DNA of 64,000 nucleotides. Source: Prochlorococcus sp. AG-363-O06. Lineage in GTDB: Bacteria; Cyanobacteriota; Cyanobacteriia; PCC-6307; Cyanobiaceae. The notes under the pieces are model-generated. The model saw only the letters and a list, made by a program, of their open reading frames with translations, searched no databases and had not been told where the DNA came from. Location of the stretch: the NCBI GenBank assembly GCA_003280085.1, contig QCFY01000002.1, forward strand, positions 1 through 64,000. The letters run 5' to 3'. A program made the position numbers and the translations under genes. Of this stretch, positions 1 to 64,000 are shown piece by piece; positions within the stretch are counted from its first letter, which is position 1; each line of letters begins with the position of its first letter.

Positions 1-9
1 CTACATCCA

Positions 10-1284
10 GTGGCGCACATTGCCTGGCTTGGCAAAAAAACTCCCTTTTGTGGAAATGTCACCTATGGCCTAAGCACCACAGAAGCGCTTAGAAAAAGAG
101 GGCATCAAACTAGCTTTATTCACTTTGATAACCCAGGGAGCCCAAGCGAAAGTCAAACCTCGTTACTAGCTAACGACCCAGAAGTTAGCCTTCCGTACTT
201 AGTCAAGTCGCAGGTTTACACCATTCCATCCCCTAGGGCTCAAAGAGAGTTAAGAGAATCTCTGACAAGGCTTCAACCAGATGTTGTCCACGCAAGCCTT
301 ACTCTTTCGCCTCTAGATTTCCGACTTCCAGAGCTTTGTCAACAACTTAATGTCCCATTAGTCGCCACTTTCCACCCACCCTTTGATGCAAGCATTAGAA
401 ATCTTACTGCCGGAACTCAACAGCTCACTTATCAACTTTATGCTCCTGCGCTTGCGCGTTACGACAAAGTAATAGTCTTTTCTGAAATGCAAGCCGAAGT
501 TCTTAATAGGCTTGGAGTCAAAGAAAACAATCTTGCTGTAATACCCAATGGTGTTGACACTGAATGCTGGAAGCCAACCAATCAACAATCTTCTGACAAA
601 GTCAATCTAAGGGTCAAGCGCCTACTAGGGAAAGAAAGAACCTTCCTCTATATGGGGAGAATTGCTGCCGAAAAAAATATTGAAGCCCTTTTGCGTGCAT
701 GGAGACTTGTCGAGCCCAAAGGCTGCAGATTAGTAATTGTTGGTGATGGCCCATTGCGCTCAACATTAGAAAACAACTCACTAAGCACAAACGACTCGGA
801 AATCCTTTGGTGGGGATATGAATCTGACCTCAGAACCAGAATTGCATTACTTCAATCAGCAGAGGTTTTCCTCTTACCAAGTCTTGTTGAAGGTCTATCA
901 CTTGCCTTACTCGAAGCAATGGCAACTGGCACCGCCTGCGTAGCCACTGATGCCGGAGCAGATGGGGAAGTTCTAGAAGGTGGTGCTGGAATAGTTCTCA
1001 GCACCGAAGGAGTGACGACACAATTAAGGACTCTATTGCCTGTATTGAGAGATCAACCTGTCCTCACATCAGAACTAGGAAGAAAAGCAAGATTAAGGGT
1101 CTTAGAAAGGTATACCCTTACGCACAATATTGACAAACTTGAGAATCTATATGAAAGCCTTTTAAATGGATCAACAAAGCTTCTTACTAAGCCATTTCAC
1201 GACTTCGTTCAGCCGCAACTACAACAGCTTCCATTAACGCAGAACGAACACCGGCCTTCTCAAGATGACGAAGTGCAGCGATAG
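10..1284 (+). CDS. GT4-family glycosyltransferase (group 1)
   Basis: This is a retaining GT-B glycosyltransferase that transfers a sugar from an activated donor; the acceptor cannot be read from the sequence. The N-terminal half (about 1-185) is the acceptor-side domain and ends in IPNGVDTECW, the usual GT4 linker signature. The C-terminal half has MGRIAAEKN (215-223), VGDGPLR and the EX7E motif (E294-GLSLALL-E302) that binds the donor. The start is GTG at position 10, very close to the window edge, so a start further upstream cannot be excluded. The last 32 codons run antisense through the 3' end of proC, so the C-terminal tail is probably not conserved. Confidence 0.85.
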   Translation: MAHIAWLGKKTPFCGNVTYGLSTTEALRKRGHQTSFIHFDNPGSPSESQTSLLANDPEVSLPYLVKSQVYTIPSPRAQRELRESLTRLQPDVVHASLTLSPLDFRLPELCQQLNVPLVATFHPPFDASIRNLTAGTQQLTYQLYAPALARYDKVIVFSEMQAEVLNRLGVKENNLAVIPNGVDTECWKPTNQQSSDKVNLRVKRLLGKERTFLYMGRIAAEKNIEALLRAWRLVEPKGCRLVIVGDGPLRSTLENNSLSTNDSEILWWGYESDLRTRIALLQSAEVFLLPSLVEGLSLALLEAMATGTACVATDAGADGEVLEGGAGIVLSTEGVTTQLRTLLPVLRDQPVLTSELGRKARLRVLERYTLTHNIDKLENLYESLLNGSTKLLTKPFHDFVQPQLQQLPLTQNEHRPSQDDEVQR

Positions 1285-2020
1285 TTGTACCTCCAGGAGA
1301 TGCCACCATGTCTTTTAATTGACCTGGATGCAATTCTTTATCTTTTAGCAATTTTGCAGACCCTGCAAGGGTTCGATGTGTCAGTTCATAAGCAAGGGCG
1401 CGAGGTAAACCTGAGGCAACGGCACCATCAGCAAGCCCCTCAGCAATTAATGCAATATAAGCAGGACCAGATGAGGTCAAAGCCAAAAAGGAATCCAACT
1501 GCTCTTCTGGAAGTTCAAATACTTTGCTAATTGGTTGAAAAATTTCTTTAACTGCCAAGCGTTGCGGATTAGATACATCTTTGCTCCATGCCAAGCCAGT
1601 CAACCCATCGGATACCAAAGAAGCTGCATTCGGAACAACTCGTATACATCTATGGTGTGGGAACGCAACCTTTAAATGGCTGAGTGTCACCCCTGCAAGT
1701 AAGGAAACCAACAAGGGCTTAGACACACTCAAAGAAGTCTGAACTTGTTGTGCTTTTTTCTGAACAAGAGCTAATTGCTGAGGCTTTACAGCAAGAATTT
1801 GTATTGGTGCCTTCCAAACTTCCTCTGCTTCATGATCATTAGCAGCAACAACTCGAAGAGCCTTTGGCAAGCAAGAAGATAGCTTTTCAAGGCTACTTTC
1901 ATGACCAACCACTCCAAGTATGTTTTCTGGTAAATAATCTTTCCTCTCTAGTAAAGGTTCAATAATAGCTTGGGCCATTCGACCTAAACCAATAACTCCC
2001 AAAGAACAAGGCACTGTCAA
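1187..2020 (-). CDS. proC: pyrroline-5-carboxylate reductase
   Basis: ProC catalyses the last step of proline synthesis, reducing 1-pyrroline-5-carboxylate with NAD(P)H in the cytosol. The Rossmann motif [12 protein letters not shown] sits at the N-terminus. The C-terminal dimer domain has the family signature around [21 protein letters not shown], and [16 protein letters not shown] lies near the end. I chose the TTG at 2020, which overlaps the sepF stop as TTGA; a GTG two codons later is also possible, and a longer frame starts at 2050. It is the last gene of the pipX-pipY-sepF-proC series. Its 3' end overlaps the convergent glycosyltransferase by 98 bp. Confidence 0.93.
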
Positions 2021-2595
2021 ATAGCAGCAGCCATTGTTGATTCTCCCCAAGCAGGTGGGGGTGCCGGTTCATCTTCCTCCTGCATTGGATCAGGATCCTT
2101 AGTTAGAACTGTCGATGGCGAAGCTTCTTCCTGGAAACTATTAGTGACACTTACACAACTAGGCGCAAAAAGGAAAATGCTTTCACCTACCCGCTCTTGA
2201 TGTCCATCAATTGCAAATGTTCCACCAGCGACAAAATCAACAGCCCTCTGTGCCTGATCAGGCTCCATCATCGTGAGGTTTAAAATAACAGTCTTCCTTT
2301 CTCTCAAAGCTTGGATTGCACGAGGCATTTCATCAAAGCTTCTTGGCTCCATCAAATTAACCTCAGCAGTAGCCGTTGAGATCCCTGGCATTCCAATCAC
2401 TTTTGAGCCTGAGATGCCATCCCCTAAGTCAAAAGCAGTGGATTGAGAGAGAGGCGCTAACTCCCCTCCTATTGACCTTGAACTTCTCGCATCAGTCTCA
2501 TATTGATCACCTGTTTCGTAATCGAGCTCATCAAAATCGTTGTCAAGATAGTCGTCACCAGCGACAACGGCACGAAGACGGGAAATAAGCGACAC
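2017..2595 (-). CDS. sepF: cell division protein SepF
   Basis: SepF (Cdv2/YlmF) polymerises on the membrane and bundles and anchors FtsZ filaments; cyanobacteria lack FtsA, so SepF takes part of its role. The first 80 residues are acidic and low in complexity after an N-terminal amphipathic stretch ([10 protein letters not shown]). The conserved SepF core follows at about 85-150: [17 protein letters not shown], then [17 protein letters not shown] and an [11 protein letters not shown]-type segment. The start is GTG at 2595. It overlaps proC by 4 bp and lies 122 bp after pipY, an arrangement common in cyanobacteria. Confidence 0.93.
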
Positions 2596-2717
2596 CTGTA
2601 AATCCTCTCGGGATGGTTTTTAAATCGACCGAGTATCGGTCTTAGGAGCATCTTCCAGACAGGAAAAAGCTATACCTATTACCTAAATAACGTTCCAGAC
2701 AGGCTGGGGCAAGGTTT

Positions 2718-3392
2718 TTAATCGTCTTTATTTATATCTGTGTGCAAGCTAGGGGTTTTTTTTTGGTCCCCAAACACTATTGACCCCAAGCGTAGCCATG
2801 TAGAACCGGCCTGCAAAGCCTGCTCCCAGTCACTACTCATCCCCATGGATCTCTCTGGCAAGCTCAATTTGATTGCCAAATCAGAACATTCCTGAAAAAG
2901 ATGTTTACGCTCCTCCAAAGAAAGTTCAAATGGAGCCATAGTCATCAGCCCAACTATTTTTAAATTTGGCAAATGATCAATCTCTGGCCAAAGTTTGCAA
3001 AGGTCTTCAGGGCAGAAGCCCCCTTTATTCGGATCATCTCGCATCTTTACTTGCAACATAATTTCTGGGCACCTTCTCTCCTCTCCTGCAATTCTTGAAA
3101 TCCTTTTTACCAAAGAGATGGAATCAACTGAATGAATTACTGCGAAAGATTTAACTACACTACGAACCTTATTTGCTTGAAGTCGTCCAATAAAATGCCA
3201 ACGAATTTGAAATTGACTATTTAAAATACTTATCTTTGGCAATGCTTCTTGAAGACGACTCTCCCCAAAGTCACGTTGACCTAATTCTGCAAGTTGCCGA
3301 ATCGCAGCTACAGAATGCCCCTTGCTAACAGCAAGCAAATGCACACCCTCAGGCAAACGCTCTTTGATTTGTTGCCATCTAGACAACAACAT
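2718..3392 (-). CDS. pipY: PLP homeostasis protein, YggS/PipY family
   Basis: This is a fold-type III PLP-binding protein of the PLPBP/COG0325 family. It carries PLP but has no known catalytic activity and keeps B6 vitamer and amino-acid pools balanced. The PLP lysine is K24 in LLAVSKGH. Other conserved parts are DFGESRLQE, WHFIGRLQANK and the C-terminal LRLGSIVFGD. In cyanobacteria the gene is co-transcribed with pipX, and here pipX ends 10 bp upstream; the linkage is the basis for the name PipY. Length (224 aa) is normal for the family. Confidence 0.92.
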   Translation of the reverse strand: MLLSRWQQIKERLPEGVHLLAVSKGHSVAAIRQLAELGQRDFGESRLQEALPKISILNSQFQIRWHFIGRLQANKVRSVVKSFAVIHSVDSISLVKRISRIAGEERRCPEIMLQVKMRDDPNKGGFCPEDLCKLWPEIDHLPNLKIVGLMTMAPFELSLEERKHLFQECSDLAIKLSLPERSMGMSSDWEQALQAGSTWLRLGSIVFGDQKKTPSLHTDINKDD

Positions 3393-3402
3393 TACGAGAG
3401 CC

Positions 3403-3669
3403 TCATATAAAAGTCTGATGAAAGAGCTTTTGCCACAGTTCTATATCCAAAGAGGGATTCCTCTTACACCTAATTAAATGAGTTTCGGCATAATGACGAG
3501 CGTCCAGATATGGGATCACTTCAAACTCTGCTCCACGTGGTTGCAATGTAACCAAAAAAAACATTCGTTGAGCGTATAAAGTCGCATAAACATCTCGCCC
3601 TTCTCCAGCGGGAGCCACCAAGTAAAGCATTCCAAAAGTTGGGTGATTTAAATAACTTTCTGCACTCAC
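3403..3669 (-). CDS. pipX: PII-interacting protein X (NtcA coactivator)
   Basis: PipX is a small cyanobacterial regulator that swaps between the PII protein GlnB (low 2-oxoglutarate) and the transcription factor NtcA (high 2-oxoglutarate). It therefore links nitrogen status to transcription. The 88-residue protein begins with the diagnostic block SYLNHPTFGMLY and contains LYAQRMFFLVT, the Tudor-like domain core that contacts PII and NtcA. The helical tail ends in LFHQTFI. The start is GTG at 3669. It lies between the EcfT gene (17 bp) and pipY (10 bp) and is almost certainly co-transcribed with them. Confidence 0.95.
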   Translation of the reverse strand: MSAESYLNHPTFGMLYLVAPAGEGRDVYATLYAQRMFFLVTLQPRGAEFEVIPYLDARHYAETHLIRCKRNPSLDIELWQKLFHQTFI

Positions 3670-3686
3670 CTTAGAAAGCCCAATGT

Positions 3687-4601
3687 CTATAGGTCACCGT
3701 ACTTCCTCCGCAATGATATAACCAACAAAAGTAGCAACCCTGATCCAACATTGATCCAAAAATGAGTTCTACTATCTAATGACTTAGGTCTGAAATCCTC
3801 TACTAGAGGCATAGTCCCCCCCCTAGCCAAAAAAGCATCTGCACCTTGCTCGGCTCGCAAAAGAATATTGGCAAGCAATTTCTCACCTACAGAAAGAATT
3901 AAGCCAGAAAAAGCTCTAACGCCAAGTCTTTTAAGATTGACTGCTCGACTAGCCAATGATCTCAGAAGATTCTGGAACTCCTCCTGAACTAAAGGGATAA
4001 ACCTCAAAGAGAGCAAAAGTTGAAAGCTAAAACGGTCGACTGGAAAACCCAAACAAGCAAGTGGTGACAAAAACCATTGAAGAGTCCACATCAAATCTTC
4101 TGGAGCTGTTGAAAGAAGCATCAAGTTGACGCTCTGAATAACCGTAAAAATCAAGGTAGATGTATTCAGTCCTAATTCAGCAGAGCGACGATCAATCAAA
4201 AAAGGTCCGAATCTCAGAGGTCCCAATTGAATCGGACCAAGCTCAAACAAATTCCATTGTTTTATCTCCAAAGTAATTGCTGACAACTCTTGAGGAGAGC
4301 GCGTTGCAAAAGTTGCGGTAACCTCTCCTGTTGGTAAAAATATTGATAATGAGCCAACTAATAAAGCAAGACCTATCAAAAGGAAAAGCGGTCGTGACCA
4401 AACCCTAAAAGCGAGTCCGCTAATAAAGGTCACCAACATAAGGGTAGCTGCCAAACAAACTCTCCAGAAAGGCCCTGCAAGAACAGGTGTCAATAAAAAC
4501 ATCAAGACCCATGCAAGTTTCAGACGAGGGTCAATAACACGTAGCCAACTTGAATTTCCTGAAACGTACTGACCAATTGGAACTTGGCGCAACCAATCCA
4601 T
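3687..4601 (-). CDS. ECF transporter transmembrane component (EcfT/CbiQ family)
   Basis: This is the integral-membrane coupling subunit of an energy-coupling-factor transporter, which connects the ATPases to a substrate-binding S component. Hydrophobic helices occupy about 28-95 and the C-terminal end (SGLLLLLVISL). The EcfT signature with its coupling helices is seen in FSFQLLLSLRFIPLVQEEF and LLRAEQGADAFLARGG, where the Ala-Arg-Gly triplet contacts the ATPase. No ATPase or S-component genes are next to it, as is usual for this orphan cyanobacterial EcfT beside der, so the substrate is unknown. The gap to der is 7 bp. Confidence 0.85.
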   Translation of the reverse strand: MDWLRQVPIGQYVSGNSSWLRVIDPRLKLAWVLMFLLTPVLAGPFWRVCLAATLMLVTFISGLAFRVWSRPLFLLIGLALLVGSLSIFLPTGEVTATFATRSPQELSAITLEIKQWNLFELGPIQLGPLRFGPFLIDRRSAELGLNTSTLIFTVIQSVNLMLLSTAPEDLMWTLQWFLSPLACLGFPVDRFSFQLLLSLRFIPLVQEEFQNLLRSLASRAVNLKRLGVRAFSGLILSVGEKLLANILLRAEQGADAFLARGGTMPLVEDFRPKSLDSRTHFWINVGSGLLLLLVISLRRKYGDL

Positions 4602-4608
4602 AACTCAA

Positions 4609-5973
4609 TTAAGAAGGGCTCTGCTGACGAGCAAGATCTCTTTCAGCAGCTCGCTGTTGCTTGCCTCGCCAAAAAAGTTTTATTGGTGTGCCCTCAAAAC
4701 CAAGCCCTTCTCTTATTTGCCTCTCAACATAGCGGCGGTACGAATCTCCAAAAAGCTTTGGTTCGTTAACAAACAAAGTAAAGCTAGGGGGTCTACTTGC
4801 TACTTGTGTTCCGTAATAAAGGCGACCTTGACGACCACCCCGACTAGTAGGCGGACTCCTCCAGCTCAATGCCTCTTTCAAAACTTCATTAACAACAGCA
4901 GTAGCAACTCGTCGGCGGTGTTGTTCCACAGCTAGGGATGCCAAAGCAAAAATGCTTTCGACCCTCTGGCCAGTTAGTGCTGAAGTAAATAACATAGTTG
5001 CCCAATCTAAAAAATAAAGCTTTGCTCTTAATTCTTTTTCCATCAAAGACATTGTGGAGCCATCTTTTTGAATTGCATCCCATTTATTAATGACTAACAC
5101 GCAAGCTCGCCCATCCTGCTCAATCCTGCCTGCAAGACGCTGATCCTGTTCAGTTACTCCATCCAAAGCATCGATTACCAGAACACAAATATCACTTCTT
5201 TCAATAGCCTTAAAACTTCTATTTATACCAAAAAATTCAGGCCCATAATTGACACTTCTTCTTCGACGTATGCCAGCTGTATCGATCAACCTCCACGCCT
5301 TTCCCTCTCTTTCTAGGGTTGTATCAATAGTGTCTCGAGTCGTACCGCGGATAGGGCTCACAATGGCTCTAGTCTCTCCACAAATAGAGTTCAATAAGCT
5401 GGACTTGCCAACGTTTGGTCTCCCAACTATTGCTATTTGAATAGGTTCATCTAAATCCTCATTTGGCTGCCTAGGTGGAAGAAGTTCAACAACATGGTCT
5501 AGCAAGTCACCCGTCCCTACTCCATGAATAGCTGAAATTGCATAAGGCTCTCCCAGCCCTAAACCCCAAAAATCTGCAGCCATTGCGAGGCCCATTTCGG
5601 GTGACTCACACTTATTGACTGCCACCAAAGTCTCACACTCTCTACTCCGTAACCATTCAGCTATTGACTCATCTGCAGCAGTTAACCCTTGCTGTCCATC
5701 AACAATCAAAAGAGCCACTACAGCTTCTTCGAGTGCCAAATCAGCTTGTTCTCTGATTTCCGGAAGAAACTCACTATCATCATCAAAAACGAGACCTCCT
5801 GTATCAACAATTCTGAAATCTCTATCTCTCCAAAAACCATCTTGATAAGTACGATCCCTTGTTATGCCAGGCTGATCATGAACTATTGCCTCACGGCTTT
5901 GGCATAAACGATTGACCAACGTTGACTTGCCAACGTTGGGACGACCGATTATGGCGACGACAGGACGCGCCAA
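4609..5973 (-). CDS. der: ribosome assembly GTPase Der (EngA)
   Basis: Der is a double GTPase essential for 50S subunit maturation. G domain 1 has the P-loop GRPNVGKST near residue 10 and the G3 motif DTGG. G domain 2 has GRPNVGKSS near 183, DTAGIRRR and the NKWD guanine-specificity motif. A C-terminal KH-like domain closes the 454-residue protein, with a basic tail. The start codon is TTG at 5973; the sequence begins [16 protein letters not shown], which leaves little room for another start. It heads the minus-strand series that continues through ecfT, pipX and pipY. Confidence 0.96.
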
Positions 5974-6111
5974 TTACCTTGGACCTCTATAGCTTGCTTT
6001 ATCTAACATAGTCAATCTGAAGAAACCATCAAATTCATGAACTTACTTAAGTGCAATTTGCCTTTTATCTAAACCCTAATAAAAATAGTCGCACTTTTGT
6101 ATACAACAGAC

Positions 6112-6582
6112 TCATTGAATCAAAGGATCTCCTGGATGACCCTGCAGAGGGTTGCTTGGGGAAGGCCTTAATGGAGGCATTGAACCAACCTCTGGCAATT
6201 CATCCCCAGACATGAGAGAGAAGGCTAATAACCAATTGACTGCAACAGCTCGCCTGGTCCTTCTCGGATAAAGTTTCCCAATAGAGTAACCTTTAAAATT
6301 CAATTTCTTTTTCAATGCCTGTTTATATTCCTTTGGTATAGACCTAGTTAAGAAAACTGAAGCATTTCTACTTGCAATAAAGTTTGGTGAAGAGGGGAAC
6401 TCTTCTATCCATTCAGTAGGTGTAGATGGTCCTGCTAGCCAAATTCCTGGAGATCTCTTACTGGATTTATAACCAAGCCTTTCCCATACTAATTGGCAAA
6501 CAAAAGTATCACTAAGTTGATCATCAAGTATGGATATCAATATAGCTTTTGTTATTGGCCATGAATACTGATTAAATTCCAT
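6112..6582 (-). CDS. DUF1823 family protein
   Basis: This is a 156-residue protein that resembles the cyanobacterial/plastid DUF1823 family, with FVCQLVWERLGYK and NWLLAFSLMSGDELPEVGSMPPL as the recognisable blocks. The biochemical role of the family is not known. There is no signal peptide or membrane segment. The C-terminus is rich in proline and glycine (PLRPSPSNPLQGHPG). It stands alone, 138 bp from der, on the same strand. Confidence 0.7.
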   Translation of the reverse strand: MEFNQYSWPITKAILISILDDQLSDTFVCQLVWERLGYKSSKRSPGIWLAGPSTPTEWIEEFPSSPNFIASRNASVFLTRSIPKEYKQALKKKLNFKGYSIGKLYPRRTRRAVAVNWLLAFSLMSGDELPEVGSMPPLRPSPSNPLQGHPGDPLIQ

Positions 6583-6669
6583 AAATATATTAAAAAAAAG
6601 ATTGGAGGGTTACAAGCAATATTAAGCTTAATTATAAGTCAATCTTGTAAAACGTAAGGAGTAGTTCCA

Positions 6670-6753
6670 ATGGATCAAAATTTTGTTATTTTAGGAGTAA
6701 TACTTAGCATCGCACCTTTGTTCGTTCTTATTTTAATTAGACGAAAATCTTAA
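6670..6753 (+). CDS. single-helix membrane micro-protein (27 aa)
   Basis: This is a 27-residue frame beginning MDQNFVILGVILSIAP, with one hydrophobic helix and a positively charged end (RRKS). An AAGGAG ribosome binding site lies about 8 bases before the ATG. Size and topology are like the small photosystem or cytochrome b6f subunits of cyanobacteria, but it does not match PsbM, PsbT, PetN, PetL or PsaM as I remember them. I therefore give no name. The good ribosome binding site and isolated position in a 238-bp gap support it as a real gene. Confidence 0.5.
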   Translation: MDQNFVILGVILSIAPLFVLILIRRKS

Positions 6754-6820
6754 TTGGGAATCTAAAACCAAATACTCCTCTTAATATTAAAGTAAGGCAA
6801 TTCTTTAAGAGCCTCTAGGA

Positions 6821-7816
6821 ATGTCTACTGGCCTGCAAGTGCTAAAGCTGCCTGGCAGGGGGACTGCTAGAACTATTAATTGTCGAGTCTTGCAATCACC
6901 ACTAGCTGGAGTAAGCGATCATATTTTCAGAAAGTTTATTAGAAGATGGGCGCCAAATGCTTTGCTGTTTACTGAAATGGTAAATGCAACAGGTTTGGAG
7001 CAAGGCTATGGAAGTGCAAAGGTTTTAAAGCTGGGGGAGGAAAAAGGCCCTGTCGGAGTTCAATTATTTGATCATCGACCAGCTGCTATGGCCAATGCGG
7101 CAAAAAAGGCTGAAGACGCTGGTGCATTCTTAATCGACATAAACATGGGATGTCCAGTCAAAAAAATTTCTCGCAAAGGTGGAGGAAGCGCCCTTCTTAA
7201 AAATCCAGATTTGGCTGCAGAGATTGTTCACAGGGTTGTTAATGCAGTGCAAATACCTGTAACAGTAAAAACCCGGCTTGGGTGGTCTGAGAATTCATCA
7301 AACCCAGTCGCATTTGCTCGTCTTATCGAATCAGCAGGAGCTCAATTAATAACCTTGCATGGACGCACCCGTGAACAAGGTTTTTCAGGGACCTCAAACT
7401 GGCTAGAAATTGGGCACGTCAAAAATGCACTAACAATCCCAGTGATTGCAAATGGAGACATCAAGACACCAACTCAAGCTCTTCGATGCATGGCAATTAG
7501 CGGAGCTGATGGCATCATGATTGGGAGAGCCAGCATGGGCGCACCTTGGCTTATAGGACAAATAGATGCTGCTTTAGAAGGGAAGAATCACTTTGAGGTC
7601 CCCAGCCCAAAAGTTCGTCTTGAATTAATTATCGAGCACTTAAACTTACTGGTTGAAGATAAAGGCACTCATGGACTACTAATAGCCCGAAAACATATGG
7701 CCTGGGCTTGTAATGGATTCGAAGGTTCATCAATTCTACGTAATTCACTACTTAGGGCTAAAACTCACAAAGAAGCAGTAAATCTATTAAACCTTCAAAT
7801 TGAATTATTAACCTAA
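6821..7816 (+). CDS. dusB: tRNA-dihydrouridine synthase
   Basis: This FMN enzyme reduces specific uridines in tRNA D-loops to dihydrouridine with NADPH. It is a TIM barrel with SPLAGVSD at the FMN site, INMGCPVKKISRKGGGSAL containing the catalytic cysteine C111, TVKTRLGW, the LHGRTREQ motif, and IANGDI and GIMIGRASMGAPW at the phosphate site. A short helical domain follows. At 331 aa it is typical in length for DusB-like enzymes; the exact Dus subclass is inferred. It converges with cobI, with a 25-bp gap. Confidence 0.92.
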   Translation: MSTGLQVLKLPGRGTARTINCRVLQSPLAGVSDHIFRKFIRRWAPNALLFTEMVNATGLEQGYGSAKVLKLGEEKGPVGVQLFDHRPAAMANAAKKAEDAGAFLIDINMGCPVKKISRKGGGSALLKNPDLAAEIVHRVVNAVQIPVTVKTRLGWSENSSNPVAFARLIESAGAQLITLHGRTREQGFSGTSNWLEIGHVKNALTIPVIANGDIKTPTQALRCMAISGADGIMIGRASMGAPWLIGQIDAALEGKNHFEVPSPKVRLELIIEHLNLLVEDKGTHGLLIARKHMAWACNGFEGSSILRNSLLRAKTHKEAVNLLNLQIELLT

Positions 7817-7841
7817 ATAGAATGGTAGTTAAAGCATGATT

Positions 7842-8597
7842 TTATGGCATCACTTCTGGCCATCCTTTGCGAACTAATAACAATGAAAAATAAGGCCTCT
7901 CTTCAGTACCTATTTCACTTGCAATAGAAACTTTTTCCCCTGGCAAGCCTAATCGCTGAGCAAACAAAGCCTTAGTCAACAAGCCCTTCCTTTTCAAAAG
8001 AGGTTTAACCCATTCCCATCTCTTACCCAATTTCAGTAAAGCCAATACTTTATTAGTTAGGGCATCACTTTCCAGAAGAGTTTCTAACTCTTCTGGTTCA
8101 TTAGGAGTAGGAAGAATTAATAGTTTTTCTTGCTGTAAAGCAATTGGCCATCCTGCACTAGCAGCCGCCGCAGAAATAGAGGATATACCTGGGATTAAGC
8201 TAACAGAGCATTCAGGATGATTAAGCCTCAAACCCATCAAAACATAAGAACTTGTGGAATACAAAGAAACATCTCCTTGTGAAAGAAAGACTACTCTCTG
8301 TCCAAGAGCAACTTCTGCTGCAAGAGCATCACTCGCTTTTCTCCATGCGATTTCACGGGGAATAATTTCTGTAGTCATCGGGAAATAAATAGGCAACTTC
8401 TTTTTATCCCTGCTAATCCATTTATTAGCAATTTTTGCTGCCATCCCTGCCTCTCCATCTTCCGAAGCTGGATAAGCAACTACATCAGCTTTTTCAATGG
8501 CCTCAACTGCAGCCAAAGTTAACAACGAGGGGTCGCCAGGCCCAACTCCAATAAGTGTCAATCCAGGAAAATCTTGATTAAGCACAACTTGTATCAA
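7842..8597 (-). CDS. cobI: precorrin-2 C20-methyltransferase
   Basis: The enzyme adds the C-20 methyl group to precorrin-2 using S-adenosylmethionine, on the way to the corrin ring of (pseudo)cobalamin. The N-terminal GVGPGDPSLLTLAA and the VVFLSQGDVSLYSTSSYV block are the SAM-binding and active-site signatures of the tetrapyrrole methylase family. SLIPGISSISAAAASAGWP is the C20-methyltransferase pattern. The start is TTG at 8597, and a nearby alternative is possible. No cobalamin riboswitch is visible upstream. Confidence 0.9.
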   Translation of the reverse strand: MIQVVLNQDFPGLTLIGVGPGDPSLLTLAAVEAIEKADVVAYPASEDGEAGMAAKIANKWISRDKKKLPIYFPMTTEIIPREIAWRKASDALAAEVALGQRVVFLSQGDVSLYSTSSYVLMGLRLNHPECSVSLIPGISSISAAAASAGWPIALQQEKLLILPTPNEPEELETLLESDALTNKVLALLKLGKRWEWVKPLLKRKGLLTKALFAQRLGLPGEKVSIASEIGTEERPYFSLLLVRKGWPEVMP

Positions 8598-8728
8598 AAT
8601 TCTTCAAAGATTTTTGCTCCTTAGCCACACTGAATCTTAGAAATAGATAAATTCCTAATTAGACTAACAATTATTGGAATAAAAAAGTTGGGCAAATCTT
8701 TAGATAAAGAGAATAGTGAATACTTTAT

Positions 8729-9343
8729 TCAGCTATGCATTCTTGGTTCAGGGTGCAGTTCAGAAAGGATCTCAGATTCATATAATGCCAATTCATTTAT
8801 TCGTGGAAGCAACTTCTCCCTATCAAAACGTTCTTGAGCCAGCCTCCAATAAAGTGAAAAATGGCGTGCTTCGCTTGCTATCAATTTCTTATATAAGTCT
8901 CGCAATTCAGAATCTTCACCATGACTAGCCAGTAAAGACATTCTCTCATGACTTCTTGCCTCAATCAATCCTGCCACTAGAAAGCTATCAAGCATTCTTT
9001 CCGGCTCAACTTTTCTGATTTTTCTTGCCAGAGCAGCTCCATAAGGAGGAGCTGGCAAAGGCTCTAAGTATCGACCTCTTGACTTGAGAAGTTCAAGAAC
9101 AATCTCAAAATGCTCAAGCTCTTCTCTTGCCAGAGGACTAAGAGCCTCTGCTAAACCAGGCTCACATAGATATCTAAACATTAGTTGAATAGCAGCACCC
9201 GCAGCTTTTCGTTCACAGTGAGCATGATCAATAAGGATTTCAATAGGGTTTAAAAGCGCAAGCTCTAACCATGAATTAGTTGTTGGAGTAACTAACCATT
9301 TAATACTTGTAATTTCTCTACGGGAATTAAAAGCTTCTGACAC
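8729..9343 (-). CDS. miaE: tRNA-(ms2io6A)-hydroxylase-like di-iron protein
   Basis: This is a ferritin-like di-iron monooxygenase of the MiaE family, which hydroxylates the isopentenyl group of modified A37 in tRNA. Metal-ligand patterns are visible in order: HAHCERKAAG, EELEHFEIVL, EARSHERM and SEARHFSLYW. I chose the GTG at 9343, which gives a protein starting with SEAFNSRREI and avoids overlapping aroQ. A TTG start at 9373 would overlap the aroQ end by 23 bp. It is the second gene of a pair with aroQ. Confidence 0.87.
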   Translation of the reverse strand: MSEAFNSRREITSIKWLVTPTTNSWLELALLNPIEILIDHAHCERKAAGAAIQLMFRYLCEPGLAEALSPLAREELEHFEIVLELLKSRGRYLEPLPAPPYGAALARKIRKVEPERMLDSFLVAGLIEARSHERMSLLASHGEDSELRDLYKKLIASEARHFSLYWRLAQERFDREKLLPRINELALYESEILSELHPEPRMHS

Positions 9344-9350
9344 TCGTAGA

Positions 9351-9788
9351 TCAATCCCTACGTAAATGAGCAATTAAACCATGTAAAGCAAGTTCGTAAC
9401 TCATAGAACCAAACCCTATAACTACTCCTACAGCTTTCTCAGCAAGGAATGACTTATGTCTAAATCGCTCTCGAGCGAATGTATTGCTTAAATGCAACTC
9501 TACAAAAGGAATAGATGTTCCTAAAAGAGCGTCTCTTAAAGCAATTGAAGTATGTGTATAGGCTCCAGCATTGATCAATATCCCATCCTTCTTGCCCATC
9601 GCTTGATGAACTTTTTCAATTAATGCTCCCTCAAAATTGCTTTGAAAACACTCCAGAGTCACCCCTTCATTTTTTGCGATTGACTCAAGCTCATTCTCTA
9701 TGGATTTCAGATCTTTAGAACCATAGAGATTTTCTTCTCGATGTCCTAATAAATTAAGGTTTGGACCATTAACAAGCAAAACATGCAT
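9351..9788 (-). CDS. aroQ: 3-dehydroquinate dehydratase, type II
   Basis: AroQ dehydrates 3-dehydroquinate to 3-dehydroshikimate in the shikimate pathway. The protein starts [14 protein letters not shown], the type II signature, with the catalytic tyrosine in ENLYGS. It continues with [34 protein letters not shown] and [20 protein letters not shown]. The longer open frame reaches 9869, but the ATG at 9788 gives 145 residues, the normal family length. It lies just upstream of miaE on the same strand and 109 bp from the tRNA-Tyr gene. Confidence 0.95.
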
Positions 9789-9897
9789 TGCCCAATAAGG
9801 CTTAACAACTAAATGGATGGTATCTGCTGAAATCAAATCCGCCCAAAAATTTAGGAATATCTGGACCATTAGCTGGTAATGTCACTTCTTGTGGTGC

Positions 9898-9966
9898 GGG
9901 TCGGTGCCCGAGTGGTTAATGGGGGCGGACTGTAAATCCGCTGGCTCTGCCTACGTTGGTTCAAAT

Positions 9967-9979
<13 letters not shown>
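9898..9979 (+). tRNA. tRNA-Tyr (GTA)
   Basis: A cloverleaf folds with acceptor strands GGGTCGG and CCGGCCC (one G-T pair), a long variable arm, the anticodon GTA inside ACTGTAAAT and a T-loop GGTTCAAATCC. The CCA end is not encoded. Its last 13 bases are part of the 98-bp direct repeat that recurs at 18593. Confidence 0.95.
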
Positions 9980-10064
<85 letters not shown>

Positions 10065-10119
10065 GCCCTGACCGCTGCCAGGGGAGAGAATCTTAGGCAC
10101 CAGAAATTCTCTAAGACAG

Positions 10120-10171
10120 AAAGTGGACGTCCACTTTTAGGTCCACTTTTGCCTGAAAAGACCAGATCTGG
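10120..10171. promoter_or_regulatory. palindrome cluster between tRNA-Thr and integrase
   Basis: A perfect 18-bp palindrome at 10120-10137 (AAAGTGGAC|GTCCACTTT) is followed by a third half-site GTCCACTTTT at 10141-10150, so that half-site repeats with a 12-bp period. CCAGATCTGG at 10162-10171 is another perfect palindrome. Just before, AGAGAAT/ATTCTCT (10085-10112) can form a stem. Positions between the att repeat and the recombinase gene fit accessory (arm-type) recombinase sites or an autoregulatory operator; both are inference. Confidence 0.45.
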
Positions 10172-10204
10172 CTTGGCGCATCTATCCACGATGCAGCTAA
10201 CCCC

Positions 10205-11185
10205 ATGGCAACCATTCGAAGAAGCGGAAAGGGCTGGCAAGCTTTAATTCGAAAGAAAGATTATTTAGGCCAAAAAACTAAAACGTTTCCTTCCAAAAGT
10301 CAGGCTCAATTGTGGGCAAATGCCGTTGAATCGTCCCTACAAATATCAACTCAATTAACAGATCGTGCACCCAAAATCTTTCAAGAAGCGATTGATCTGT
10401 ATGTCCAAGGTCCGTTGCAATCCCATCGCAGTGGCCATAACGAACAATACCCACTCCAAGCAATGGCCAATCATTGGATCGGAGGAGTACTCATCAGTGA
10501 ACTTTCGATCCGGCATTTAGCCCTGTGGCGGGACGAACGCTTACTCAAAGTCAAGCCCAATACGATCATGAGGGAACTCAGAATCGTGAGAGTTCTTCTG
10601 GATTGGGCACGAGATGAACTGGGCTGCGACCTGAAATCCAATCCAGCGCGAACGTTAAAAGTAAGAGGTGCCAGTGATGCCAGGCTTCCTTACATCAGCA
10701 CTAAGCAGAAACAACAATTACTTGATGAATTAGGGAAATCCAAAAATCCCAATCACAAGCGACTCACACAATTGGCATTGGCGACAGGGATGAGACGTTG
10801 TGAATTATTAGCAATGAAATGGACAGATCTTGATCTCACTCGAGGCTTGGTTCACCTCAATCGCAAAGACTGTGCCGCCCAAGGACTTGCGAGCAGCGAT
10901 CGCTTAGTACCACTATCACCGAAGTCGGTTGATCTGCTCAAGCACTATCCACAAACTAGTGAGTATGTGATCGAACTCAGTGTTGGAGCAGCTCGTCACG
11001 GTTTTGATCGTGCCCGCAAAGCCGCTGGCCTGACTGAACTGAGGTTTCATGACCTACGCCATATCGCAATTAGCAGCATGTGGGCCGATGGAATGAATGC
11101 TCTGCAGATCTCAGAAGCCAGTGGCCATAAAGATCTAAGAATGTTGATGCGCTATAGCCATTACGGCTTGGGGTATGGGGGCTAA
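10205..11185 (+). CDS. tyrosine recombinase / site-specific integrase
   Basis: This is a 326-residue integrase. The N-terminal 45 residues (IRRSGKGWQALIRKKDYLGQ...) resemble the arm-binding domain of phage-type integrases, and a SAM-like core-binding helical domain lies at about 55-155. The catalytic domain shows R197 in ATGMRRCELL, H282 and R285 in FHDLRHIAI, H308 in EASGHKD and the nucleophile Y317 in LMRYSHY. All catalytic residues I looked for are present, so the enzyme may be active. It sits directly downstream of tRNA-Thr copy 1 and within the 98-bp repeat pair. Base composition is richer in G+C than most neighbours, suggesting foreign origin. Confidence 0.92.
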   Translation: MATIRRSGKGWQALIRKKDYLGQKTKTFPSKSQAQLWANAVESSLQISTQLTDRAPKIFQEAIDLYVQGPLQSHRSGHNEQYPLQAMANHWIGGVLISELSIRHLALWRDERLLKVKPNTIMRELRIVRVLLDWARDELGCDLKSNPARTLKVRGASDARLPYISTKQKQQLLDELGKSKNPNHKRLTQLALATGMRRCELLAMKWTDLDLTRGLVHLNRKDCAAQGLASSDRLVPLSPKSVDLLKHYPQTSEYVIELSVGAARHGFDRARKAAGLTELRFHDLRHIAISSMWADGMNALQISEASGHKDLRMLMRYSHYGLGYGG

Positions 11186-11516
11186 AGAGATCGGCCTAGA
11201 GCGTTTATATAGCCTCAGACTTTTTTATTGGAATCTCAAAGCTCTATCTAAGTCACAAGCTAATTAGAGGACAAGACAATTCTTGGTTGAAGATCGATAA
11301 TGCTTTGAGGATTATTTAATTGACCATTGGACTGGAAGGAGTACAGAAAGTATCTCATACCAGTGATTTCTTGAATAGTTTCATTAGTTCCTCACATGGA
11401 AATTGTGACATCTTGATTATTGGCTTTTATCTAAATAAAGTTTGTATTATTATTTACTTAAATACTTATTGAAGTGTTGTCTCTGCTACAAAAAAATTTT
11501 TAGATAATAATTTGAA
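11186..11516. other. 331-bp gap after the integrase, no gene seen
   Basis: A+T-rich DNA with no open frame carrying a convincing ribosome binding site. The base composition drops sharply at the end of the integrase gene. No terminator with a strong stem is visible. Confidence 0.5.
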
Positions 11517-11750
11517 TTAAGCAGCATAAAATTCACTGATTTCATATTTAGGTTGAGAAAGTCTATGTCTTTCTTCTAAAAGCATACCATCTTTATTGTT
11601 TCCCCAAATTTCAATTCTTGAACCATAAGGTGCCATTAAGGAATAAATTTCACATGAAAGGATAACCTTCTCGACAAAAAAATGATTTGGACCTATGCAT
11701 CTCAATATAACCATTTTGTTGGTTTCGTTTTTATAGCTGTATGGGATCAT
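11517..11750 (-). CDS. DUF1830 family protein
   Basis: This 77-residue cytosolic protein resembles the cyanobacterial DUF1830 family: it begins with a YKNETNKMVILRC block, followed by FFVEKVILSCEIYSLMAPYGSRIEIW. The function of the family is unknown. It stands alone on the minus strand between the integrase and the glycerate kinase gene, so it may be element cargo or an older neighbour of the glucosylglycerate cluster. Confidence 0.65.
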   Translation of the reverse strand: MIPYSYKNETNKMVILRCIGPNHFFVEKVILSCEIYSLMAPYGSRIEIWGNNKDGMLLEERHRLSQPKYEISEFYAA

Positions 11751-11826
11751 TGGGTTTAAATTTTTATCAATTAAACATATCTAGCAACTAAAAACAGTCA
11801 AATATGTCACCAAATAAAAAAATATT

Positions 11827-12822
11827 TCAAATTTCAAGGCCTTTCTTGCTAAGGCCTATCCATAAAATTTGACGAGATGAATTTAATTTTGCTACAACAT
11901 CAGAATTTATTGACTGAAGATTTTCTTTTGGTATTGCTGTTTGAATCATTCTGATAAATAGCTCTAGAGATTTTCCTTTGATCGAAGCCCCTCTATTTTT
12001 TTGAAGATTCATTTCTTGTTGGCTCTTCCATTCTCTAGTGGATAAGAAATCAATGGCTTTTAAATGCAATATCCTTTCAAATTCATCCCAAATAGGCTGA
12101 TATTCTTTAAGAGATCTTTGGACAATATCTTGGTAATGCTTTTCATCCAAGGAGATTTCTTGGGGTCCATTAGATCCATTCTTCTGCGAGATGGTTCTAT
12201 CAACCTTTAAACCACAGCCTAAAAACCATCCTTCAATAACAAGAACCTTAGGCGTCGAAATATTCCATCCGGATCGGTCTCCAAGTCCATTTCGCAGGGC
12301 TTTATCAAATTGAGGTGATTTTAGAATGCCTGTACTTTTCCAATTTTCAATAGTTACTTTCATCAGTTCTATTTCATGACTACCTGGCAATGCTCTTGGC
12401 ACTAACCAGGGATTACCTGCCATTGCTTGTTCAAGTTCTCGAGCTGGCAAGTAGAAGTCATCCATTGATATAACGTCTACAGACCAATTAAATTCTGCAG
12501 TAGCGGCCTTAATCCAATGCCCAAAACTGGTTTTGCCACATCCTGGTAATCCAGATATACCAAGCAAAGTTCTTTCCTCCGTTTTTAAAAGACAATGCTC
12601 TATATCTGATAAAAATGGCATGCCCACTCCCCAGGCCCAGTCTCGTTTTGTTCCTAGAGGCCAACTAGAAGATGCAATCTCAACGCCACCACGATTGTTC
12701 CAATGATTTAGCCACTCAGAATTATCTTTCCAATTCAAATGATCTAGGAGTTGCTCGTATGGTTTTATGGGGAAGAGGATATGTGGATCTTTTGGATTAG
12801 ACCAAGGAGAATATTTAGTCAT
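11827..12822 (-). CDS. plant-type D-glycerate 3-kinase
   Basis: The protein matches GLYK-type glycerate kinases, which convert D-glycerate and ATP to 3-phosphoglycerate. The P-loop is at 91-99 (GLPGCGKTS). DVISMDDFYLP follows in the position of the substrate/base-binding loop, then PRALPGSHEIEL and KVLVIEGWFLGC. Length is 331 aa with an N-terminal extension of about 80 residues. In this cluster the obvious source of glycerate is phosphorolysis of glucosylglycerate by the product of 13655-15406. It is the last of three consecutive minus-strand genes, 35 bp after the phosphatase. Confidence 0.85.
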   Translation of the reverse strand: MTKYSPWSNPKDPHILFPIKPYEQLLDHLNWKDNSEWLNHWNNRGGVEIASSSWPLGTKRDWAWGVGMPFLSDIEHCLLKTEERTLLGISGLPGCGKTSFGHWIKAATAEFNWSVDVISMDDFYLPARELEQAMAGNPWLVPRALPGSHEIELMKVTIENWKSTGILKSPQFDKALRNGLGDRSGWNISTPKVLVIEGWFLGCGLKVDRTISQKNGSNGPQEISLDEKHYQDIVQRSLKEYQPIWDEFERILHLKAIDFLSTREWKSQQEMNLQKNRGASIKGKSLELFIRMIQTAIPKENLQSINSDVVAKLNSSRQILWIGLSKKGLEI

Positions 12823-12857
12823 TAGAGAGTGTCCAAATCAGTAGCTTGCATTGGAAA

Positions 12858-13655
12858 TTACCCAACTAATTGTTGGCGTAGAATCATTTCCACAGATTGG
12901 CTCCACCCTTCTGCATTTGGAGCAGGAGCCAATATAAACTTGCCAGATTTAATTTCTTTTACAAAGCAATTATTGGGCCCTTGAGGACTTGGAACAACAA
13001 TAGATATATTGGCGATTTCCAATAAAGAACGATCATTTGGTGAGTCCCCTAGGCCAATAACCTTGATATTTGGTTTCTTCATAATGCCTTTTAACTTATT
13101 AATAGCTTGTCCTTTGCCGCTTCTTTTATCTATTAAGTGGCTCATTCTATTGCCTTGAACGACATCTAAACCATAAATTAATGATATTTTCTGTAATTCT
13201 TTTAAGGCATTCTTAGAAGGATTAAGGAATGGAACGCTCCATAATCTTGCTACAGCTAGTTCAATTTCAGCTCCTTTTAACCCTGTTAGTCGTGTGATCT
13301 CAGAATGACTAAGATCTTCAAAGGGAAAAAGCTCTTCGCCTATTTGTTTGCTTAATTTAATTAGGAATGGTTTTAATTCATCATGTGTTTTTCCTAATGC
13401 ATATTCACTTATTCCATATAAGTCTTTATTAATTCCATATATTGCCCCACCATTTTCTACAATATATGGACTTGAAAGACCCAGCTTACTTCTAAAGTTT
13501 TCAACTTCAGCAGCCGTTTTACTGGTACAAGGGATTAAATTTATTCCTTCTTTAATTATCCATTTCAAGGTTTTAATGGCAGGTTCAATATCATAATTAT
13601 GATCCATTAAAGTCCCATCAAGATCTGTTACTATCCATATACTATCTTTTAGCAT
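12858..13655 (-). CDS. gpgP: glucosyl-/mannosyl-3-phosphoglycerate phosphatase
   Basis: This is a HAD-superfamily phosphatase of the MPGP type, removing the 3-phosphate from glucosyl-3-phosphoglycerate to release glucosylglycerate. The nucleophile motif is DLDGTLMD, with D11 and D13. IPCTSKTAAEVE is motif II, and VIGLGDSPNDRSLL near the C-terminus is motif IV. KTAAEVE and the PYIVENGGAIYG block are typical of MPGP/GPGP rather than generic Cof-type phosphatases. Glucosyl over mannosyl specificity is inferred from the linked synthase and from the known use of glucosylglycerate in picocyanobacteria. Its ATG overlaps the stop of the upstream gene (TAATG). Confidence 0.85.
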   Translation of the reverse strand: MLKDSIWIVTDLDGTLMDHNYDIEPAIKTLKWIIKEGINLIPCTSKTAAEVENFRSKLGLSSPYIVENGGAIYGINKDLYGISEYALGKTHDELKPFLIKLSKQIGEELFPFEDLSHSEITRLTGLKGAEIELAVARLWSVPFLNPSKNALKELQKISLIYGLDVVQGNRMSHLIDKRSGKGQAINKLKGIMKKPNIKVIGLGDSPNDRSLLEIANISIVVPSPQGPNNCFVKEIKSGKFILAPAPNAEGWSQSVEMILRQQLVG

Positions 13656-15406
13656 TATTTGTACACCTCATTTCTCTTGATCCATGCTACTGAATATGGG
13701 TTTATTTCTACATTTGATGCATTTATTATTTTTTCTGATAGATAATCTTTCCATTCAATATTGTCATCATGGTTGACTCTAATTCCTAATTCTTCCAAAG
13801 AAAATCTATATAACTTACTAGTAAAATTATGAATTACCCAAACCTTATCTTCTCTTTCTCCTCTGCATATAGCAACAATACCACTGCAGGATACGCTTAT
13901 ATGTCTCATTTGAGATGATGGATGAAAAGCTTTTAATTGACTACGAGTTTTCATTGCAAATTGAAGCAACTTAAGGTTCTTACTGGCAAATGATTTTGGA
14001 TTATTTAAATTATTAAAGAGATCATAAGCGTCAAATTTCTTTCTATTTATATCTCTTCGCTGACCAGTCTTCTTAAATGTTTCTAGATCATTTTCGCAAG
14101 CCAAAAGAGCTTGCAAATAAAAAGCCGGAATACCAGGAAGGGCCATAACAAATAGTTGACTTAAAATAAAACGATCTGTTTGCAAAGAATTCCTCTCGCT
14201 GCTTTTACTTTTCATTGCGCTCCACCAACTTATATTTAACTCGTAAGGCTCTTCTTCCCCTTCAGGTAAAGTCCTATGACTAATTAACCCTCCTCTTTTC
14301 TCGCATTCAGATAAAAGATTTTTAATGCGCACATCACTCATCAAACCTTTTAAAGGTATCAGCCCAACTCCGTCATGACAGGAGGTGAAATTCAGTAAGG
14401 CTGTATTACGAGGCAGACGCTTCCAAGCCTTCAACCATTTATTAAGTAAGTCAGTCTTTTGACTGATAATCGCTTCAAGAATTAAAGGAGGTAGAGGAAA
14501 ATTATATGCAATATTCGCTTCGTCAGCAGTTATTAGATAGGAAAGATTATCTTTTTCCGGAACATTCGTTTCTGTAACTAGGACACCATCTTTTAGTAGA
14601 TTATTAAGCATAATCCGTATTATCTTGATAATCTTATGTGCTTTCTTATCATTAATGCAGCGTCCACCTGACCTTTTCCATATAAATCCAACGGCATCTA
14701 GCCTTAACCAACTTATACCATTTTCTATATATAAAGCTATAAGTTTTAGATATTCTAGTAGGAGATTCGGTTCTGCCCAATTCACATCAATTTGATCAGG
14801 ACCAAAAGTAGTCCATACATCCCTGGGTCCATGTATTGTTTGGATGGTTTTAAAAAGAGATGTATTCCTTGGCCTAAAGACATTTTCCCAATTATCTTTT
14901 TTGGATGGTGATAATATATATTTTGAACCTGGTTCTTTATCTTTTACAAAATCTTCAACCCATTGGTGTCTTGAGGAAATATGATTGAGTACAATATCAC
15001 CCATTAATTTTCTTTTTTTGCTGATTTTTTTTAAATCTTCCCAGTCTCCAAATGACTTATCGATTGTCGTATGACTAGACACAGCAAAACCACCATCACT
15101 AGTTGAATAAAGGAAGGGTAAAATATGAACTATTGAAGACAAATTACCAATATAACTTATTATTAAATCATAAAGAATGTTTAAGGAAGGTTTGTCTGAA
15201 GAATAAATAGAATCTGGATATGTAATTAAAACTACAGAGGAAGAATCCCAGAGGTGATAGTTAGAATCATTTTTTCTGCTTAAGGTTGAATTCTCTTCTG
15301 AAATCTGCATCAATTGCGACAATAATAATTCGATATCTTCGGCAGATTGGTCCTGATAAATTTCCTTAAGCAGGTGTCTGAGATGGTCACTGTGAAAATC
15401 CTTCAA
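13655..15406 (-). CDS. GH13_18 phosphorylase, probable glucosylglycerate phosphorylase
   Basis: This 583-residue protein belongs to the sucrose-phosphorylase branch of GH13. The nucleophile is D237 in WLRLDAVGF, the acid/base is E279 in VTETNVP and the stabiliser is D345 in SCHDGVG. GDIVLNHISSRH is conserved region I. Family members include sucrose phosphorylase and glucosylglycerate phosphorylase (E. coli YcjM type). Position between gpgS and gpgP/glycerate kinase points to glucosylglycerate plus phosphate giving glucose-1-phosphate and D-glycerate. That substrate is inference; sucrose or glucosylglycerol are alternatives. It is divergent from gpgS with 75 bp between starts. Confidence 0.82.
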   Translation of the reverse strand: MKDFHSDHLRHLLKEIYQDQSAEDIELLLSQLMQISEENSTLSRKNDSNYHLWDSSSVVLITYPDSIYSSDKPSLNILYDLIISYIGNLSSIVHILPFLYSTSDGGFAVSSHTTIDKSFGDWEDLKKISKKRKLMGDIVLNHISSRHQWVEDFVKDKEPGSKYILSPSKKDNWENVFRPRNTSLFKTIQTIHGPRDVWTTFGPDQIDVNWAEPNLLLEYLKLIALYIENGISWLRLDAVGFIWKRSGGRCINDKKAHKIIKIIRIMLNNLLKDGVLVTETNVPEKDNLSYLITADEANIAYNFPLPPLILEAIISQKTDLLNKWLKAWKRLPRNTALLNFTSCHDGVGLIPLKGLMSDVRIKNLLSECEKRGGLISHRTLPEGEEEPYELNISWWSAMKSKSSERNSLQTDRFILSQLFVMALPGIPAFYLQALLACENDLETFKKTGQRRDINRKKFDAYDLFNNLNNPKSFASKNLKLLQFAMKTRSQLKAFHPSSQMRHISVSCSGIVAICRGEREDKVWVIHNFTSKLYRFSLEELGIRVNHDDNIEWKDYLSEKIINASNVEINPYSVAWIKRNEVYK

Positions 15407-15481
15407 GAATCAATTCTTTAAGTACTCTTTAAAGTAAGGATCTTCTAAAAGGCTTACAGGTAATGTCTCGCTTACTACAAA

Positions 15482-16720
15482 ATGGACTTCCAACAGGATT
15501 TAATTACGTCAATTCATGACTATGGGGTTTTTTCTGATTCCTTGGAGGGAATGAGAAAAGGCCTATCAGAAAAAGCAACATCACTTTTAATACCTTGTCT
15601 TTATGAGGAATTTGAAAGGCCCGCATTAAATCAAATCAAGGAAGTCTTACAAGAATTAGAAGGACTCCATCAATTGGTCATAGCTCTTTCTGCAGACTCA
15701 ATAGATGAAGTTAATAACGCGAAAAAGTTTTTTAGGGATATGCCTTTCCCTGTCCATATCCAATGGACAAATGGACCTTCAGTGAAAGAACTTTTAAAAT
15801 CTCAAGAAGAGAAAAATGGTCTAGACTTATTAGTTCCTCCGGGGAAAGGTTGGGCTGTTTGGCAGGGACTAGGAGTTGCGACTAAATCTTCAGAAGTTAT
15901 AGGTTTATTTGATGCAGATATTAAAACCTTTAAGCCTTCTTATCCAGCCAGAATGTTACCCCCTTTGTTAGACCCTTCTTACGGGATTTCATACGTAAAA
16001 GCTTTTTACAGCAGATTATCTTTAGAGAATCATTCTTTACAAGGTCGAGCAACTCGATTATTTGTTGGCCCACTTCTTACAAGCCTTGAAAAGATATTGG
16101 GTGGAGGACCCTTCTTAAAATACCTTCAGGCATTTAGGTATCCTTTGGCGGGAGAATTTGCATTTACTCAAACTCTTGCTTTGAATTTAAGAATACCTTG
16201 TGATTGGGGATTAGAGATTGGTCTCTTGTCGGAGATATATCGACATGTAAGGACAAATCGAATAGCTCAAGTAGATTTAGGCATTTTTGATCATAAGCAT
16301 AAGGAAATAGGTGATTCTATGAATAATGGATTACAAAGGATGTGTTGCGAGATCTTTTCAACAATACTTAGAGGGCTTATGGAACATCAATCTCAAAGCC
16401 TCACTAATGATCAGATTTCTACTCTACAAGTTTTATATAGCCGTATAGGAGAGGATAGAGTTAAGCAGTTTGGTCTGGATTCTGTTATAAATCATCTCCC
16501 ATATAATAGACATCTTGAGGAGATGGCAGTTCAAAAATTCGCCTGTTTAATTAAATCAACAGCAGGTGCTTTTTTGAATACTCCGATTACCAAACAACTT
16601 CCTGCTTGGTCACGAGTTATTTCATGTGATAGTAGATTTCAAGATGATTTGATTGAAGCAGGTGATTGTCATTCATCTCAACTAAAATTATTTGGTCAGA
16701 ATAAATTAATAACAGCTTAA
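15482..16720 (+). CDS. gpgS: glucosyl-3-phosphoglycerate synthase
   Basis: This GT81-family enzyme makes glucosyl-3-phosphoglycerate from NDP-glucose and D-3-phosphoglycerate, the first step to the compatible solute glucosylglycerate. SLLIPCLYEEF starts the GT-A fold. PPGKGWAVWQGL (119-130) is the GpgS signature loop and GLFDADIKTF contains the metal-binding D144-A-D146. Length (412 aa) matches picocyanobacterial GpgS. Glucosylglycerate is known to rise in Prochlorococcus and Synechococcus as an organic solute when nitrogen is short. I see no clean canonical NtcA site in the short divergent promoter. Confidence 0.92.
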   Translation: MDFQQDLITSIHDYGVFSDSLEGMRKGLSEKATSLLIPCLYEEFERPALNQIKEVLQELEGLHQLVIALSADSIDEVNNAKKFFRDMPFPVHIQWTNGPSVKELLKSQEEKNGLDLLVPPGKGWAVWQGLGVATKSSEVIGLFDADIKTFKPSYPARMLPPLLDPSYGISYVKAFYSRLSLENHSLQGRATRLFVGPLLTSLEKILGGGPFLKYLQAFRYPLAGEFAFTQTLALNLRIPCDWGLEIGLLSEIYRHVRTNRIAQVDLGIFDHKHKEIGDSMNNGLQRMCCEIFSTILRGLMEHQSQSLTNDQISTLQVLYSRIGEDRVKQFGLDSVINHLPYNRHLEEMAVQKFACLIKSTAGAFLNTPITKQLPAWSRVISCDSRFQDDLIEAGDCHSSQLKLFGQNKLITA

Positions 16721-16742
16721 TTCTTGCAACAACCCTTAAAAA

Positions 16743-16895
16743 ATGAATCAGTTAGCTTTTCCCCGCAGCATCATTCATTTCATAGGAAGAAAACTAGCCC
16801 TACCAAAATTTAGAAAAGTCGACCCAATTACTGACCAGGAAATAATCGACCTGGTTGATTCGTTTGAGAACTTCAATGGACCAACAAGGAACTAA
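16743..16895 (+). CDS. small hypothetical protein (50 aa)
   Basis: A 50-residue frame begins MNQLAFPRSIIHFIGRKLAL, with a basic N-terminal half and an acidic end (EIIDLVDSFENF). It starts 22 bp after gpgS on the same strand and could be read through from it. I do not recognise it. It is the first of six short frames in this stretch. Confidence 0.45.
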   Translation: MNQLAFPRSIIHFIGRKLALPKFRKVDPITDQEIIDLVDSFENFNGPTRN

Positions 16896-16952
16896 ACCGT
16901 TGCTTTTAATTGGGCAAGGGCAAATAGAATGAAGAGAAAGGCTGCTTGATTT

Positions 16953-17204
16953 ATGAGACGCTTCCTAATCTCAGCTCTAACGGGTTTGACGCTTCTTTTG
17001 GCAATAGTGCCAACGGCTATTGCTTACCCAGAAGATCAATTTAACGAATGTATGATTGCGGCAAAGGCTAACCCTTCATTAGTGGGTGTTTCCGAAAGTT
17101 ATATAGAAGGCTTCTGTGACTGTGCTTTGACAGCCATATTGGATGAAGGGAAAAATGATGTGGCCTCAGCTAATAAGTGCGCTAAAGAAACCTTGAATCA
17201 ATAG
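16953..17204 (+). CDS. exported small cysteine-containing protein
   Basis: The 83-residue product has a clear signal peptide: RR near the start, hydrophobic ISALTGLTLLLAIVP and a likely cleavage after AIA (about residue 24). The mature part of about 59 residues has four cysteines (NECMIAA, GFCDCAL, NKCAKE), so disulfide bonds in the periplasm are likely. Small proteins of this kind are common in picocyanobacteria; function is unknown. It is in the same direction as gpgS. Confidence 0.75.
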   Translation: MRRFLISALTGLTLLLAIVPTAIAYPEDQFNECMIAAKANPSLVGVSESYIEGFCDCALTAILDEGKNDVASANKCAKETLNQ

Positions 17205-17215
17205 GGCAAATAATT

Positions 17216-17320
17216 ATGCGCTTTATAAATCCAATTGATGTCTTCAAAAAGTGGTTCCTCAATAAGTTGGTTCCCTATATTGAGGGGACAAAGAAAAAAC
17301 AAGAAAAGAAGGAAGACTAA
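17216..17320 (+). CDS. micro-ORF, 34 aa, charged
   Basis: The frame MRFINPIDVFKKWFLNKLV ends in a lysine/glutamate-rich tail. It begins 11 bp after the exported protein gene and is followed 11 bp later by another micro-ORF, which suggests one transcript. The amphipathic N-terminus could associate with membranes. Not recognised. Confidence 0.4.
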   Translation: MRFINPIDVFKKWFLNKLVPYIEGTKKKQEKKED

Positions 17321-17331
17321 GAGATCTAATT

Positions 17332-17487
17332 ATGAACCTGATCGAGTTAGACAAGAAAGCTGTCCTACTAGTACAGAAGCGACTTGGACTTAGCAACTAT
17401 GGAATGGTCAACCTTAGCTGGGTCTTCGGTTTTGCAGTAGGAGTTATAGCCACTCTGATTCTTCACTGGATCTTCTCATCTCATTAA
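17332..17487 (+). CDS. small single-helix membrane protein (51 aa)
   Basis: The frame starts MNLIELDKKAVLLVQKRLG and ends with a strong transmembrane helix (SWVFGFAVGVIATLILHWIF). It is flanked closely by two other micro-ORFs. Not recognised. Confidence 0.45.
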   Translation: MNLIELDKKAVLLVQKRLGLSNYGMVNLSWVFGFAVGVIATLILHWIFSSH

Positions 17488-17489
17488 TC

Positions 17490-17588
17490 ATGCCTATCAA
17501 CAAACCAATTCCTGATTCTGTAATTCGCTTTTGGCAAAAGCAGTTTCAAAAGATCAGAGAAATAATTGTTAGACCTCCTAGTAAATAG
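17490..17588 (+). CDS. micro-ORF, 32 aa, basic
   Basis: The frame MPINKPIPDSVIRFWQKQF is basic and begins two bases after the preceding stop. It resembles the 17216 micro-ORF in style (short, amphipathic, lysine-rich). Possibly translationally coupled; not recognised. Confidence 0.35.
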   Translation: MPINKPIPDSVIRFWQKQFQKIREIIVRPPSK

Positions 17589-17651
17589 AACACGACTTGT
17601 TGTTGTTGTTTGAGGGTTTTGATTCTGCTTACTTGTCATAGGTCATCCTTC

Positions 17652-17675
17652 AAAAAAGAGGCGCCTTCTAGCCTC
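17652..17675 (-). terminator. rho-independent terminator
   Basis: Read on the minus strand: GAGGC, a short loop, GCCTC and a run of T. It lies about 30 bp after the stop of the minus-strand gene 17706-17879 and also separates it from the plus-strand micro-ORFs. Confidence 0.6.
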
Positions 17676-17705
17676 GATTTTCACAAGTTATGCCCTCAGA
17701 TCCCT

Positions 17706-17879
17706 TTATCCATAAGCCCCATATTTTGGTCTTTTAGCGATAGCAGCCCTACATTTCATCTCGTTTAACTGCTTGAGCGAAATCATCTCGGAATGAGCTT
17801 CGAGATGACGTTCAACCGCTTCTCGTTCTCGCTTGGTCAAGGTCTTGCCCGAATGAATTAATTGATTAATCGTTCTCAT
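17706..17879 (-). CDS. small hypothetical protein (57 aa), helical and charged
   Basis: The product begins MRTINQLIHSGKTLTKRERE and is mostly charged helix (EAVERHLEAHSEMISLKQLNEM), ending in KRPKYGAYG. It could be a small DNA-binding or antitoxin-like protein, but no family is recognised. The gene has its own terminators on both sides, and its G+C is higher than the glucosylglycerate genes, like the integrase, suggesting it belongs to the mobile backbone. Confidence 0.55.
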   Translation of the reverse strand: MRTINQLIHSGKTLTKREREAVERHLEAHSEMISLKQLNEMKCRAAIAKRPKYGAYG

Positions 17880-17908
17880 CGTGAATTTGTGATGGTGGTT
17901 TTGCGCAT

Positions 17909-17935
17909 AAAAAAAAGAGGCCAGTCTTGGCCTCT
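17909..17935 (-). terminator. rho-independent terminator
   Basis: Minus strand: AGAGGCC-AAGACT-GGCCTCT followed by eight T. It lies 67 bp after the stop of the minus-strand gene 18002-18163, so the two small minus-strand genes are probably separate transcripts. Confidence 0.8.
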
Positions 17936-18001
17936 CTGATAGATGCGATTGATTGTTTGATCTCTCAGCTTTTAACGTCCTCAGTGAGATTGGACGACAA
18001 C

Positions 18002-18163
18002 CTATGCGCTGTAATTGACTCCGATCTGTCTAAGCAGTCGTTCGTACTGGCTCAGTGAAATCCCCATGGAAGCTGCTTTCGCTTCTCGAACAAAGACATT
18101 GCTCAAATCAGAGCCCTGCCGTAAGGGATCGATCGATGGATTTTTATTGGTCTGATTATTCAT
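18002..18163 (-). CDS. small hypothetical protein (53 aa)
   Basis: The product begins MNNQTNKNPSIDPLRQGSD; the C-terminal half (FVREAKAASMGISLSQYERLL) looks like a ribbon-helix-helix or short helical DNA-binding segment. No family is recognised with confidence. It has a strong terminator downstream and a hairpin-rich noncoding region upstream. It may be part of the mobile element's control functions. Confidence 0.5.
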   Translation of the reverse strand: MNNQTNKNPSIDPLRQGSDLSNVFVREAKAASMGISLSQYERLLRQIGVNYSA

Positions 18164-18592
18164 AAGTAGTGATAGTGGTTTGATTTCATTTCTTCTTTTA
18201 TCTGCTTCTAGGTACCTGGTGCCGGCTCATCCCTCGACTTCGTCGAATCATGAGCTATCACCACTATTCAAATTGAAAAAGAGAGTGGATCTAAGACGTA
18301 ATTGATGAAGAAGGAGGAGAACTCGCTGTCGCTCGTTCTCTGCTCCTCATAATCAATAGGCTTTAAAGAGATTGAAGTCTTCAATCTTGTCTCTTCAATC
18401 CTTGTTCTCTTCCCCCGTGTAGCATTGTGGGGTTAGCCAAAAGCCAGTCTTTGCAAGGGGACTCAAAAGGTCAAAAAGTGGGCTTTTGAGCGATCGCAGC
18501 ACTCCCTAGAGGTGATTTGGCAAAGCTAAAAGATTGGTCTACATTCTCGGAGCGTCAATCAGATCAGCTGACTTAGCTGGGATTTCGGTGAG
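18164..18592. other. palindrome-rich noncoding right end of the element
   Basis: No gene is seen in this 429-bp stretch, but four inverted repeats are. 18225-18255 is a nested stem (GCTCAT/ATGAGC outside, TCGAC-TTC-GTCGA inside). 18301-18357 is a long imperfect stem starting ATTGATGAAG and closing with ATCAAT. 18369-18387 is AGATTGAAG-T-CTTCAATCT. 18462-18490 is CTCAAAAG/CTTTTGAG. It may be a structured RNA, a replication origin or recombination end; none can be decided here. Confidence 0.5.
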
Positions 18593-18690
<98 letters not shown>

Positions 18691-19102
18691 CAGCACAACA
18701 TTATTGGTATCACGGTTTAGTAGAGAATTAAAAACCAAGAATTTCCTATTCTGTTTGTGAATCCAAGTGATTTGGTGCAAATCAAATATAAAGGCTAGAC
18801 ACTAAGGCGAAAGCATTTTTTCTTCAATCCTTATCTATTCGTTCAATAAATTAAAAGGATTCTTTATTACAACTACGGTCTGAGATCCCAATTCAAAACT
18901 TGCATTTATATCAATACCTATTCTACAGACCTGAGAAGAAAAAGTCTTCAAAGCTTGTAAGAAGAAGTTTTACTTCGATTCACAAAAACTTATAAACACT
19001 GCATTTGCCACACAAGTTGTTATTGAGGAAATAAACGTCATTTAACAAAAGCAAGTTTGCGTTTCAGCAAGCGAGAGCTAACACTGAATAAAGACAAATC
19101 TC
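18691..19102. other. 412-bp gap between the element and glpK, no gene seen
   Basis: A+T-rich DNA with no convincing open frame or terminator. It must hold the glpK promoter, but I cannot pick one out reliably. Confidence 0.5.
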
Positions 19103-20611
19103 ATGGGCACCCTTCAACCACTCCTCCTGGCTCTGGATCAAGGAACTAGCAGTTCGAGAGCTGCAATCTTCAATCCTGAGGGAGATTTAATTGCCAGTGC
19201 AAGTGCTCCCCTTGCAATTGAATATCCAGCAGATGGGTGGGTCCAGCAGGATCCCAATGAAATCTGGGCTAGCCAACTTGCAGCAATGTCAAGTCTCTCC
19301 GAAAAAATTAGTCCTGAAAACATCAAAGTTGTAGCAAGCTGCGGAATAACGAATCAAAGAGAGACAACAATCCTTTGGAATCGAAGAAATGGAAAGCCCT
19401 GCGGGCCTGCAATCGTTTGGCAAGACGGTAGAACAAGCAATATCTGTTCAAAATGGAAGATGGAAGGCCTAGAGAATTATTGGCAAGAGCGAACGGGATT
19501 ACTACTAGATCCATACTTCAGCGCCAGCAAAATACATTGGCTTTTAGAAAATGAAGATGCAGCAAAAAGTGCTCTTAAACAAGGAGATCTATGTTTTGGG
19601 ACTGTTGAAAGCTGGCTCTTATGGAAACTCACTGGAGAAAAAAATCACTGTTCAGATATGAGCAATGCAAGCCGAACCCTTTTGATGGATCTAAGAAAAC
19701 TCCAATGGGTAGATGAATTTTGCGAAATAATTGGTTTACCCACCAATGCATTGCCTGAATTAGTTCCTTGTCAGGGCAATTTCGGAACAATTAAATCTCA
19801 TCTCCCATTCGGGGGTGTACCTATTCAAGGGATGATTGGAGATCAACAAGCTGCAACTCTTGGGCAGCTGTGCCTTAAAAAAGGAGAAGCAAAATGCACA
19901 TATGGAACAGGTGCTTTTCTAGTCGTAAATACTGGAGACAAGATTTATCGCTCCAATTCTGGCCTATTGAGCACACTGGCATGGACGGACCCCAATAGCT
20001 CTCCCACATATTGCCTTGAAGGCAGTCTTTTCAATGCCGGCACAGTTATTCAATGGCTGAGAGATGGACTAGGAATAATTAATACTGCCGACGAAATTAA
20101 CAAACTGGCAAAAGTAGTAAATAATTCCGGAGGCGTAATGGTTGTACCAGCCTTTACCGGATGGGGAACTCCTCATTGGGATCCAAGTGCAAGAGGGCTC
20201 ATCATTGGGTTAACAAGAGACAGTCAAAAAGAACACATTGCCAGGGCCTCCCTAGAAGGGATAGCTTTATCTGTGGCAACCCTTGTGGCCTTAGCAGAAG
20301 AAGCCTTAGAGGACTCCCTAGGTGAACTTGCGGTTGACGGCGGAGCTGCGGCCTCAGATGTTCTATTGCAAGCGCAAGCTAACTTCTCAAATTTAAAAGT
20401 CCGCAGACCGATCAATCTAGAAAGCACTGCTAAAGGGGCCGCATTACTGGCTGGTCTCCAATCAGGAGTAATTGCAAACCTTCAAGAGCTAAGCCATCAA
20501 AAGACAAATAATGCTGAATCTTTCCATTCAGAAATAGATTCTTTAACTAGAACAAAATTACTTAAAAAATGGAATGATGCGGTAACCAGAAGTCTTGGCT
20601 GGCATGAATAA
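19103..20611 (+). CDS. glpK: glycerol kinase
   Basis: GlpK phosphorylates glycerol to sn-glycerol-3-phosphate. The FGGY fold is clear: LALDQGTSSSRAAIF (phosphate 1), CGITNQRETTILW, AIVWQDGRT, the GMIGDQQAATLGQ block and the C-terminal LAVDGGAAASDVLLQ adenosine site. Length is 502 aa, standard. It overlaps glpD by 8 bp, so the pair forms a glycerol-to-DHAP unit. Confidence 0.96.
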   Translation: MGTLQPLLLALDQGTSSSRAAIFNPEGDLIASASAPLAIEYPADGWVQQDPNEIWASQLAAMSSLSEKISPENIKVVASCGITNQRETTILWNRRNGKPCGPAIVWQDGRTSNICSKWKMEGLENYWQERTGLLLDPYFSASKIHWLLENEDAAKSALKQGDLCFGTVESWLLWKLTGEKNHCSDMSNASRTLLMDLRKLQWVDEFCEIIGLPTNALPELVPCQGNFGTIKSHLPFGGVPIQGMIGDQQAATLGQLCLKKGEAKCTYGTGAFLVVNTGDKIYRSNSGLLSTLAWTDPNSSPTYCLEGSLFNAGTVIQWLRDGLGIINTADEINKLAKVVNNSGGVMVVPAFTGWGTPHWDPSARGLIIGLTRDSQKEHIARASLEGIALSVATLVALAEEALEDSLGELAVDGGAAASDVLLQAQANFSNLKVRRPINLESTAKGAALLAGLQSGVIANLQELSHQKTNNAESFHSEIDSLTRTKLLKKWNDAVTRSLGWHE

Positions 20612-22169
20612 TAAAGACTTTGATCTGGTTGTCATAGGAGCAGGCGCTACAGGTGCTTGCCTTGCCTATGAAGCCTCGAAACGAAGCCTTAAAGTAGCTC
20701 TTATCGATTCAGGAGATATTAGCGGGGGAACAAGTTCTCGTAGTACAAAACTTCTACATGGTGGAGTTCGCTACTTAGAACTAGCATTTAAAAACTTAGA
20801 TTTATCCCAACTAAATCTAGTTAGGGAAGCTTTAGTTGAAAGAGCATATTGGCTAGAGAATGCACCCTTTCTTACAAGGAAAATTGAATTGGCAATGCCA
20901 TCTAATAGCTGCTTAGATACAATTTATTACCGAATTGGACTAGAGATATATGATCAGCTTTCTGGAAAGAAAAGTATTGGTTCTAGCCGGACAATAACTC
21001 GACTAGAAATGCAAGAACTATTGCCTAATCTATCAAATTCAAATAATGGAGGTGTAGCTTATAGCGATGGTCAGTTTAATGATGCAAGACTAAATCTCTT
21101 ACAAGCAATTACAGCAGAAGAAGAAGGGACTCTAATAAAAACTTATTGCAAGGTTGTTGGCCTTGAAAAGGAAAGAGATGGCATGATAAGGGGTGTTATA
21201 ACTCAAGACAATAAAGGAGTTCAACAAAGGTTAAATACAAAAGTAGTTATTAATGCAACTGGCGTTAATTGCGATCAAATAAGAAGGCTATTTGATGAGA
21301 AGATAGAGCCTCGTGTGATTACAAGTAGAGGTATTCATATGGTACTAAAAGAAAATTTATGTCCAAAAGAAGTTGGATTGTTAATACCAAAAACAGACGA
21401 TGGAAGGGTCTTATTTATCTTACCCTTTTTTGGGTATACCCTTGTAGGCACAACTGATACTCAATGCGAATCAAAAAATGCATTTGCGCCATCAGAAGAG
21501 GAGAAAAAATATTTATTAAAACACTTGAAACTTTATTTTCCTGAACTAAATATTTCAAGCATTCGGAGTTGCTGGGCAGGGGGAAGACCTTTAATTAAAA
21601 ATCCCGATAGTAATATAACTAGCAGCAAACTAGTTCGCGAGCATGAGATAGAGAGCCTAAAAGGAGGCCTTATAAGTAATTTGGGAGGAAAATGGACAAC
21701 ATGCAGATCCATGGCTTTTGAAACCTTAAGTAATATCGAAATATTGACAAAGAGTAAATTACCTAAAGCAAAGAATATTCCCATTCTAGGATGCAGTAAA
21801 AATACCAATGAAACTAAAAAATTAATGATCGAACAAAGATCTGAGCTAAGAAAACTTCTTCCAAAAACAAATATGATTGAAATGCAAATAAATCATTTGC
21901 AATCTCAATATGGTTTAGAAGCACTTTCTGTGATCACAAAAAGCTCTGAGAATAAGCTCACACCATTAAGTGAAGTCATTCCCCTCTGCGAAGCCGAAAT
22001 TGAACAATCAATATTCAAAGAACATGCAATTACTCCAACAGATATACTTGCTAGACGTTTTAGATTGGCAATGGTTGATCAAAAAGAAGCAGAAAGACTT
22101 TTACCAATAGTCCAAAAACACCTTGACATCGCTGGTCTGCCTCCAGGTGATTTGGATCTTAAAAAATGA
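20604..22169 (+). CDS. glpD: aerobic glycerol-3-phosphate dehydrogenase
   Basis: GlpD is an FAD enzyme at the membrane that oxidises glycerol-3-phosphate to dihydroxyacetone phosphate and passes electrons to the quinone pool. The FAD dinucleotide-binding motif is VVIGAGATGACLAYEASKR, followed by SGGTSSRSTKLLHGGVRYLE, the GlpD signature. The ATG at 20604 gives 521 residues and overlaps the glpK stop by 8 bp; a TTG three codons earlier is less likely. With glpK it allows glycerol to feed central metabolism. Confidence 0.95.
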   Translation: MNNKDFDLVVIGAGATGACLAYEASKRSLKVALIDSGDISGGTSSRSTKLLHGGVRYLELAFKNLDLSQLNLVREALVERAYWLENAPFLTRKIELAMPSNSCLDTIYYRIGLEIYDQLSGKKSIGSSRTITRLEMQELLPNLSNSNNGGVAYSDGQFNDARLNLLQAITAEEEGTLIKTYCKVVGLEKERDGMIRGVITQDNKGVQQRLNTKVVINATGVNCDQIRRLFDEKIEPRVITSRGIHMVLKENLCPKEVGLLIPKTDDGRVLFILPFFGYTLVGTTDTQCESKNAFAPSEEEKKYLLKHLKLYFPELNISSIRSCWAGGRPLIKNPDSNITSSKLVREHEIESLKGGLISNLGGKWTTCRSMAFETLSNIEILTKSKLPKAKNIPILGCSKNTNETKKLMIEQRSELRKLLPKTNMIEMQINHLQSQYGLEALSVITKSSENKLTPLSEVIPLCEAEIEQSIFKEHAITPTDILARRFRLAMVDQKEAERLLPIVQKHLDIAGLPPGDLDLKK

Positions 22170-22190
22170 ACAATTTGTTAAAACAGCTTT

Positions 22191-23864
22191 TCAAATAGTA
22201 TCTACTTTTGTCTGCAAAGAATCACTCACCTCGCCAATCAACCACCAGCTAAATCCATAGGAAGGCAAATAAACGAACCAATCTTTAGAAGCTCTAGGGA
22301 AATCACAGCCCCAGAGAACTTCTCTTGTTCTATAACCATCCCACTTACTTAAATCCAATCTAAAAGAAGCGCCTGCCGCAGATAAGTTTGCAGCTACAAG
22401 CACTTTCATACTTTTAAAACAACGTGCAAAAACAATCACACCTGGATGATCTGAATCAAATAGTTCAAAATCCCCATGCCTTAATGCAGGCAAAAGCTTT
22501 CTACAAGTAAGCATACGTTTATGCCAATTAAGAATTGAACCAGGCAGCTGCTTTTGAACCTCTACGTTTATGACTCGGTAATCATATCCAGGAGCTGTAA
22601 TAGGTGGCAAAGTCAACAAAGGGTCTGGGGCGGCAGAAAACCCCCCATTGCGAGCCGCAGTCCAAGCCATAGGGGTACGATTAGCATCACGATCCCTAAG
22701 TCCTGGCCAATCTCCCATCCCCAACTCATCGCCGTAATATATACACGGCATTCCGGGCAAACTGTAAATCAGAGCATGCAATAACCTATTAGCCCTTGGA
22801 TCACCATTTAGCAGAGGTGCCAATCTCCTATTAATTCCCCAGTTCAGCCAATGGCCATGCCCTTGGTGCAATCCTGATCGTATTGAATTAACAATATCTT
22901 CTGGAACTAAATGACCGTCCCCTAACCAAAGTTCATCATGATTCCGAAGAGGCAAAGCCCATCTACAGCCAGGCAAAATTTCTTTTGTTTTTTTAAGGCA
23001 ATCTATCAACCTTTGAGAAGTGCCGGTTGCAATTGCAGCAAATAAATGAGCCGTCAACGCAAAGTTAAATGCTCCATGTAATTCATCCTCTGCAAGATAA
23101 GGAGCAGCCTCATGAGCAGGCTGGATAGCTTCGGCTAAAAGCAAAGCATTGCTATTAATCGAATCAATTCGAGTACGGACTTTTTTTAGAAAATCATGTG
23201 TTTTAGGCAACCCTTCACAACGACTACCTTCCTCTTCAAATAAAAAAGGTACTGCATCTAAACGAAATCCATCAACTCCTTTCTTCAGCCAGAACTCAAC
23301 AACTTGCAGCATTTCCTTTTGAACCAATGGATTCTCATAATTCAAATCTGGCTGATGCTTATGAAATCTATGAAAGTAATACTGCTGAGCGACTTCATCC
23401 CACTCCCAGTTAGATGACTCAAACTTACAAAATAAAACAGGGGCCTCTGCAAAGCGATTTGGATCATCACTCCATACATAAAAGTCCCTTTCCGGAGTGC
23501 CTTTTGAAGCCCATTTGGCACGCTGAAACCAAGGATGCAAATCACTAGTGTGATTAAGAACCAAATCAACAATTACTTTGATATTGCAATCGTGAGCCGC
23601 CGTCAAAAGTCGATGAAAAGCAGAAAGGTCTCCCAGTTCAGGGTGAATGTTCTTAAAATCCGTAATGTCATAACCACCGTCTTGCAATGGCGAAGGATAA
23701 ATAGGTGTAAGCCAAATTGCTTCAACTCCTAACCACCGCAAATAAGGAAGCCTATGCCTCAAGCCATGCAGGTCCCCAATACCATCAGCATTTCCATCTG
23801 AATAGCTACGTGGAATCAGCTCATAAATAACAGCTCCTTCCCACCAAGGTTTTCGTTCACTCAT
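22191..23864 (-). CDS. GH13 alpha-glucosyltransferase, trehalose-synthase-like
   Basis: This GH13 enzyme is close in pattern to trehalose synthase (maltose/trehalose interconversion): WWEGAVIYELIPRSYSDGNADGIGD, LTPIYPSPLQDGGYDITD and VIVDLVLNHTSDLHPWF. The nucleophile lies in DGFRLDAVPF, the acid/base in LLLAEAIQ and the stabiliser in LRNHDELW. The frame opens at a TTG at 23903, but the ATG at 23864 (MSERKPWWEG) is the better start. A maltokinase fusion is absent. Product could equally be an amylosucrase- or isomaltulose-type enzyme; the TreS assignment is moderate. Confidence 0.82.
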   Translation of the reverse strand: MSERKPWWEGAVIYELIPRSYSDGNADGIGDLHGLRHRLPYLRWLGVEAIWLTPIYPSPLQDGGYDITDFKNIHPELGDLSAFHRLLTAAHDCNIKVIVDLVLNHTSDLHPWFQRAKWASKGTPERDFYVWSDDPNRFAEAPVLFCKFESSNWEWDEVAQQYYFHRFHKHQPDLNYENPLVQKEMLQVVEFWLKKGVDGFRLDAVPFLFEEEGSRCEGLPKTHDFLKKVRTRIDSINSNALLLAEAIQPAHEAAPYLAEDELHGAFNFALTAHLFAAIATGTSQRLIDCLKKTKEILPGCRWALPLRNHDELWLGDGHLVPEDIVNSIRSGLHQGHGHWLNWGINRRLAPLLNGDPRANRLLHALIYSLPGMPCIYYGDELGMGDWPGLRDRDANRTPMAWTAARNGGFSAAPDPLLTLPPITAPGYDYRVINVEVQKQLPGSILNWHKRMLTCRKLLPALRHGDFELFDSDHPGVIVFARCFKSMKVLVAANLSAAGASFRLDLSKWDGYRTREVLWGCDFPRASKDWFVYLPSYGFSWWLIGEVSDSLQTKVDTI

Positions 23865-23924
23865 TCCACGTAAACACTTCAGCCCTGCTTCACTGCTAGA
23901 CAAACCTTTTTATTTCGTCAGCCC

Positions 23925-25304
23925 TTGTATCAAGAAAATTTCGATCTAAACAAGCTTCGCGAACCTGTGTTTTCTGGGCAAACCAGGTCAGAAGCATGGC
24001 GCCGGCTTCAATTAAGACGTATAGAAAAGTTAATTGATCAAAATGAAAATCACATTCTCAACTCACTTGCTAAAGATCTAGGCAAGCCTCCTACCGAAGC
24101 TTTCTTTGAGGTAATAGCAACTAATCAAGAATTAAAGCTTGCTCAAAAAGAACTGACAAATTGGATGCGTACTAAAAGAGTTAAAGTCCCTCTAGTACTC
24201 AAGCCAGGTGAAGCAAGTATTGAAATGGAGCCATTAGGCTGTGTTCTAATAATAGGTCCATGGAACTATCCATTCTCTTTAACAATTCAACCTTTAATAA
24301 GTGCACTAGCAGCAGGGAATACAGCTGTCATTAAACCTTCAGAATTTGCAATGAATACATCAAAAATGATTGCTGACCTTATAAGTCAATATTTCCCGAA
24401 AGATGTTATTCAAGTAATTGAAGGTGGTGGCGATGTTGGCTCTCAGCTTGTAGAAGAGCCATTTGATCATATCTTTTTTACTGGAGGTAGTGCTACTGGG
24501 AAAAAAGTGATGTTAGGTGCTGCAAAAAATCTAACTCCTATAACTCTTGAGTTAGGTGGAAAAAGTCCTGCGATAGTAATAGAGGGAGCAGATATTGAAA
24601 TAACAGCTAAGCGTTTGGCTTGGGGCAAAAGCTTAAATTCAGGTCAAACATGTATAGCTCCGGATTATCTCATTGTAGAAGAGAGTCTAAAAATTCGATT
24701 AATCAATTCAATGAAAGAAGCTTTATTAAATTTCTACGGAGAAAGGCCTCTTGAATCATCAGACTCATCAAAGATTATTAACGAGTATCATTTCAATAGG
24801 CTGAATCAATTGTTAATTAACTCAAGAGGTAAAAACCAGATTATCTTTGGCGGCGAAATAGATCAAGCAACTAGAAAAATAGGAACAACATTAATCAACC
24901 TTGAAGATACTTCAGACCCACTAATGGCTGAAGAATTATTTGGACCATTGCTACCGATAATTACAGTAAAAGATTTAGACAGCGCTATCAATGAAATAAA
25001 AAAACGGTCAAAGCCATTGGCAATTTACATGTTTGGAGGGACCCAACGCCAACAAAAAGATCTATTAGAACAAACAAGCTCTGGTGGAGTTTGCTTTAAT
25101 GATGTCGTAATGCAAGCTGGGATTCCTGAGCTTCCTTTTGGAGGTATAGGGTCTAGCGGTATAGGCAAATATCATGGTCTTTCAGGCTTTGAAACCTTTT
25201 CCCACAAAAAGTCAATATTAAAACGTCCTTTTTGGCTTGATATGAGTTTTAGATACCCACCCTACAAGCTTGAGATTCCTTTTATAAAAAGCCTTTTTAG
25301 ATAA
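23925..25304 (+). CDS. aldehyde dehydrogenase family protein
   Basis: This is an NAD(P)-dependent aldehyde dehydrogenase of the class 3 (fatty or semialdehyde) type. It has GPWNYPFSLTIQPL, the FTGGSATGK cofactor loop, the general base E209 in LELGGKSP and the catalytic nucleophile C243 in NSGQTCIAPDY. The C-terminal EIPFIKSLF tail is hydrophobic, as in membrane-associated long-chain aldehyde dehydrogenases. The start is TTG at 23925. It is divergent from the GH13 gene. Substrate unknown. Confidence 0.9.
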   Translation: MYQENFDLNKLREPVFSGQTRSEAWRRLQLRRIEKLIDQNENHILNSLAKDLGKPPTEAFFEVIATNQELKLAQKELTNWMRTKRVKVPLVLKPGEASIEMEPLGCVLIIGPWNYPFSLTIQPLISALAAGNTAVIKPSEFAMNTSKMIADLISQYFPKDVIQVIEGGGDVGSQLVEEPFDHIFFTGGSATGKKVMLGAAKNLTPITLELGGKSPAIVIEGADIEITAKRLAWGKSLNSGQTCIAPDYLIVEESLKIRLINSMKEALLNFYGERPLESSDSSKIINEYHFNRLNQLLINSRGKNQIIFGGEIDQATRKIGTTLINLEDTSDPLMAEELFGPLLPIITVKDLDSAINEIKKRSKPLAIYMFGGTQRQQKDLLEQTSSGGVCFNDVVMQAGIPELPFGGIGSSGIGKYHGLSGFETFSHKKSILKRPFWLDMSFRYPPYKLEIPFIKSLFR

Positions 25305-25390
25305 TTCTTAAAGTCTAAAAGTAATCTTCTTTGTAAAAGGCTGGCGAAACCCTAAAGGGGGATTATCGTTCTCAAAGTATTCAAAAAAGA

Positions 25391-26260
25391 ATGCGCCGCA
25401 CAATCATTACAACCGTTGCCATTACTGCCGTTTCACCAATGTCCGTTTGGGCGTCGACAATAACTGTCCAATCAGGTGAGACAATCTCTGAAATTGCAAA
25501 GAGACATAAAGTCTCAATAGAGTCAATCATGAGAGTCAATGGGATCCAGAACTCAAACAGACTTTTTGCTGGCCAAAAACTAAGACTTCCAGAAGAAGCT
25601 TTTAGAAATTCAGAAAAAGCCACTAAAGAATATATAGTTTTAAGTGGAGATACTCTTGGTGATATAGCAATTAAAAATAGGATTGGGATTATAGATATAA
25701 TTAGGTTGAATAATCTTAAAAAGAGCGACTACCTTTACCCTGGACAAAAGCTTAGACTGCCAAAGAATCCTAACGTTAAGAACACATTGAAGATTAATCA
25801 TTTAAACGCGAAAGTAAATAGACGCTTTCATATCATCAAGGAAGGGGAAACTCTAAGTAGCATCTCGAAAATATATAATGTGCCTCTTCATAAGTTAATT
25901 ACTTTAAACAAGTCAATAACTCCAAACAAGATTAATATAGGTGATAAAATTGCATTAAAAGAAAACAATCAAAGTCCAAAGCTGAAAAATGAAGCAAAGA
26001 CTAAGTATATTAAAAGGAGCTCGGACTGGAGAAGGTATGGTCCTCTAAAAATAGACTGGGCAAGCTGGCAATATATTAAAGGAAGCTATGTTGCTCCAAC
26101 ATTAAATAATCAAAGAAAAGGTATTTATCTCGCAGTTAATTGCAAGTCTCGCATAATAAATGCGACTGGGGCAAATGGAGCATGGAAAATTTGGACAGCC
26201 CCAAAAGATAGTTTTGAATTCAAAATCATCAATGATCTTTGCAAAAATAAATCAAGTTAA
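25391..26260 (+). CDS. secreted protein with three LysM domains
   Basis: A 20-residue signal peptide ends in VWAS. Three LysM peptidoglycan-binding domains follow: about 26-70 (SGETISEIAKRHKVS...GQKLRLP), about 83-125 (SGDTLGDIAIKNRIG...GQKLRLP) and about 151-195 (EGETLSSISKIYNVP). The C-terminal 90 residues (RRYGPLKIDWASWQYIKGSYVAPT...) have no recognised catalytic motif and end in DLCKNKSS. It probably sits in the periplasm on peptidoglycan. A catalytic role would need a domain I cannot identify. Confidence 0.88.
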   Translation: MRRTIITTVAITAVSPMSVWASTITVQSGETISEIAKRHKVSIESIMRVNGIQNSNRLFAGQKLRLPEEAFRNSEKATKEYIVLSGDTLGDIAIKNRIGIIDIIRLNNLKKSDYLYPGQKLRLPKNPNVKNTLKINHLNAKVNRRFHIIKEGETLSSISKIYNVPLHKLITLNKSITPNKINIGDKIALKENNQSPKLKNEAKTKYIKRSSDWRRYGPLKIDWASWQYIKGSYVAPTLNNQRKGIYLAVNCKSRIINATGANGAWKIWTAPKDSFEFKIINDLCKNKSS

Positions 26261-26280
26261 GATTAACTAATTAGAATGTA

Positions 26281-27804
26281 TTAAGAATACTTTAGAGGCC
26301 AAGGTTCATCTAAAAAACGCAATCCACTATCTTGTATAAAAAGCCTTTGAAAACCATCATTGCTTTCTCTAAGCAATTCCTCTTGAACCAATCTTCTTAT
26401 AAGCCAACCCCAACTTTTTAGTGGTATATTTTTTTCCTTATTCATCATTTTCAATAGCTGATTAATTTTCAAACCTTTACTTTTACTAATTGCAGACAAT
26501 AGTAAAAATGCTTGGCTAGAAAAATCGTATCTCATGGCTTTCTGTTTACACCTATCGCATCGACCACATGGAGGGACCACCTCTCCAAGTGCTAGCAAAA
26601 GCGATTGCTCTCTACATAACTCTCCTTCAGCAATTGCTTCCATTTTTCTTAATTGTTTCTGAGCTATCTCATGTCTCATTTGCTCTTCTTGATCAAAGGC
26701 AGATCCCTTTTTAGAAGAATATTTAATTGCCCACGCCAATCTAATTCTATCTCTGGGTGAAAAAAACACTATGCATCTCGCAGGGAGACCATCTCTACCT
26801 GCCCTTCCAGACTCTTGAAGATAACCTTCAGGAGTTGAAGGCAAATTCAAATGAATAACCAGGCCAACATCCCCTCTGTCAACACCCATTCCAAAAGCAA
26901 CGGTAGCTACTAGAACTGGATTACTCTGTCTAGAAAATTGTTCTTGTGCTTGATTTCTTATATCAAGATCAAGTCCAGCATGATAAGAAATTGCTGGAAT
27001 ACCGACTGAGCGAAGCTCTTCGGTCCATTTTTCGACCGAGCGCCTCTCTCTTACATAAATCAAAGTTGCGCCCCGAGCACTTTTCAAAGCCTCTAAAACA
27101 TCTGAGAGAGGCTCTTGGGAACGCCTTTTCATGGAATAAAAAAGATTATCTCGACGGGCAGAACAAACCTTTACTAATGGTCGAAACAAATTCAAATGCC
27201 TAATAATGTCAGCACGGACCTTCGGCGCTGCAGTGGCACTTAGTGCAATGATTGGAATTCCTGGACACAACAACCGAATCGCACCTAATTTCCTATAAAT
27301 AGGCCGAAAATCATGTCCCCAAGCACTAATGCAATGGGCCTCGTCAACCGCTATTGCAACTATTTTGCCTTCTTTTGCCTTCTCTCTAAGTAATTCTTTA
27401 ATTACTTCTGTTCCCAACCTCTCTGGTGCAAGATAAATCAAACTCAACTGATCTTTCGTTAAGCAAGAAATTGTATTTCTATTAATCTTCCGATCTAAGC
27501 CTGCATGTAAGCAAGCTGAAGGAATCCCTCGTTTTTTCAGCTGCATCACTTGGTCTTCCATAAGAGCCACTAAAGGTGAAATGACTAATACAAGACCTTT
27601 CTTTACCAATGCTGGCAATTGATAGCAAAGAGATTTACCACCACCTGTAGGAAGAACAGCTAAAGCATCCTTTCCAGCTAAAACTGCATCAATTAATGGA
27701 CGCTGTCCATCTTTAAAGGATTTCCAACCATAGTGATGATGCAAAGCTGCGGACAAAGCATCCAATTGATCAGAGCAATGAAAGTTAAAAATACCTAGGA
27801 GCAA
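26281..27804 (-). CDS. recQ: RecQ-family ATP-dependent DNA helicase
   Basis: This superfamily 2 helicase unwinds DNA in recombination repair. Walker A lies in VLPTGGGKSLCYQLP, DEAH in AVDEAHCISAWGHDFRP, motif III in ALSATAAPKVR, and motif VI in QESGRAGRDGLPARC. The RecQ zinc-binding cysteines are visible in LCREQ and VPPCGRCDRCKQK. A winged-helix-like segment closes the protein (507 aa). No HRDC domain is seen. The start codon is TTG at 27804; an internal TTG is possible. Confidence 0.93.
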   Translation of the reverse strand: MLLGIFNFHCSDQLDALSAALHHHYGWKSFKDGQRPLIDAVLAGKDALAVLPTGGGKSLCYQLPALVKKGLVLVISPLVALMEDQVMQLKKRGIPSACLHAGLDRKINRNTISCLTKDQLSLIYLAPERLGTEVIKELLREKAKEGKIVAIAVDEAHCISAWGHDFRPIYRKLGAIRLLCPGIPIIALSATAAPKVRADIIRHLNLFRPLVKVCSARRDNLFYSMKRRSQEPLSDVLEALKSARGATLIYVRERRSVEKWTEELRSVGIPAISYHAGLDLDIRNQAQEQFSRQSNPVLVATVAFGMGVDRGDVGLVIHLNLPSTPEGYLQESGRAGRDGLPARCIVFFSPRDRIRLAWAIKYSSKKGSAFDQEEQMRHEIAQKQLRKMEAIAEGELCREQSLLLALGEVVPPCGRCDRCKQKAMRYDFSSQAFLLLSAISKSKGLKINQLLKMMNKEKNIPLKSWGWLIRRLVQEELLRESNDGFQRLFIQDSGLRFLDEPWPLKYS

Positions 27805-27829
27805 TTGTTCTAGCTAGGCCTTTACTAAC

Positions 27830-28870
27830 TCAAATTAAAGGTGGAGGTTTCAACTGGTCAGGGTCCTCTTCTACCAATTGCAACCGAATTGTCTTGCCAC
27901 CTGATAATTCACCTAGAGAAACACGAAAAGTTGCCCCATTCAAAGTTTGCAAAGCATCAAGTACTTCTCTTAAGTAGGGAGTACTGCTTCCACTCTCTAA
28001 CCAAAGTCTCTCTTGAATTCCACCTAATCGACGCCAAGCAGAATGTAATTTCACAACCGATGCTTCCAAAGATTGAGCTTGTGTAAATGCATCAGATAGA
28101 AGGCCCAGAGCTTCAATTCTTTGGGCTTCCTGCATAGCCTTCTCAATGTTTAGATCTGTTTTTTGCAAAGCCCTTATTGATACCGAAGCATTTATAGACT
28201 TACCCATCCATCTAGCAGTATTTGTCACATCTTTTATACAGTCAATTTCAGGCTCTTCTTTTAATGATTGCTGCAAAGCTTCCTGGTGAAGGTTGGGAAG
28301 TTTGGACAATTCTCTAACTAAAGGAGCCACAAGTCTTGGAGGTAAAAGATTTTCTTGAGTCCTTTGACGAATTTCTTCAGGCAAAAGAGGACTAGTGGCA
28401 GAGGTGAACTCATCAGTGAGCCTCCTTACTTGCTTCCTGGTAATCTCATTACCCTCATTAGCCGCCTCGGAAATCAACTGCTGAACCTCCTGTGGAGCCT
28501 GGGCTGTCTCAAGGAAGGCCCTCTTCGAAAACAGATTTACACTTGATTCTTCCAGCAAACCTCCACCTACTAATTCATCTGAAGAATCTGCTAATTGAAT
28601 CAATCCATAAGCTCTAGTTTTACTAATTTCACGCTCTCTTAACCACTGCAAGAATCCTGCTCCACGGCCTTCTCCTCCTCGCTTTTCACGATCTCTAACA
28701 GTACGAAGGATTCGTCCTCTCCAAATCTCAGTTTGAAGATCAAACCTGTCACATAAAGCCCAAGCCTTCTGTAACTGGTCAAGAAATTCAAGGTTACTCA
28801 AATCATCCTGCTCTGGATCTGGTAATTCCAAATGGAGCACTGAAAGATCTGAATTGACTGTGGAACTCAC
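27830..28870 (-). CDS. conserved picocyanobacterial protein of unknown function (346 aa)
   Basis: A long, charged, mostly helical protein. Residues 25-95 (FLDQLQKAWALCDRFDLQTEI...FLQWLREREISKTRAYGLIQLAD) look like a DNA-binding, DUF3102-like/helix-turn-helix segment of the sort seen in nucleoid or partition proteins. The middle has EITRKQVRRLTDEF and long helices likely to coil. The start is GTG at 28870. It lies 25 bp upstream of recQ on the same strand and may be co-transcribed. A DNA-linked role is only a guess. Confidence 0.75.
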   Translation of the reverse strand: MSSTVNSDLSVLHLELPDPEQDDLSNLEFLDQLQKAWALCDRFDLQTEIWRGRILRTVRDREKRGGEGRGAGFLQWLREREISKTRAYGLIQLADSSDELVGGGLLEESSVNLFSKRAFLETAQAPQEVQQLISEAANEGNEITRKQVRRLTDEFTSATSPLLPEEIRQRTQENLLPPRLVAPLVRELSKLPNLHQEALQQSLKEEPEIDCIKDVTNTARWMGKSINASVSIRALQKTDLNIEKAMQEAQRIEALGLLSDAFTQAQSLEASVVKLHSAWRRLGGIQERLWLESGSSTPYLREVLDALQTLNGATFRVSLGELSGGKTIRLQLVEEDPDQLKPPPLI

Positions 28871-28999
28871 AAAATTAACTTTTCATAGAATTGGATGCTG
28901 GCACATATATGAAATCTTGCCACGACATTCTGTGACGCTAAAGCGAACTCAGGCCCTTTCAGCGATAGGCTTTGTATGTAACTAATAAAAAAGTCAGCG

Positions 29000-29209
29000 A
29001 TGGCCATCTCTCGCGGTGACATGGTGCGAGTCAAACGCCCAGAGTCCTATTGGTACAACGAAGTTGGCAAAGTTGCTTCTGTAGACGAGTCGGGAATCAA
29101 ATACCCGATTGTCGTACGTTTTGAAAAAGTCAACTACTCCGCCTATAGCGGTATAGATGGTGGAAACAACACCAACAACTATGCAGAAAACGAATTAGAA
29201 AAAGCATAG
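29000..29209 (+). CDS. psaE: photosystem I subunit IV
   Basis: PsaE is a stromal PSI subunit that stabilises PsaC and helps ferredoxin and flavodoxin reduction. The SH3-like fold is recognisable from [36 protein letters not shown] and [13 protein letters not shown]. Length is 69 aa, normal. It is followed 3 bp later by mutM. The upstream 129-bp region holds a 7-bp dyad (TTTCATA/TATGAAA, 28881-28914). Confidence 0.97.
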
Positions 29210-29212
29210 GCT

Positions 29213-30088
29213 TTGCCTGAACTGCCTGAAGTAGAGACGGTTCGGCGTGGATTAGCCGACCGTCTTAAAGGCTTTCAGATTAATGAACTCAAGGTCTTCA
29301 GAGAAAGGGCAATCGCAAGCCCTGGAGGATCTAAGGTTTTCATTAAAATGATGCGAGGTTTATCTGTTGGCTCCTGGGAAAGAAGGGGGAAATATCTTAT
29401 TGGGAACTTGTATAAGGGAAAGAATAGTCAAGAACAATCACCTCGATCCAAAAATAGTTTTGGTTTATGGGTAGTCCATCTAAGAATGACAGGACAATTT
29501 CAATGGCATGCAAAAAAGACCATTACATGCCCATATACAAGAGTAAGTTTTTGGAACCAAAAAGGAGAAGAGCTTCGTTTTGTTGACACTCGTAGCTTTG
29601 GTCAAATGTGGTGGGTTCCACCTGAAATAGCACCAGAAGATATTATTAATGGATTAAGAACTATGGGCCCAGAGCCATTCAGCAATGCTTTTAATACTTC
29701 TTATCTAAAGAAAGCCCTTAAAGGTAAAAAACGTCCTATCAAAAATGCTCTACTTGATCAAACATTAGTTGCAGGTGCTGGGAATATATATGCAGATGAA
29801 AGCCTTTTTAGGGCAGGGATACTTCCACAAACTCCTTCCGGTCACCTTAAAGAAGAAGCAATTAAAAAACTTTGCTCAAGCCTGAAAGAAGTTCTTGAGA
29901 TAAGCATTGGTGAAGGAGGCACCACTTTTAGTGATTTCAGGGATTTGTCAGGTGCCAGTGGTAAGTATGGTGGACAAGCATGGGTTTACAAAAGAAGCGG
30001 CCAGCCTTGTAGAAAATGTGGAGCAACTATTCGGAAAAATAAAATGGCAGGCCGAGGAACTCACTGGTGTCCATCCTGTCAAAAATAA
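29213..30088 (+). CDS. mutM: formamidopyrimidine-DNA glycosylase
   Basis: MutM (Fpg) removes 8-oxoguanine and formamidopyrimidines. The protein begins PELPEVETVRRGL after the initiator, giving the catalytic Pro1 and Glu2. A zinc finger with two CxxC pairs is at the end (CRKCGATIRKNKMAGRGTHW then CPSC). The start must be the TTG at 29213, since proline has to follow the first residue. It sits directly behind psaE, a placement conserved in picocyanobacteria, and a strong terminator follows at 30202. Confidence 0.97.
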   Translation: MPELPEVETVRRGLADRLKGFQINELKVFRERAIASPGGSKVFIKMMRGLSVGSWERRGKYLIGNLYKGKNSQEQSPRSKNSFGLWVVHLRMTGQFQWHAKKTITCPYTRVSFWNQKGEELRFVDTRSFGQMWWVPPEIAPEDIINGLRTMGPEPFSNAFNTSYLKKALKGKKRPIKNALLDQTLVAGAGNIYADESLFRAGILPQTPSGHLKEEAIKKLCSSLKEVLEISIGEGGTTFSDFRDLSGASGKYGGQAWVYKRSGQPCRKCGATIRKNKMAGRGTHWCPSCQK

Positions 30089-30201
30089 ATAATTCGAGCC
30101 AAGAGGCCTTGATAAGATAAACAAAAAGACTGGCAAGGTAAGTTAACAAATAAAACCAATAAGTTGCAAACAAATATAGATTTTAGTTGAGCCAAATAAG
30201 C

Positions 30202-30233
30202 AAAAAAAACCACCCTATAGGTGGTTTTTTTTT
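30202..30233. terminator. bidirectional rho-independent terminator
   Basis: ACCACC-CTATA-GGTGGT flanked by A7 on the left and T9 on the right. It can stop mutM (plus strand) and the rRNA operon (minus strand), which converge here. Confidence 0.9.
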
Positions 30234-30275
30234 GCTTAAATCTAATCTTTAGATCAGCATTTTTGGAAGTTTTTA

Positions 30276-30392
30276 CCTGGCATTGAGCTATTTTCTCAGG
30301 GGGCTACCCCCCAAATATCGTCGCCGCTGCTGCGTTTCACAACCGAGTTCGAGATGGATCGGAGTGGTGCCACAACGCCATGAACACCAGGA
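30276..30392 (-). rRNA. rrf: 5S ribosomal RNA
   Basis: The minus strand begins TCCTGGTGTTCATGGCG and ends in CAATGCCAGG; the two ends pair to form helix I. The loop B/C motifs (CCATCTCGAACTCGGTTGTGAAAC in pieces) are typical. It lies just after 23S in the operon. Confidence 0.95.
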
Positions 30393-30489
30393 TAGTGACT
30401 TCCCAAGGGAGAACCCTGAGAACTGCATAGGATGATTACTTAGAATCAAAGTCTGAATCAAAAAGCTTTCTTTAAGTAAGAGAAATATT

Positions 30490-33363
<2,874 letters not shown>

Positions 33364-33769
33364 AAATAATCTCTATAGAAGCTTCTAATCCTTTATATAC
33401 AACTAAATTAATAGTTATCTAAATTGATTAAAGCCTATAGAGACTCGGCTCTTACTCAAGAATTAAACTAATTAAAGATATCCAGGTTTGAATACTGTAA
33501 AACAGAATTGAAACTTAGATACTGGAATTAGTACATCTATGAGATGCTTTTATTTTTTCCAGACTTCACTATGCAGTTTTCAAGGTTCTACTGAACTTAT
33601 CTGAAATCACTAGTGATTTCAGAGAGCCCAGCATCTTTTCAACCTAAACAAAATTCTATTAATTATGTATCAGGAATGAAAGGAAGCTAGGTTCATTCAA
33701 TTGAATTTTAGTCTAAATCACAATTAAAAAGGAAGCTCCTTTGATTTCGCCATCAAGAGTTTCGATCAG
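33364..33769. other. 23S-tRNA-Ala spacer (406 bp) with a 24-bp perfect palindrome
   Basis: A+T-rich spacer without genes. At 33600-33623 lies TCTGAAATCACT followed by its exact reverse complement. In RNA this makes a tight hairpin, possibly an RNase III or leader-processing site. The rest shows nothing I can name. Confidence 0.6.
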
Positions 33770-33842
33770 TGGAGGTAAGCGGACTCGAACCGCTGACATC
33801 CTGCTTGCAAAGCAGGCGCTCTACCAACTGAGCTATACCCCC
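33770..33842 (-). tRNA. tRNA-Ala (TGC)
   Basis: Acceptor GGGGGTA/TACCTCC, anticodon TGC in CTTTGCAAG, T-loop GGTTCGAGTCC. It is one of the two tRNAs in the 16S-23S spacer, the standard arrangement. Confidence 0.96.
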
Positions 33843-33851
33843 AACACCGAA

Positions 33852-33925
<74 letters not shown>

Positions 33926-34106
33926 AGGAGTACCCTTGTTGGGTGTGACCTAGACAAGTTTAGGAACTGATATCAACTATCTTTCAAAGACTGAATTAAC
34001 ACTCTCTTTTAGAAAGCAAATATGAGGTACCGATCGACCTAAGGTGACAGGATCAAGGCCTAAGAACAAAAAACTTAGACATCATGATCAATTGTTTGTC
34101 TCCCTG

Positions 34107-35588
<1,482 letters not shown>

Positions 35589-36275
35589 AGTAGATCAGAT
35601 CCTGTCGCAACAAGCTAAAAGCCTATTGGTCAATCTGATTTGCTTCACCCACTATTTAGCACTGGCGTACAGATAGCAGTTTTAGCCTCCTTCTTCTGAC
35701 AGAAGGGTTCAAAGAGTGCACTATCAAGAATCTCTTCTTTGTGACTTTCCCGAATCTCGAATCCGGTCGTTAACTAAACCTGTTACACCTTTCACATAGA
35801 TCCAGTCCGTGAAAACCGAAGGAATGTGGTAGCAGGATTAGAAAACTAAATTTCTTTTGACGGGACCTCACACTCTCTTCGCATATCTGTTCAGTCATGA
35901 AGAAAAACTTGCCTAAAGGTAAGTAACCTCAAAGCTGAACGCGAAAAAAGCGTCAGTTCCTAAACTTTTAAGTTGTCCAGGTTCTACCTTCAACCCCATG
36001 TAATTGGGATCTCAGGCATTGCGGTCTATTGACCACTATTGAACTTACATCACCGGTGAATCATTTACCCCAGTAATGCAAGCAAACACCAACTTCAAGA
36101 CTTACGCCTTAATGTTGCTGATATGCGCTCAAAGCTCAGCCTTTCGCGCATCCAAACAATTTAGACCATAAGAGTGCTTACATGCAAGAAGAATTCAAGA
36201 AGCCTTCGCATAACTACTTCCGCTTTTCAAGCCTACTGCTAAAACTTGATTGAAACGAGAATTAGGAACTACTAA
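35589..36275. other. 687-bp region upstream of the rRNA operon
   Basis: No coding frame is convincing. It must carry the rRNA promoter and leader (minus strand) and the start of the invertase transcript (plus strand). A GAACGCGAAAAAAGCGTCAG hairpin is visible at about 35937-35956. I could not place a promoter with confidence. Confidence 0.5.
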
Positions 36276-37748
36276 TTGGCAGGACGCTTCAGCCAGCAAA
36301 ACCAACGGGTCCGTCCAAACTCAAATGAGGATCAAGTTGTAAAAAGGGCAAAAGAACATTTTGAACGCAGTCTCATCAATGTAGGAGGCAGCCTTGCAGG
36401 AAGTGTTGCAGCACTTGAACACCCTGCAACAGACGACGCACTTAATTACGGGGAAGTCTTTCTTAGAGACAACGTTCCTGTAATGATTTATCTCTTAACT
36501 CAAGAGAGATATGACGTTGTCCAAAAATTTTTAAGTGTTTGTCTAGACCTCCAAAGCACAACTTATCAAACTCGAGGAGTTTTCCCCACCAGCTTTATCG
36601 AGGAAAAAGGCGAATTAATCGCAGACTATGGCCAACGATCTATAGGGAGAATTACTTCCGCTGATGCCAGCCTTTGGTGGCCAGTTTTATGTTGGTTATA
36701 TGTCAGGAGAAGTGGAGACACTTCCTTTGGCACCAGTCAAAAGGTTCAACGGGGAGTTCAGCTTCTCTTAGACCTAGTCCTTCACCCAACATTTGAAGGC
36801 ACTCCAGTACTTTTTGTTCCTGACTGTGCCTTCATGATTGATCGTCCCATGGATGTTTGGGGGGCGCCATTAGAGGTTGAGGTACTGCTTTATGCATGTC
36901 TACGAAGCTGCATAGAGCTAATGGAATTAAGTCGCAAACACCAAGTCAGCCGGTTATTAGATCAAAGACTTGTATTGACAAGGCAATGGGTCCATGATTT
37001 GAGGCAATTCCTTTTAAAGCATTACTGGGTCACCAGTAAGACGATGCAAGTCTTACGACGAAGACCAACTGAACAATATGGAGAAGACCAACACCAAAAC
37101 GAATTCAATGTCCAACCCCAAGTTGTACCTTCTTGGCTACAAGATTGGCTTGAAAATCGTGGAGGCTATTTGATTGGCAATATACGCACTGGAAGACCTG
37201 ACTTTCGTTTTTATAGCTTAGGGAATTCCCTCGCCTGCATGTTTGGAGTCTTAACAGCTCCACAGCAAAGGGCCTTATTCCGCCTAGTCCTCCACAACCG
37301 CCATCATTTAATGGCGCAAATGCCAATGCGACTTTGCCATCCGCCGATGGATGGAGCTGAATGGCAAAACAAAACAGGCTCAGATCCAAAAAATTGGCCT
37401 TGGAGCTATCACAATGGGGGGCATTGGCCAAGCCTTCTTTGGTTTTTTGGAGCCTCAATCTTGATCCACGAGAAACGTTATCCCGACGCAGATGTACTAC
37501 TTATGGGACAAATGCGAGCTTTGCTTGAAGAATGCTATTGGAGCCAATTGAATCAATTACCAAAACAAAAATGGGCAGAATATTTTGACGGCCCAACAGG
37601 GACTTGGGTTGGTCAACAGTCAAGAACCTATCAAACCTGGACAATAGTTGGATTCCTTTTATTGCATCATTTTCTCAGGGTTAACCCTGATGACGTCTCA
37701 TTACTTGACCTTCATGAACTGCTTCCTGATGAAGGTGAAAACGAATAA
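36276..37748 (+). CDS. neutral/alkaline invertase (GH100)
   Basis: This cytosolic enzyme splits sucrose into glucose and fructose. The GH100 pattern is strong: NYGEVFLRDNVPVMIYLL, TRGVFPTSF, GRITSADASLWWPVL with the likely acid Asp, FMIDRPMDVWGAPLEVEVLLY, and QMPMRLCHPPMDGAEW and WPWSYHNGGHWPSLLW near the second catalytic region. Length is 490 aa. The start is TTG at 36276, giving AGRFSQQN. It stands alone beside the rRNA operon and is a second sugar-handling gene apart from the glucosylglycerate cluster. Confidence 0.92.
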   Translation: MAGRFSQQNQRVRPNSNEDQVVKRAKEHFERSLINVGGSLAGSVAALEHPATDDALNYGEVFLRDNVPVMIYLLTQERYDVVQKFLSVCLDLQSTTYQTRGVFPTSFIEEKGELIADYGQRSIGRITSADASLWWPVLCWLYVRRSGDTSFGTSQKVQRGVQLLLDLVLHPTFEGTPVLFVPDCAFMIDRPMDVWGAPLEVEVLLYACLRSCIELMELSRKHQVSRLLDQRLVLTRQWVHDLRQFLLKHYWVTSKTMQVLRRRPTEQYGEDQHQNEFNVQPQVVPSWLQDWLENRGGYLIGNIRTGRPDFRFYSLGNSLACMFGVLTAPQQRALFRLVLHNRHHLMAQMPMRLCHPPMDGAEWQNKTGSDPKNWPWSYHNGGHWPSLLWFFGASILIHEKRYPDADVLLMGQMRALLEECYWSQLNQLPKQKWAEYFDGPTGTWVGQQSRTYQTWTIVGFLLLHHFLRVNPDDVSLLDLHELLPDEGENE

Positions 37749-37810
37749 TTAATTTTCAAGAACTCTGAAAACGGCCTATAAGCATCAATCAAGAAGCCAA
37801 AGATAAGCGT

Positions 37811-38293
37811 TTAAAACAACCCCAAAGTAAGTGACTTGTCTATTGGCAAGCAAGCACCTATCCCCAAATAAATAGTAAATATAGTTCCAAAAAGGAAAGC
37901 TGTCATTGCAATTGGCCTTCTAAAAGGGTTTTGGAATTTATTTACATTCTCTATAAAAGGTATCAACATAAGGCCCAGGGGTACAAGAGTTTGTAAAGCA
38001 ATTCCTAGAAGCTTATTGGGGACAACCCTTAAAATTTGAAAGACTGGGTACAAATACCATTCAGGAAGAATTTCTAAAGGCGTAGCAAAAGGATCTGCCT
38101 TATCCCCCAACATTGCTGGATCTAGAACAGCAAGTCCAACTACACAAGCAATCGTTCCTAGAATTACTACTGGAAAAATATATAGAAGATCATTTGGCCA
38201 AGCAGGTTCACCGTAATAGTTATGCCCCATACCCTTTGAAAGCTTTTCCCTAAGCTTTGGATCAGACAAATCAGGCTTCTTAAGAATATGCAT
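37811..38293 (-). CDS. petD: cytochrome b6f subunit IV
   Basis: PetD forms the quinol-oxidation side of the b6f complex with Pet[22 protein letters not shown] is the conserved N-terminus, PEWY in [15 protein letters not shown] is the Qo-site signature, and three transmembrane helices follow. The length of 160 aa is standard. It lies 72 bp after petB on the same strand. Confidence 0.97.
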
Positions 38294-38365
38294 AAGGAAA
38301 AGCTCGGTTAGAACGAAATGACAATTAAAGGTGATAACAAGAATTTGTTAATTTAAGTTAGCGCG

Positions 38366-39022
38366 TCATAAAGGACCAGAAATACCCTGCTTACGAATCA
38401 TCAGGAAATGCATAAGCATAAATACAGCAAGAAGCCAGGGAAGAACAAATGTGTGCAGGCTATAGAAACGAGTGAGAGTTGGCTGACCAACACTCTCGCC
38501 ACCCCTAAGTAGTTCAACCATAAAGTCACCAACCACTGGGATCGCCGCTGGTACACCTGAAACAATTTTTACAGCCCAATAACCAACTTGGTCCCATGGG
38601 AGTGAATAACCAGTGACACCAAACGAAACTGTAATTACTGCCATAACAACACCGGTCACCCATGTCAGTTCTCTTGGCCTTTTAAAACCACCGGTGAGAT
38701 AAACCCTGAAAACATGAAGTATCAGCATCAATACCATCATTGATGCGCTCCAACGGTGCACTGATCGAATCAACCAACCAAAGCTGACATCCGTCATCAA
38801 ATAACTGACCGAGCTATAGGCCTCAGCGACAGTTGGTTTGTAATAAAAGGTCATCGCGAAACCAGTCGCGAATTGAATTAAGAAGCAAACGAGTGTGATA
38901 CCTCCCAAGCAATAAAAGATATTTACGTGCGGGGGGACGTATTTTGAAGTGACGTCGTCTGCTATGTCCTGAATTTCAAGACGTTCCTGGAACCAGTCGT
39001 AGACAGGTGAGGAGTTCGCCAT
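38366..39022 (-). CDS. petB: cytochrome b6
   Basis: PetB carries the b hemes and the c-type heme ci of the thylakoid b6f complex. Heme-ligand histidines lie in [22 protein letters not shown] and [22 protein letters not shown], and the heme ci cysteine is near IFYCLGG. Four transmembrane helices are evident. Divergent from ctpA with 49 bp between starts; petB and petD form one unit. Confidence 0.97.
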
Positions 39023-39071
39023 GCAAATGCCTGCTCTTATTCAAAGATTCTACTGAAGTGCCCAACGAATC

Positions 39072-40433
39072 GTGCTATGGATCAATCCAATGCCTTCAAC
39101 TGTTAAATCCTTGACAAATTCTCTTATGCGGTTGATCAATGCAATTTTCAGCCTGAGTCTTTGCCTCCTCCTTATTTCACAGCCTGTACTTGCCTTAAAT
39201 GATGGGCAAGAACTAGTTCTAGAGACATGGAAGCTAGTCAATGAAGGATTCCTAAATAGTCAAAAGTTTGAGCAAGTGGGATGGCGTCAACTAAGAAAAA
39301 AAGCACTAGAGCAACCTATTTCAACAAGTGAAGATGCCTATAGAGCTATCGATTCAATGCTGCTTCCGTTAGGAGATCCCTATACAAGGTTGCTCAGACC
39401 CAAAGATTACAAAGCAATGAAGGAAAGCAATCTTGGCAGCGAAATTAATGGAGTTGGCCTTCAACTTGGAGCCCGTAACGAAGACGGGGAAATTGTTGTA
39501 ATTGCGCCTTTGGAAGGATCGCCAGCCTCAGATGCAGGCATAGTTAGCGGCACAGTTTTATTAAGTGTTGATGGAGAGGCGCCCAAAAAACTAGGCCTAG
39601 AAGCGACTGCAGCGAGACTTAGAGGTGAAATGGGCTCACAGGTAATAGTCAAACTTCAACCTCCTAAAGGCGACCCAGAAGAAATAATTCTTGAACGAAG
39701 AATTGTCGATTTACGTCCTGTAAGGACCAGAAGGCTAAGAGATGAATCCCACACACTGGGTTATCTACGCATCACCCAATTCAGCGAAGGTGTCCCGGAA
39801 CAAGTAGGTGAAGCGCTTCAAGAGCTTTCAGAGAAGGGGATTGAAGCTCTTGTACTGGATTTAAGAAATAATTCTGGAGGTTTAGTTAGCTCAGGTCTTG
39901 CTGTCGCAGATGCATTCTTAAATAAGCAGCCAATTGTTGAAACAAAAAACAAAGAAGGTATTAATGACGCCATCCCTTCAGAAGAACAAACTCTTTATGA
40001 CGGACCAATGATTACCCTTGTAAATGGTGGGACCGCAAGCGCCAGTGAAATCCTTGCTGGTGCGTTACAAGACAACGAAAGATCTTTACTGTTTGGAAGC
40101 AGAACATTTGGGAAAGGCCTTATTCAATCTCTAACCAGCCTGAGTGACGGGAGTGGCTTGGCCATTACAGTCGCGAGCTATCTCACTCCAACTGGACGTG
40201 ATATTCAAAATCTTGGTATTGAGCCAGACAGATTCTTAGATTTACCTGAACCTCTCAACCCTGGAGCTACTGAAGATAGATGGCTAAAAGATGCCTCACT
40301 ATTTTTGCAAGCTAGCCTTGATCAAAAAGGAATTGAAGAAGAAAATGCAATTGAAACAGATATTGTTCAAGGCTCATCTGATGTTGATGAAATCAAACAA
40401 ACCCAACAGAACCTATTAAACAAAGACGAATAA
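39072..40433 (+). CDS. ctpA: carboxyl-terminal processing protease
   Basis: CtpA is the lumenal/periplasmic protease that removes the C-terminal extension of PsbA (D1) so the Mn cluster can assemble. The signal peptide is FSLSLCLLLISQPVLA (start at GTG 39072 or ATG 39090). A PDZ domain spans about 125-205 (GVGLQLGARNEDG...). The catalytic serine is in GGTASASEI (319-327) and the lysine is K348 in RTFGKGL. Length is 453 aa. It is divergent from petB. Confidence 0.94.
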   Translation: MLWINPMPSTVKSLTNSLMRLINAIFSLSLCLLLISQPVLALNDGQELVLETWKLVNEGFLNSQKFEQVGWRQLRKKALEQPISTSEDAYRAIDSMLLPLGDPYTRLLRPKDYKAMKESNLGSEINGVGLQLGARNEDGEIVVIAPLEGSPASDAGIVSGTVLLSVDGEAPKKLGLEATAARLRGEMGSQVIVKLQPPKGDPEEIILERRIVDLRPVRTRRLRDESHTLGYLRITQFSEGVPEQVGEALQELSEKGIEALVLDLRNNSGGLVSSGLAVADAFLNKQPIVETKNKEGINDAIPSEEQTLYDGPMITLVNGGTASASEILAGALQDNERSLLFGSRTFGKGLIQSLTSLSDGSGLAITVASYLTPTGRDIQNLGIEPDRFLDLPEPLNPGATEDRWLKDASLFLQASLDQKGIEEENAIETDIVQGSSDVDEIKQTQQNLLNKDE

Positions 40434-40447
40434 CCGAAACAATATCA

Positions 40448-41701
40448 ATGAGTTCAAGGACATATCACGATCCACTGCATCACGGGATAAGGCTAGAAAG
40501 CAACAAACCTGCTGAAGCAATGGTGATGAAGTTGATTGACTCTTCACCATTCCAAAGGCTTAGGCGAATCCGTCAACTTGGCCCCGCCCACCTAACTTTC
40601 CATGGCGCAGAGTCGAGTCGCTTTACTCACTCTTTAGGAGTTTTTCATCTCGCCAGAAGAGCCATTAACCGTTTAGTGAAGCTGGATCCAAGCCTAGAAG
40701 AACAAAGAGGAATCCTTTACGGTGCTTCTTTATTGCATGACCTCGGACATAGCCCTCTAAGTCATACAGGCGAGGAGATATTTGGACTATGTCATGAAGA
40801 CTGGTCCGCGAAAGTATTAATTGAACATGAATACATAAGAAAAACTCTTGAAGATTTTCAAAAAGGTACTGCTCAAAATGTGGTTACCTTATTAAATAGT
40901 AATGCCAAAGGTGGTGTCATTAAATCACTTGTAAGCAGTCAACTTGACTGCGACCGTCTAGATTATCTGCTACGTGATAGCTACAGCACAGGTACACAAT
41001 ATGGGCAACTAGATATAGAAAGAATTATGTCTGCCCTGACAATTGCTCCTGATGGTGAGATCGCAATACACCCAAAAGGATTAATGGCAGTTGAGCATTA
41101 TCTAATAATTCGCAATCTAATGTATAGGAGTGTTTACAATCACCGTCTAAATGAAGTTTCAAACTGGCTACTTGAGCAATTATTTAAAATAGCAAGGGAG
41201 TTAGGAGCCAAAAAAATCTGGGTAGACAATGTAATGTCTAAGTGGCTATGGAGTGCTGATAATTTAAAATTAAAAGATTTCTTAGCTAACGATGATGTTC
41301 GCACAAATTATCACCTATTGCGTTGGCAGGAAGAAGCACCTGAACCACTTTCAATGTTATGCTCTAAGTTTATAAATAGGAACCTACTTAAAGCATTGTC
41401 TGTAAGCCATTTGGACAATTGTAGGCAGCTTGAGGCGCTGGCAATTGCAAGACAACTTGCAGAAAAAGACGGCCAAGACCCTAATATTTGTTGTGGCCTG
41501 AAGCAACAAAAACTTCATGGTTACTACCCATATAAAGGGGGCTTAAGACTATGGGATGGCTCAACGCTACAGGCCCTAGAGGAGTCCTCTCCATTGATCA
41601 AGGCTTTAATTACACCAGTAGGGAATGCTTGGTTGATTCATCCCAAAGAAATTCATATAAGCCTAAGAAGAGAATTAATAGATCTTTCAGCCAGGAAGTA
41701 A
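40448..41701 (+). CDS. HD-domain phosphohydrolase (SAMHD1/dGTPase-like)
   Basis: This metal-dependent phosphohydrolase has the SAMHD1-type HD fold. Ligands are seen in SRFTHSLGVFHLARRA, LLHDLGHSPLSHTGEE (the H-D pair) and SSQLDCDRLDYLLRDSYSTG. Substrate is probably dNTPs, but other nucleotides are possible in this family. The C-terminus is helical. It starts 14 bp after ctpA and could be co-transcribed. Confidence 0.9.
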   Translation: MSSRTYHDPLHHGIRLESNKPAEAMVMKLIDSSPFQRLRRIRQLGPAHLTFHGAESSRFTHSLGVFHLARRAINRLVKLDPSLEEQRGILYGASLLHDLGHSPLSHTGEEIFGLCHEDWSAKVLIEHEYIRKTLEDFQKGTAQNVVTLLNSNAKGGVIKSLVSSQLDCDRLDYLLRDSYSTGTQYGQLDIERIMSALTIAPDGEIAIHPKGLMAVEHYLIIRNLMYRSVYNHRLNEVSNWLLEQLFKIARELGAKKIWVDNVMSKWLWSADNLKLKDFLANDDVRTNYHLLRWQEEAPEPLSMLCSKFINRNLLKALSVSHLDNCRQLEALAIARQLAEKDGQDPNICCGLKQQKLHGYYPYKGGLRLWDGSTLQALEESSPLIKALITPVGNAWLIHPKEIHISLRRELIDLSARK

Positions 41702-41722
41702 AGTAAGCCAAACTCCAAAGCC

Positions 41723-42397
41723 ATGAGCAAATCAGATCAAGACATACCTACTATCAAGTTAAATGAGACTCATAAAGACAACTTAATTTATACCTTATAT
41801 GAAAAATTAGGCTCAATTTCTTCAAACAGAGTAAATCTTAATCTGCACAACTTATTTCTTTCATGCAAAATAATTAGGGAGATCATAAGAACAATCAATA
41901 AAGCCGATATTAATTTGAATATAGTTTCATCAAATATTAGAGAAACACTTGTTAGTTTATCGGCACTGGGCTATCCAACACATCTATATCTTTCAAATAA
42001 TCAATTCTCGGAAATAAAGTCAGAGAAAAGTGGAATCATTCCAAATGAATCTGATGGTTCAATGGTTTACTTTCACCAAGGAACACTTCGTTCAGGCGAA
42101 GACCTTGAGGATGATAAAGACATACTTTTACTTGGAGATATTAATCCTGGAGCGAAAATTAAATCTGCTGGGAATATTTTGATATGGGGAAGATTAAGAG
42201 GCATTGCACATGCTGGGAGCAAAGGAAATAAAAAATCTAAAATCGTAGCCCTTGAACTTAGACCGCTTCAATTGCGCATAGGTTCAGAAATTGCACGTGG
42301 ACCTGAGGAAAAGCCGCAACCTGGGTTAGCAGAAGAAGCCCTGATTAAATCAGGCAAAATAATTATCCAGCCAGCCAACATAAGACCGTTTTTATAA
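41723..42397 (+). CDS. minC: septum site-determining protein MinC
   Basis: MinC blocks FtsZ polymerisation away from midcell. The N-terminal domain (about 1-100) is weakly conserved. The C-terminal beta-helix domain has HQGTLRSGEDLEDDKDILLLGDINPGAKIKSAGNILIWGRLRGIAHAG-like motifs in pieces, which is the MinC signature (GTLRSG, GDINPGA, WGRLRG). It is the first of minC-minD-minE, though 169 bp separates it from minD. Confidence 0.94.
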   Translation: MSKSDQDIPTIKLNETHKDNLIYTLYEKLGSISSNRVNLNLHNLFLSCKIIREIIRTINKADINLNIVSSNIRETLVSLSALGYPTHLYLSNNQFSEIKSEKSGIIPNESDGSMVYFHQGTLRSGEDLEDDKDILLLGDINPGAKIKSAGNILIWGRLRGIAHAGSKGNKKSKIVALELRPLQLRIGSEIARGPEEKPQPGLAEEALIKSGKIIIQPANIRPFL

Positions 42398-42454
42398 AAG
42401 TCTTAACTCATAGCAATGAGCGTTATACAGTAAATTTGCCTATAGTCACAATCC

Positions 42455-42525
42455 GCCAACAAATACCCTTTGTGGGTTGGCAAATAGAGATTCCAATGCA
42501 AACCTTGTCATGTTTTTTGTTTGCA
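42455..42525 (+). promoter_or_regulatory. two inverted repeats in the minC-minD gap
   Basis: GCCAAC (42455-42460) pairs with GTTGGC (42476-42481), and TGCAAAC (42497-42503) with GTTTGCA (42519-42525). A third GCAAAC occurs at 42528. They may be a terminator/attenuator for minC or an operator for minD; neither has a T-run right after the first stem. Confidence 0.35.
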
Positions 42526-42566
42526 TAGCAAACCACACTTAAGCTTTATCCACTTTTCTGAGGTCC

Positions 42567-43382
42567 GTGTCAACAAATACTCGCATAATTCTCATCTGCT
42601 CTGGCAAGGGAGGTGTTGGGAAAACAACTCTTACTGCCAATTTAGGCATTGCCCTTGCAAGGCAAGGTGTCCAAACTGCAGTTTTAGATGCAGACTTCGG
42701 TTTAAGGAACCTTGATCTACTGCTCGGCCTAGAAAACAGAATTATTTATACAGCCCAAGAAGTGCTTGAAGAAAGTTGCAGATTAGAGCAAGCTTTGGTC
42801 AAACATAAACAGGAGCCCAACCTTGCTCTACTGCCTGCAGGGAATCCCAGGATGCTCGAATGGCTCAAGCCAGATGACATGCAAAGGATTGTCGCAATGC
42901 TGACTAAAGAATTTGAATATGTTCTTATAGATTGTCCAGCCGGCGTTGAAGATGGATTTAAAAATGCCGTTTCAGCAGCAAAAGAAGCAATAGTGGTCAC
43001 AAATCCTGAAGTATCAGCAGTTAGAGATGCAGATCGTGTGATTGGACTATTAAACACTAATCAAGTGAAACCAATTCAATTGGTTTTAAATAGGGTTCGT
43101 CCCAAAATGATGGCCAGTCAGGAAATGCTTTCTGTGGAAGATGTCACTGACATACTTGCTTTGCCATTGTTAGGCCTAGTACTCGAAGATGAGCAAGTAA
43201 TCGTAAGTACAAACAGAGGAGAGCCTCTAACTCTAAGTGGAAGTGACTCTCCAGCAGCAAGATGTTATTCCAATATTGCAAAGCGAATTCAAGGAGAAGA
43301 TATTCCACTAATAGATCCTTCCAAAGAAGGCACTGGCATTACAGACAAATTGAGACGCCTAATGCAAACCAAGATTTTCTGA
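42567..43382 (+). CDS. minD: septum site-determining ATPase MinD
   Basis: MinD is a membrane-cycling ATPase that recruits MinC and is driven off by MinE. The deviant Walker A is [15 protein letters not shown], followed by [15 protein letters not shown] (switch I) and [11 protein letters not shown] (switch II). The basic, amphipathic C-terminus ([12 protein letters not shown]) is the membrane-targeting sequence. The start is GTG at 42567. MinE follows after 4 bp. Confidence 0.97.
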
Positions 43383-43386
43383 AGAC

Positions 43387-43680
43387 ATGACACTTACACT
43401 TCGCGACATTCTCAACAAGCTTCTAAGGCGACAGCAAACTAGTGCCACTACAGCCAGAGAAAGGCTGCAACTAGTTTTGGCACATGACAGGTCAGATTTA
43501 AGTCCTGAGCTTTTGGATCAATTAAGACGTGAAATTCTTGCTGTTGTCGCAAAGTACGTAGATATTGATATAGAGGAAGGTGCCGTAAGTTTAGAGACTG
43601 AAGACAGAATGACTGCACTTGTAGCCAATCTTCCTATCAAGCGTCCATTAGAAAAAAAAACGGATGAAAAAGCTTCTTAA
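43387..43680 (+). CDS. minE: cell division topological specificity factor MinE
   Basis: MinE stimulates MinD ATPase and sets the Min oscillation. [21 protein letters not shown] is the anti-MinCD region and [20 protein letters not shown] follows in the topological domain. Length is 97 aa. It is immediately downstream of minD. Its stop codon is inside a perfect 22-base hairpin (43669-43690). Confidence 0.96.
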
Positions 43681-43690
43681 AAGAAGCTTT
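43669..43690. repeat. hairpin across the minE stop codon
   Basis: AAAGCTTCTT-AA-AAGAAGCTTT is a perfect 10-bp stem with a two-base loop. The stop TAA is 43678-43680, at the tip. There is no T-run after it, so it may stabilise the 3' end rather than terminate. Confidence 0.5.
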
Positions 43691-43841
43691 CAAATTCAAT
43701 ACGCGAAGAAATCGAAGAAATCAGAAAAATAACTCACAAGCTTGCCTAGTCCATCCCCTCCAAACCAATTGAATATATTTACATCTCCGAATCAACTCAA
43801 AACATCTTTTAGCCTCTTAGGTAGTTAAAATATTACCTATA

Positions 43842-43913
43842 GCCGGCTTAGCTCAGTGGTAGAGCAGCGCTTTTGTAAAGCGAAGGTCGTTGGTTCAAAT
43901 CCTACAGCCGGCA
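43842..43913 (+). tRNA. tRNA-Thr (TGT)
   Basis: Acceptor GCCGGCT/AGCCGGC, anticodon TGT in TTTTGTAAAG, T-loop GGTTCAAATCC. A TAGGTA/TACCTA dyad with TAAAATAT lies right before it. It complements the GGT threonine tRNA at 9991/18617. Confidence 0.95.
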
Positions 43914-43936
43914 TTAAAACAATTATCAGAGCCTAA

Positions 43937-44098
43937 TTAATTAGGTTCTTTACCTGAGATAGTCCAAATTGAAAACAACAAAAATAAAATAAATAAACCA
44001 TGAAATTCAAAGATAGGAGTAGTTAATGTAATTAATGGCTTCAAAAACCAATGAAATCCAAAGTGCAATATAAAAACCAACCCAAATAACCAGATCAT
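43937..44098 (-). CDS. small two-helix membrane protein (53 aa)
   Basis: The frame starts MIWLFGLVFILHFGFHWFL and continues with a second hydrophobic helix (GLFILFLLFSIWTI). It begins 3 bp after the tsaC stop on the same strand, so co-translation with tsaC is likely. Conserved-looking, but not a family I recognise. Confidence 0.6.
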   Translation of the reverse strand: MIWLFGLVFILHFGFHWFLKPLITLTTPIFEFHGLFILFLLFSIWTISGKEPN

Positions 44099-44101
44099 TT
44101 T

Positions 44102-44704
44102 TCAGGGGAGCTGAAGATTTAAAGAACCTTCTCTAACAACTTTCCATTTGCTCTTATCTTGCCATACCAAAACCGTGCTTGGAAGAGCTAATGATTGTCT
44201 CCATGGAATAGGCCCTAGCAAAGGAATCCCAGGGAAGCACTTAGATATTTCTTCCGAAGTAAGCAAAGATTCGCTACCTGAAATATTTGCACTTGTTGTA
44301 GCTAGCGGTCCAGTTATATCTAACAAATCTCGTGCAGGAAGATTTGCTGGAACACGAATTCCAAGATTTTTGCCTTGAGGGTTAAGTAGCTCAAGATATT
44401 TTCCAGAAGCAGGCAACACCAAAGTCAAAGCACCTGGCCAGTAACTCTTAGCCATCTGCCATGCATCCTCTAATGCAATTGAATCCACAAATGGAAATAA
44501 TTGCTCGGGCTTAGACCCCATTAAAATCAATGGCTTTTCTATAGATCGCCTTTTTATTTTCCATAATTGATAAGCCTGTTTAGGGAGCGCAGCCAATGCA
44601 GGAACAGTATCAGTTGGGAAAAATCCAACTGATCCATTTTCTAAACTTTGAGCAAAAGTAAATTTATCTAGGACCTCGCTTTTATTCAAACCCATAACTA
44701 ACAA
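44102..44704 (-). CDS. tsaC: threonylcarbamoyl-AMP synthase, TsaC/Sua5 family
   Basis: The enzyme makes threonylcarbamoyl-AMP from threonine, bicarbonate and ATP for t6A37 of ANN-reading tRNAs. GSVGFFPTDTVPALAAL, KIKRRSIEKPLILM and GALTLVLPAS are the family blocks, and LATTSANISG is the nucleotide-binding signature. Length 200 aa; no Sua5 C-terminal domain. It overlaps prmC by 7 bp. Confidence 0.93.
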   Translation of the reverse strand: MLVMGLNKSEVLDKFTFAQSLENGSVGFFPTDTVPALAALPKQAYQLWKIKRRSIEKPLILMGSKPEQLFPFVDSIALEDAWQMAKSYWPGALTLVLPASGKYLELLNPQGKNLGIRVPANLPARDLLDITGPLATTSANISGSESLLTSEEISKCFPGIPLLGPIPWRQSLALPSTVLVWQDKSKWKVVREGSLNLQLP

Positions 44705-45585
44705 ATCTTTTCTAGATTATTACGAGCTAATGCAAATCTTTTAATTCCTTGCAAATCTTTTTCAACTGAAAGGTCAGACAAACCAACTTGTTCCATCATC
44801 TTCAAAACTAAATCACTTTGATCATAATGATGTTCAATAATCAGCCATCCTTTAGGAGCTAGGGCTTTTAAGCTACCTGAAATAATTTTACGACAAGATG
44901 AAAGGCCATCACTACCACCACATAAAGCCAAGTGAGGTTCATTATTCCTTACTTCAGGACTTAAATTATCTATATCAGATATAGGGATATATGGAGGATT
45001 AGCTAAGACTAAATTGAGCTTCCCCCACCAAGGGGTCAATGGTTCCCACCAACTACCTAAATGAAGTTGATAATTTGACGTAAAAGATAATTTGTCTAAA
45101 TTTCTCCTTGCTATTGACAATGCCTCATTACAGCAATCAACTGCATGCCCTTCCCAATGCAAGAAAGACCTAGATAAACCAACAGCGATTGCTCCAGAAC
45201 CTGTACCTAAGTCTGCCCAAACTCCATTTTGTTTTTGCTCGCATTTCGAAATAGCCAAGTCAATCAATAGCTCAGACTCCTGCCGAGGGATAAGGACTCC
45301 TGGCCCTACCTCCAATTCAAAATCCCGCCAAGGGCAACGACGCAGCAGGTACTGAAGGGGGATATGCTCCATTCGATGTTTTTCCCATAAAGAAGTTAAT
45401 TCATCAAGAGACATATCTAAATCAATAGATTTACTTTCATCTATATAAAGCATTTGCAAGGCACTCCAAGACAATCCAGCACCCAAATCCAATAACCAAT
45501 CGAGATCCACAGCTCTTCCACCTTTCAATAGAAGACTTCGCCTCCAAGACAAAAGCTCCTTAGAAGATATCTGAATTGATGGCAT
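44698..45585 (-). CDS. prmC: peptide chain release factor N5-glutamine methyltransferase
   Basis: PrmC (HemK) methylates the GGQ glutamine of release factors RF1/RF2. The N-terminal helical domain is followed by IPRQESELLIDLAI, the SAM-binding WADLGTGSGAIAVGL, and the catalytic NPPY motif in LVLANPPYIP. Length is 295 aa. It is followed directly by tsaC. The 139-bp region upstream holds nested inverted repeats. Confidence 0.95.
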   Translation of the reverse strand: MPSIQISSKELLSWRRSLLLKGGRAVDLDWLLDLGAGLSWSALQMLYIDESKSIDLDMSLDELTSLWEKHRMEHIPLQYLLRRCPWRDFELEVGPGVLIPRQESELLIDLAISKCEQKQNGVWADLGTGSGAIAVGLSRSFLHWEGHAVDCCNEALSIARRNLDKLSFTSNYQLHLGSWWEPLTPWWGKLNLVLANPPYIPISDIDNLSPEVRNNEPHLALCGGSDGLSSCRKIISGSLKALAPKGWLIIEHHYDQSDLVLKMMEQVGLSDLSVEKDLQGIKRFALARNNLEKIC

Positions 45586-45642
45586 AGATACACATTATAG
45601 AAAATTGAAAGCAATGAAACATCTAAAGATTAAAAGAGAAAG

Positions 45643-45712
45643 GTTAGCAGTAGAGTCATTAAGTATTAAGTTATTATCAATGCAACTTATACCCAATAAC
45701 TTTACTGCTAAC
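45643..45712. repeat. nested inverted repeats between thioesterase and prmC
   Basis: Outer arms GTTAGCAGTA (45643-45652) and TACTGCTAAC (45703-45712) pair over 10 bp. Inner arms AAGTTATT (45668-45675) and AATAACTT (45695-45702) pair over 8 bp. On the minus-strand RNA the two 5' arms are contiguous, giving an 18-base stem side against a partner with a 15-base bulge. It could be the terminator of the thioesterase gene or a leader of prmC. Both stems are perfect. Confidence 0.5.
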
Positions 45713-45724
45713 AAGTTACCTCCT

Positions 45725-46147
45725 TTACAATCTCAAAAAAGCAGTCTCAATCTCTTGAGGTAAATGTCTTATAGGCCTATAATTGCCTCCCTTTGTAGTA
45801 ACAACTACTAGAATCACTTCTGCTTCCAGTACAAGGGATTGATCATCTTTAAAGATCTTAGTAAACCATGGCCAGCGAACTCCTTCCCTAGGCAGACAAG
45901 TGCTTTCAAGGGTTACTTCTTCACCATGATTAAGAGACTTTCTATAATGAATATTTAAAGACAAGACTGGTATTTCGAAGCCAGCTTTAGATATCTCCTT
46001 ATAAGACAATCCAACCTCAGATAAAGCTTCTATACGGGCTTCCTCTAGCCAATTTATGTAGGAGCCATGCCACATAACTCCAGCATGATCGGTATGCTGA
46101 GGTAAAACCTTTTTACGCAATCTCCATACTTGATTCTTAATTGGCAT
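45725..46147 (-). CDS. 4HBT acyl-CoA thioesterase (DHNA-CoA thioesterase-like)
   Basis: This is a hot-dog-fold thioesterase of the 4-hydroxybenzoyl-CoA group. In cyanobacteria this type hydrolyses 1,4-dihydroxy-2-naphthoyl-CoA for phylloquinone (vitamin K1), the PSI electron carrier. The active-site motif is HTDHAGVMWHGSYINWLEEARIEAL, with the Asp in TDHAG. Length is 140 aa. The DHNA substrate is inferred from family and context. Confidence 0.82.
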   Translation of the reverse strand: MPIKNQVWRLRKKVLPQHTDHAGVMWHGSYINWLEEARIEALSEVGLSYKEISKAGFEIPVLSLNIHYRKSLNHGEEVTLESTCLPREGVRWPWFTKIFKDDQSLVLEAEVILVVVTTKGGNYRPIRHLPQEIETAFLRL

Positions 46148-46244
46148 AAAAAATTAATTTAATACTTGAAGAAATTAAAGGAAGCTTTTTAAGCAGTTCA
46201 AATCAACTTGTAAAATTAAATTGTATATATCAGATAACAGACAT

Positions 46245-46272
46245 GAAAAACAGGACCTAGATAGCTAGGCCC
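46245..46272 (-). terminator. hairpin with T-run downstream of psbM
   Basis: Minus strand: GGGCCTAG-CTAT-CTAGGTCC then CTGTTTTT. It is the second of two hairpins after psbM. Confidence 0.5.
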
Positions 46273-46292
46273 ATTTGAAAGGAATATTATTC

Positions 46293-46321
46293 AAAAGTTC
46301 CTTGGCTTAATCAGCCAGGAA
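46293..46321 (-). terminator. rho-independent terminator of psbM
   Basis: Minus strand: TTCCTGGCT-GATTA-AGCCAAGGAA (one bulge) followed by CTTTT, five bases after the psbM stop. Confidence 0.65.
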
Positions 46322-46326
46322 TTTGT

Positions 46327-46479
46327 TCAGACTTTAGGGCCAATTTTGCCCTTACCAGAACTAGCGAAGAAGCTCGACTTATCTCCGTCATTGGTCGATA
46401 CAAAAAGACCAATAAGAAAAATCGCCGGAACTGCAACAAAGAGGAAGCTGGCAATACCGCCGAAGTTGGTTGTTTCCAT
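46327..46479 (-). CDS. psbM: photosystem II protein M
   Basis: PsbM is a single-helix subunit at the PSII dimer interface. The 50-residue protein begins METTNFGGIASFLFVAVPA, the PsbM pattern, and continues with IFLIGLFVS as the rest of the helix. The C-terminus (DGDKSSFFASSGKGKIGPKV) is longer than in most cyanobacteria. The gene lies after the ferredoxin gene on the same strand. Confidence 0.93.
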   Translation of the reverse strand: METTNFGGIASFLFVAVPAIFLIGLFVSTNDGDKSSFFASSGKGKIGPKV

Positions 46480-46626
46480 AACCGCTTATCGCTACTCGGT
46501 GAACGTATCACTTGCTGGCACAAAAAACCTCATAAATGACAGGCCTCGTCATCGGTTTTTGCAGGAAATTGGGTCAAAAAGCAGCACAAAGCACCAAGGA
46601 AAATCCTCAGAAGCTAATGATTGCAG

Positions 46627-46992
46627 TCACTTTGGAAGATTGGTTTTTTTTGCCTCCTCAATTAATGAATTTGCATTTGAGGGAGGGGCTTGTGGCTTAG
46701 TCAGCACAATTGCAGAAGACTTAATAAGCGTTTGGCATGCCAAACGCCAATTTTCAGGCCTTTGACTTAACTTTTTTCTCTCTACCGCAGTTAACTCTGA
46801 AACTGCCTGCCTACCAGGCGGATCAATTATCGCAATCAAACAGGTAATGCATTGACCAGCTCCACGACAATTAGCAAGATTGCCTTTTAAGCCATACAGC
46901 TCCATGCCCTCTCTTAAGGCAACCTCTCGCAAATTCTCTCCAGAACGACATTTAACGTCCCGATTTTCCCGAATAAAACGAATTGTTGGCAT
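46627..46992 (-). CDS. 2Fe-2S ferredoxin
   Basis: This small electron carrier has the cysteine cluster CRGAGQCITC (CX5CX2C) and a fourth cysteine in WRLACQT, an adrenodoxin-like spacing rather than that of photosynthetic PetF. The open frame reaches 47163, but the ATG at 46992 (MPTIRFIRENRDVKCRSGE) is the natural start and gives 121 residues. It is divergent from psbB, an arrangement kept in many cyanobacteria. The partner enzyme is unknown. Confidence 0.9.
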   Translation of the reverse strand: MPTIRFIRENRDVKCRSGENLREVALREGMELYGLKGNLANCRGAGQCITCLIAIIDPPGRQAVSELTAVERKKLSQRPENWRLACQTLIKSSAIVLTKPQAPPSNANSLIEEAKKTNLPK

Positions 46993-47229
46993 AGCCGAGA
47001 TGAATATGAACGTACATTTTGCTACTTGGCGTTGCGATTTGTGACCAAAGCTTTTTCCAAAAAAGACATGCCCAGCCTGCTTTTCTTGTTGGTAATAAAG
47101 CTTGATTAGAGAAATAGGAGTATCACTACACGTTTCATGTGACGACAAGAAAGCCCTTTCCAACAGGGAAAAGCTTTAAGGTTGGTCGGTCTGGCTGTAT
47201 TAAGCAGCTACGTTCCACGAACCTGACCC

Positions 47230-48786
47230 ATGGGATTGCCCTGGTATCGGGTGCACAGCGTCGTTATCAACGACCCAGGCCGACTCTTGGCCGTGCACCT
47301 CATGCACACAGCTCTTTTAGCCGGCTGGGCCGGCTCCATGGCCCTTTACGAATTGGCCATCTTTGATCCGTCTGATCCAGTCCTGAACCCAATGTGGCGT
47401 CAGGGCATGTATGTCATGCCCTTTATGGCGCGCCTAGGCGTTACTAGTAGCTGGTCTGGCTGGGATCTGACAGGTGCGACGAATGCATTTGATCTTGATT
47501 CTTTAGGATTCTGGGGCAAAGCACTTCCGTTTTCTACGTTTGAAGGCGTTGCCGTAGCACATATCCTTTTCAGTGGCTTGCTTATGTTGGCAGCCATCTG
47601 GCATTGGACTTACTGGGATCTTGAACTCTGGGAAGATTCCCGCACAGGTGAAGCAGCTCTTGACTTACCAAGAATCTTTGGTATCCACCTTCTTTTAGCT
47701 GGACTTGTCTGCTTCGGTTTTGGAGCTTTCCATTGTTCCACTGTTGGTCTATGGGTTTCTGACCCATATGGTCTGACTGGACATGTTGAACCAGTAGCAC
47801 CTTCCTGGGGAGCAGATGGGTTTAACCCTTTCAACCCCGGTGGAATAGTTGCCAACCACATTGGCGCTGGGATTATCGGCATTGTTGGTGGGATTTTCCA
47901 TATAACAAACCGTCCTGGCGAAAGGCTCTATAGAAACTTGCGAATGGGAAGTCTTGAAGGCGTACTTGCTAGTGCGCTTGCAGCAACCTTGTTTGTTTCT
48001 TTTGTTGTCTCTGGAACAATGTGGTATGGCTCAGCCACTACTCCAGTTGAGTTATTTGGCCCAACCCGTTACCAATGGGACTCTGGTTATTTCAAGACTG
48101 AAATTAACCGCAGAGTTCAAACAGCTATGGATAACGGAGCCTCAAAAGCAGAAGCTTTTGCGGCTATTCCAGAAAAACTTGCTTTCTATGACTATGTCGG
48201 AAACAGCCCTGCCAAGGGAGGTCTATTCCGCGTAGGAGCAATGGTTAATGGAGATGGTCTTCCTACTGGCTGGCAAGGCCATATCGGTTTTACTGATAAG
48301 GAAGGCACTGAGCTAGAAGTCCGCCGAATTCCTAATTTCTTCGAGAACTTCCCAGTAATTCTTGAAGATAAAGATGGAGTTGTTAGAGCAGACATTCCAT
48401 TCCGCCGTGCAGAAGCGAAGTATTCAATTGAACAGACTGGTGTAACAGCAACCGTCTATGGCGGTGAGCTAAATGGCAAGACCTTTACTGACCCTGTAAC
48501 AGTCAAGCGTCTTGCTCGTAAAGCTCAGCTTGGAGAAGCCTTTAAGTTCGATCGTGACCGCTACAAGTCTGACGGTGTCTTCAGAAGCTCTCCTAGAAGC
48601 TGGTTCACTTTTGCACACGCTAGCTTTGGATTGCTCTATCTCTTTGGCCACTGGTGGCATGCAGCAAGGACTCTTTACCGTGATACCTTCACTGGTATTG
48701 ACCCTGACCTTGGCGATCAGGTTGAATTCGGTCTATTCAAAAAACTTGGAGACGAATCCACCCGTCGCATCCCAGGACGTGCTTAG
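47230..48786 (+). CDS. psbB: photosystem II CP47 chlorophyll apoprotein
   Basis: CP47 is the inner PSII antenna protein, with six transmembrane helices and a large lumenal loop E between helices V and VI. The N-terminus [18 protein letters not shown] is invariant. Chlorophyll-ligand histidines occur in [27 protein letters not shown], and [17 protein letters not shown]. Length 518 aa. psbT follows after 54 bp. Confidence 0.98.
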
Positions 48787-48840
48787 TCCAAGGGAATTTT
48801 CACCAGCCCTATAAGCTGACAGACCCTACCGAGAATCTCG

Positions 48841-48933
48841 ATGGCAGCCTTCACTTACGTTCTCATCCTTACAATGATGATCGGAACCTTGTTCTTTGCA
48901 GTCGCGTTTCGCGATCCGCCTAAGTACAAGTAA
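48841..48933 (+). CDS. psbT: photosystem II protein T
   Basis: PsbT is a 30-residue single-helix PSII subunit at the dimer interface. The sequence is [19 protein letters not shown], then [11 protein letters not shown], typical of the family. It is the second gene of the psbB transcript and is followed by a strong terminator. Confidence 0.95.
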
Positions 48934-48950
48934 ACGAAACCCAAAAAAAA

Positions 48951-48978
48951 CCCCTGCCTTATTAGGCAGGGGTTTTTT
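48951..48978 (+). terminator. rho-independent terminator of psbB-psbT
   Basis: CCCCTGCCT-TATT-AGGCAGGGG followed by T6. It begins 18 bases after the psbT stop. Confidence 0.92.
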
Positions 48979-49138
48979 GTTGGAAATTTCCAAGCTTGAA
49001 AAGCGGTAAAGGCTGAGTAATTAGAAGACTCGCAAACCAATCAAAAAATAATTAATAGAGACAATTAATCTCATTGGCCCTTCTCAGAATAGAAAACAAT
49101 GTATACAGTTGGTAAAGAACTTATTTTATTAGGGTTGC

Positions 49139-49615
49139 ATGCAATGCCCCTCATGCCAAAACACAGATAGTCGTGTTCTTGAATCACGTGCTGCAGATTC
49201 TGGACGAAGTGTTCGTCGCAGAAGAGAATGTTTAAGTTGTGAGTTTCGATTTACAACCTATGAAAGGGTAGAAACTATTCCGATAACTGTTATTAAGCTG
49301 AATGGAAGCAAAGAAATCTTTAACCGCTCAAAACTTTTAAATGGTCTTAGCAGGGCGTGTGAGAAAACTTCAGTTAAAGCCAATAAGATTGAAAATGTTG
49401 TTGATGAAATAGAGCTTGCTTTACAACAAAAAAATTCAAGAGAAGTTAAAAGCGTAGAAATTGGAGAATTAGTCCTAGAGCAACTGCGAGAGATGAGCGA
49501 GGTTGCCTATGTTCGTTTCGCTTCGGTTTACAGGAAGTTTCATGGTATCAATGATTTTGTAGCAACCCTAGAAACCTTTAAATCAGATCAAGAAGAGCTA
49601 GCTTCAGTTAGCTAA
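49139..49615 (+). CDS. nrdR: transcriptional repressor NrdR
   Basis: NrdR is a zinc-ribbon plus ATP-cone repressor of ribonucleotide reductase genes. The zinc ligands are CPSC near the start and CLSC at about 33-36, followed by [10 protein letters not shown]. The ATP-cone domain is [24 protein letters not shown] in pieces and [15 protein letters not shown]. Length is 158 aa, normal. It stands alone upstream of rpsA. Confidence 0.96.
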
Positions 49616-49668
49616 AGATAGAAACAGATCCATAAAAATGTAGAGTGGCAAACTAATTCCGAAAAGTC

Positions 49669-49714
49669 GGCGGGCTATTCGGATTCCTATCGCACTGCTG
49701 AAAAGCAGACCGCC
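49669..49714 (+). promoter_or_regulatory. structured 5' leader of rpsA
   Basis: GGCGG (49669-49673) can pair with CCGCC (49710-49714), enclosing CTGCT-GAAA-AGCAG (49695-49708), a stem with a GNRA-type tetraloop. The ATG of rpsA follows nine bases after the outer stem. S1 autoregulates its own mRNA in other bacteria, so this may be a regulatory leader; that is inference. Confidence 0.4.
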
Positions 49715-49722
49715 ATACCAAA

Positions 49723-50832
49723 ATGTCTAGCACTCCTAAAGAAGCTGCTCCAGAGAGTCTTACCGAACAAAACGATATCAATCCGGAATCAACAGCAACT
49801 CCAAACTCTGAAGCCGAAGATTCAATCAATAATCATGATGATGGCAATTTAGACGTACCTGCTGAAATCCCTGTAGCGGATAACTCAAGCAGCAGAGTTT
49901 CCAAAAAAGACCTAGAAGGGGGAGCAGGATTTACTCTCGACGAATTTGCTTCTCTTCTAAGCAAATACGATTACAATTTCAAACCAGGAGATATTGTTAA
50001 CGGGACAGTTTTTGCCCTTGAATCCAAAGGAGCAATGATAGATATCGGGGCAAAGACGGCAGCTTTTATGCCTATGCAAGAGGTATCTATAAATAGAGTT
50101 GAAGGGCTAAGTGATGTACTTCAACCTTCCGAAATAAGAGAGTTCTTCATCATGAGTGAAGAAAATGAAGATGGTCAACTAGCGCTTTCAATAAGACGTA
50201 TTGAATACCAACGAGCATGGGAAAGAGTTCGGCAACTCCAAAAAGAAGATGCAACTATTTACTCAGAAGTATTTGCCACTAATAGAGGTGGTGCTTTGGT
50301 CAGAGTCGAGGGGTTAAGAGGCTTTATCCCTGGTTCGCATATAAGTACAAGGAAAGCCAAGGAGGATCTGGTAGCAGATTTCTTGCCTTTGAAATTTTTA
50401 GAAGTCGACGAAGAGCGTAATCGACTTGTTCTTAGCCATAGGAGAGCACTGGTTGAAAGAAAAATGAATCGCTTGGAGGTTGGAGAGGTCGTTATTGGCA
50501 CAGTCAGAGGCATAAAGCCTTATGGAGCATTTATTGATATTGGTGGAGTCAGTGGCCTGTTGCATATTTCTGAAATCAGCCATGAACACATTGAAACCCC
50601 CCATTCAGTTTTAAATGTAAATGATCAAATGAAAGTCATGATTATTGACCTCGATGCAGAAAGAGGTCGTATATCTTTGTCAACAAAAGCTCTTGAGCCA
50701 GAACCTGGAGACATGCTAACTGACCCTCAAAAGGTATTCGACAAAGCAGAGGAAATGGCAGCTAGATACAAGCAAATGTTATTAGAACAAGCAGAGGAAG
50801 GTGAAGACCCCAATGCAGTAATGATGGTTTAA
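49723..50832 (+). CDS. rpsA: 30S ribosomal protein S1
   Basis: S1 helps mRNA load onto the ribosome. The first 85 residues are an acidic, disordered region. Three S1/OB domains follow: about 88-160 (GDIVNGTVFALESKGAMIDIG), about 175-240 (EVFATNRGGALVRVEGLRGFIPGS) and about 255-325 (GEVVIGTVRGIKPYGAFIDIGG). Three domains is the cyanobacterial form, shorter than the E. coli six-domain protein. Length 369 aa. Confidence 0.95.
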   Translation: MSSTPKEAAPESLTEQNDINPESTATPNSEAEDSINNHDDGNLDVPAEIPVADNSSSRVSKKDLEGGAGFTLDEFASLLSKYDYNFKPGDIVNGTVFALESKGAMIDIGAKTAAFMPMQEVSINRVEGLSDVLQPSEIREFFIMSEENEDGQLALSIRRIEYQRAWERVRQLQKEDATIYSEVFATNRGGALVRVEGLRGFIPGSHISTRKAKEDLVADFLPLKFLEVDEERNRLVLSHRRALVERKMNRLEVGEVVIGTVRGIKPYGAFIDIGGVSGLLHISEISHEHIETPHSVLNVNDQMKVMIIDLDAERGRISLSTKALEPEPGDMLTDPQKVFDKAEEMAARYKQMLLEQAEEGEDPNAVMMV

Positions 50833-50846
50833 ATCCAAAACAATCC

Positions 50847-51623
50847 ATGCCAATACTTAAGCTTAAAGGTAATTCTATTGGCAAAGTTTATGGGGTGCTA
50901 TTTGACAAAGATGGCACCCTTTCCAATAGCGAGCTATATTTAAAAGACCTTTCTATGCTAAGAATAAAAGCAGCACTTTCAATATTTAAAGATAGATACC
51001 CAAATATAAAAAAATATTCAGAACTTGATAAATTACTTAGAAAGGCATATGGAATCAAGCCCTATGGAATAGATCCAGCTGGGACAATTGCAATTGGCTC
51101 GCGCTCAGAAAATATTTATTCTACAGCAACAATTCTGTCTATACTAGGAGCCACTTGGCCAGATGCCCTAGAAATTTCAACCCAGATATTTGATATTGCC
51201 GACAATGAACACAGAAATGAAAAATCTTATATCCAAGAAAGGTTGATATTAGATGGTGCAAAAAGTTTTCTAAATGAGCTAAAGAATGCCGGCGTTAAAT
51301 GTGGACTGATCAGTAATGACTCTGAATCAGGCATTAGACAATTTATAAAAGCTAATCAATTAGAAGAAATATTTCCTTACATCTGGAGTGCAAACAATGT
51401 TCCTGCCAAGCCGGATCCAATGGCCCTACATAATCTTTGCTCACTTGCACAGCTTTGCCCCAATGAATGTGCCTTAATTGGAGATGCAGATTCTGATCTA
51501 AAAATGGCAAGGCAGGCTGGGGTCAAACTTGCAATTGGTTATCTGGCAGGATGGAGTATGACGCCAACACTAAGCAACCATCATCACCTTATTAACCACT
51601 GGAATGAACTCAGCATCGAGTAA
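50847..51623 (+). CDS. HAD-superfamily phosphatase
   Basis: HAD hydrolase of the phosphoglycolate-phosphatase-like group. DKDGTLSNS is motif I, GLISNDSESG is motif II, AKPDP motif III and ALIGDADSDLKMARQAGV motif IV. The helical cap lies between motifs I and II. Substrate is unknown; phosphoglycolate and other small phosphates are candidates. It starts 14 bp after rpsA and precedes metK by 33 bp. Confidence 0.85.
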   Translation: MPILKLKGNSIGKVYGVLFDKDGTLSNSELYLKDLSMLRIKAALSIFKDRYPNIKKYSELDKLLRKAYGIKPYGIDPAGTIAIGSRSENIYSTATILSILGATWPDALEISTQIFDIADNEHRNEKSYIQERLILDGAKSFLNELKNAGVKCGLISNDSESGIRQFIKANQLEEIFPYIWSANNVPAKPDPMALHNLCSLAQLCPNECALIGDADSDLKMARQAGVKLAIGYLAGWSMTPTLSNHHHLINHWNELSIE

Positions 51624-51656
51624 AACACTAAAGTCACTAGCAATATTTACTAAATA

Positions 51657-52889
51657 ATGAACCGCTACGTTTTCACATCTGAATCTGTCACAGAAGGGCA
51701 TCCTGACAAAATATGCGATCAAATTAGTGATGCAGTTTTAGACGCTCTTCTAGAACAAGACCCAACTAGTAGGGTCGCCTGTGAAACTGTTGTGAACACT
51801 GGTCTTTGTCTTATTACAGGAGAAGTGACCTCTAATGCAAAAGTGGATTTCATTCGTCTAGTGAGAAAAGTGATAAATGAAATTGGATATAACGATTCAC
51901 GAGCAGGTGGGTTTGATTCCAATAGTTGTGCTGTTCTTGTAGCGCTTGATCAACAATCTCCAGATATTGCACAAGGTGTTAATGAGGCTGATGACTATGC
52001 AAGTGATCCTTTAGATCTTGTTGGGGCTGGTGATCAAGGCATCATGTTTGGTTATGCCTGTAATGAGACCCCCGAGTTGATGCCTTTACCAATTAGTTTG
52101 GCTCATAGGCTTTCACGAAGATTAGCCAAGGTTAGACATGACGAGACCTTGGAATATCTTTTGCCAGATGGAAAAACACAAGTCAGTGTTCTATATGAAA
52201 ATGACCAGCCAATAGCCATAGATACAATTTTAATCTCTACGCAACACACAAAAGAAGTCTCAGGCCTCTATGGCGAAGAAGAAATAAGAAAGAAAATCCA
52301 AGAAGATTTATGGGAACACGTTGTAATTCCATCCACTTCGGACTTAATTATTCAGCCAAAACTTGAAGAGACAAGATTCCTTGTAAATCCAACAGGGAAA
52401 TTCGTTGTTGGAGGCCCTCAAGGTGACGCAGGGCTTACTGGTAGAAAGATTATTGTCGATACTTATGGAGGATATGCCCGACATGGTGGAGGGGCCTTCT
52501 CTGGCAAAGACCCCACAAAAGTCGATCGTTCTGCAGCTTATGCAGCTAGATTCGTAGCAAAATGCCTAGTTGCTGCCGGATTAGCTCATCGAGCTGAAGT
52601 GCAACTTAGTTACGCAATAGGGGTAGCTAAACCAGTTTCAATTTTAGTTGAAAGTTTTAGTACTGGGAAATTAACTAATGACGAGCTAACAAAAATCGTA
52701 ATTGAAAACTTTGATTTACGTCCAGGAGCAATTATTAAGCAATTTAATCTCCAAAAACTTCCAAGCATGAATAACGGAAGCTTCTACAAAAAAACAGCCG
52801 CATATGGACACTTTGGCAGACCTGATCTAAATCTGCCCTGGGAAGATGTTGCAAAGAAAGCAATTGTTTTAAAGCAGAACTTATCATAA
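51657..52889 (+). CDS. metK: S-adenosylmethionine synthase
   Basis: MetK makes SAM from methionine and [26 protein letters not shown] is the N-terminal signature, [12 protein letters not shown] the hexapeptide-containing motif, and [19 protein letters not shown] the P-loop-like motif. Length 410 aa. No SAM riboswitch is visible in the 33-bp gap upstream. Confidence 0.97.
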
Positions 52890-52918
52890 CTACAAAACCT
52901 AAATATCAACCGGGGCAT

Positions 52919-54169
52919 ATGTCTAGTGACTCGCTAGTTCTCGGAATAGATCTAGGAACAAGTGGTATAAAAATTGTCGTAATAAACCAAACCAATGAAC
53001 TAATTTATGCTGCTGATACTGAATATGAAGAGGGAATTGCAATAGCAAAAGATTGGGAAGTTTGCTTAAAAAAGATCATAAGAGAAATTCCTAAAGCAAT
53101 CAAAGAAAAGCTTATAGCATGCTCTATAGATGGTACATCTGGAACCTTAGTTGCTTGTGACTATAAAGGAGTGCCATTAGGAAATGCCATTCCATATTAT
53201 TCGAATATGCTACCTAAAGATAGAAGGTTTGAAGGTCTAGACCCTAAGAATATAAGGCTTAATAAAAACCTAAGTAGCTTCACCAGAGCATTAACTTTAG
53301 TTGAAGAATATGGCAATCATATACTTCTAAGGCATCAAGCAGATTGGCTAACTGGGTGGATGCTTGATAAATGGAAATATGGGGAAGAGGGTAATAATAT
53401 AAAGCTTGGCTGGAGCATAATTAATAAGTCATGGCCTAAAAATTTTGAGGAATTATCATGGAGAAATGCTTTGCCAGTTATTGTCCATAGTGGCGCTAAT
53501 CTAGGGAAAATAGCATTAGGAAGAGCTAGGGTCCTTGGCCTACCACAATCATTATCAATTATTGCAGGTACTACTGATTCAAATGCAGCATTTATTAGTG
53601 CGGAGGCTTCTCGAGATGATGGAGTAACTGTACTCGGAAGCACAATTGTTTTAAAGCGTTTTGTAGAAAGTCCAATCGAATTACCTGGCATTACCAATCA
53701 TCTAATAAACGGACAGTGGATTTGTGGAGGAGCCTCAAATTCGGGGGGGGCAGTACTGAAAAAATTTTTTAATTCCAAAGACCTAATTGAATTAAGTCGG
53801 CAAATCAATCCTGAGTTAAGTAGTGGTATTTTTCTTAGACCACTTCCATTCAAAGGAGAGAGATTCCCAATAAATGATCCCAATCTAGAGCCTATTTTAA
53901 AGCCAAGGCCAATTAGTGATTCCTTATACCTACATGCTTTATTAGAAGGAATGGCCAGAATCGAATCAGAAGGATGGCATCGATTATCTAAAGTCGGTGC
54001 CAAGTTACCTAAAAGAATTATCACATTGGGAGGCGGCGCCAGAAATCCACAATGGAGAAGGTTAAGAGAAAGATTAATTGGGATCCCAATAATAAGTTGT
54101 AAAAATTCTCCTGCAATTGGAGCAGCTCTCCTAGCATTAAACGCCGTGAAAAATCCTAATAATAAATAG
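52919..54169 (+). CDS. FGGY-family carbohydrate kinase (ribulokinase-like)
   Basis: The protein has the FGGY fold: LGIDLGTSGIKIVV, CSIDGTSGTLVACD, an AGTTDSNAAFIS block and IITLGGGARNPQWRRLR at the C-terminal adenosine site. Length is 416 aa, shorter than GlpK. It resembles the cyanobacterial/plant XK-1 type, reported to act on D-ribulose; substrate here is inferred. It follows metK by 29 bp. Confidence 0.85.
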   Translation: MSSDSLVLGIDLGTSGIKIVVINQTNELIYAADTEYEEGIAIAKDWEVCLKKIIREIPKAIKEKLIACSIDGTSGTLVACDYKGVPLGNAIPYYSNMLPKDRRFEGLDPKNIRLNKNLSSFTRALTLVEEYGNHILLRHQADWLTGWMLDKWKYGEEGNNIKLGWSIINKSWPKNFEELSWRNALPVIVHSGANLGKIALGRARVLGLPQSLSIIAGTTDSNAAFISAEASRDDGVTVLGSTIVLKRFVESPIELPGITNHLINGQWICGGASNSGGAVLKKFFNSKDLIELSRQINPELSSGIFLRPLPFKGERFPINDPNLEPILKPRPISDSLYLHALLEGMARIESEGWHRLSKVGAKLPKRIITLGGGARNPQWRRLRERLIGIPIISCKNSPAIGAALLALNAVKNPNNK

Positions 54170-54206
54170 TAAGATTGACAACAACAAATTCATATGTAAA
54201 GAATTC

Positions 54207-54317
54207 ATGCCAAAGCTAAATGAGGTGCTGACAATTATCATTTTCATCGTTCTATCTAGCTATATAGTCTTTAGCTCCTTCAAGCTTGCGTTATTACTAT
54301 GGCAGAGGTTTAGCTAG
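54207..54317 (+). CDS. single-helix membrane micro-protein (36 aa)
   Basis: The frame starts MPKLNEVLTIIIFIVLSSYI and continues VFSSFKLALLLW, one transmembrane helix. It lies 37 bp after the kinase. Not recognised; may be a small photosynthetic or stress membrane protein. Confidence 0.4.
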   Translation: MPKLNEVLTIIIFIVLSSYIVFSSFKLALLLWQRFS

Positions 54318-54372
54318 CGACAAAATCAGCCAACATAAAGACTATTTCTATAGATCCACCTAACAAAACAAA

Positions 54373-54654
54373 ATGTCTTCTGAACCATTAACTCCTCAAA
54401 TCGCAGATCGCATCTGCAAGCATATGAATAATGATCACCCGGAAGCAGTTTCTGCTTATGCCATTCATTATGGAGGTATAAGAAATGCTTATAAAGCAAA
54501 GATGGTCAAGATTAAGTCAGACTCTATGGATATCGAAGTTGACGGGGAAATCATTCAAATAGCTTTCGATCACAACTTGAGGAACAGTGAGGATGCTCAC
54601 AAGACCTTAGTAGCAATGCTGAAGTGTATTGATAAGGACTCAGCAATGGATTGA
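54373..54654 (+). CDS. DUF2470 domain protein
   Basis: The 93-residue protein matches the DUF2470 domain seen at the end of heme-utilisation/HugZ-like and chloroplast proteins: ADRICKHMNNDHPEAVSAYAIHYGGI and IAFDHNLRNSEDAHKTLVAML. A heme-related role is possible by family but not shown here. Confidence 0.8.
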   Translation: MSSEPLTPQIADRICKHMNNDHPEAVSAYAIHYGGIRNAYKAKMVKIKSDSMDIEVDGEIIQIAFDHNLRNSEDAHKTLVAMLKCIDKDSAMD

Positions 54655-54759
54655 TGACTCCTTATCGGCTTTTCTTTCGAAGGAACGATGAGTGTATTGC
54701 CCATTAATCCAAAAAACACTCACTCAGTGCTCTAATATTAAAAACCGCGTAAGCGATAA

Positions 54760-54832
54760 GCCGGGATAGCTCAGTTGGTAGAGCAGGCGACTGAAAATCG
54801 CCGTGTCCCCAGTTCAAATCTGGGTCCTGGCA
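54760..54832 (+). tRNA. tRNA-Phe (GAA)
   Basis: Acceptor GCCGGGA/TCCTGGC, anticodon GAA in CTGAAAAT, T-arm CCAGTTCAAATCTGG. Flanked by no other RNA. Confidence 0.95.
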
Positions 54833-54937
54833 TTTCAAAGCTAAATGATGGCTGTCCAAGGACTCTTTATAGTCCTAAACGATTAATGGAATTGCTATCT
54901 CTAACCAAGAACCAAATTCAAATTATTTTGAGATTGC

Positions 54938-56329
54938 TTATTTAAGCAATTTACGAAATGCATTCTTTGCATCTTCCAATCTATTTAACTTGAAGTATGC
55001 CCAACCAAGGCAATTGTATGATCTCCAATCTGCATGCAAACAAGTCGCAGCCTTAAAAGCCTCTATAGCTTCCAAGGTTTGATCCAAATTAAATAATGCG
55101 ACACCCAGTCCTTGATATGCATCCCAATTCTTATTTATAAATAATGATCGACGAAATGACTCTATCGAATGGTCATATTCATTTTTCTTTAGGAAAGCCC
55201 AGCCAAGTCCTTGATAAGATTCCCAATTCTCATTTATTAAAATAGCATTATTAAATGCCTCGATTGCTTCATCATATTGATTCAATCTCAAGAAAGTGTC
55301 ACCTATTGCATGATAACAAGGCCATTCCTTTGATAATAATAATGACTCCTCATATGCGGCAATTGCCTGAGGAAATCGATTCATTTTATGGAAAGCTAAA
55401 CCAATTCCAAAAAAAGATAATGTATTTAGTCTTATTTGATTTGATTTATGAAATGCATCTATTGCTCTTTCAAATTGATTCATTTTCAAGAAAGCACTTC
55501 CTAAACCATGGTAAGAATTCCAAGTTGGATGCAAATCAACAGCATTATTAAAAGCTTCAATAGCGTCTTCATATTTATGATTTTTCAGGAAAATAGCTCC
55601 TAAGCCATGAAAACAATCAGGATCCTTATTTAGTTTTAAAGCCTCTAGAAAAAAAGATTCAGCCTCTTTATAATTACCTTTATGCATATTTACAGAAGCA
55701 ATACCACGGTATGCACACCAATTAGGATGAAGCTTAATTGATTCTCCAAATGCTTCAATAGCCTCATCTAATTGACTGGTTTTAATTAAAACTGTTCCTA
55801 ATCCCAAGAAAGAATTCCAGTTTGCAAATAAAGCAATTGATTTCTTAAATGCTTGTAGGACCTGGTCAGAACGATTATGCAACTTATAGAAAGACCAAGC
55901 ATAGCCATTATATGTTCTCCAATCTTCTTTAAATGCTAAAGACTTGCGAAAGGCTTCTATTGCCTGAGGGTATTGATTAATTTTAAATAACGCAAATCCA
56001 AGATCTTGGTATAAAGACCACTCACTTTTCAGAGCAATGGCCCTTAGAAATGATTTTTCTGCTTCGGGAGACTTTGTATCGCCAATACAAGCCAATCCAA
56101 GTCCTAAAAATGGATTTTCATTTTCAGAGATCTCTAAAGAATGGCTGTAGCCATCAATTTCGCCCTTGTCAATCTTTTGTCTAATTTGAGATACACCTAA
56201 ACCCTGATATGCAATCCAATCATCTCCATGATCAATTGATTTCATGAAAGACTTTTCAGCCTCTAAGAATTTTTCTTTATGGATAAATTGCCATCCCTCT
56301 TTATTAAATTTCTTCTTCAAAGTACTCAT
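54938..56329 (-). CDS. tandem TPR protein (about 13 repeats)
   Basis: The 463-residue protein is built almost wholly of 34-residue tetratricopeptide units of the form W-x-x-Y-x-G-L-G...A-I-E-A-F-x-x-A/S. Examples are WNSYHGLGSAFLKMNQFERA, WESYQGLGWAFLKKNEYDHS and WDAYQGLGVALFNLDQTLEA. The GLG position and a Trp at the start of most units are unusually regular. No signal peptide or enzyme domain is present, so it is probably a protein-binding scaffold. Target unknown. Confidence 0.85.
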   Translation of the reverse strand: MSTLKKKFNKEGWQFIHKEKFLEAEKSFMKSIDHGDDWIAYQGLGVSQIRQKIDKGEIDGYSHSLEISENENPFLGLGLACIGDTKSPEAEKSFLRAIALKSEWSLYQDLGFALFKINQYPQAIEAFRKSLAFKEDWRTYNGYAWSFYKLHNRSDQVLQAFKKSIALFANWNSFLGLGTVLIKTSQLDEAIEAFGESIKLHPNWCAYRGIASVNMHKGNYKEAESFFLEALKLNKDPDCFHGLGAIFLKNHKYEDAIEAFNNAVDLHPTWNSYHGLGSAFLKMNQFERAIDAFHKSNQIRLNTLSFFGIGLAFHKMNRFPQAIAAYEESLLLSKEWPCYHAIGDTFLRLNQYDEAIEAFNNAILINENWESYQGLGWAFLKKNEYDHSIESFRRSLFINKNWDAYQGLGVALFNLDQTLEAIEAFKAATCLHADWRSYNCLGWAYFKLNRLEDAKNAFRKLLK

Positions 56330-56466
56330 TGGGATCAGGCTTGTCTTCTAAAGATAATGATGCCTTGCCTAAGCACAAATCTTTTGTGAATGCAGCAAAT
56401 CTAATAAACTATACCAAATACTATTAAAAGAATACTTAAAGGTATTGAAATCTGCTTTTCGTTAAA

Positions 56467-56757
56467 ATGTTATTCAATACACATCTAGATCTCACTAAAA
56501 AACCCAAACCTACTATGCCTTACTTCCCTGAACAATCAGCTAACAACAGAGAGTTTAACAATGCAGATAGCTTCTGCATTGCTTTTGATAGCGCCTGGAA
56601 GGAACTAAATCAAGATGAATCCAGCAAGAAACAAGAACAAGATAAGAAAATAGAGCTCGCTTTAAAGCAAATAGAAAGTCATCCATTTGTAATTGATTCA
56701 CCATCAAAGGCACGAGATATTGCAAAATTCCGAATAAGGCTTTTAAAACTTGGATAA
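56467..56757 (+). CDS. hypothetical protein (96 aa)
   Basis: A mainly charged helical protein; the block DSFCIAFDSAWKELNQDES is followed by KKIELALKQIESHPFVID. The start at 56467 is uncertain, and the ATG at 56515 (MPYFPEQSAN) would give 80 residues. It converges with the coiled-coil gene, with 3 bp between the stops. Not recognised. Confidence 0.6.
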   Translation: MLFNTHLDLTKKPKPTMPYFPEQSANNREFNNADSFCIAFDSAWKELNQDESSKKQEQDKKIELALKQIESHPFVIDSPSKARDIAKFRIRLLKLG

Positions 56758-56760
56758 ATA

Positions 56761-57219
56761 TTAAGCCGACATCAAAGGCATTTGCTCATCATCTATATAT
56801 TCTGTTTCTATTGGGAGAACATCATTATCAAGTTCCTTTTCTTTAGAAGTTCCGGTATTGTATTGCAATTCTTGGTCTAAAGATCCAGATACTTGAGTAT
56901 CATCCAATGATTCAAGTACATTAGTTTTTGATGCCAAAAGAGTTTGCAAATGCATTACCTTTTCTTGACTATCTTTAAGAATCTTTTCATTAAGTTGATC
57001 CTTATCAAGCCTGATTAAAGACTCGGTTTTTTCCAAATTAGATAATCTTTCCTCAATCTCAAGCAACTTTAATGTCAAAGTCTCACTTAACTCACTAAAA
57101 CAAAGAAGTTGCTTACTAAGCCTTTGTTCAACCGAAAGAGCTTGATCATCTGTTGCCATAAGTGATGGCCTCAAATAAGGAACCTTGCTGATGGTATCGA
57201 GACCTAGCCATGTGTCCAT
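56761..57219 (-). CDS. coiled-coil hypothetical protein (152 aa)
   Basis: The start at 57219 (MDTWLGLDTISKVPYLRPSL) is preferred to 57324, which would overlap the PucC gene on the other strand. A coiled coil lies at about 25-95 (LLEIEERLSNLEKTESLIRL) and the tail is acidic (ETEYIDDEQMP). No family is recognised. It is divergent from the PucC-type gene with 32 bp between starts. Confidence 0.65.
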   Translation of the reverse strand: MDTWLGLDTISKVPYLRPSLMATDDQALSVEQRLSKQLLCFSELSETLTLKLLEIEERLSNLEKTESLIRLDKDQLNEKILKDSQEKVMHLQTLLASKTNVLESLDDTQVSGSLDQELQYNTGTSKEKELDNDVLPIETEYIDDEQMPLMSA

Positions 57220-57251
57220 ATCATTAAGGTAAATAAAACAGTACTGCCCAT

Positions 57252-58688
57252 ATGGAATCAAGCAAAGCCAATTCAACTGACCACGGGAATGCCTTGATAG
57301 AGGTGCAAAAAGGATTGCATCCATTAAGGCTTGCCAGGCTAAGTCTCTTTCAGGGTTGCCTGGGATGCCTAGCGGTGATTTTCGCCGGAATGCTTAACCG
57401 AATAATGATTTCAGAATTGGCATTCCCAGCAATTCTTGTAGGAGGAGGACTGGCCTTCGAACAACTAATGGCTCCTTCTAGAGTTCTTTTTGGAAATCTT
57501 TCAGACAGTTGGCCAATACGTGGAAGGAGAAGGACTCCCTACATATGGCTGGGATCAGCTGGCTTTTGTTTAATGTCAGTGCTTTCAATACCACTAATTT
57601 TCATCACAGAAAAAGCTTTACAGAAGGGCGAGCCTATTCAAATTGCTGCAAGTGCATTGGGATTATGCATTCTGTTCTCGCTATACGGCTTAGCAGTTTC
57701 AATGGCCACAACTCCATACCTTGCTCTAGTAATCGATTTAACTAATGAAAAAGAACGCCCAAAAGCCGTTGGAGTTATTTGGTGCATGTTAACAATAGGC
57801 ATTGTTGTAGGAGCCATAGCAATATCTATTGCCACCAAAGGCCTTGATGGGGTAGGAGATCCCGCACTTCTTGAACCAGCGCTACAGAAATTTATGATTT
57901 CAGTAAGCATAATTATTTTTATTATTACATTAATTTCTTGTTGGGGAATTGAGCCTCAACAACTAAGCAAGTCTGGATCCCAATCTCTATCCTCAGAGTC
58001 AAAGGAAGTGGGCCTAAAGGCCGCCTGGGAGCTGATAACATCTAGCAAACAAATTATCATTTTCTTTGTTTTTCTTATTTTATATACATTAGGTCTATTT
58101 CTACAAGATCCTATTCTTGAAAGCTATGGCGCAGAAGTATTTAATTTACCAATTTCTAAAACCACTCTTCTTAATGCATTCTGGGGGACCGGGACTCTTC
58201 TGGGCCTTCTCTTTGCCGGTCTTTGGATTACGCCTAGGTTAGGCAAGTTGACTACTGCAAGAATGGGTTGCTGGATGATAATTAGTTCTCTAATTCTCTT
58301 GATTTTAAGTGGAACAACCGCCAATGTGAATGGTCTTTATGGAGTCCTAGTCATCTTTGGCATTTCAGCCGGGATTGCTACAAACAGTGCTCTATCGTTA
58401 ATGCTTGATTTAACCCTCCCAGAAGTGGCTGGTACTTTTGTGGGGGTATGGGGTTTGGCACAGGCACTATCAAGGGCTTTAGGGAAAATTCTTGGAGGGG
58501 GGTTATTAGATTTGGGTAGACTAATAATCAGTCCGGAGAATCCTATGCTGGCCTTTTCATTTGTATTCTCGCTAGAAACTATTATCATGCTTTTGGCATT
58601 AGTTGTTTTAGGTAAATTAAGCATTCAGCAATTTAAAAAAGATACCCTTACTAAAATGGAGACCCTCCTAATTGCAGATCTTGATTAA
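57252..58688 (+). CDS. PucC/BCH-family transporter
   Basis: This is a 12-helix major-facilitator-like protein of the PucC family, linked to assembly or pigment delivery of light-harvesting complexes. LRLARLSLFQGCLGCLAVIF, GNLSDSWPIRGRRRTPYIWLG and TLPEVAGTFVGVWGLAQALSRALGK are family signatures in order. In Prochlorococcus the natural partners would be the Pcb antenna proteins; that is inference. It lies beside the phycoerythrin cluster. Confidence 0.9.
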   Translation: MESSKANSTDHGNALIEVQKGLHPLRLARLSLFQGCLGCLAVIFAGMLNRIMISELAFPAILVGGGLAFEQLMAPSRVLFGNLSDSWPIRGRRRTPYIWLGSAGFCLMSVLSIPLIFITEKALQKGEPIQIAASALGLCILFSLYGLAVSMATTPYLALVIDLTNEKERPKAVGVIWCMLTIGIVVGAIAISIATKGLDGVGDPALLEPALQKFMISVSIIIFIITLISCWGIEPQQLSKSGSQSLSSESKEVGLKAAWELITSSKQIIIFFVFLILYTLGLFLQDPILESYGAEVFNLPISKTTLLNAFWGTGTLLGLLFAGLWITPRLGKLTTARMGCWMIISSLILLILSGTTANVNGLYGVLVIFGISAGIATNSALSLMLDLTLPEVAGTFVGVWGLAQALSRALGKILGGGLLDLGRLIISPENPMLAFSFVFSLETIIMLLALVVLGKLSIQQFKKDTLTKMETLLIADLD

Positions 58689-58755
58689 AAGATATTATAG
58701 TATTTTGCTAAATATTAAATGCAACCAGATGGATGCCAATCATTAATGCCACATC

Positions 58756-59181
58756 ATGATTAAGAATAACACCTATCAAATTAAAGGCCTAATTAAAAAA
58801 AACCGTTCAGATTGTGATCTGATCTTTAAGTCCAAATCTGGACCACTAAAAATTGACCTTAAGCCTGAACATATAAGCCTATGGATTCCAACTCTAAAAA
58901 AGCAAGTTGAGCCTTGTAATCTACTAATCGCCTGCGAAAGAAATAATTGTGATTTTAGTGCCACAAAGCTAACTTGGGTCGTAGGTGCAGCTATTAGGCC
59001 CGTTTTCGTTGACAATCCAGATGAAACTTTTGGAATCTTGAGATCTTTAGGAATCAAAGAGGAATTGATCAAATTGGCCTTAAAACATTGTCCTGGTCTA
59101 GGCGATGACGTACCTTGGGCCTTATATCTAGAGCGACATGGATACTTAACAGCCTCACCAATATCAGATCAATTTATATAA
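58756..59181 (+). CDS. hypothetical protein in the phycoerythrin region (141 aa)
   Basis: The 141-residue cytosolic protein begins MIKNNTYQIKGLIKKNRSD and has four cysteines (EPCNLLIACERNNCDF, HCPG). I do not recognise a family. It lies between the PucC-type gene and the linker gene. Confidence 0.65.
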   Translation: MIKNNTYQIKGLIKKNRSDCDLIFKSKSGPLKIDLKPEHISLWIPTLKKQVEPCNLLIACERNNCDFSATKLTWVVGAAIRPVFVDNPDETFGILRSLGIKEELIKLALKHCPGLGDDVPWALYLERHGYLTASPISDQFI

Positions 59182-59245
59182 CTATACCTTTCAGTTGCAA
59201 ATGAATATTAATTCTCTTAGCGCACGTCAATAATATTTTTAAGTA

Positions 59246-59271
59246 TTTGAAATGTTGATATACATTTCAAA
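59246..59271 (+). promoter_or_regulatory. perfect dyad upstream of the phycoerythrin linker gene
   Basis: TTTGAAATGT-TGATAT-ACATTTCAAA is a perfect 10-bp inverted repeat with a 6-base spacer, about 95 bases before the linker ATG. It looks like a dimeric regulator site; no known cyanobacterial consensus is claimed. Confidence 0.5.
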
Positions 59272-59365
59272 CAAATCTATATCTATCTTACCGCGGAGTA
59301 ATTGACTTAAAAATAGGTTATAAAAGGACTAAGGCCTACTCACAAAAATCACAGCCTAAAAAGCA

Positions 59366-60322
59366 ATGCCTTTAAAAGATGGAAATAGATTCTCAATCCC
59401 TAGTGATGCACTAGGCTTTGGCGCTGAAAGCAACTACCCAAGTCGAGCATCATATGGCAAATCTAGAGTTTCAGGTAGCAACCTATTTAGCTACATACTT
59501 CATAGCAAAGCAGGCTGTATGCCAGGCAGGCGAGAACTTTTTACTAAAAACCCACTGACATCTCCTGAGATGTTGGATCCATTATTAAACAATCCAATAG
59601 TAAGGTCCTTTATCTTAAGAAATGATTCACAACTAAGGCCAACTATTGGAGAAAAGTATAACCAAGCATCAATAGAATCTTTTACATATCAGGAATATGC
59701 ACCTCATGATGATGAATCGCTGGAGTTGGCCAAGAAAGCTTGTTATAGGCAGGTTTTTGGAAACCTTCATTTAATGGATAGTGAGCGACCTATTGACTTA
59801 GAAAGAAGGCTTAGGAACGGTGACTTAACCATCCGTGAATTTATTAGAGGTCTTGCTAAGTCACCTTTTTATCGATCTCACTACTTTGAATATGTCAATC
59901 AACAAAGATCAATTGAACTCAATATAAAGCATCTACTAGGAAGGCCTCCATTGTCACAAGCAGAAATTGTTACCCACATTAAGATTTTAATCGATGAAGG
60001 TTTTGACCAGCACATAGACAGTTTGATTGATTCAAAAGAATACAAAGATGTTTTTGGAGAAGATATGGTCCCATTTCAGAGATGCTGGGACTCACCATGT
60101 GGCGCAAAAACCTCTAGCTTCAACAAAACTGCTGCATTAATGCGATCCTATGCAACTAGTGACAATGCTATTCATGAGCGCAAAACTTGTACGGGTGCTA
60201 CTGGCGGGAAAAGTCAACTTTTGGAGGAATTAGCCAAGGAGCACTACCAAGCAATAATCATTCCCGACAATGTAGAGTTAAGAAAATCTTCTAATCATCA
60301 AATAAAGGCCAAAACCATTTAA
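59366..60322 (+). CDS. ppeC: phycoerythrin-associated phycobilisome linker polypeptide
   Basis: The 318-residue protein has a PBS linker domain (PF00427 type) at about 15-180: FGAESNYPSRASYGKSRVSG-like lead, then ARKACYRQVFGNLHL-like, RLRNGDLTIREFIRGLAKSPFY and FVNQQRSIELNIKHLLGRPPLS-type motifs. The rest (ADLIDSKEYKDVFGEDMVPFQR-like) is the usual second half. In low-light Prochlorococcus a single linker of this kind remains with a degenerate phycoerythrin. The gene name follows Prochlorococcus usage and is by homology of pattern. Confidence 0.85.
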   Translation: MPLKDGNRFSIPSDALGFGAESNYPSRASYGKSRVSGSNLFSYILHSKAGCMPGRRELFTKNPLTSPEMLDPLLNNPIVRSFILRNDSQLRPTIGEKYNQASIESFTYQEYAPHDDESLELAKKACYRQVFGNLHLMDSERPIDLERRLRNGDLTIREFIRGLAKSPFYRSHYFEYVNQQRSIELNIKHLLGRPPLSQAEIVTHIKILIDEGFDQHIDSLIDSKEYKDVFGEDMVPFQRCWDSPCGAKTSSFNKTAALMRSYATSDNAIHERKTCTGATGGKSQLLEELAKEHYQAIIIPDNVELRKSSNHQIKAKTI

Positions 60323-60393
60323 ATACTCATGGGTCTTCACAAAGGCCAAGTATTTTCCAATCAAAACTTCTATTCCTATCGACTTAGCTCTCC

Positions 60394-60582
60394 ATGTCCC
60401 AGTTTCGCCCAACTTCCCATGAAAGACCGGGTGATCAATCTTCCAAGACGCCCTCAGGGAAAAAAGTCCCTATGGCAATGTCTATGATGGTTGATTCAAT
60501 GGTGAGAATGATTCAACAGGCAAATTCAGATACTGAAAGCTTGGAAACCGACGACCTCTCAGATACCATTGATGGGAATTGA
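60394..60582 (+). CDS. small hypothetical protein (62 aa) before cpeS
   Basis: The 62-residue product is methionine-rich in the middle (VPMAMSMMVDSMVRMIQQ) with a polar N-terminus. Its stop overlaps the cpeS start by 11 bp, so it is likely read as part of the linker-cpeS-cpeT transcript. Not recognised. Confidence 0.55.
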   Translation: MSQFRPTSHERPGDQSSKTPSGKKVPMAMSMMVDSMVRMIQQANSDTESLETDDLSDTIDGN

Positions 60583-61117
60583 GCAGTTTGTTGCTCTAAG
60601 TGAAGGGACATGGAGGTCAATGAGAAGTGGCCATTCGCTTGCCTTCCAGCAATTTGAAGAAGTGATAAGTGAAATACAAATCAAGCAGATAGCCAAGGAT
60701 TCTAAGCTGGTAAAAGAACTAATTTCTACAACTAAGTTTAAAGAGTTAGACATAAAAGCACCCTTTAGCATTGAATGGAACGCAGAAAGTGATTGGGATG
60801 AAAACGAAGACTCCTCTAATAGCAAAGGGCTTTGTATCTTAATTCCAATACCAATATCCAATAAAGAGGGAGTCATTATTAGAAGTCTTGGCTATGCAGA
60901 AGCTATACAAGCAGAATCAAGGTATAACTTTTTGTCGGACAAAACATTTGTATTATCAACCAAATATGGATCTTCAAGTGTAGAAGAACGTATTTGGTTT
61001 TTGTCAGAAAATTTTAGATGCCGATCTTCTGTGATTAAAACTTCTAATGGGGAAGGAATATTGCAAACATCATTCGCATCTGAAGTAAGACATATAAAAA
61101 AACAAGGTTATGAATAA
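60572..61117 (+). CDS. cpeS: phycoerythrobilin lyase CpeS
   Basis: CpeS attaches phycoerythrobilin to cysteine 82-type sites of phycobiliproteins. The family signature is MGIEQFVALSEGTWRSMRS (lipocalin start), IEWNAESDWDE and RSLGYAEAIQAESRYNFLSD, then SVEERIWFLSENFRCRSSVI. The ATG at 60572 gives 181 aa. It overlaps cpeT by 8 bp. Confidence 0.93.
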   Translation: MGIEQFVALSEGTWRSMRSGHSLAFQQFEEVISEIQIKQIAKDSKLVKELISTTKFKELDIKAPFSIEWNAESDWDENEDSSNSKGLCILIPIPISNKEGVIIRSLGYAEAIQAESRYNFLSDKTFVLSTKYGSSSVEERIWFLSENFRCRSSVIKTSNGEGILQTSFASEVRHIKKQGYE

Positions 61118-61727
61118 GGCAGATATTTCTCAAATCCTAGAATTCGCAAAGCTTCTATCTGGAAAATTTAGTAACAAAGAACAAGCCATAAATAGACCGA
61201 AGTATTTTGCCAATATAAATATTTATTTTCAGCCCTTGCCATGGGAATTGTTAAGTGGTCCATGTTTTTACTCTGAGCAAAGTTATGACTATTCACCATG
61301 GTCACCTTACAGGCAAGGAGTTCACAAACTAACTATTCAAAAAAATATATTGATTTTAAAGAACTATCAGTTAAGGAATCCTGAAAGAGTTGCTGGTGCT
61401 GGATTCATGCCAGAGTTGATGAAAGAAATAAACATAGACGAGCTAATCCCCAGAGTGGGATGTTCTATGCATTTTAGGCAGGTGGGCAATTGTCGGTATC
61501 TAGGCAAAATAGAACCTGGAAATTCATGCCTTATTGAAAGAAATGGAGAAAAAACCTATGTCATCAGTGAAGTAGAGTTAAATAAAAATAACTGGAATAG
61601 TATCGACAGGGGGTATGACCCAAAGACGAATCTACAAGTATGGGGGGCAAAACATGGTCCATTTAAATTCAAAAGAAGTCTTTCCTTAGGTAATCACCTA
61701 ACAAAACATTGGCTAAGAGGTATATGA
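61110..61727 (+). CDS. cpeT: chromophore lyase CpeT/CpcT family
   Basis: CpeT/CpcT proteins handle bilins for the Cys-155 type site of beta subunits. The protein has GKFSNKEQAI, FYSEQSYDYSPWSPYRQGVHKL and MHFRQVGNCRYLG motifs typical of the family. Length is 205 aa. It is translationally coupled to cpeS. Catalytic status in Prochlorococcus is not known from sequence. Confidence 0.92.
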   Translation: MNKADISQILEFAKLLSGKFSNKEQAINRPKYFANINIYFQPLPWELLSGPCFYSEQSYDYSPWSPYRQGVHKLTIQKNILILKNYQLRNPERVAGAGFMPELMKEINIDELIPRVGCSMHFRQVGNCRYLGKIEPGNSCLIERNGEKTYVISEVELNKNNWNSIDRGYDPKTNLQVWGAKHGPFKFKRSLSLGNHLTKHWLRGI

Positions 61728-61745
61728 ATTATTAATATCTTTGGT

Positions 61746-63077
61746 CTATATATCTATTTGTGTGGAAATTAGATCGGCTTTAATTCTTACAAACCGATTT
61801 GAATCCTTTTTAGCTTTCTGCAAATATTGGTCCAGGTTATTTTCCTTGAAATGAACCAAATTTTCCTGGATTGAAATAAGAGCGGAATATCTAGATACCC
61901 AAAAAGGTGTTTTCTCCTCATCTAGCCAGTTTACCATTAAATCAAAGCACTCCAATGGCCAGTAAGTGCACAACGTAAGAATTGCAGCTGGTCTAAACTT
62001 TATGAATTTAGGCCATTTGTTATCAAGGCACGAAAATGCAAGTGATTGAATCTTCTCGAGTTGATCATCACTCCAGCCATCTAATAATCTAAATAAGGTC
62101 ATAAAAAAATACAAAGCACCGTAATCCTTTTTCGCACGATTCAACTGTTCTAATATCTTTGGCCAAATCTCATCTGGCCGACGAGTTAGAAGGTTTTCTA
62201 GTGCAAGATAACAATGACTGAAATCTGTATTAAATAATTCACTAATAAGGAAATCATTATCTGGAGAATGAACGTATGTCTGCAGACGTTTTAGATTGCA
62301 AGGGTGGTCTTTCATAATTGAGTCTAGAACTTTTTCAAGCTCTAGCGCATTAACTTGAATTAAGTCCTGAGGCCACAAGGCCTCAATTGCACTAATTCGA
62401 AAGAATGGTGCAACTGGAGTCCTTAAGACTAGAGGGAGTAGTTCAATAGCGCCAGAATCTATAACATCAGTTATTGCACATTGCCTTGAGTTTTGATTAG
62501 GAAGAGATAAATATTCTTCAAGCAAATAAAGATATTCTTTATCACCATAATGGCTACAAAAAGCAGCAATCACAGCACCTCTAAAACCAGCTGGTAATGA
62601 TGAGTCATGCAGAATTGACTTAAATTTAGGGGTTTTTGAAAAAGCCTTCATACCAACAAGGCTCTTAATCAAGACTCTCCTGTTTTGCAGAGGTTCCTCT
62701 AATAAATTAACAATCTTTCTATGGATTTCTTTATCTTTACAGCCCAACTTATCCAAAGCCCATGCCGCATTTTCGACTAGATATGGGTCACTACTCCACA
62801 AACATTTGGCAATTACAGGGATAGTATCCACGCAACCATGTCTTGCCAAACCCTCAACAGCTTTTCTTTTCGCTATAACCACTGCCTGATTTGTTGACTT
62901 AGATTGAATCAAGTCCAGAAAGGCATTCTTAACTTCTAAGCATGGAAATTTTATCAAGTGAAATGCAGCCTTATAGTAATCACTTGATAACCTTAATTTA
63001 CTGATAGGTAGAGAAAGAATCTCCAGTGCCTCTGATTTGGTTAATGGGGGTAAATTGTCATGGCTAAGAGATTCCAA
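61746..63077 (-). CDS. cpeY: phycoerythrobilin lyase subunit CpeY-like (HEAT repeats)
   Basis: The 443-residue protein is a HEAT/E-F-type bilin lyase subunit. Helical repeats lie across the whole length, for example RKAVEGLARHGCVDTIPVIAKCLW, AAWALDKLGCKDKE and FRISAIEALWPQDL. CpeY attaches phycoerythrobilin to the alpha-82 site together with CpeZ. CpeY is assigned from length and neighbours. It converges with cpeT (18 bp). Confidence 0.82.
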   Translation of the reverse strand: MESLSHDNLPPLTKSEALEILSLPISKLRLSSDYYKAAFHLIKFPCLEVKNAFLDLIQSKSTNQAVVIAKRKAVEGLARHGCVDTIPVIAKCLWSSDPYLVENAAWALDKLGCKDKEIHRKIVNLLEEPLQNRRVLIKSLVGMKAFSKTPKFKSILHDSSLPAGFRGAVIAAFCSHYGDKEYLYLLEEYLSLPNQNSRQCAITDVIDSGAIELLPLVLRTPVAPFFRISAIEALWPQDLIQVNALELEKVLDSIMKDHPCNLKRLQTYVHSPDNDFLISELFNTDFSHCYLALENLLTRRPDEIWPKILEQLNRAKKDYGALYFFMTLFRLLDGWSDDQLEKIQSLAFSCLDNKWPKFIKFRPAAILTLCTYWPLECFDLMVNWLDEEKTPFWVSRYSALISIQENLVHFKENNLDQYLQKAKKDSNRFVRIKADLISTQIDI

Positions 63078-63079
63078 AT

Positions 63080-63165
63080 AAAAAGTTCAATATTTTTATC
63101 TATTTAAACTCAATCTCAATAGATGTAGAGGGTTATTCTTAAAATAAGCAAGATTGAAACTTTTT
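63080..63165. promoter_or_regulatory. dyad in the cpeY / HEAT-gene divergent promoter
   Basis: AAAAAGTTCAAT (63080-63091) and ATTGAAACTTTTT (63153-63165) are inverted copies with one base bulge, 61 bases apart. Both contain TTGAA(A) cores like the ppeC dyad at 59246. A shared regulator is an inference. Confidence 0.35.
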
Positions 63166-63245
63166 ACCTAAATGCAAAGCATTAAAGCAAATCAAATGCT
63201 CTAACTCTAGGATATTAGACAATAAAACTTCTATAACCAAAGAAA

Positions 63246-64000
63246 TTGCAGCATGATAAGCCACAACCAGATCCTCAGCAAGAATTAAGGCTTAGCGAGA
63301 AAGAGGCTGAGCAGCTTGCTGCAGAGCTCAAAGAGCAAATTCAATCAGGGCAAATAAGTAATGCAAATTCTGAACAGATTTCATTAATGATTGCAGGGCT
63401 TCAGGACAGTAGAGGGCTGATAAGAAGAACATTTACTGAAGGCCTAGGCAAAGTCGGCAAAGCCACTTTGCCCTATCTAAAACACGTTCTTTTAGATCAT
63501 TCGAATGTGACGGCAAGGCGTGCAGCTGCAAAAGCATTACGTTTAGTTGGCGAACCAAATGCACTTCCAGCTCTTCTAAAGGCTTTAAGCGAAGACTCAG
63601 ATGAAGTTGTTCAAGGGTCGGCCGCTGGAGCTATTGCAAGCTTTGGTGAAAGTGGATTCGAATGTTTTATAGCTATTCTGATTAACCCTCAAAGCACAGC
63701 AATGCAATGCGGACTTGCAAAGTGGGGATTGTCCTTCATAGGAGCAGAAGCACCAGAAGCTCTACTTAAAGCAGCGAAATCTCAATATCCTGAAATTAGA
63801 GCCGCTGCAATAGCTGCTCTAAGCGAACAAGCCAATAGTTTTGGAGATCAGAATGCCAAGCAAATACTTATAAACGCCTTAAACGATTCTTCAATAGAAG
63901 TACGCGCTGAGGCTACTGCACAAATAAGTCAAATAGATGAACCAGGTTTGGCATTAGATTTGCTAGTTAAAAAACTATCCGACTCAAGTAGCCTTGTCAG
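63246..64000 (+). CDS. HEAT-repeat bilin lyase/NblB-like protein, 3' partial
   Basis: The frame starts at TTG 63246 (reading MQHDKPQPDP) and is open to the window edge (251 codons so far), so the end is missing. After a charged leader (SEKEAEQLAAELKEQIQSGQ) come HEAT repeats with RRAAAKALRLVGEPNALPAL, VVQGSAAGAIASFGESG and IRAAAIAALSEQA. This is the pattern of PBS lyase HEAT / NblB-like proteins in phycobiliprotein maturation. CpeZ or another lyase partner is possible. Divergent from cpeY. Confidence 0.75.
   Translation, partial: MQHDKPQPDPQQELRLSEKEAEQLAAELKEQIQSGQISNANSEQISLMIAGLQDSRGLIRRTFTEGLGKVGKATLPYLKHVLLDHSNVTARRAAAKALRLVGEPNALPALLKALSEDSDEVVQGSAAGAIASFGESGFECFIAILINPQSTAMQCGLAKWGLSFIGAEAPEALLKAAKSQYPEIRAAAIAALSEQANSFGDQNAKQILINALNDSSIEVRAEATAQISQIDEPGLALDLLVKKLSDSSSLV

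Follow-up and report, generated by a model that had tools for sequence, protein, structure and literature searches.

The gene-free stretch at 18164-18592 of the analysed DNA (the window, 64 kb in total with a G+C content of ~40%) forms the right end of a mobile island that is inserted next to a tRNA-Thr gene of a Prochlorococcus-type marine cyanobacterium. Its 430 bp comprise two unrelated parts, an outer right arm of ~140 bp and an inner block of two hairpins. The outer part (about 18453-18592) is very probably the right arm of the attachment site, at which the integrase of the element would dock. For the right-end module as a whole we favour, with somewhat better than even confidence, a reading in which this integrase arm is combined with a separable module of hairpins, the small gene ORF2 and a terminator, and in which the hairpins most likely act as RNA. 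The assignment of the arm is more certain than the RNA reading of the hairpins.

The ends of the element were directly visible as two 98-bp direct repeats, 100% identical to each other, at 9967-10064 and 18593-18690 (both plus strand). These repeats bound an integrative element of 8.6 kb at a tRNA-Tyr/tRNA-Thr(GGT) locus, in agreement with the initial annotation, which had already placed the stretch at the right end of an element. The left copy consists of the last 15 nt of tRNA-Tyr, a spacer and the whole tRNA-Thr(GGT), and the right copy carries a second complete tRNA-Thr(GGT). The element encodes its own tyrosine recombinase (integrase) of 326 aa (10205-11185, plus strand; Pfam PF00589, E 1.4e-23; integrase in PHROG), which adjoins the left tRNA repeat, a position that is the same in relatives. 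The cargo (11827-16720, mixed strands) encodes a PRK-family-like kinase (11827-12822, minus strand), an MPGP-family phosphatase (12858-13655, minus strand), a GH13 sucrose-phosphorylase-like protein (13655-15406, minus strand) and a GpgS-family glucosyl-3-phosphoglycerate synthase (15482-16720, plus strand), and looks like a glucosylglycerate-type (compatible solute) gene set. One relative (G041) carries this cargo with 99% identity over 4.6 kb, adjacent to an end module of just 90% identity. Related elements retain the integrase and the segment 17484-18690 at the same locus with the cargo swapped. Since 17484-18690 is kept while the cargo changes, the gene-free region belongs to a conserved right-end module.

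Within 18164-18592 no credible gene was found, the ORFs of at least 25 aa being short and unsupported. All four inverted repeats that the initial annotation had reported for this stretch are present (18217-18263, 18301-18357, 18369-18387 and 18462-18490). The nested stem it singled out was recovered at 18217-18263 with a folding z of -4.9 on the plus and -4.0 on the minus strand, and the second stem reached -2.2 and -3.1, respectively. The 19-base palindrome at 18369-18387, described as near-perfect, proved to be a perfect 9+1+9, and the repeat at 18462-18490 has 8+8 arms around a 13-nt loop. Perfect stems of at least 8 bp with a loop of at most 25 number three, compared with a mean of 0.22 in dinucleotide shuffles (three reached in 0 of 300), while a palindrome with 9-bp arms and a loop of at most 4 appeared in 4 of 500 shuffles. 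Over the whole 429 nt the signal is weaker (RNA z -1.3 and -1.7 for the plus and minus strands; DNA z -3.6). In relatives, structural conservation is seen for the two imperfect stems and not for the perfect repeats at 18369 and 18462, the least likely by shuffles. The palindrome is broken without compensation in two of the five close relatives (G019 and G041) and was rejected as a functional site. The stem at 18462-18490, which arises from the integrase arm and is not kept in divergent elements, was likewise rejected as a hairpin.

The right recombination arm (18453-18545, plus strand) contains a degenerate GGACTnAA site, AAAGTGGGC at 18475-18483 and a conserved CAGCACTCCCTAnAnnnGATTTGGC-type block. 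At the opposite end, the left arm (10120-10149, plus strand) consists of three AAAGTGGAC sites (AAAGTGGACGTCCACTTTT..GGTCCACTTTT), which are putative arm-type integrase sites. The AAAGTGGAC motif thus has three copies close to the left end, on its inner side, and, as AAAGTGGGC, one copy inside the right end, and is absent elsewhere in the 64 kb. Counted as AAAGTGG(A/G)C, these are the only four copies in the window, three of them beside the integrase; shuffled sequences contained a mean of 0.96 copies and never reached four. The arms are also kept in related elements: a block AAAGTGGACGTCC..TTT..GTCCACTTT is present in nearly all of 17 aligned left ends, and 13 aligned right ends share a repeated TGGACTnA-type site ending in AAAGTGGAC, together with the conserved CAGCACTCCCTAnAnnnGATTTGGC-type block. 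The clear exception among these 13 is L024, a decayed element whose right end lacks the motif. A short motif that is shared by both ends, rare elsewhere and retained in relatives is what an attachment site would display, and the layout is probably that of arm-type integrase sites around a core. We infer both the integrase binding and the crossover position. In the proposed mechanism, the integrase would bind the repeated AAAGTGGAC-type sites at both ends, and this arm binding would bring the 98-bp cores together for integration and excision. Judged by its sequence, the region is most likely a functional element end with an integrase arm on its right side, a reading that was absent from the initial annotation.

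The inner block is formed by hairpin 1 (18207-18265; TGGTG-CCG-GCTCAT-CCC-TCGAC-TTC-GTCGA-ATC-ATGAGC-TAT-CACCA), which contains the nested stem, and hairpin 2 (18296-18361; ATTGAT..AGGAG..GAGAAC(loop)GTTCTC-CTCCT..ATCAAT on the minus strand), which covaries. In five close relatives, 95% of hairpin 1 and 94% of hairpin 2 are invariant, compared with 44-71% of the flanking blocks and 85% of ORF2. Divergent copies of hairpin 1 occur in G108, G345 and G085, and one compensatory pair, G-C to U-A, is seen in two lineages. Hairpin 2 is also found in G108 and G085, with four pairs altered on both sides. Its covariation score was reached by 0 of 500 shuffles and slid controls scored much lower; in the underlying alignment, MAFFT places the inner helix of G085 one base out of register. 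The helices are kept via compensatory change, in few independent lineages: just three to four carry the hairpins. As RNA, the minus strand is favoured by the G-U pairs of hairpin 2; in hairpin 1, a single invariant G-U pair lies on the plus strand, and folding energies of the whole unit do not discriminate between the strands. This conserved, covarying structure supports 18207-18361 as a candidate structured RNA, or at least as selected secondary structure. The structured RNA suggested by the initial annotation is hence supported for the two helices, which passed its proposed check of stem conservation in related elements, and not for the repeats at 18369 and 18462. We give an RNA reading of the hairpins, within a putative transcript, about an even chance.

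The hairpin block lies upstream of ORF2 (18002-18163, minus strand), which is read leftwards and is followed by an intrinsic terminator (17914-17937, minus strand; kept with sequence change in related elements) and then by ORF1 (17706-17879, minus strand), a conserved small gene of the right-end module that encodes 57 aa. ORF2 encodes 53 aa with two predicted helices in a helix-turn-helix-like arrangement, the helix pair being predicted at a pLDDT of about 90. A fold search against solved structures gave no significant match for ORF2, the similarity to Fis-like proteins being weak and non-significant. Homologues of ~50 aa (IRxIRAAxMGxSLxQYExxLRxIG) are encoded in related genomes (L101:8133-8288, L102, L103, L104, L105, L106 and L112), and this small protein family has no match in Pfam or NCBIfam and no significant match in PHROGs.

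According to the proposed mechanism, the two hairpins, ORF2 and the terminator would form a separable module inside the arm that is read leftwards, with the hairpins serving as a 5' leader that controls ORF2. Alternatively, the hairpins may constitute a small RNA that ends at the same terminator as ORF2. Transcription and its strand are part of this proposal; a search for a sigma-70-like promoter on the minus strand found none. ORF2 itself would be a small DNA-binding protein and a candidate regulator or directionality factor. G085 has both hairpins and the terminator but no ORF2, which suggests that the role of the hairpins is independent of ORF2. Since L094 conversely has ORF2 without hairpins, neither strictly depends on the other. 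The most specific version of the proposal, in which the two hairpins would be an undescribed mobile-element RNA in control of a helix-turn-helix directionality factor of minimal size, thereby switching excision at the RNA level, seems rather improbable to us.

Of 400 family genomes, 30 carry integrases of the same group; in the regions examined, these lie beside the tRNA-Tyr/Thr locus. A covariance model of hairpin 1 identified eight of these 400 genomes, with a single site in each, and repeating the search in two genera yielded no additional genome. Hairpins are present in 7 of the 14 right ends examined; because half of the right ends do without them, they are an optional module and no requirement for integration. 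The G108 contig that carries the hairpin module (L025) has neither a tRNA nor an att arm, which raises the possibility that the module moves independently of the attachment site. On this contig, the neighbour of the hairpins and of an ORF2 homologue is a short ORF that resembles the N-terminal part of trigger factor (L025:2561-3966).

The related loci showed several further peculiarities. A second, element-borne tRNA-Thr in G345 (L026:9448-9519) has the anticodon CGT, not GGT, so that a tRNA with an altered anticodon may have come from an island. Three right ends contain a whole second tRNA-Tyr plus tRNA-Thr (L027:8138-8391, L095:1983-2148 and L099:10174-10338). In G227, two tandem integrases of the same family, 64% and 74% identical to that of the window, share one tRNA site (L094:6931-19148). 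Finally, a block of ~190 nt with about 90% identity is common to the right end of the G218 element (L097:10050-10400) and to L101:8300-8640, where it lies upstream of an ORF2 homologue in G108. This block was considered as another RNA and rejected: in L101 it includes an open frame of 98 codons, and a decayed gene is the probable explanation.

Searches of Rfam at gathering and permissive thresholds returned only the tRNA and chance hits at this locus. Scans of IMG/VR with the hairpin, both arms, the integrase and ORF1 returned nothing real, the three 20-mer matches all being without the stem, and 50,697 phage records contained no match beyond the tRNA. None of the proteins encoded by the window's element was recognised as a replication, relaxase or packaging protein. 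Within the resources searched, the hairpin module appears to be undescribed.

These searches bear on the possibility that the hairpins function at the DNA level, folded or as cruciforms, for instance as a single-strand origin or as a signal for transfer or packaging of the excised circle, which would be served by proteins of a helper phage or the host. Both strands fold about equally well and the region sits at the element end, and PMC11389934 includes the proposal that tycheposons are phage satellites. We nevertheless regard this explanation as unlikely, in view of the missing replication, relaxase and packaging genes, the half of the family's right ends that lack the hairpins, the absence of matches among the phage records beyond the tRNA and in IMG/VR, and the G-U pairs of hairpin 2, which would be unexpected from DNA pairing. 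The origin, packaging site or transfer site that the initial annotation had offered as alternatives to an RNA is for the same reasons (no such genes, right ends without hairpins, no viral match) left unsupported.

A related thought is that the hairpins belong to the attachment site itself and provide accessory sites at which the recombination complex binds DNA, ORF2 acting as an excisionase being one example. Their position, on the arm side at 190-390 bp from the core, would suit such a role, as would the adjacent gene for a predicted helix-turn-helix protein, weak and non-significant as its Fis-like similarity is. However, half of the family uses the same site for recombination and has no hairpins, the pair changes on both sides fit pairing within a strand better than a conserved binding sequence, and the G108 module resides on a contig without an att arm or tRNA; we consider this role quite improbable. 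That the inverted repeats are incidental, or functionless relics of decayed sequence, is already disfavoured and in our judgement very unlikely. It would account for the loss of the 18369 palindrome in relatives, and the 18462 stem can be put down to the integrase arm, but it is at odds with the enrichment over shuffles, with the block conservation and compensatory changes, and with relatives in which the structures survive (both hairpins in G085, hairpin 1 in the decayed G345 element). An integrase arm joined to a module whose hairpins most likely act as RNA remains the reading that we prefer.

With tRNA-containing direct repeats at both ends, a tyrosine recombinase beside the tRNA and variable cargo between conserved ends, the element is tycheposon-like, a likeness by features for which no clade membership is claimed. 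Hackl et al. (Cell, 2023) reportedly described seven integration sites for the tycheposons of Prochlorococcus. Tycheposons share with the present element the host group, a tRNA site, a recombinase beside the tRNA and variable metabolic cargo, and differ from it in that the present element has a complete tRNA at both ends; PMC10872708 and PMC11389934, which cite that study, contain no mention of a hairpin module. As a type of site, the att arms are standard. They resemble lambda-type attP/attL/attR in having a core repeat with short sites on both sides in an asymmetric arrangement (three left, one or two right), whereas here the core, a 98-bp repeat, includes an entire tRNA gene and the binding is deduced from sequence alone. 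The hairpins resemble cyanobacterial structured RNAs (the Yfr family, Cyano-1 and the cyano-S1 leader) as short structured noncoding elements in picocyanobacteria, but they have no Rfam match and are confined to few mobile elements rather than core loci.

For a family of tRNA-Thr islands in abundant marine cyanobacteria, the present analysis provides candidate attachment arms at the left and right ends, and a candidate structured RNA carried along with the end of the island. With these arms at hand, the binding sites of the recombinase and the excised junction become directly testable.
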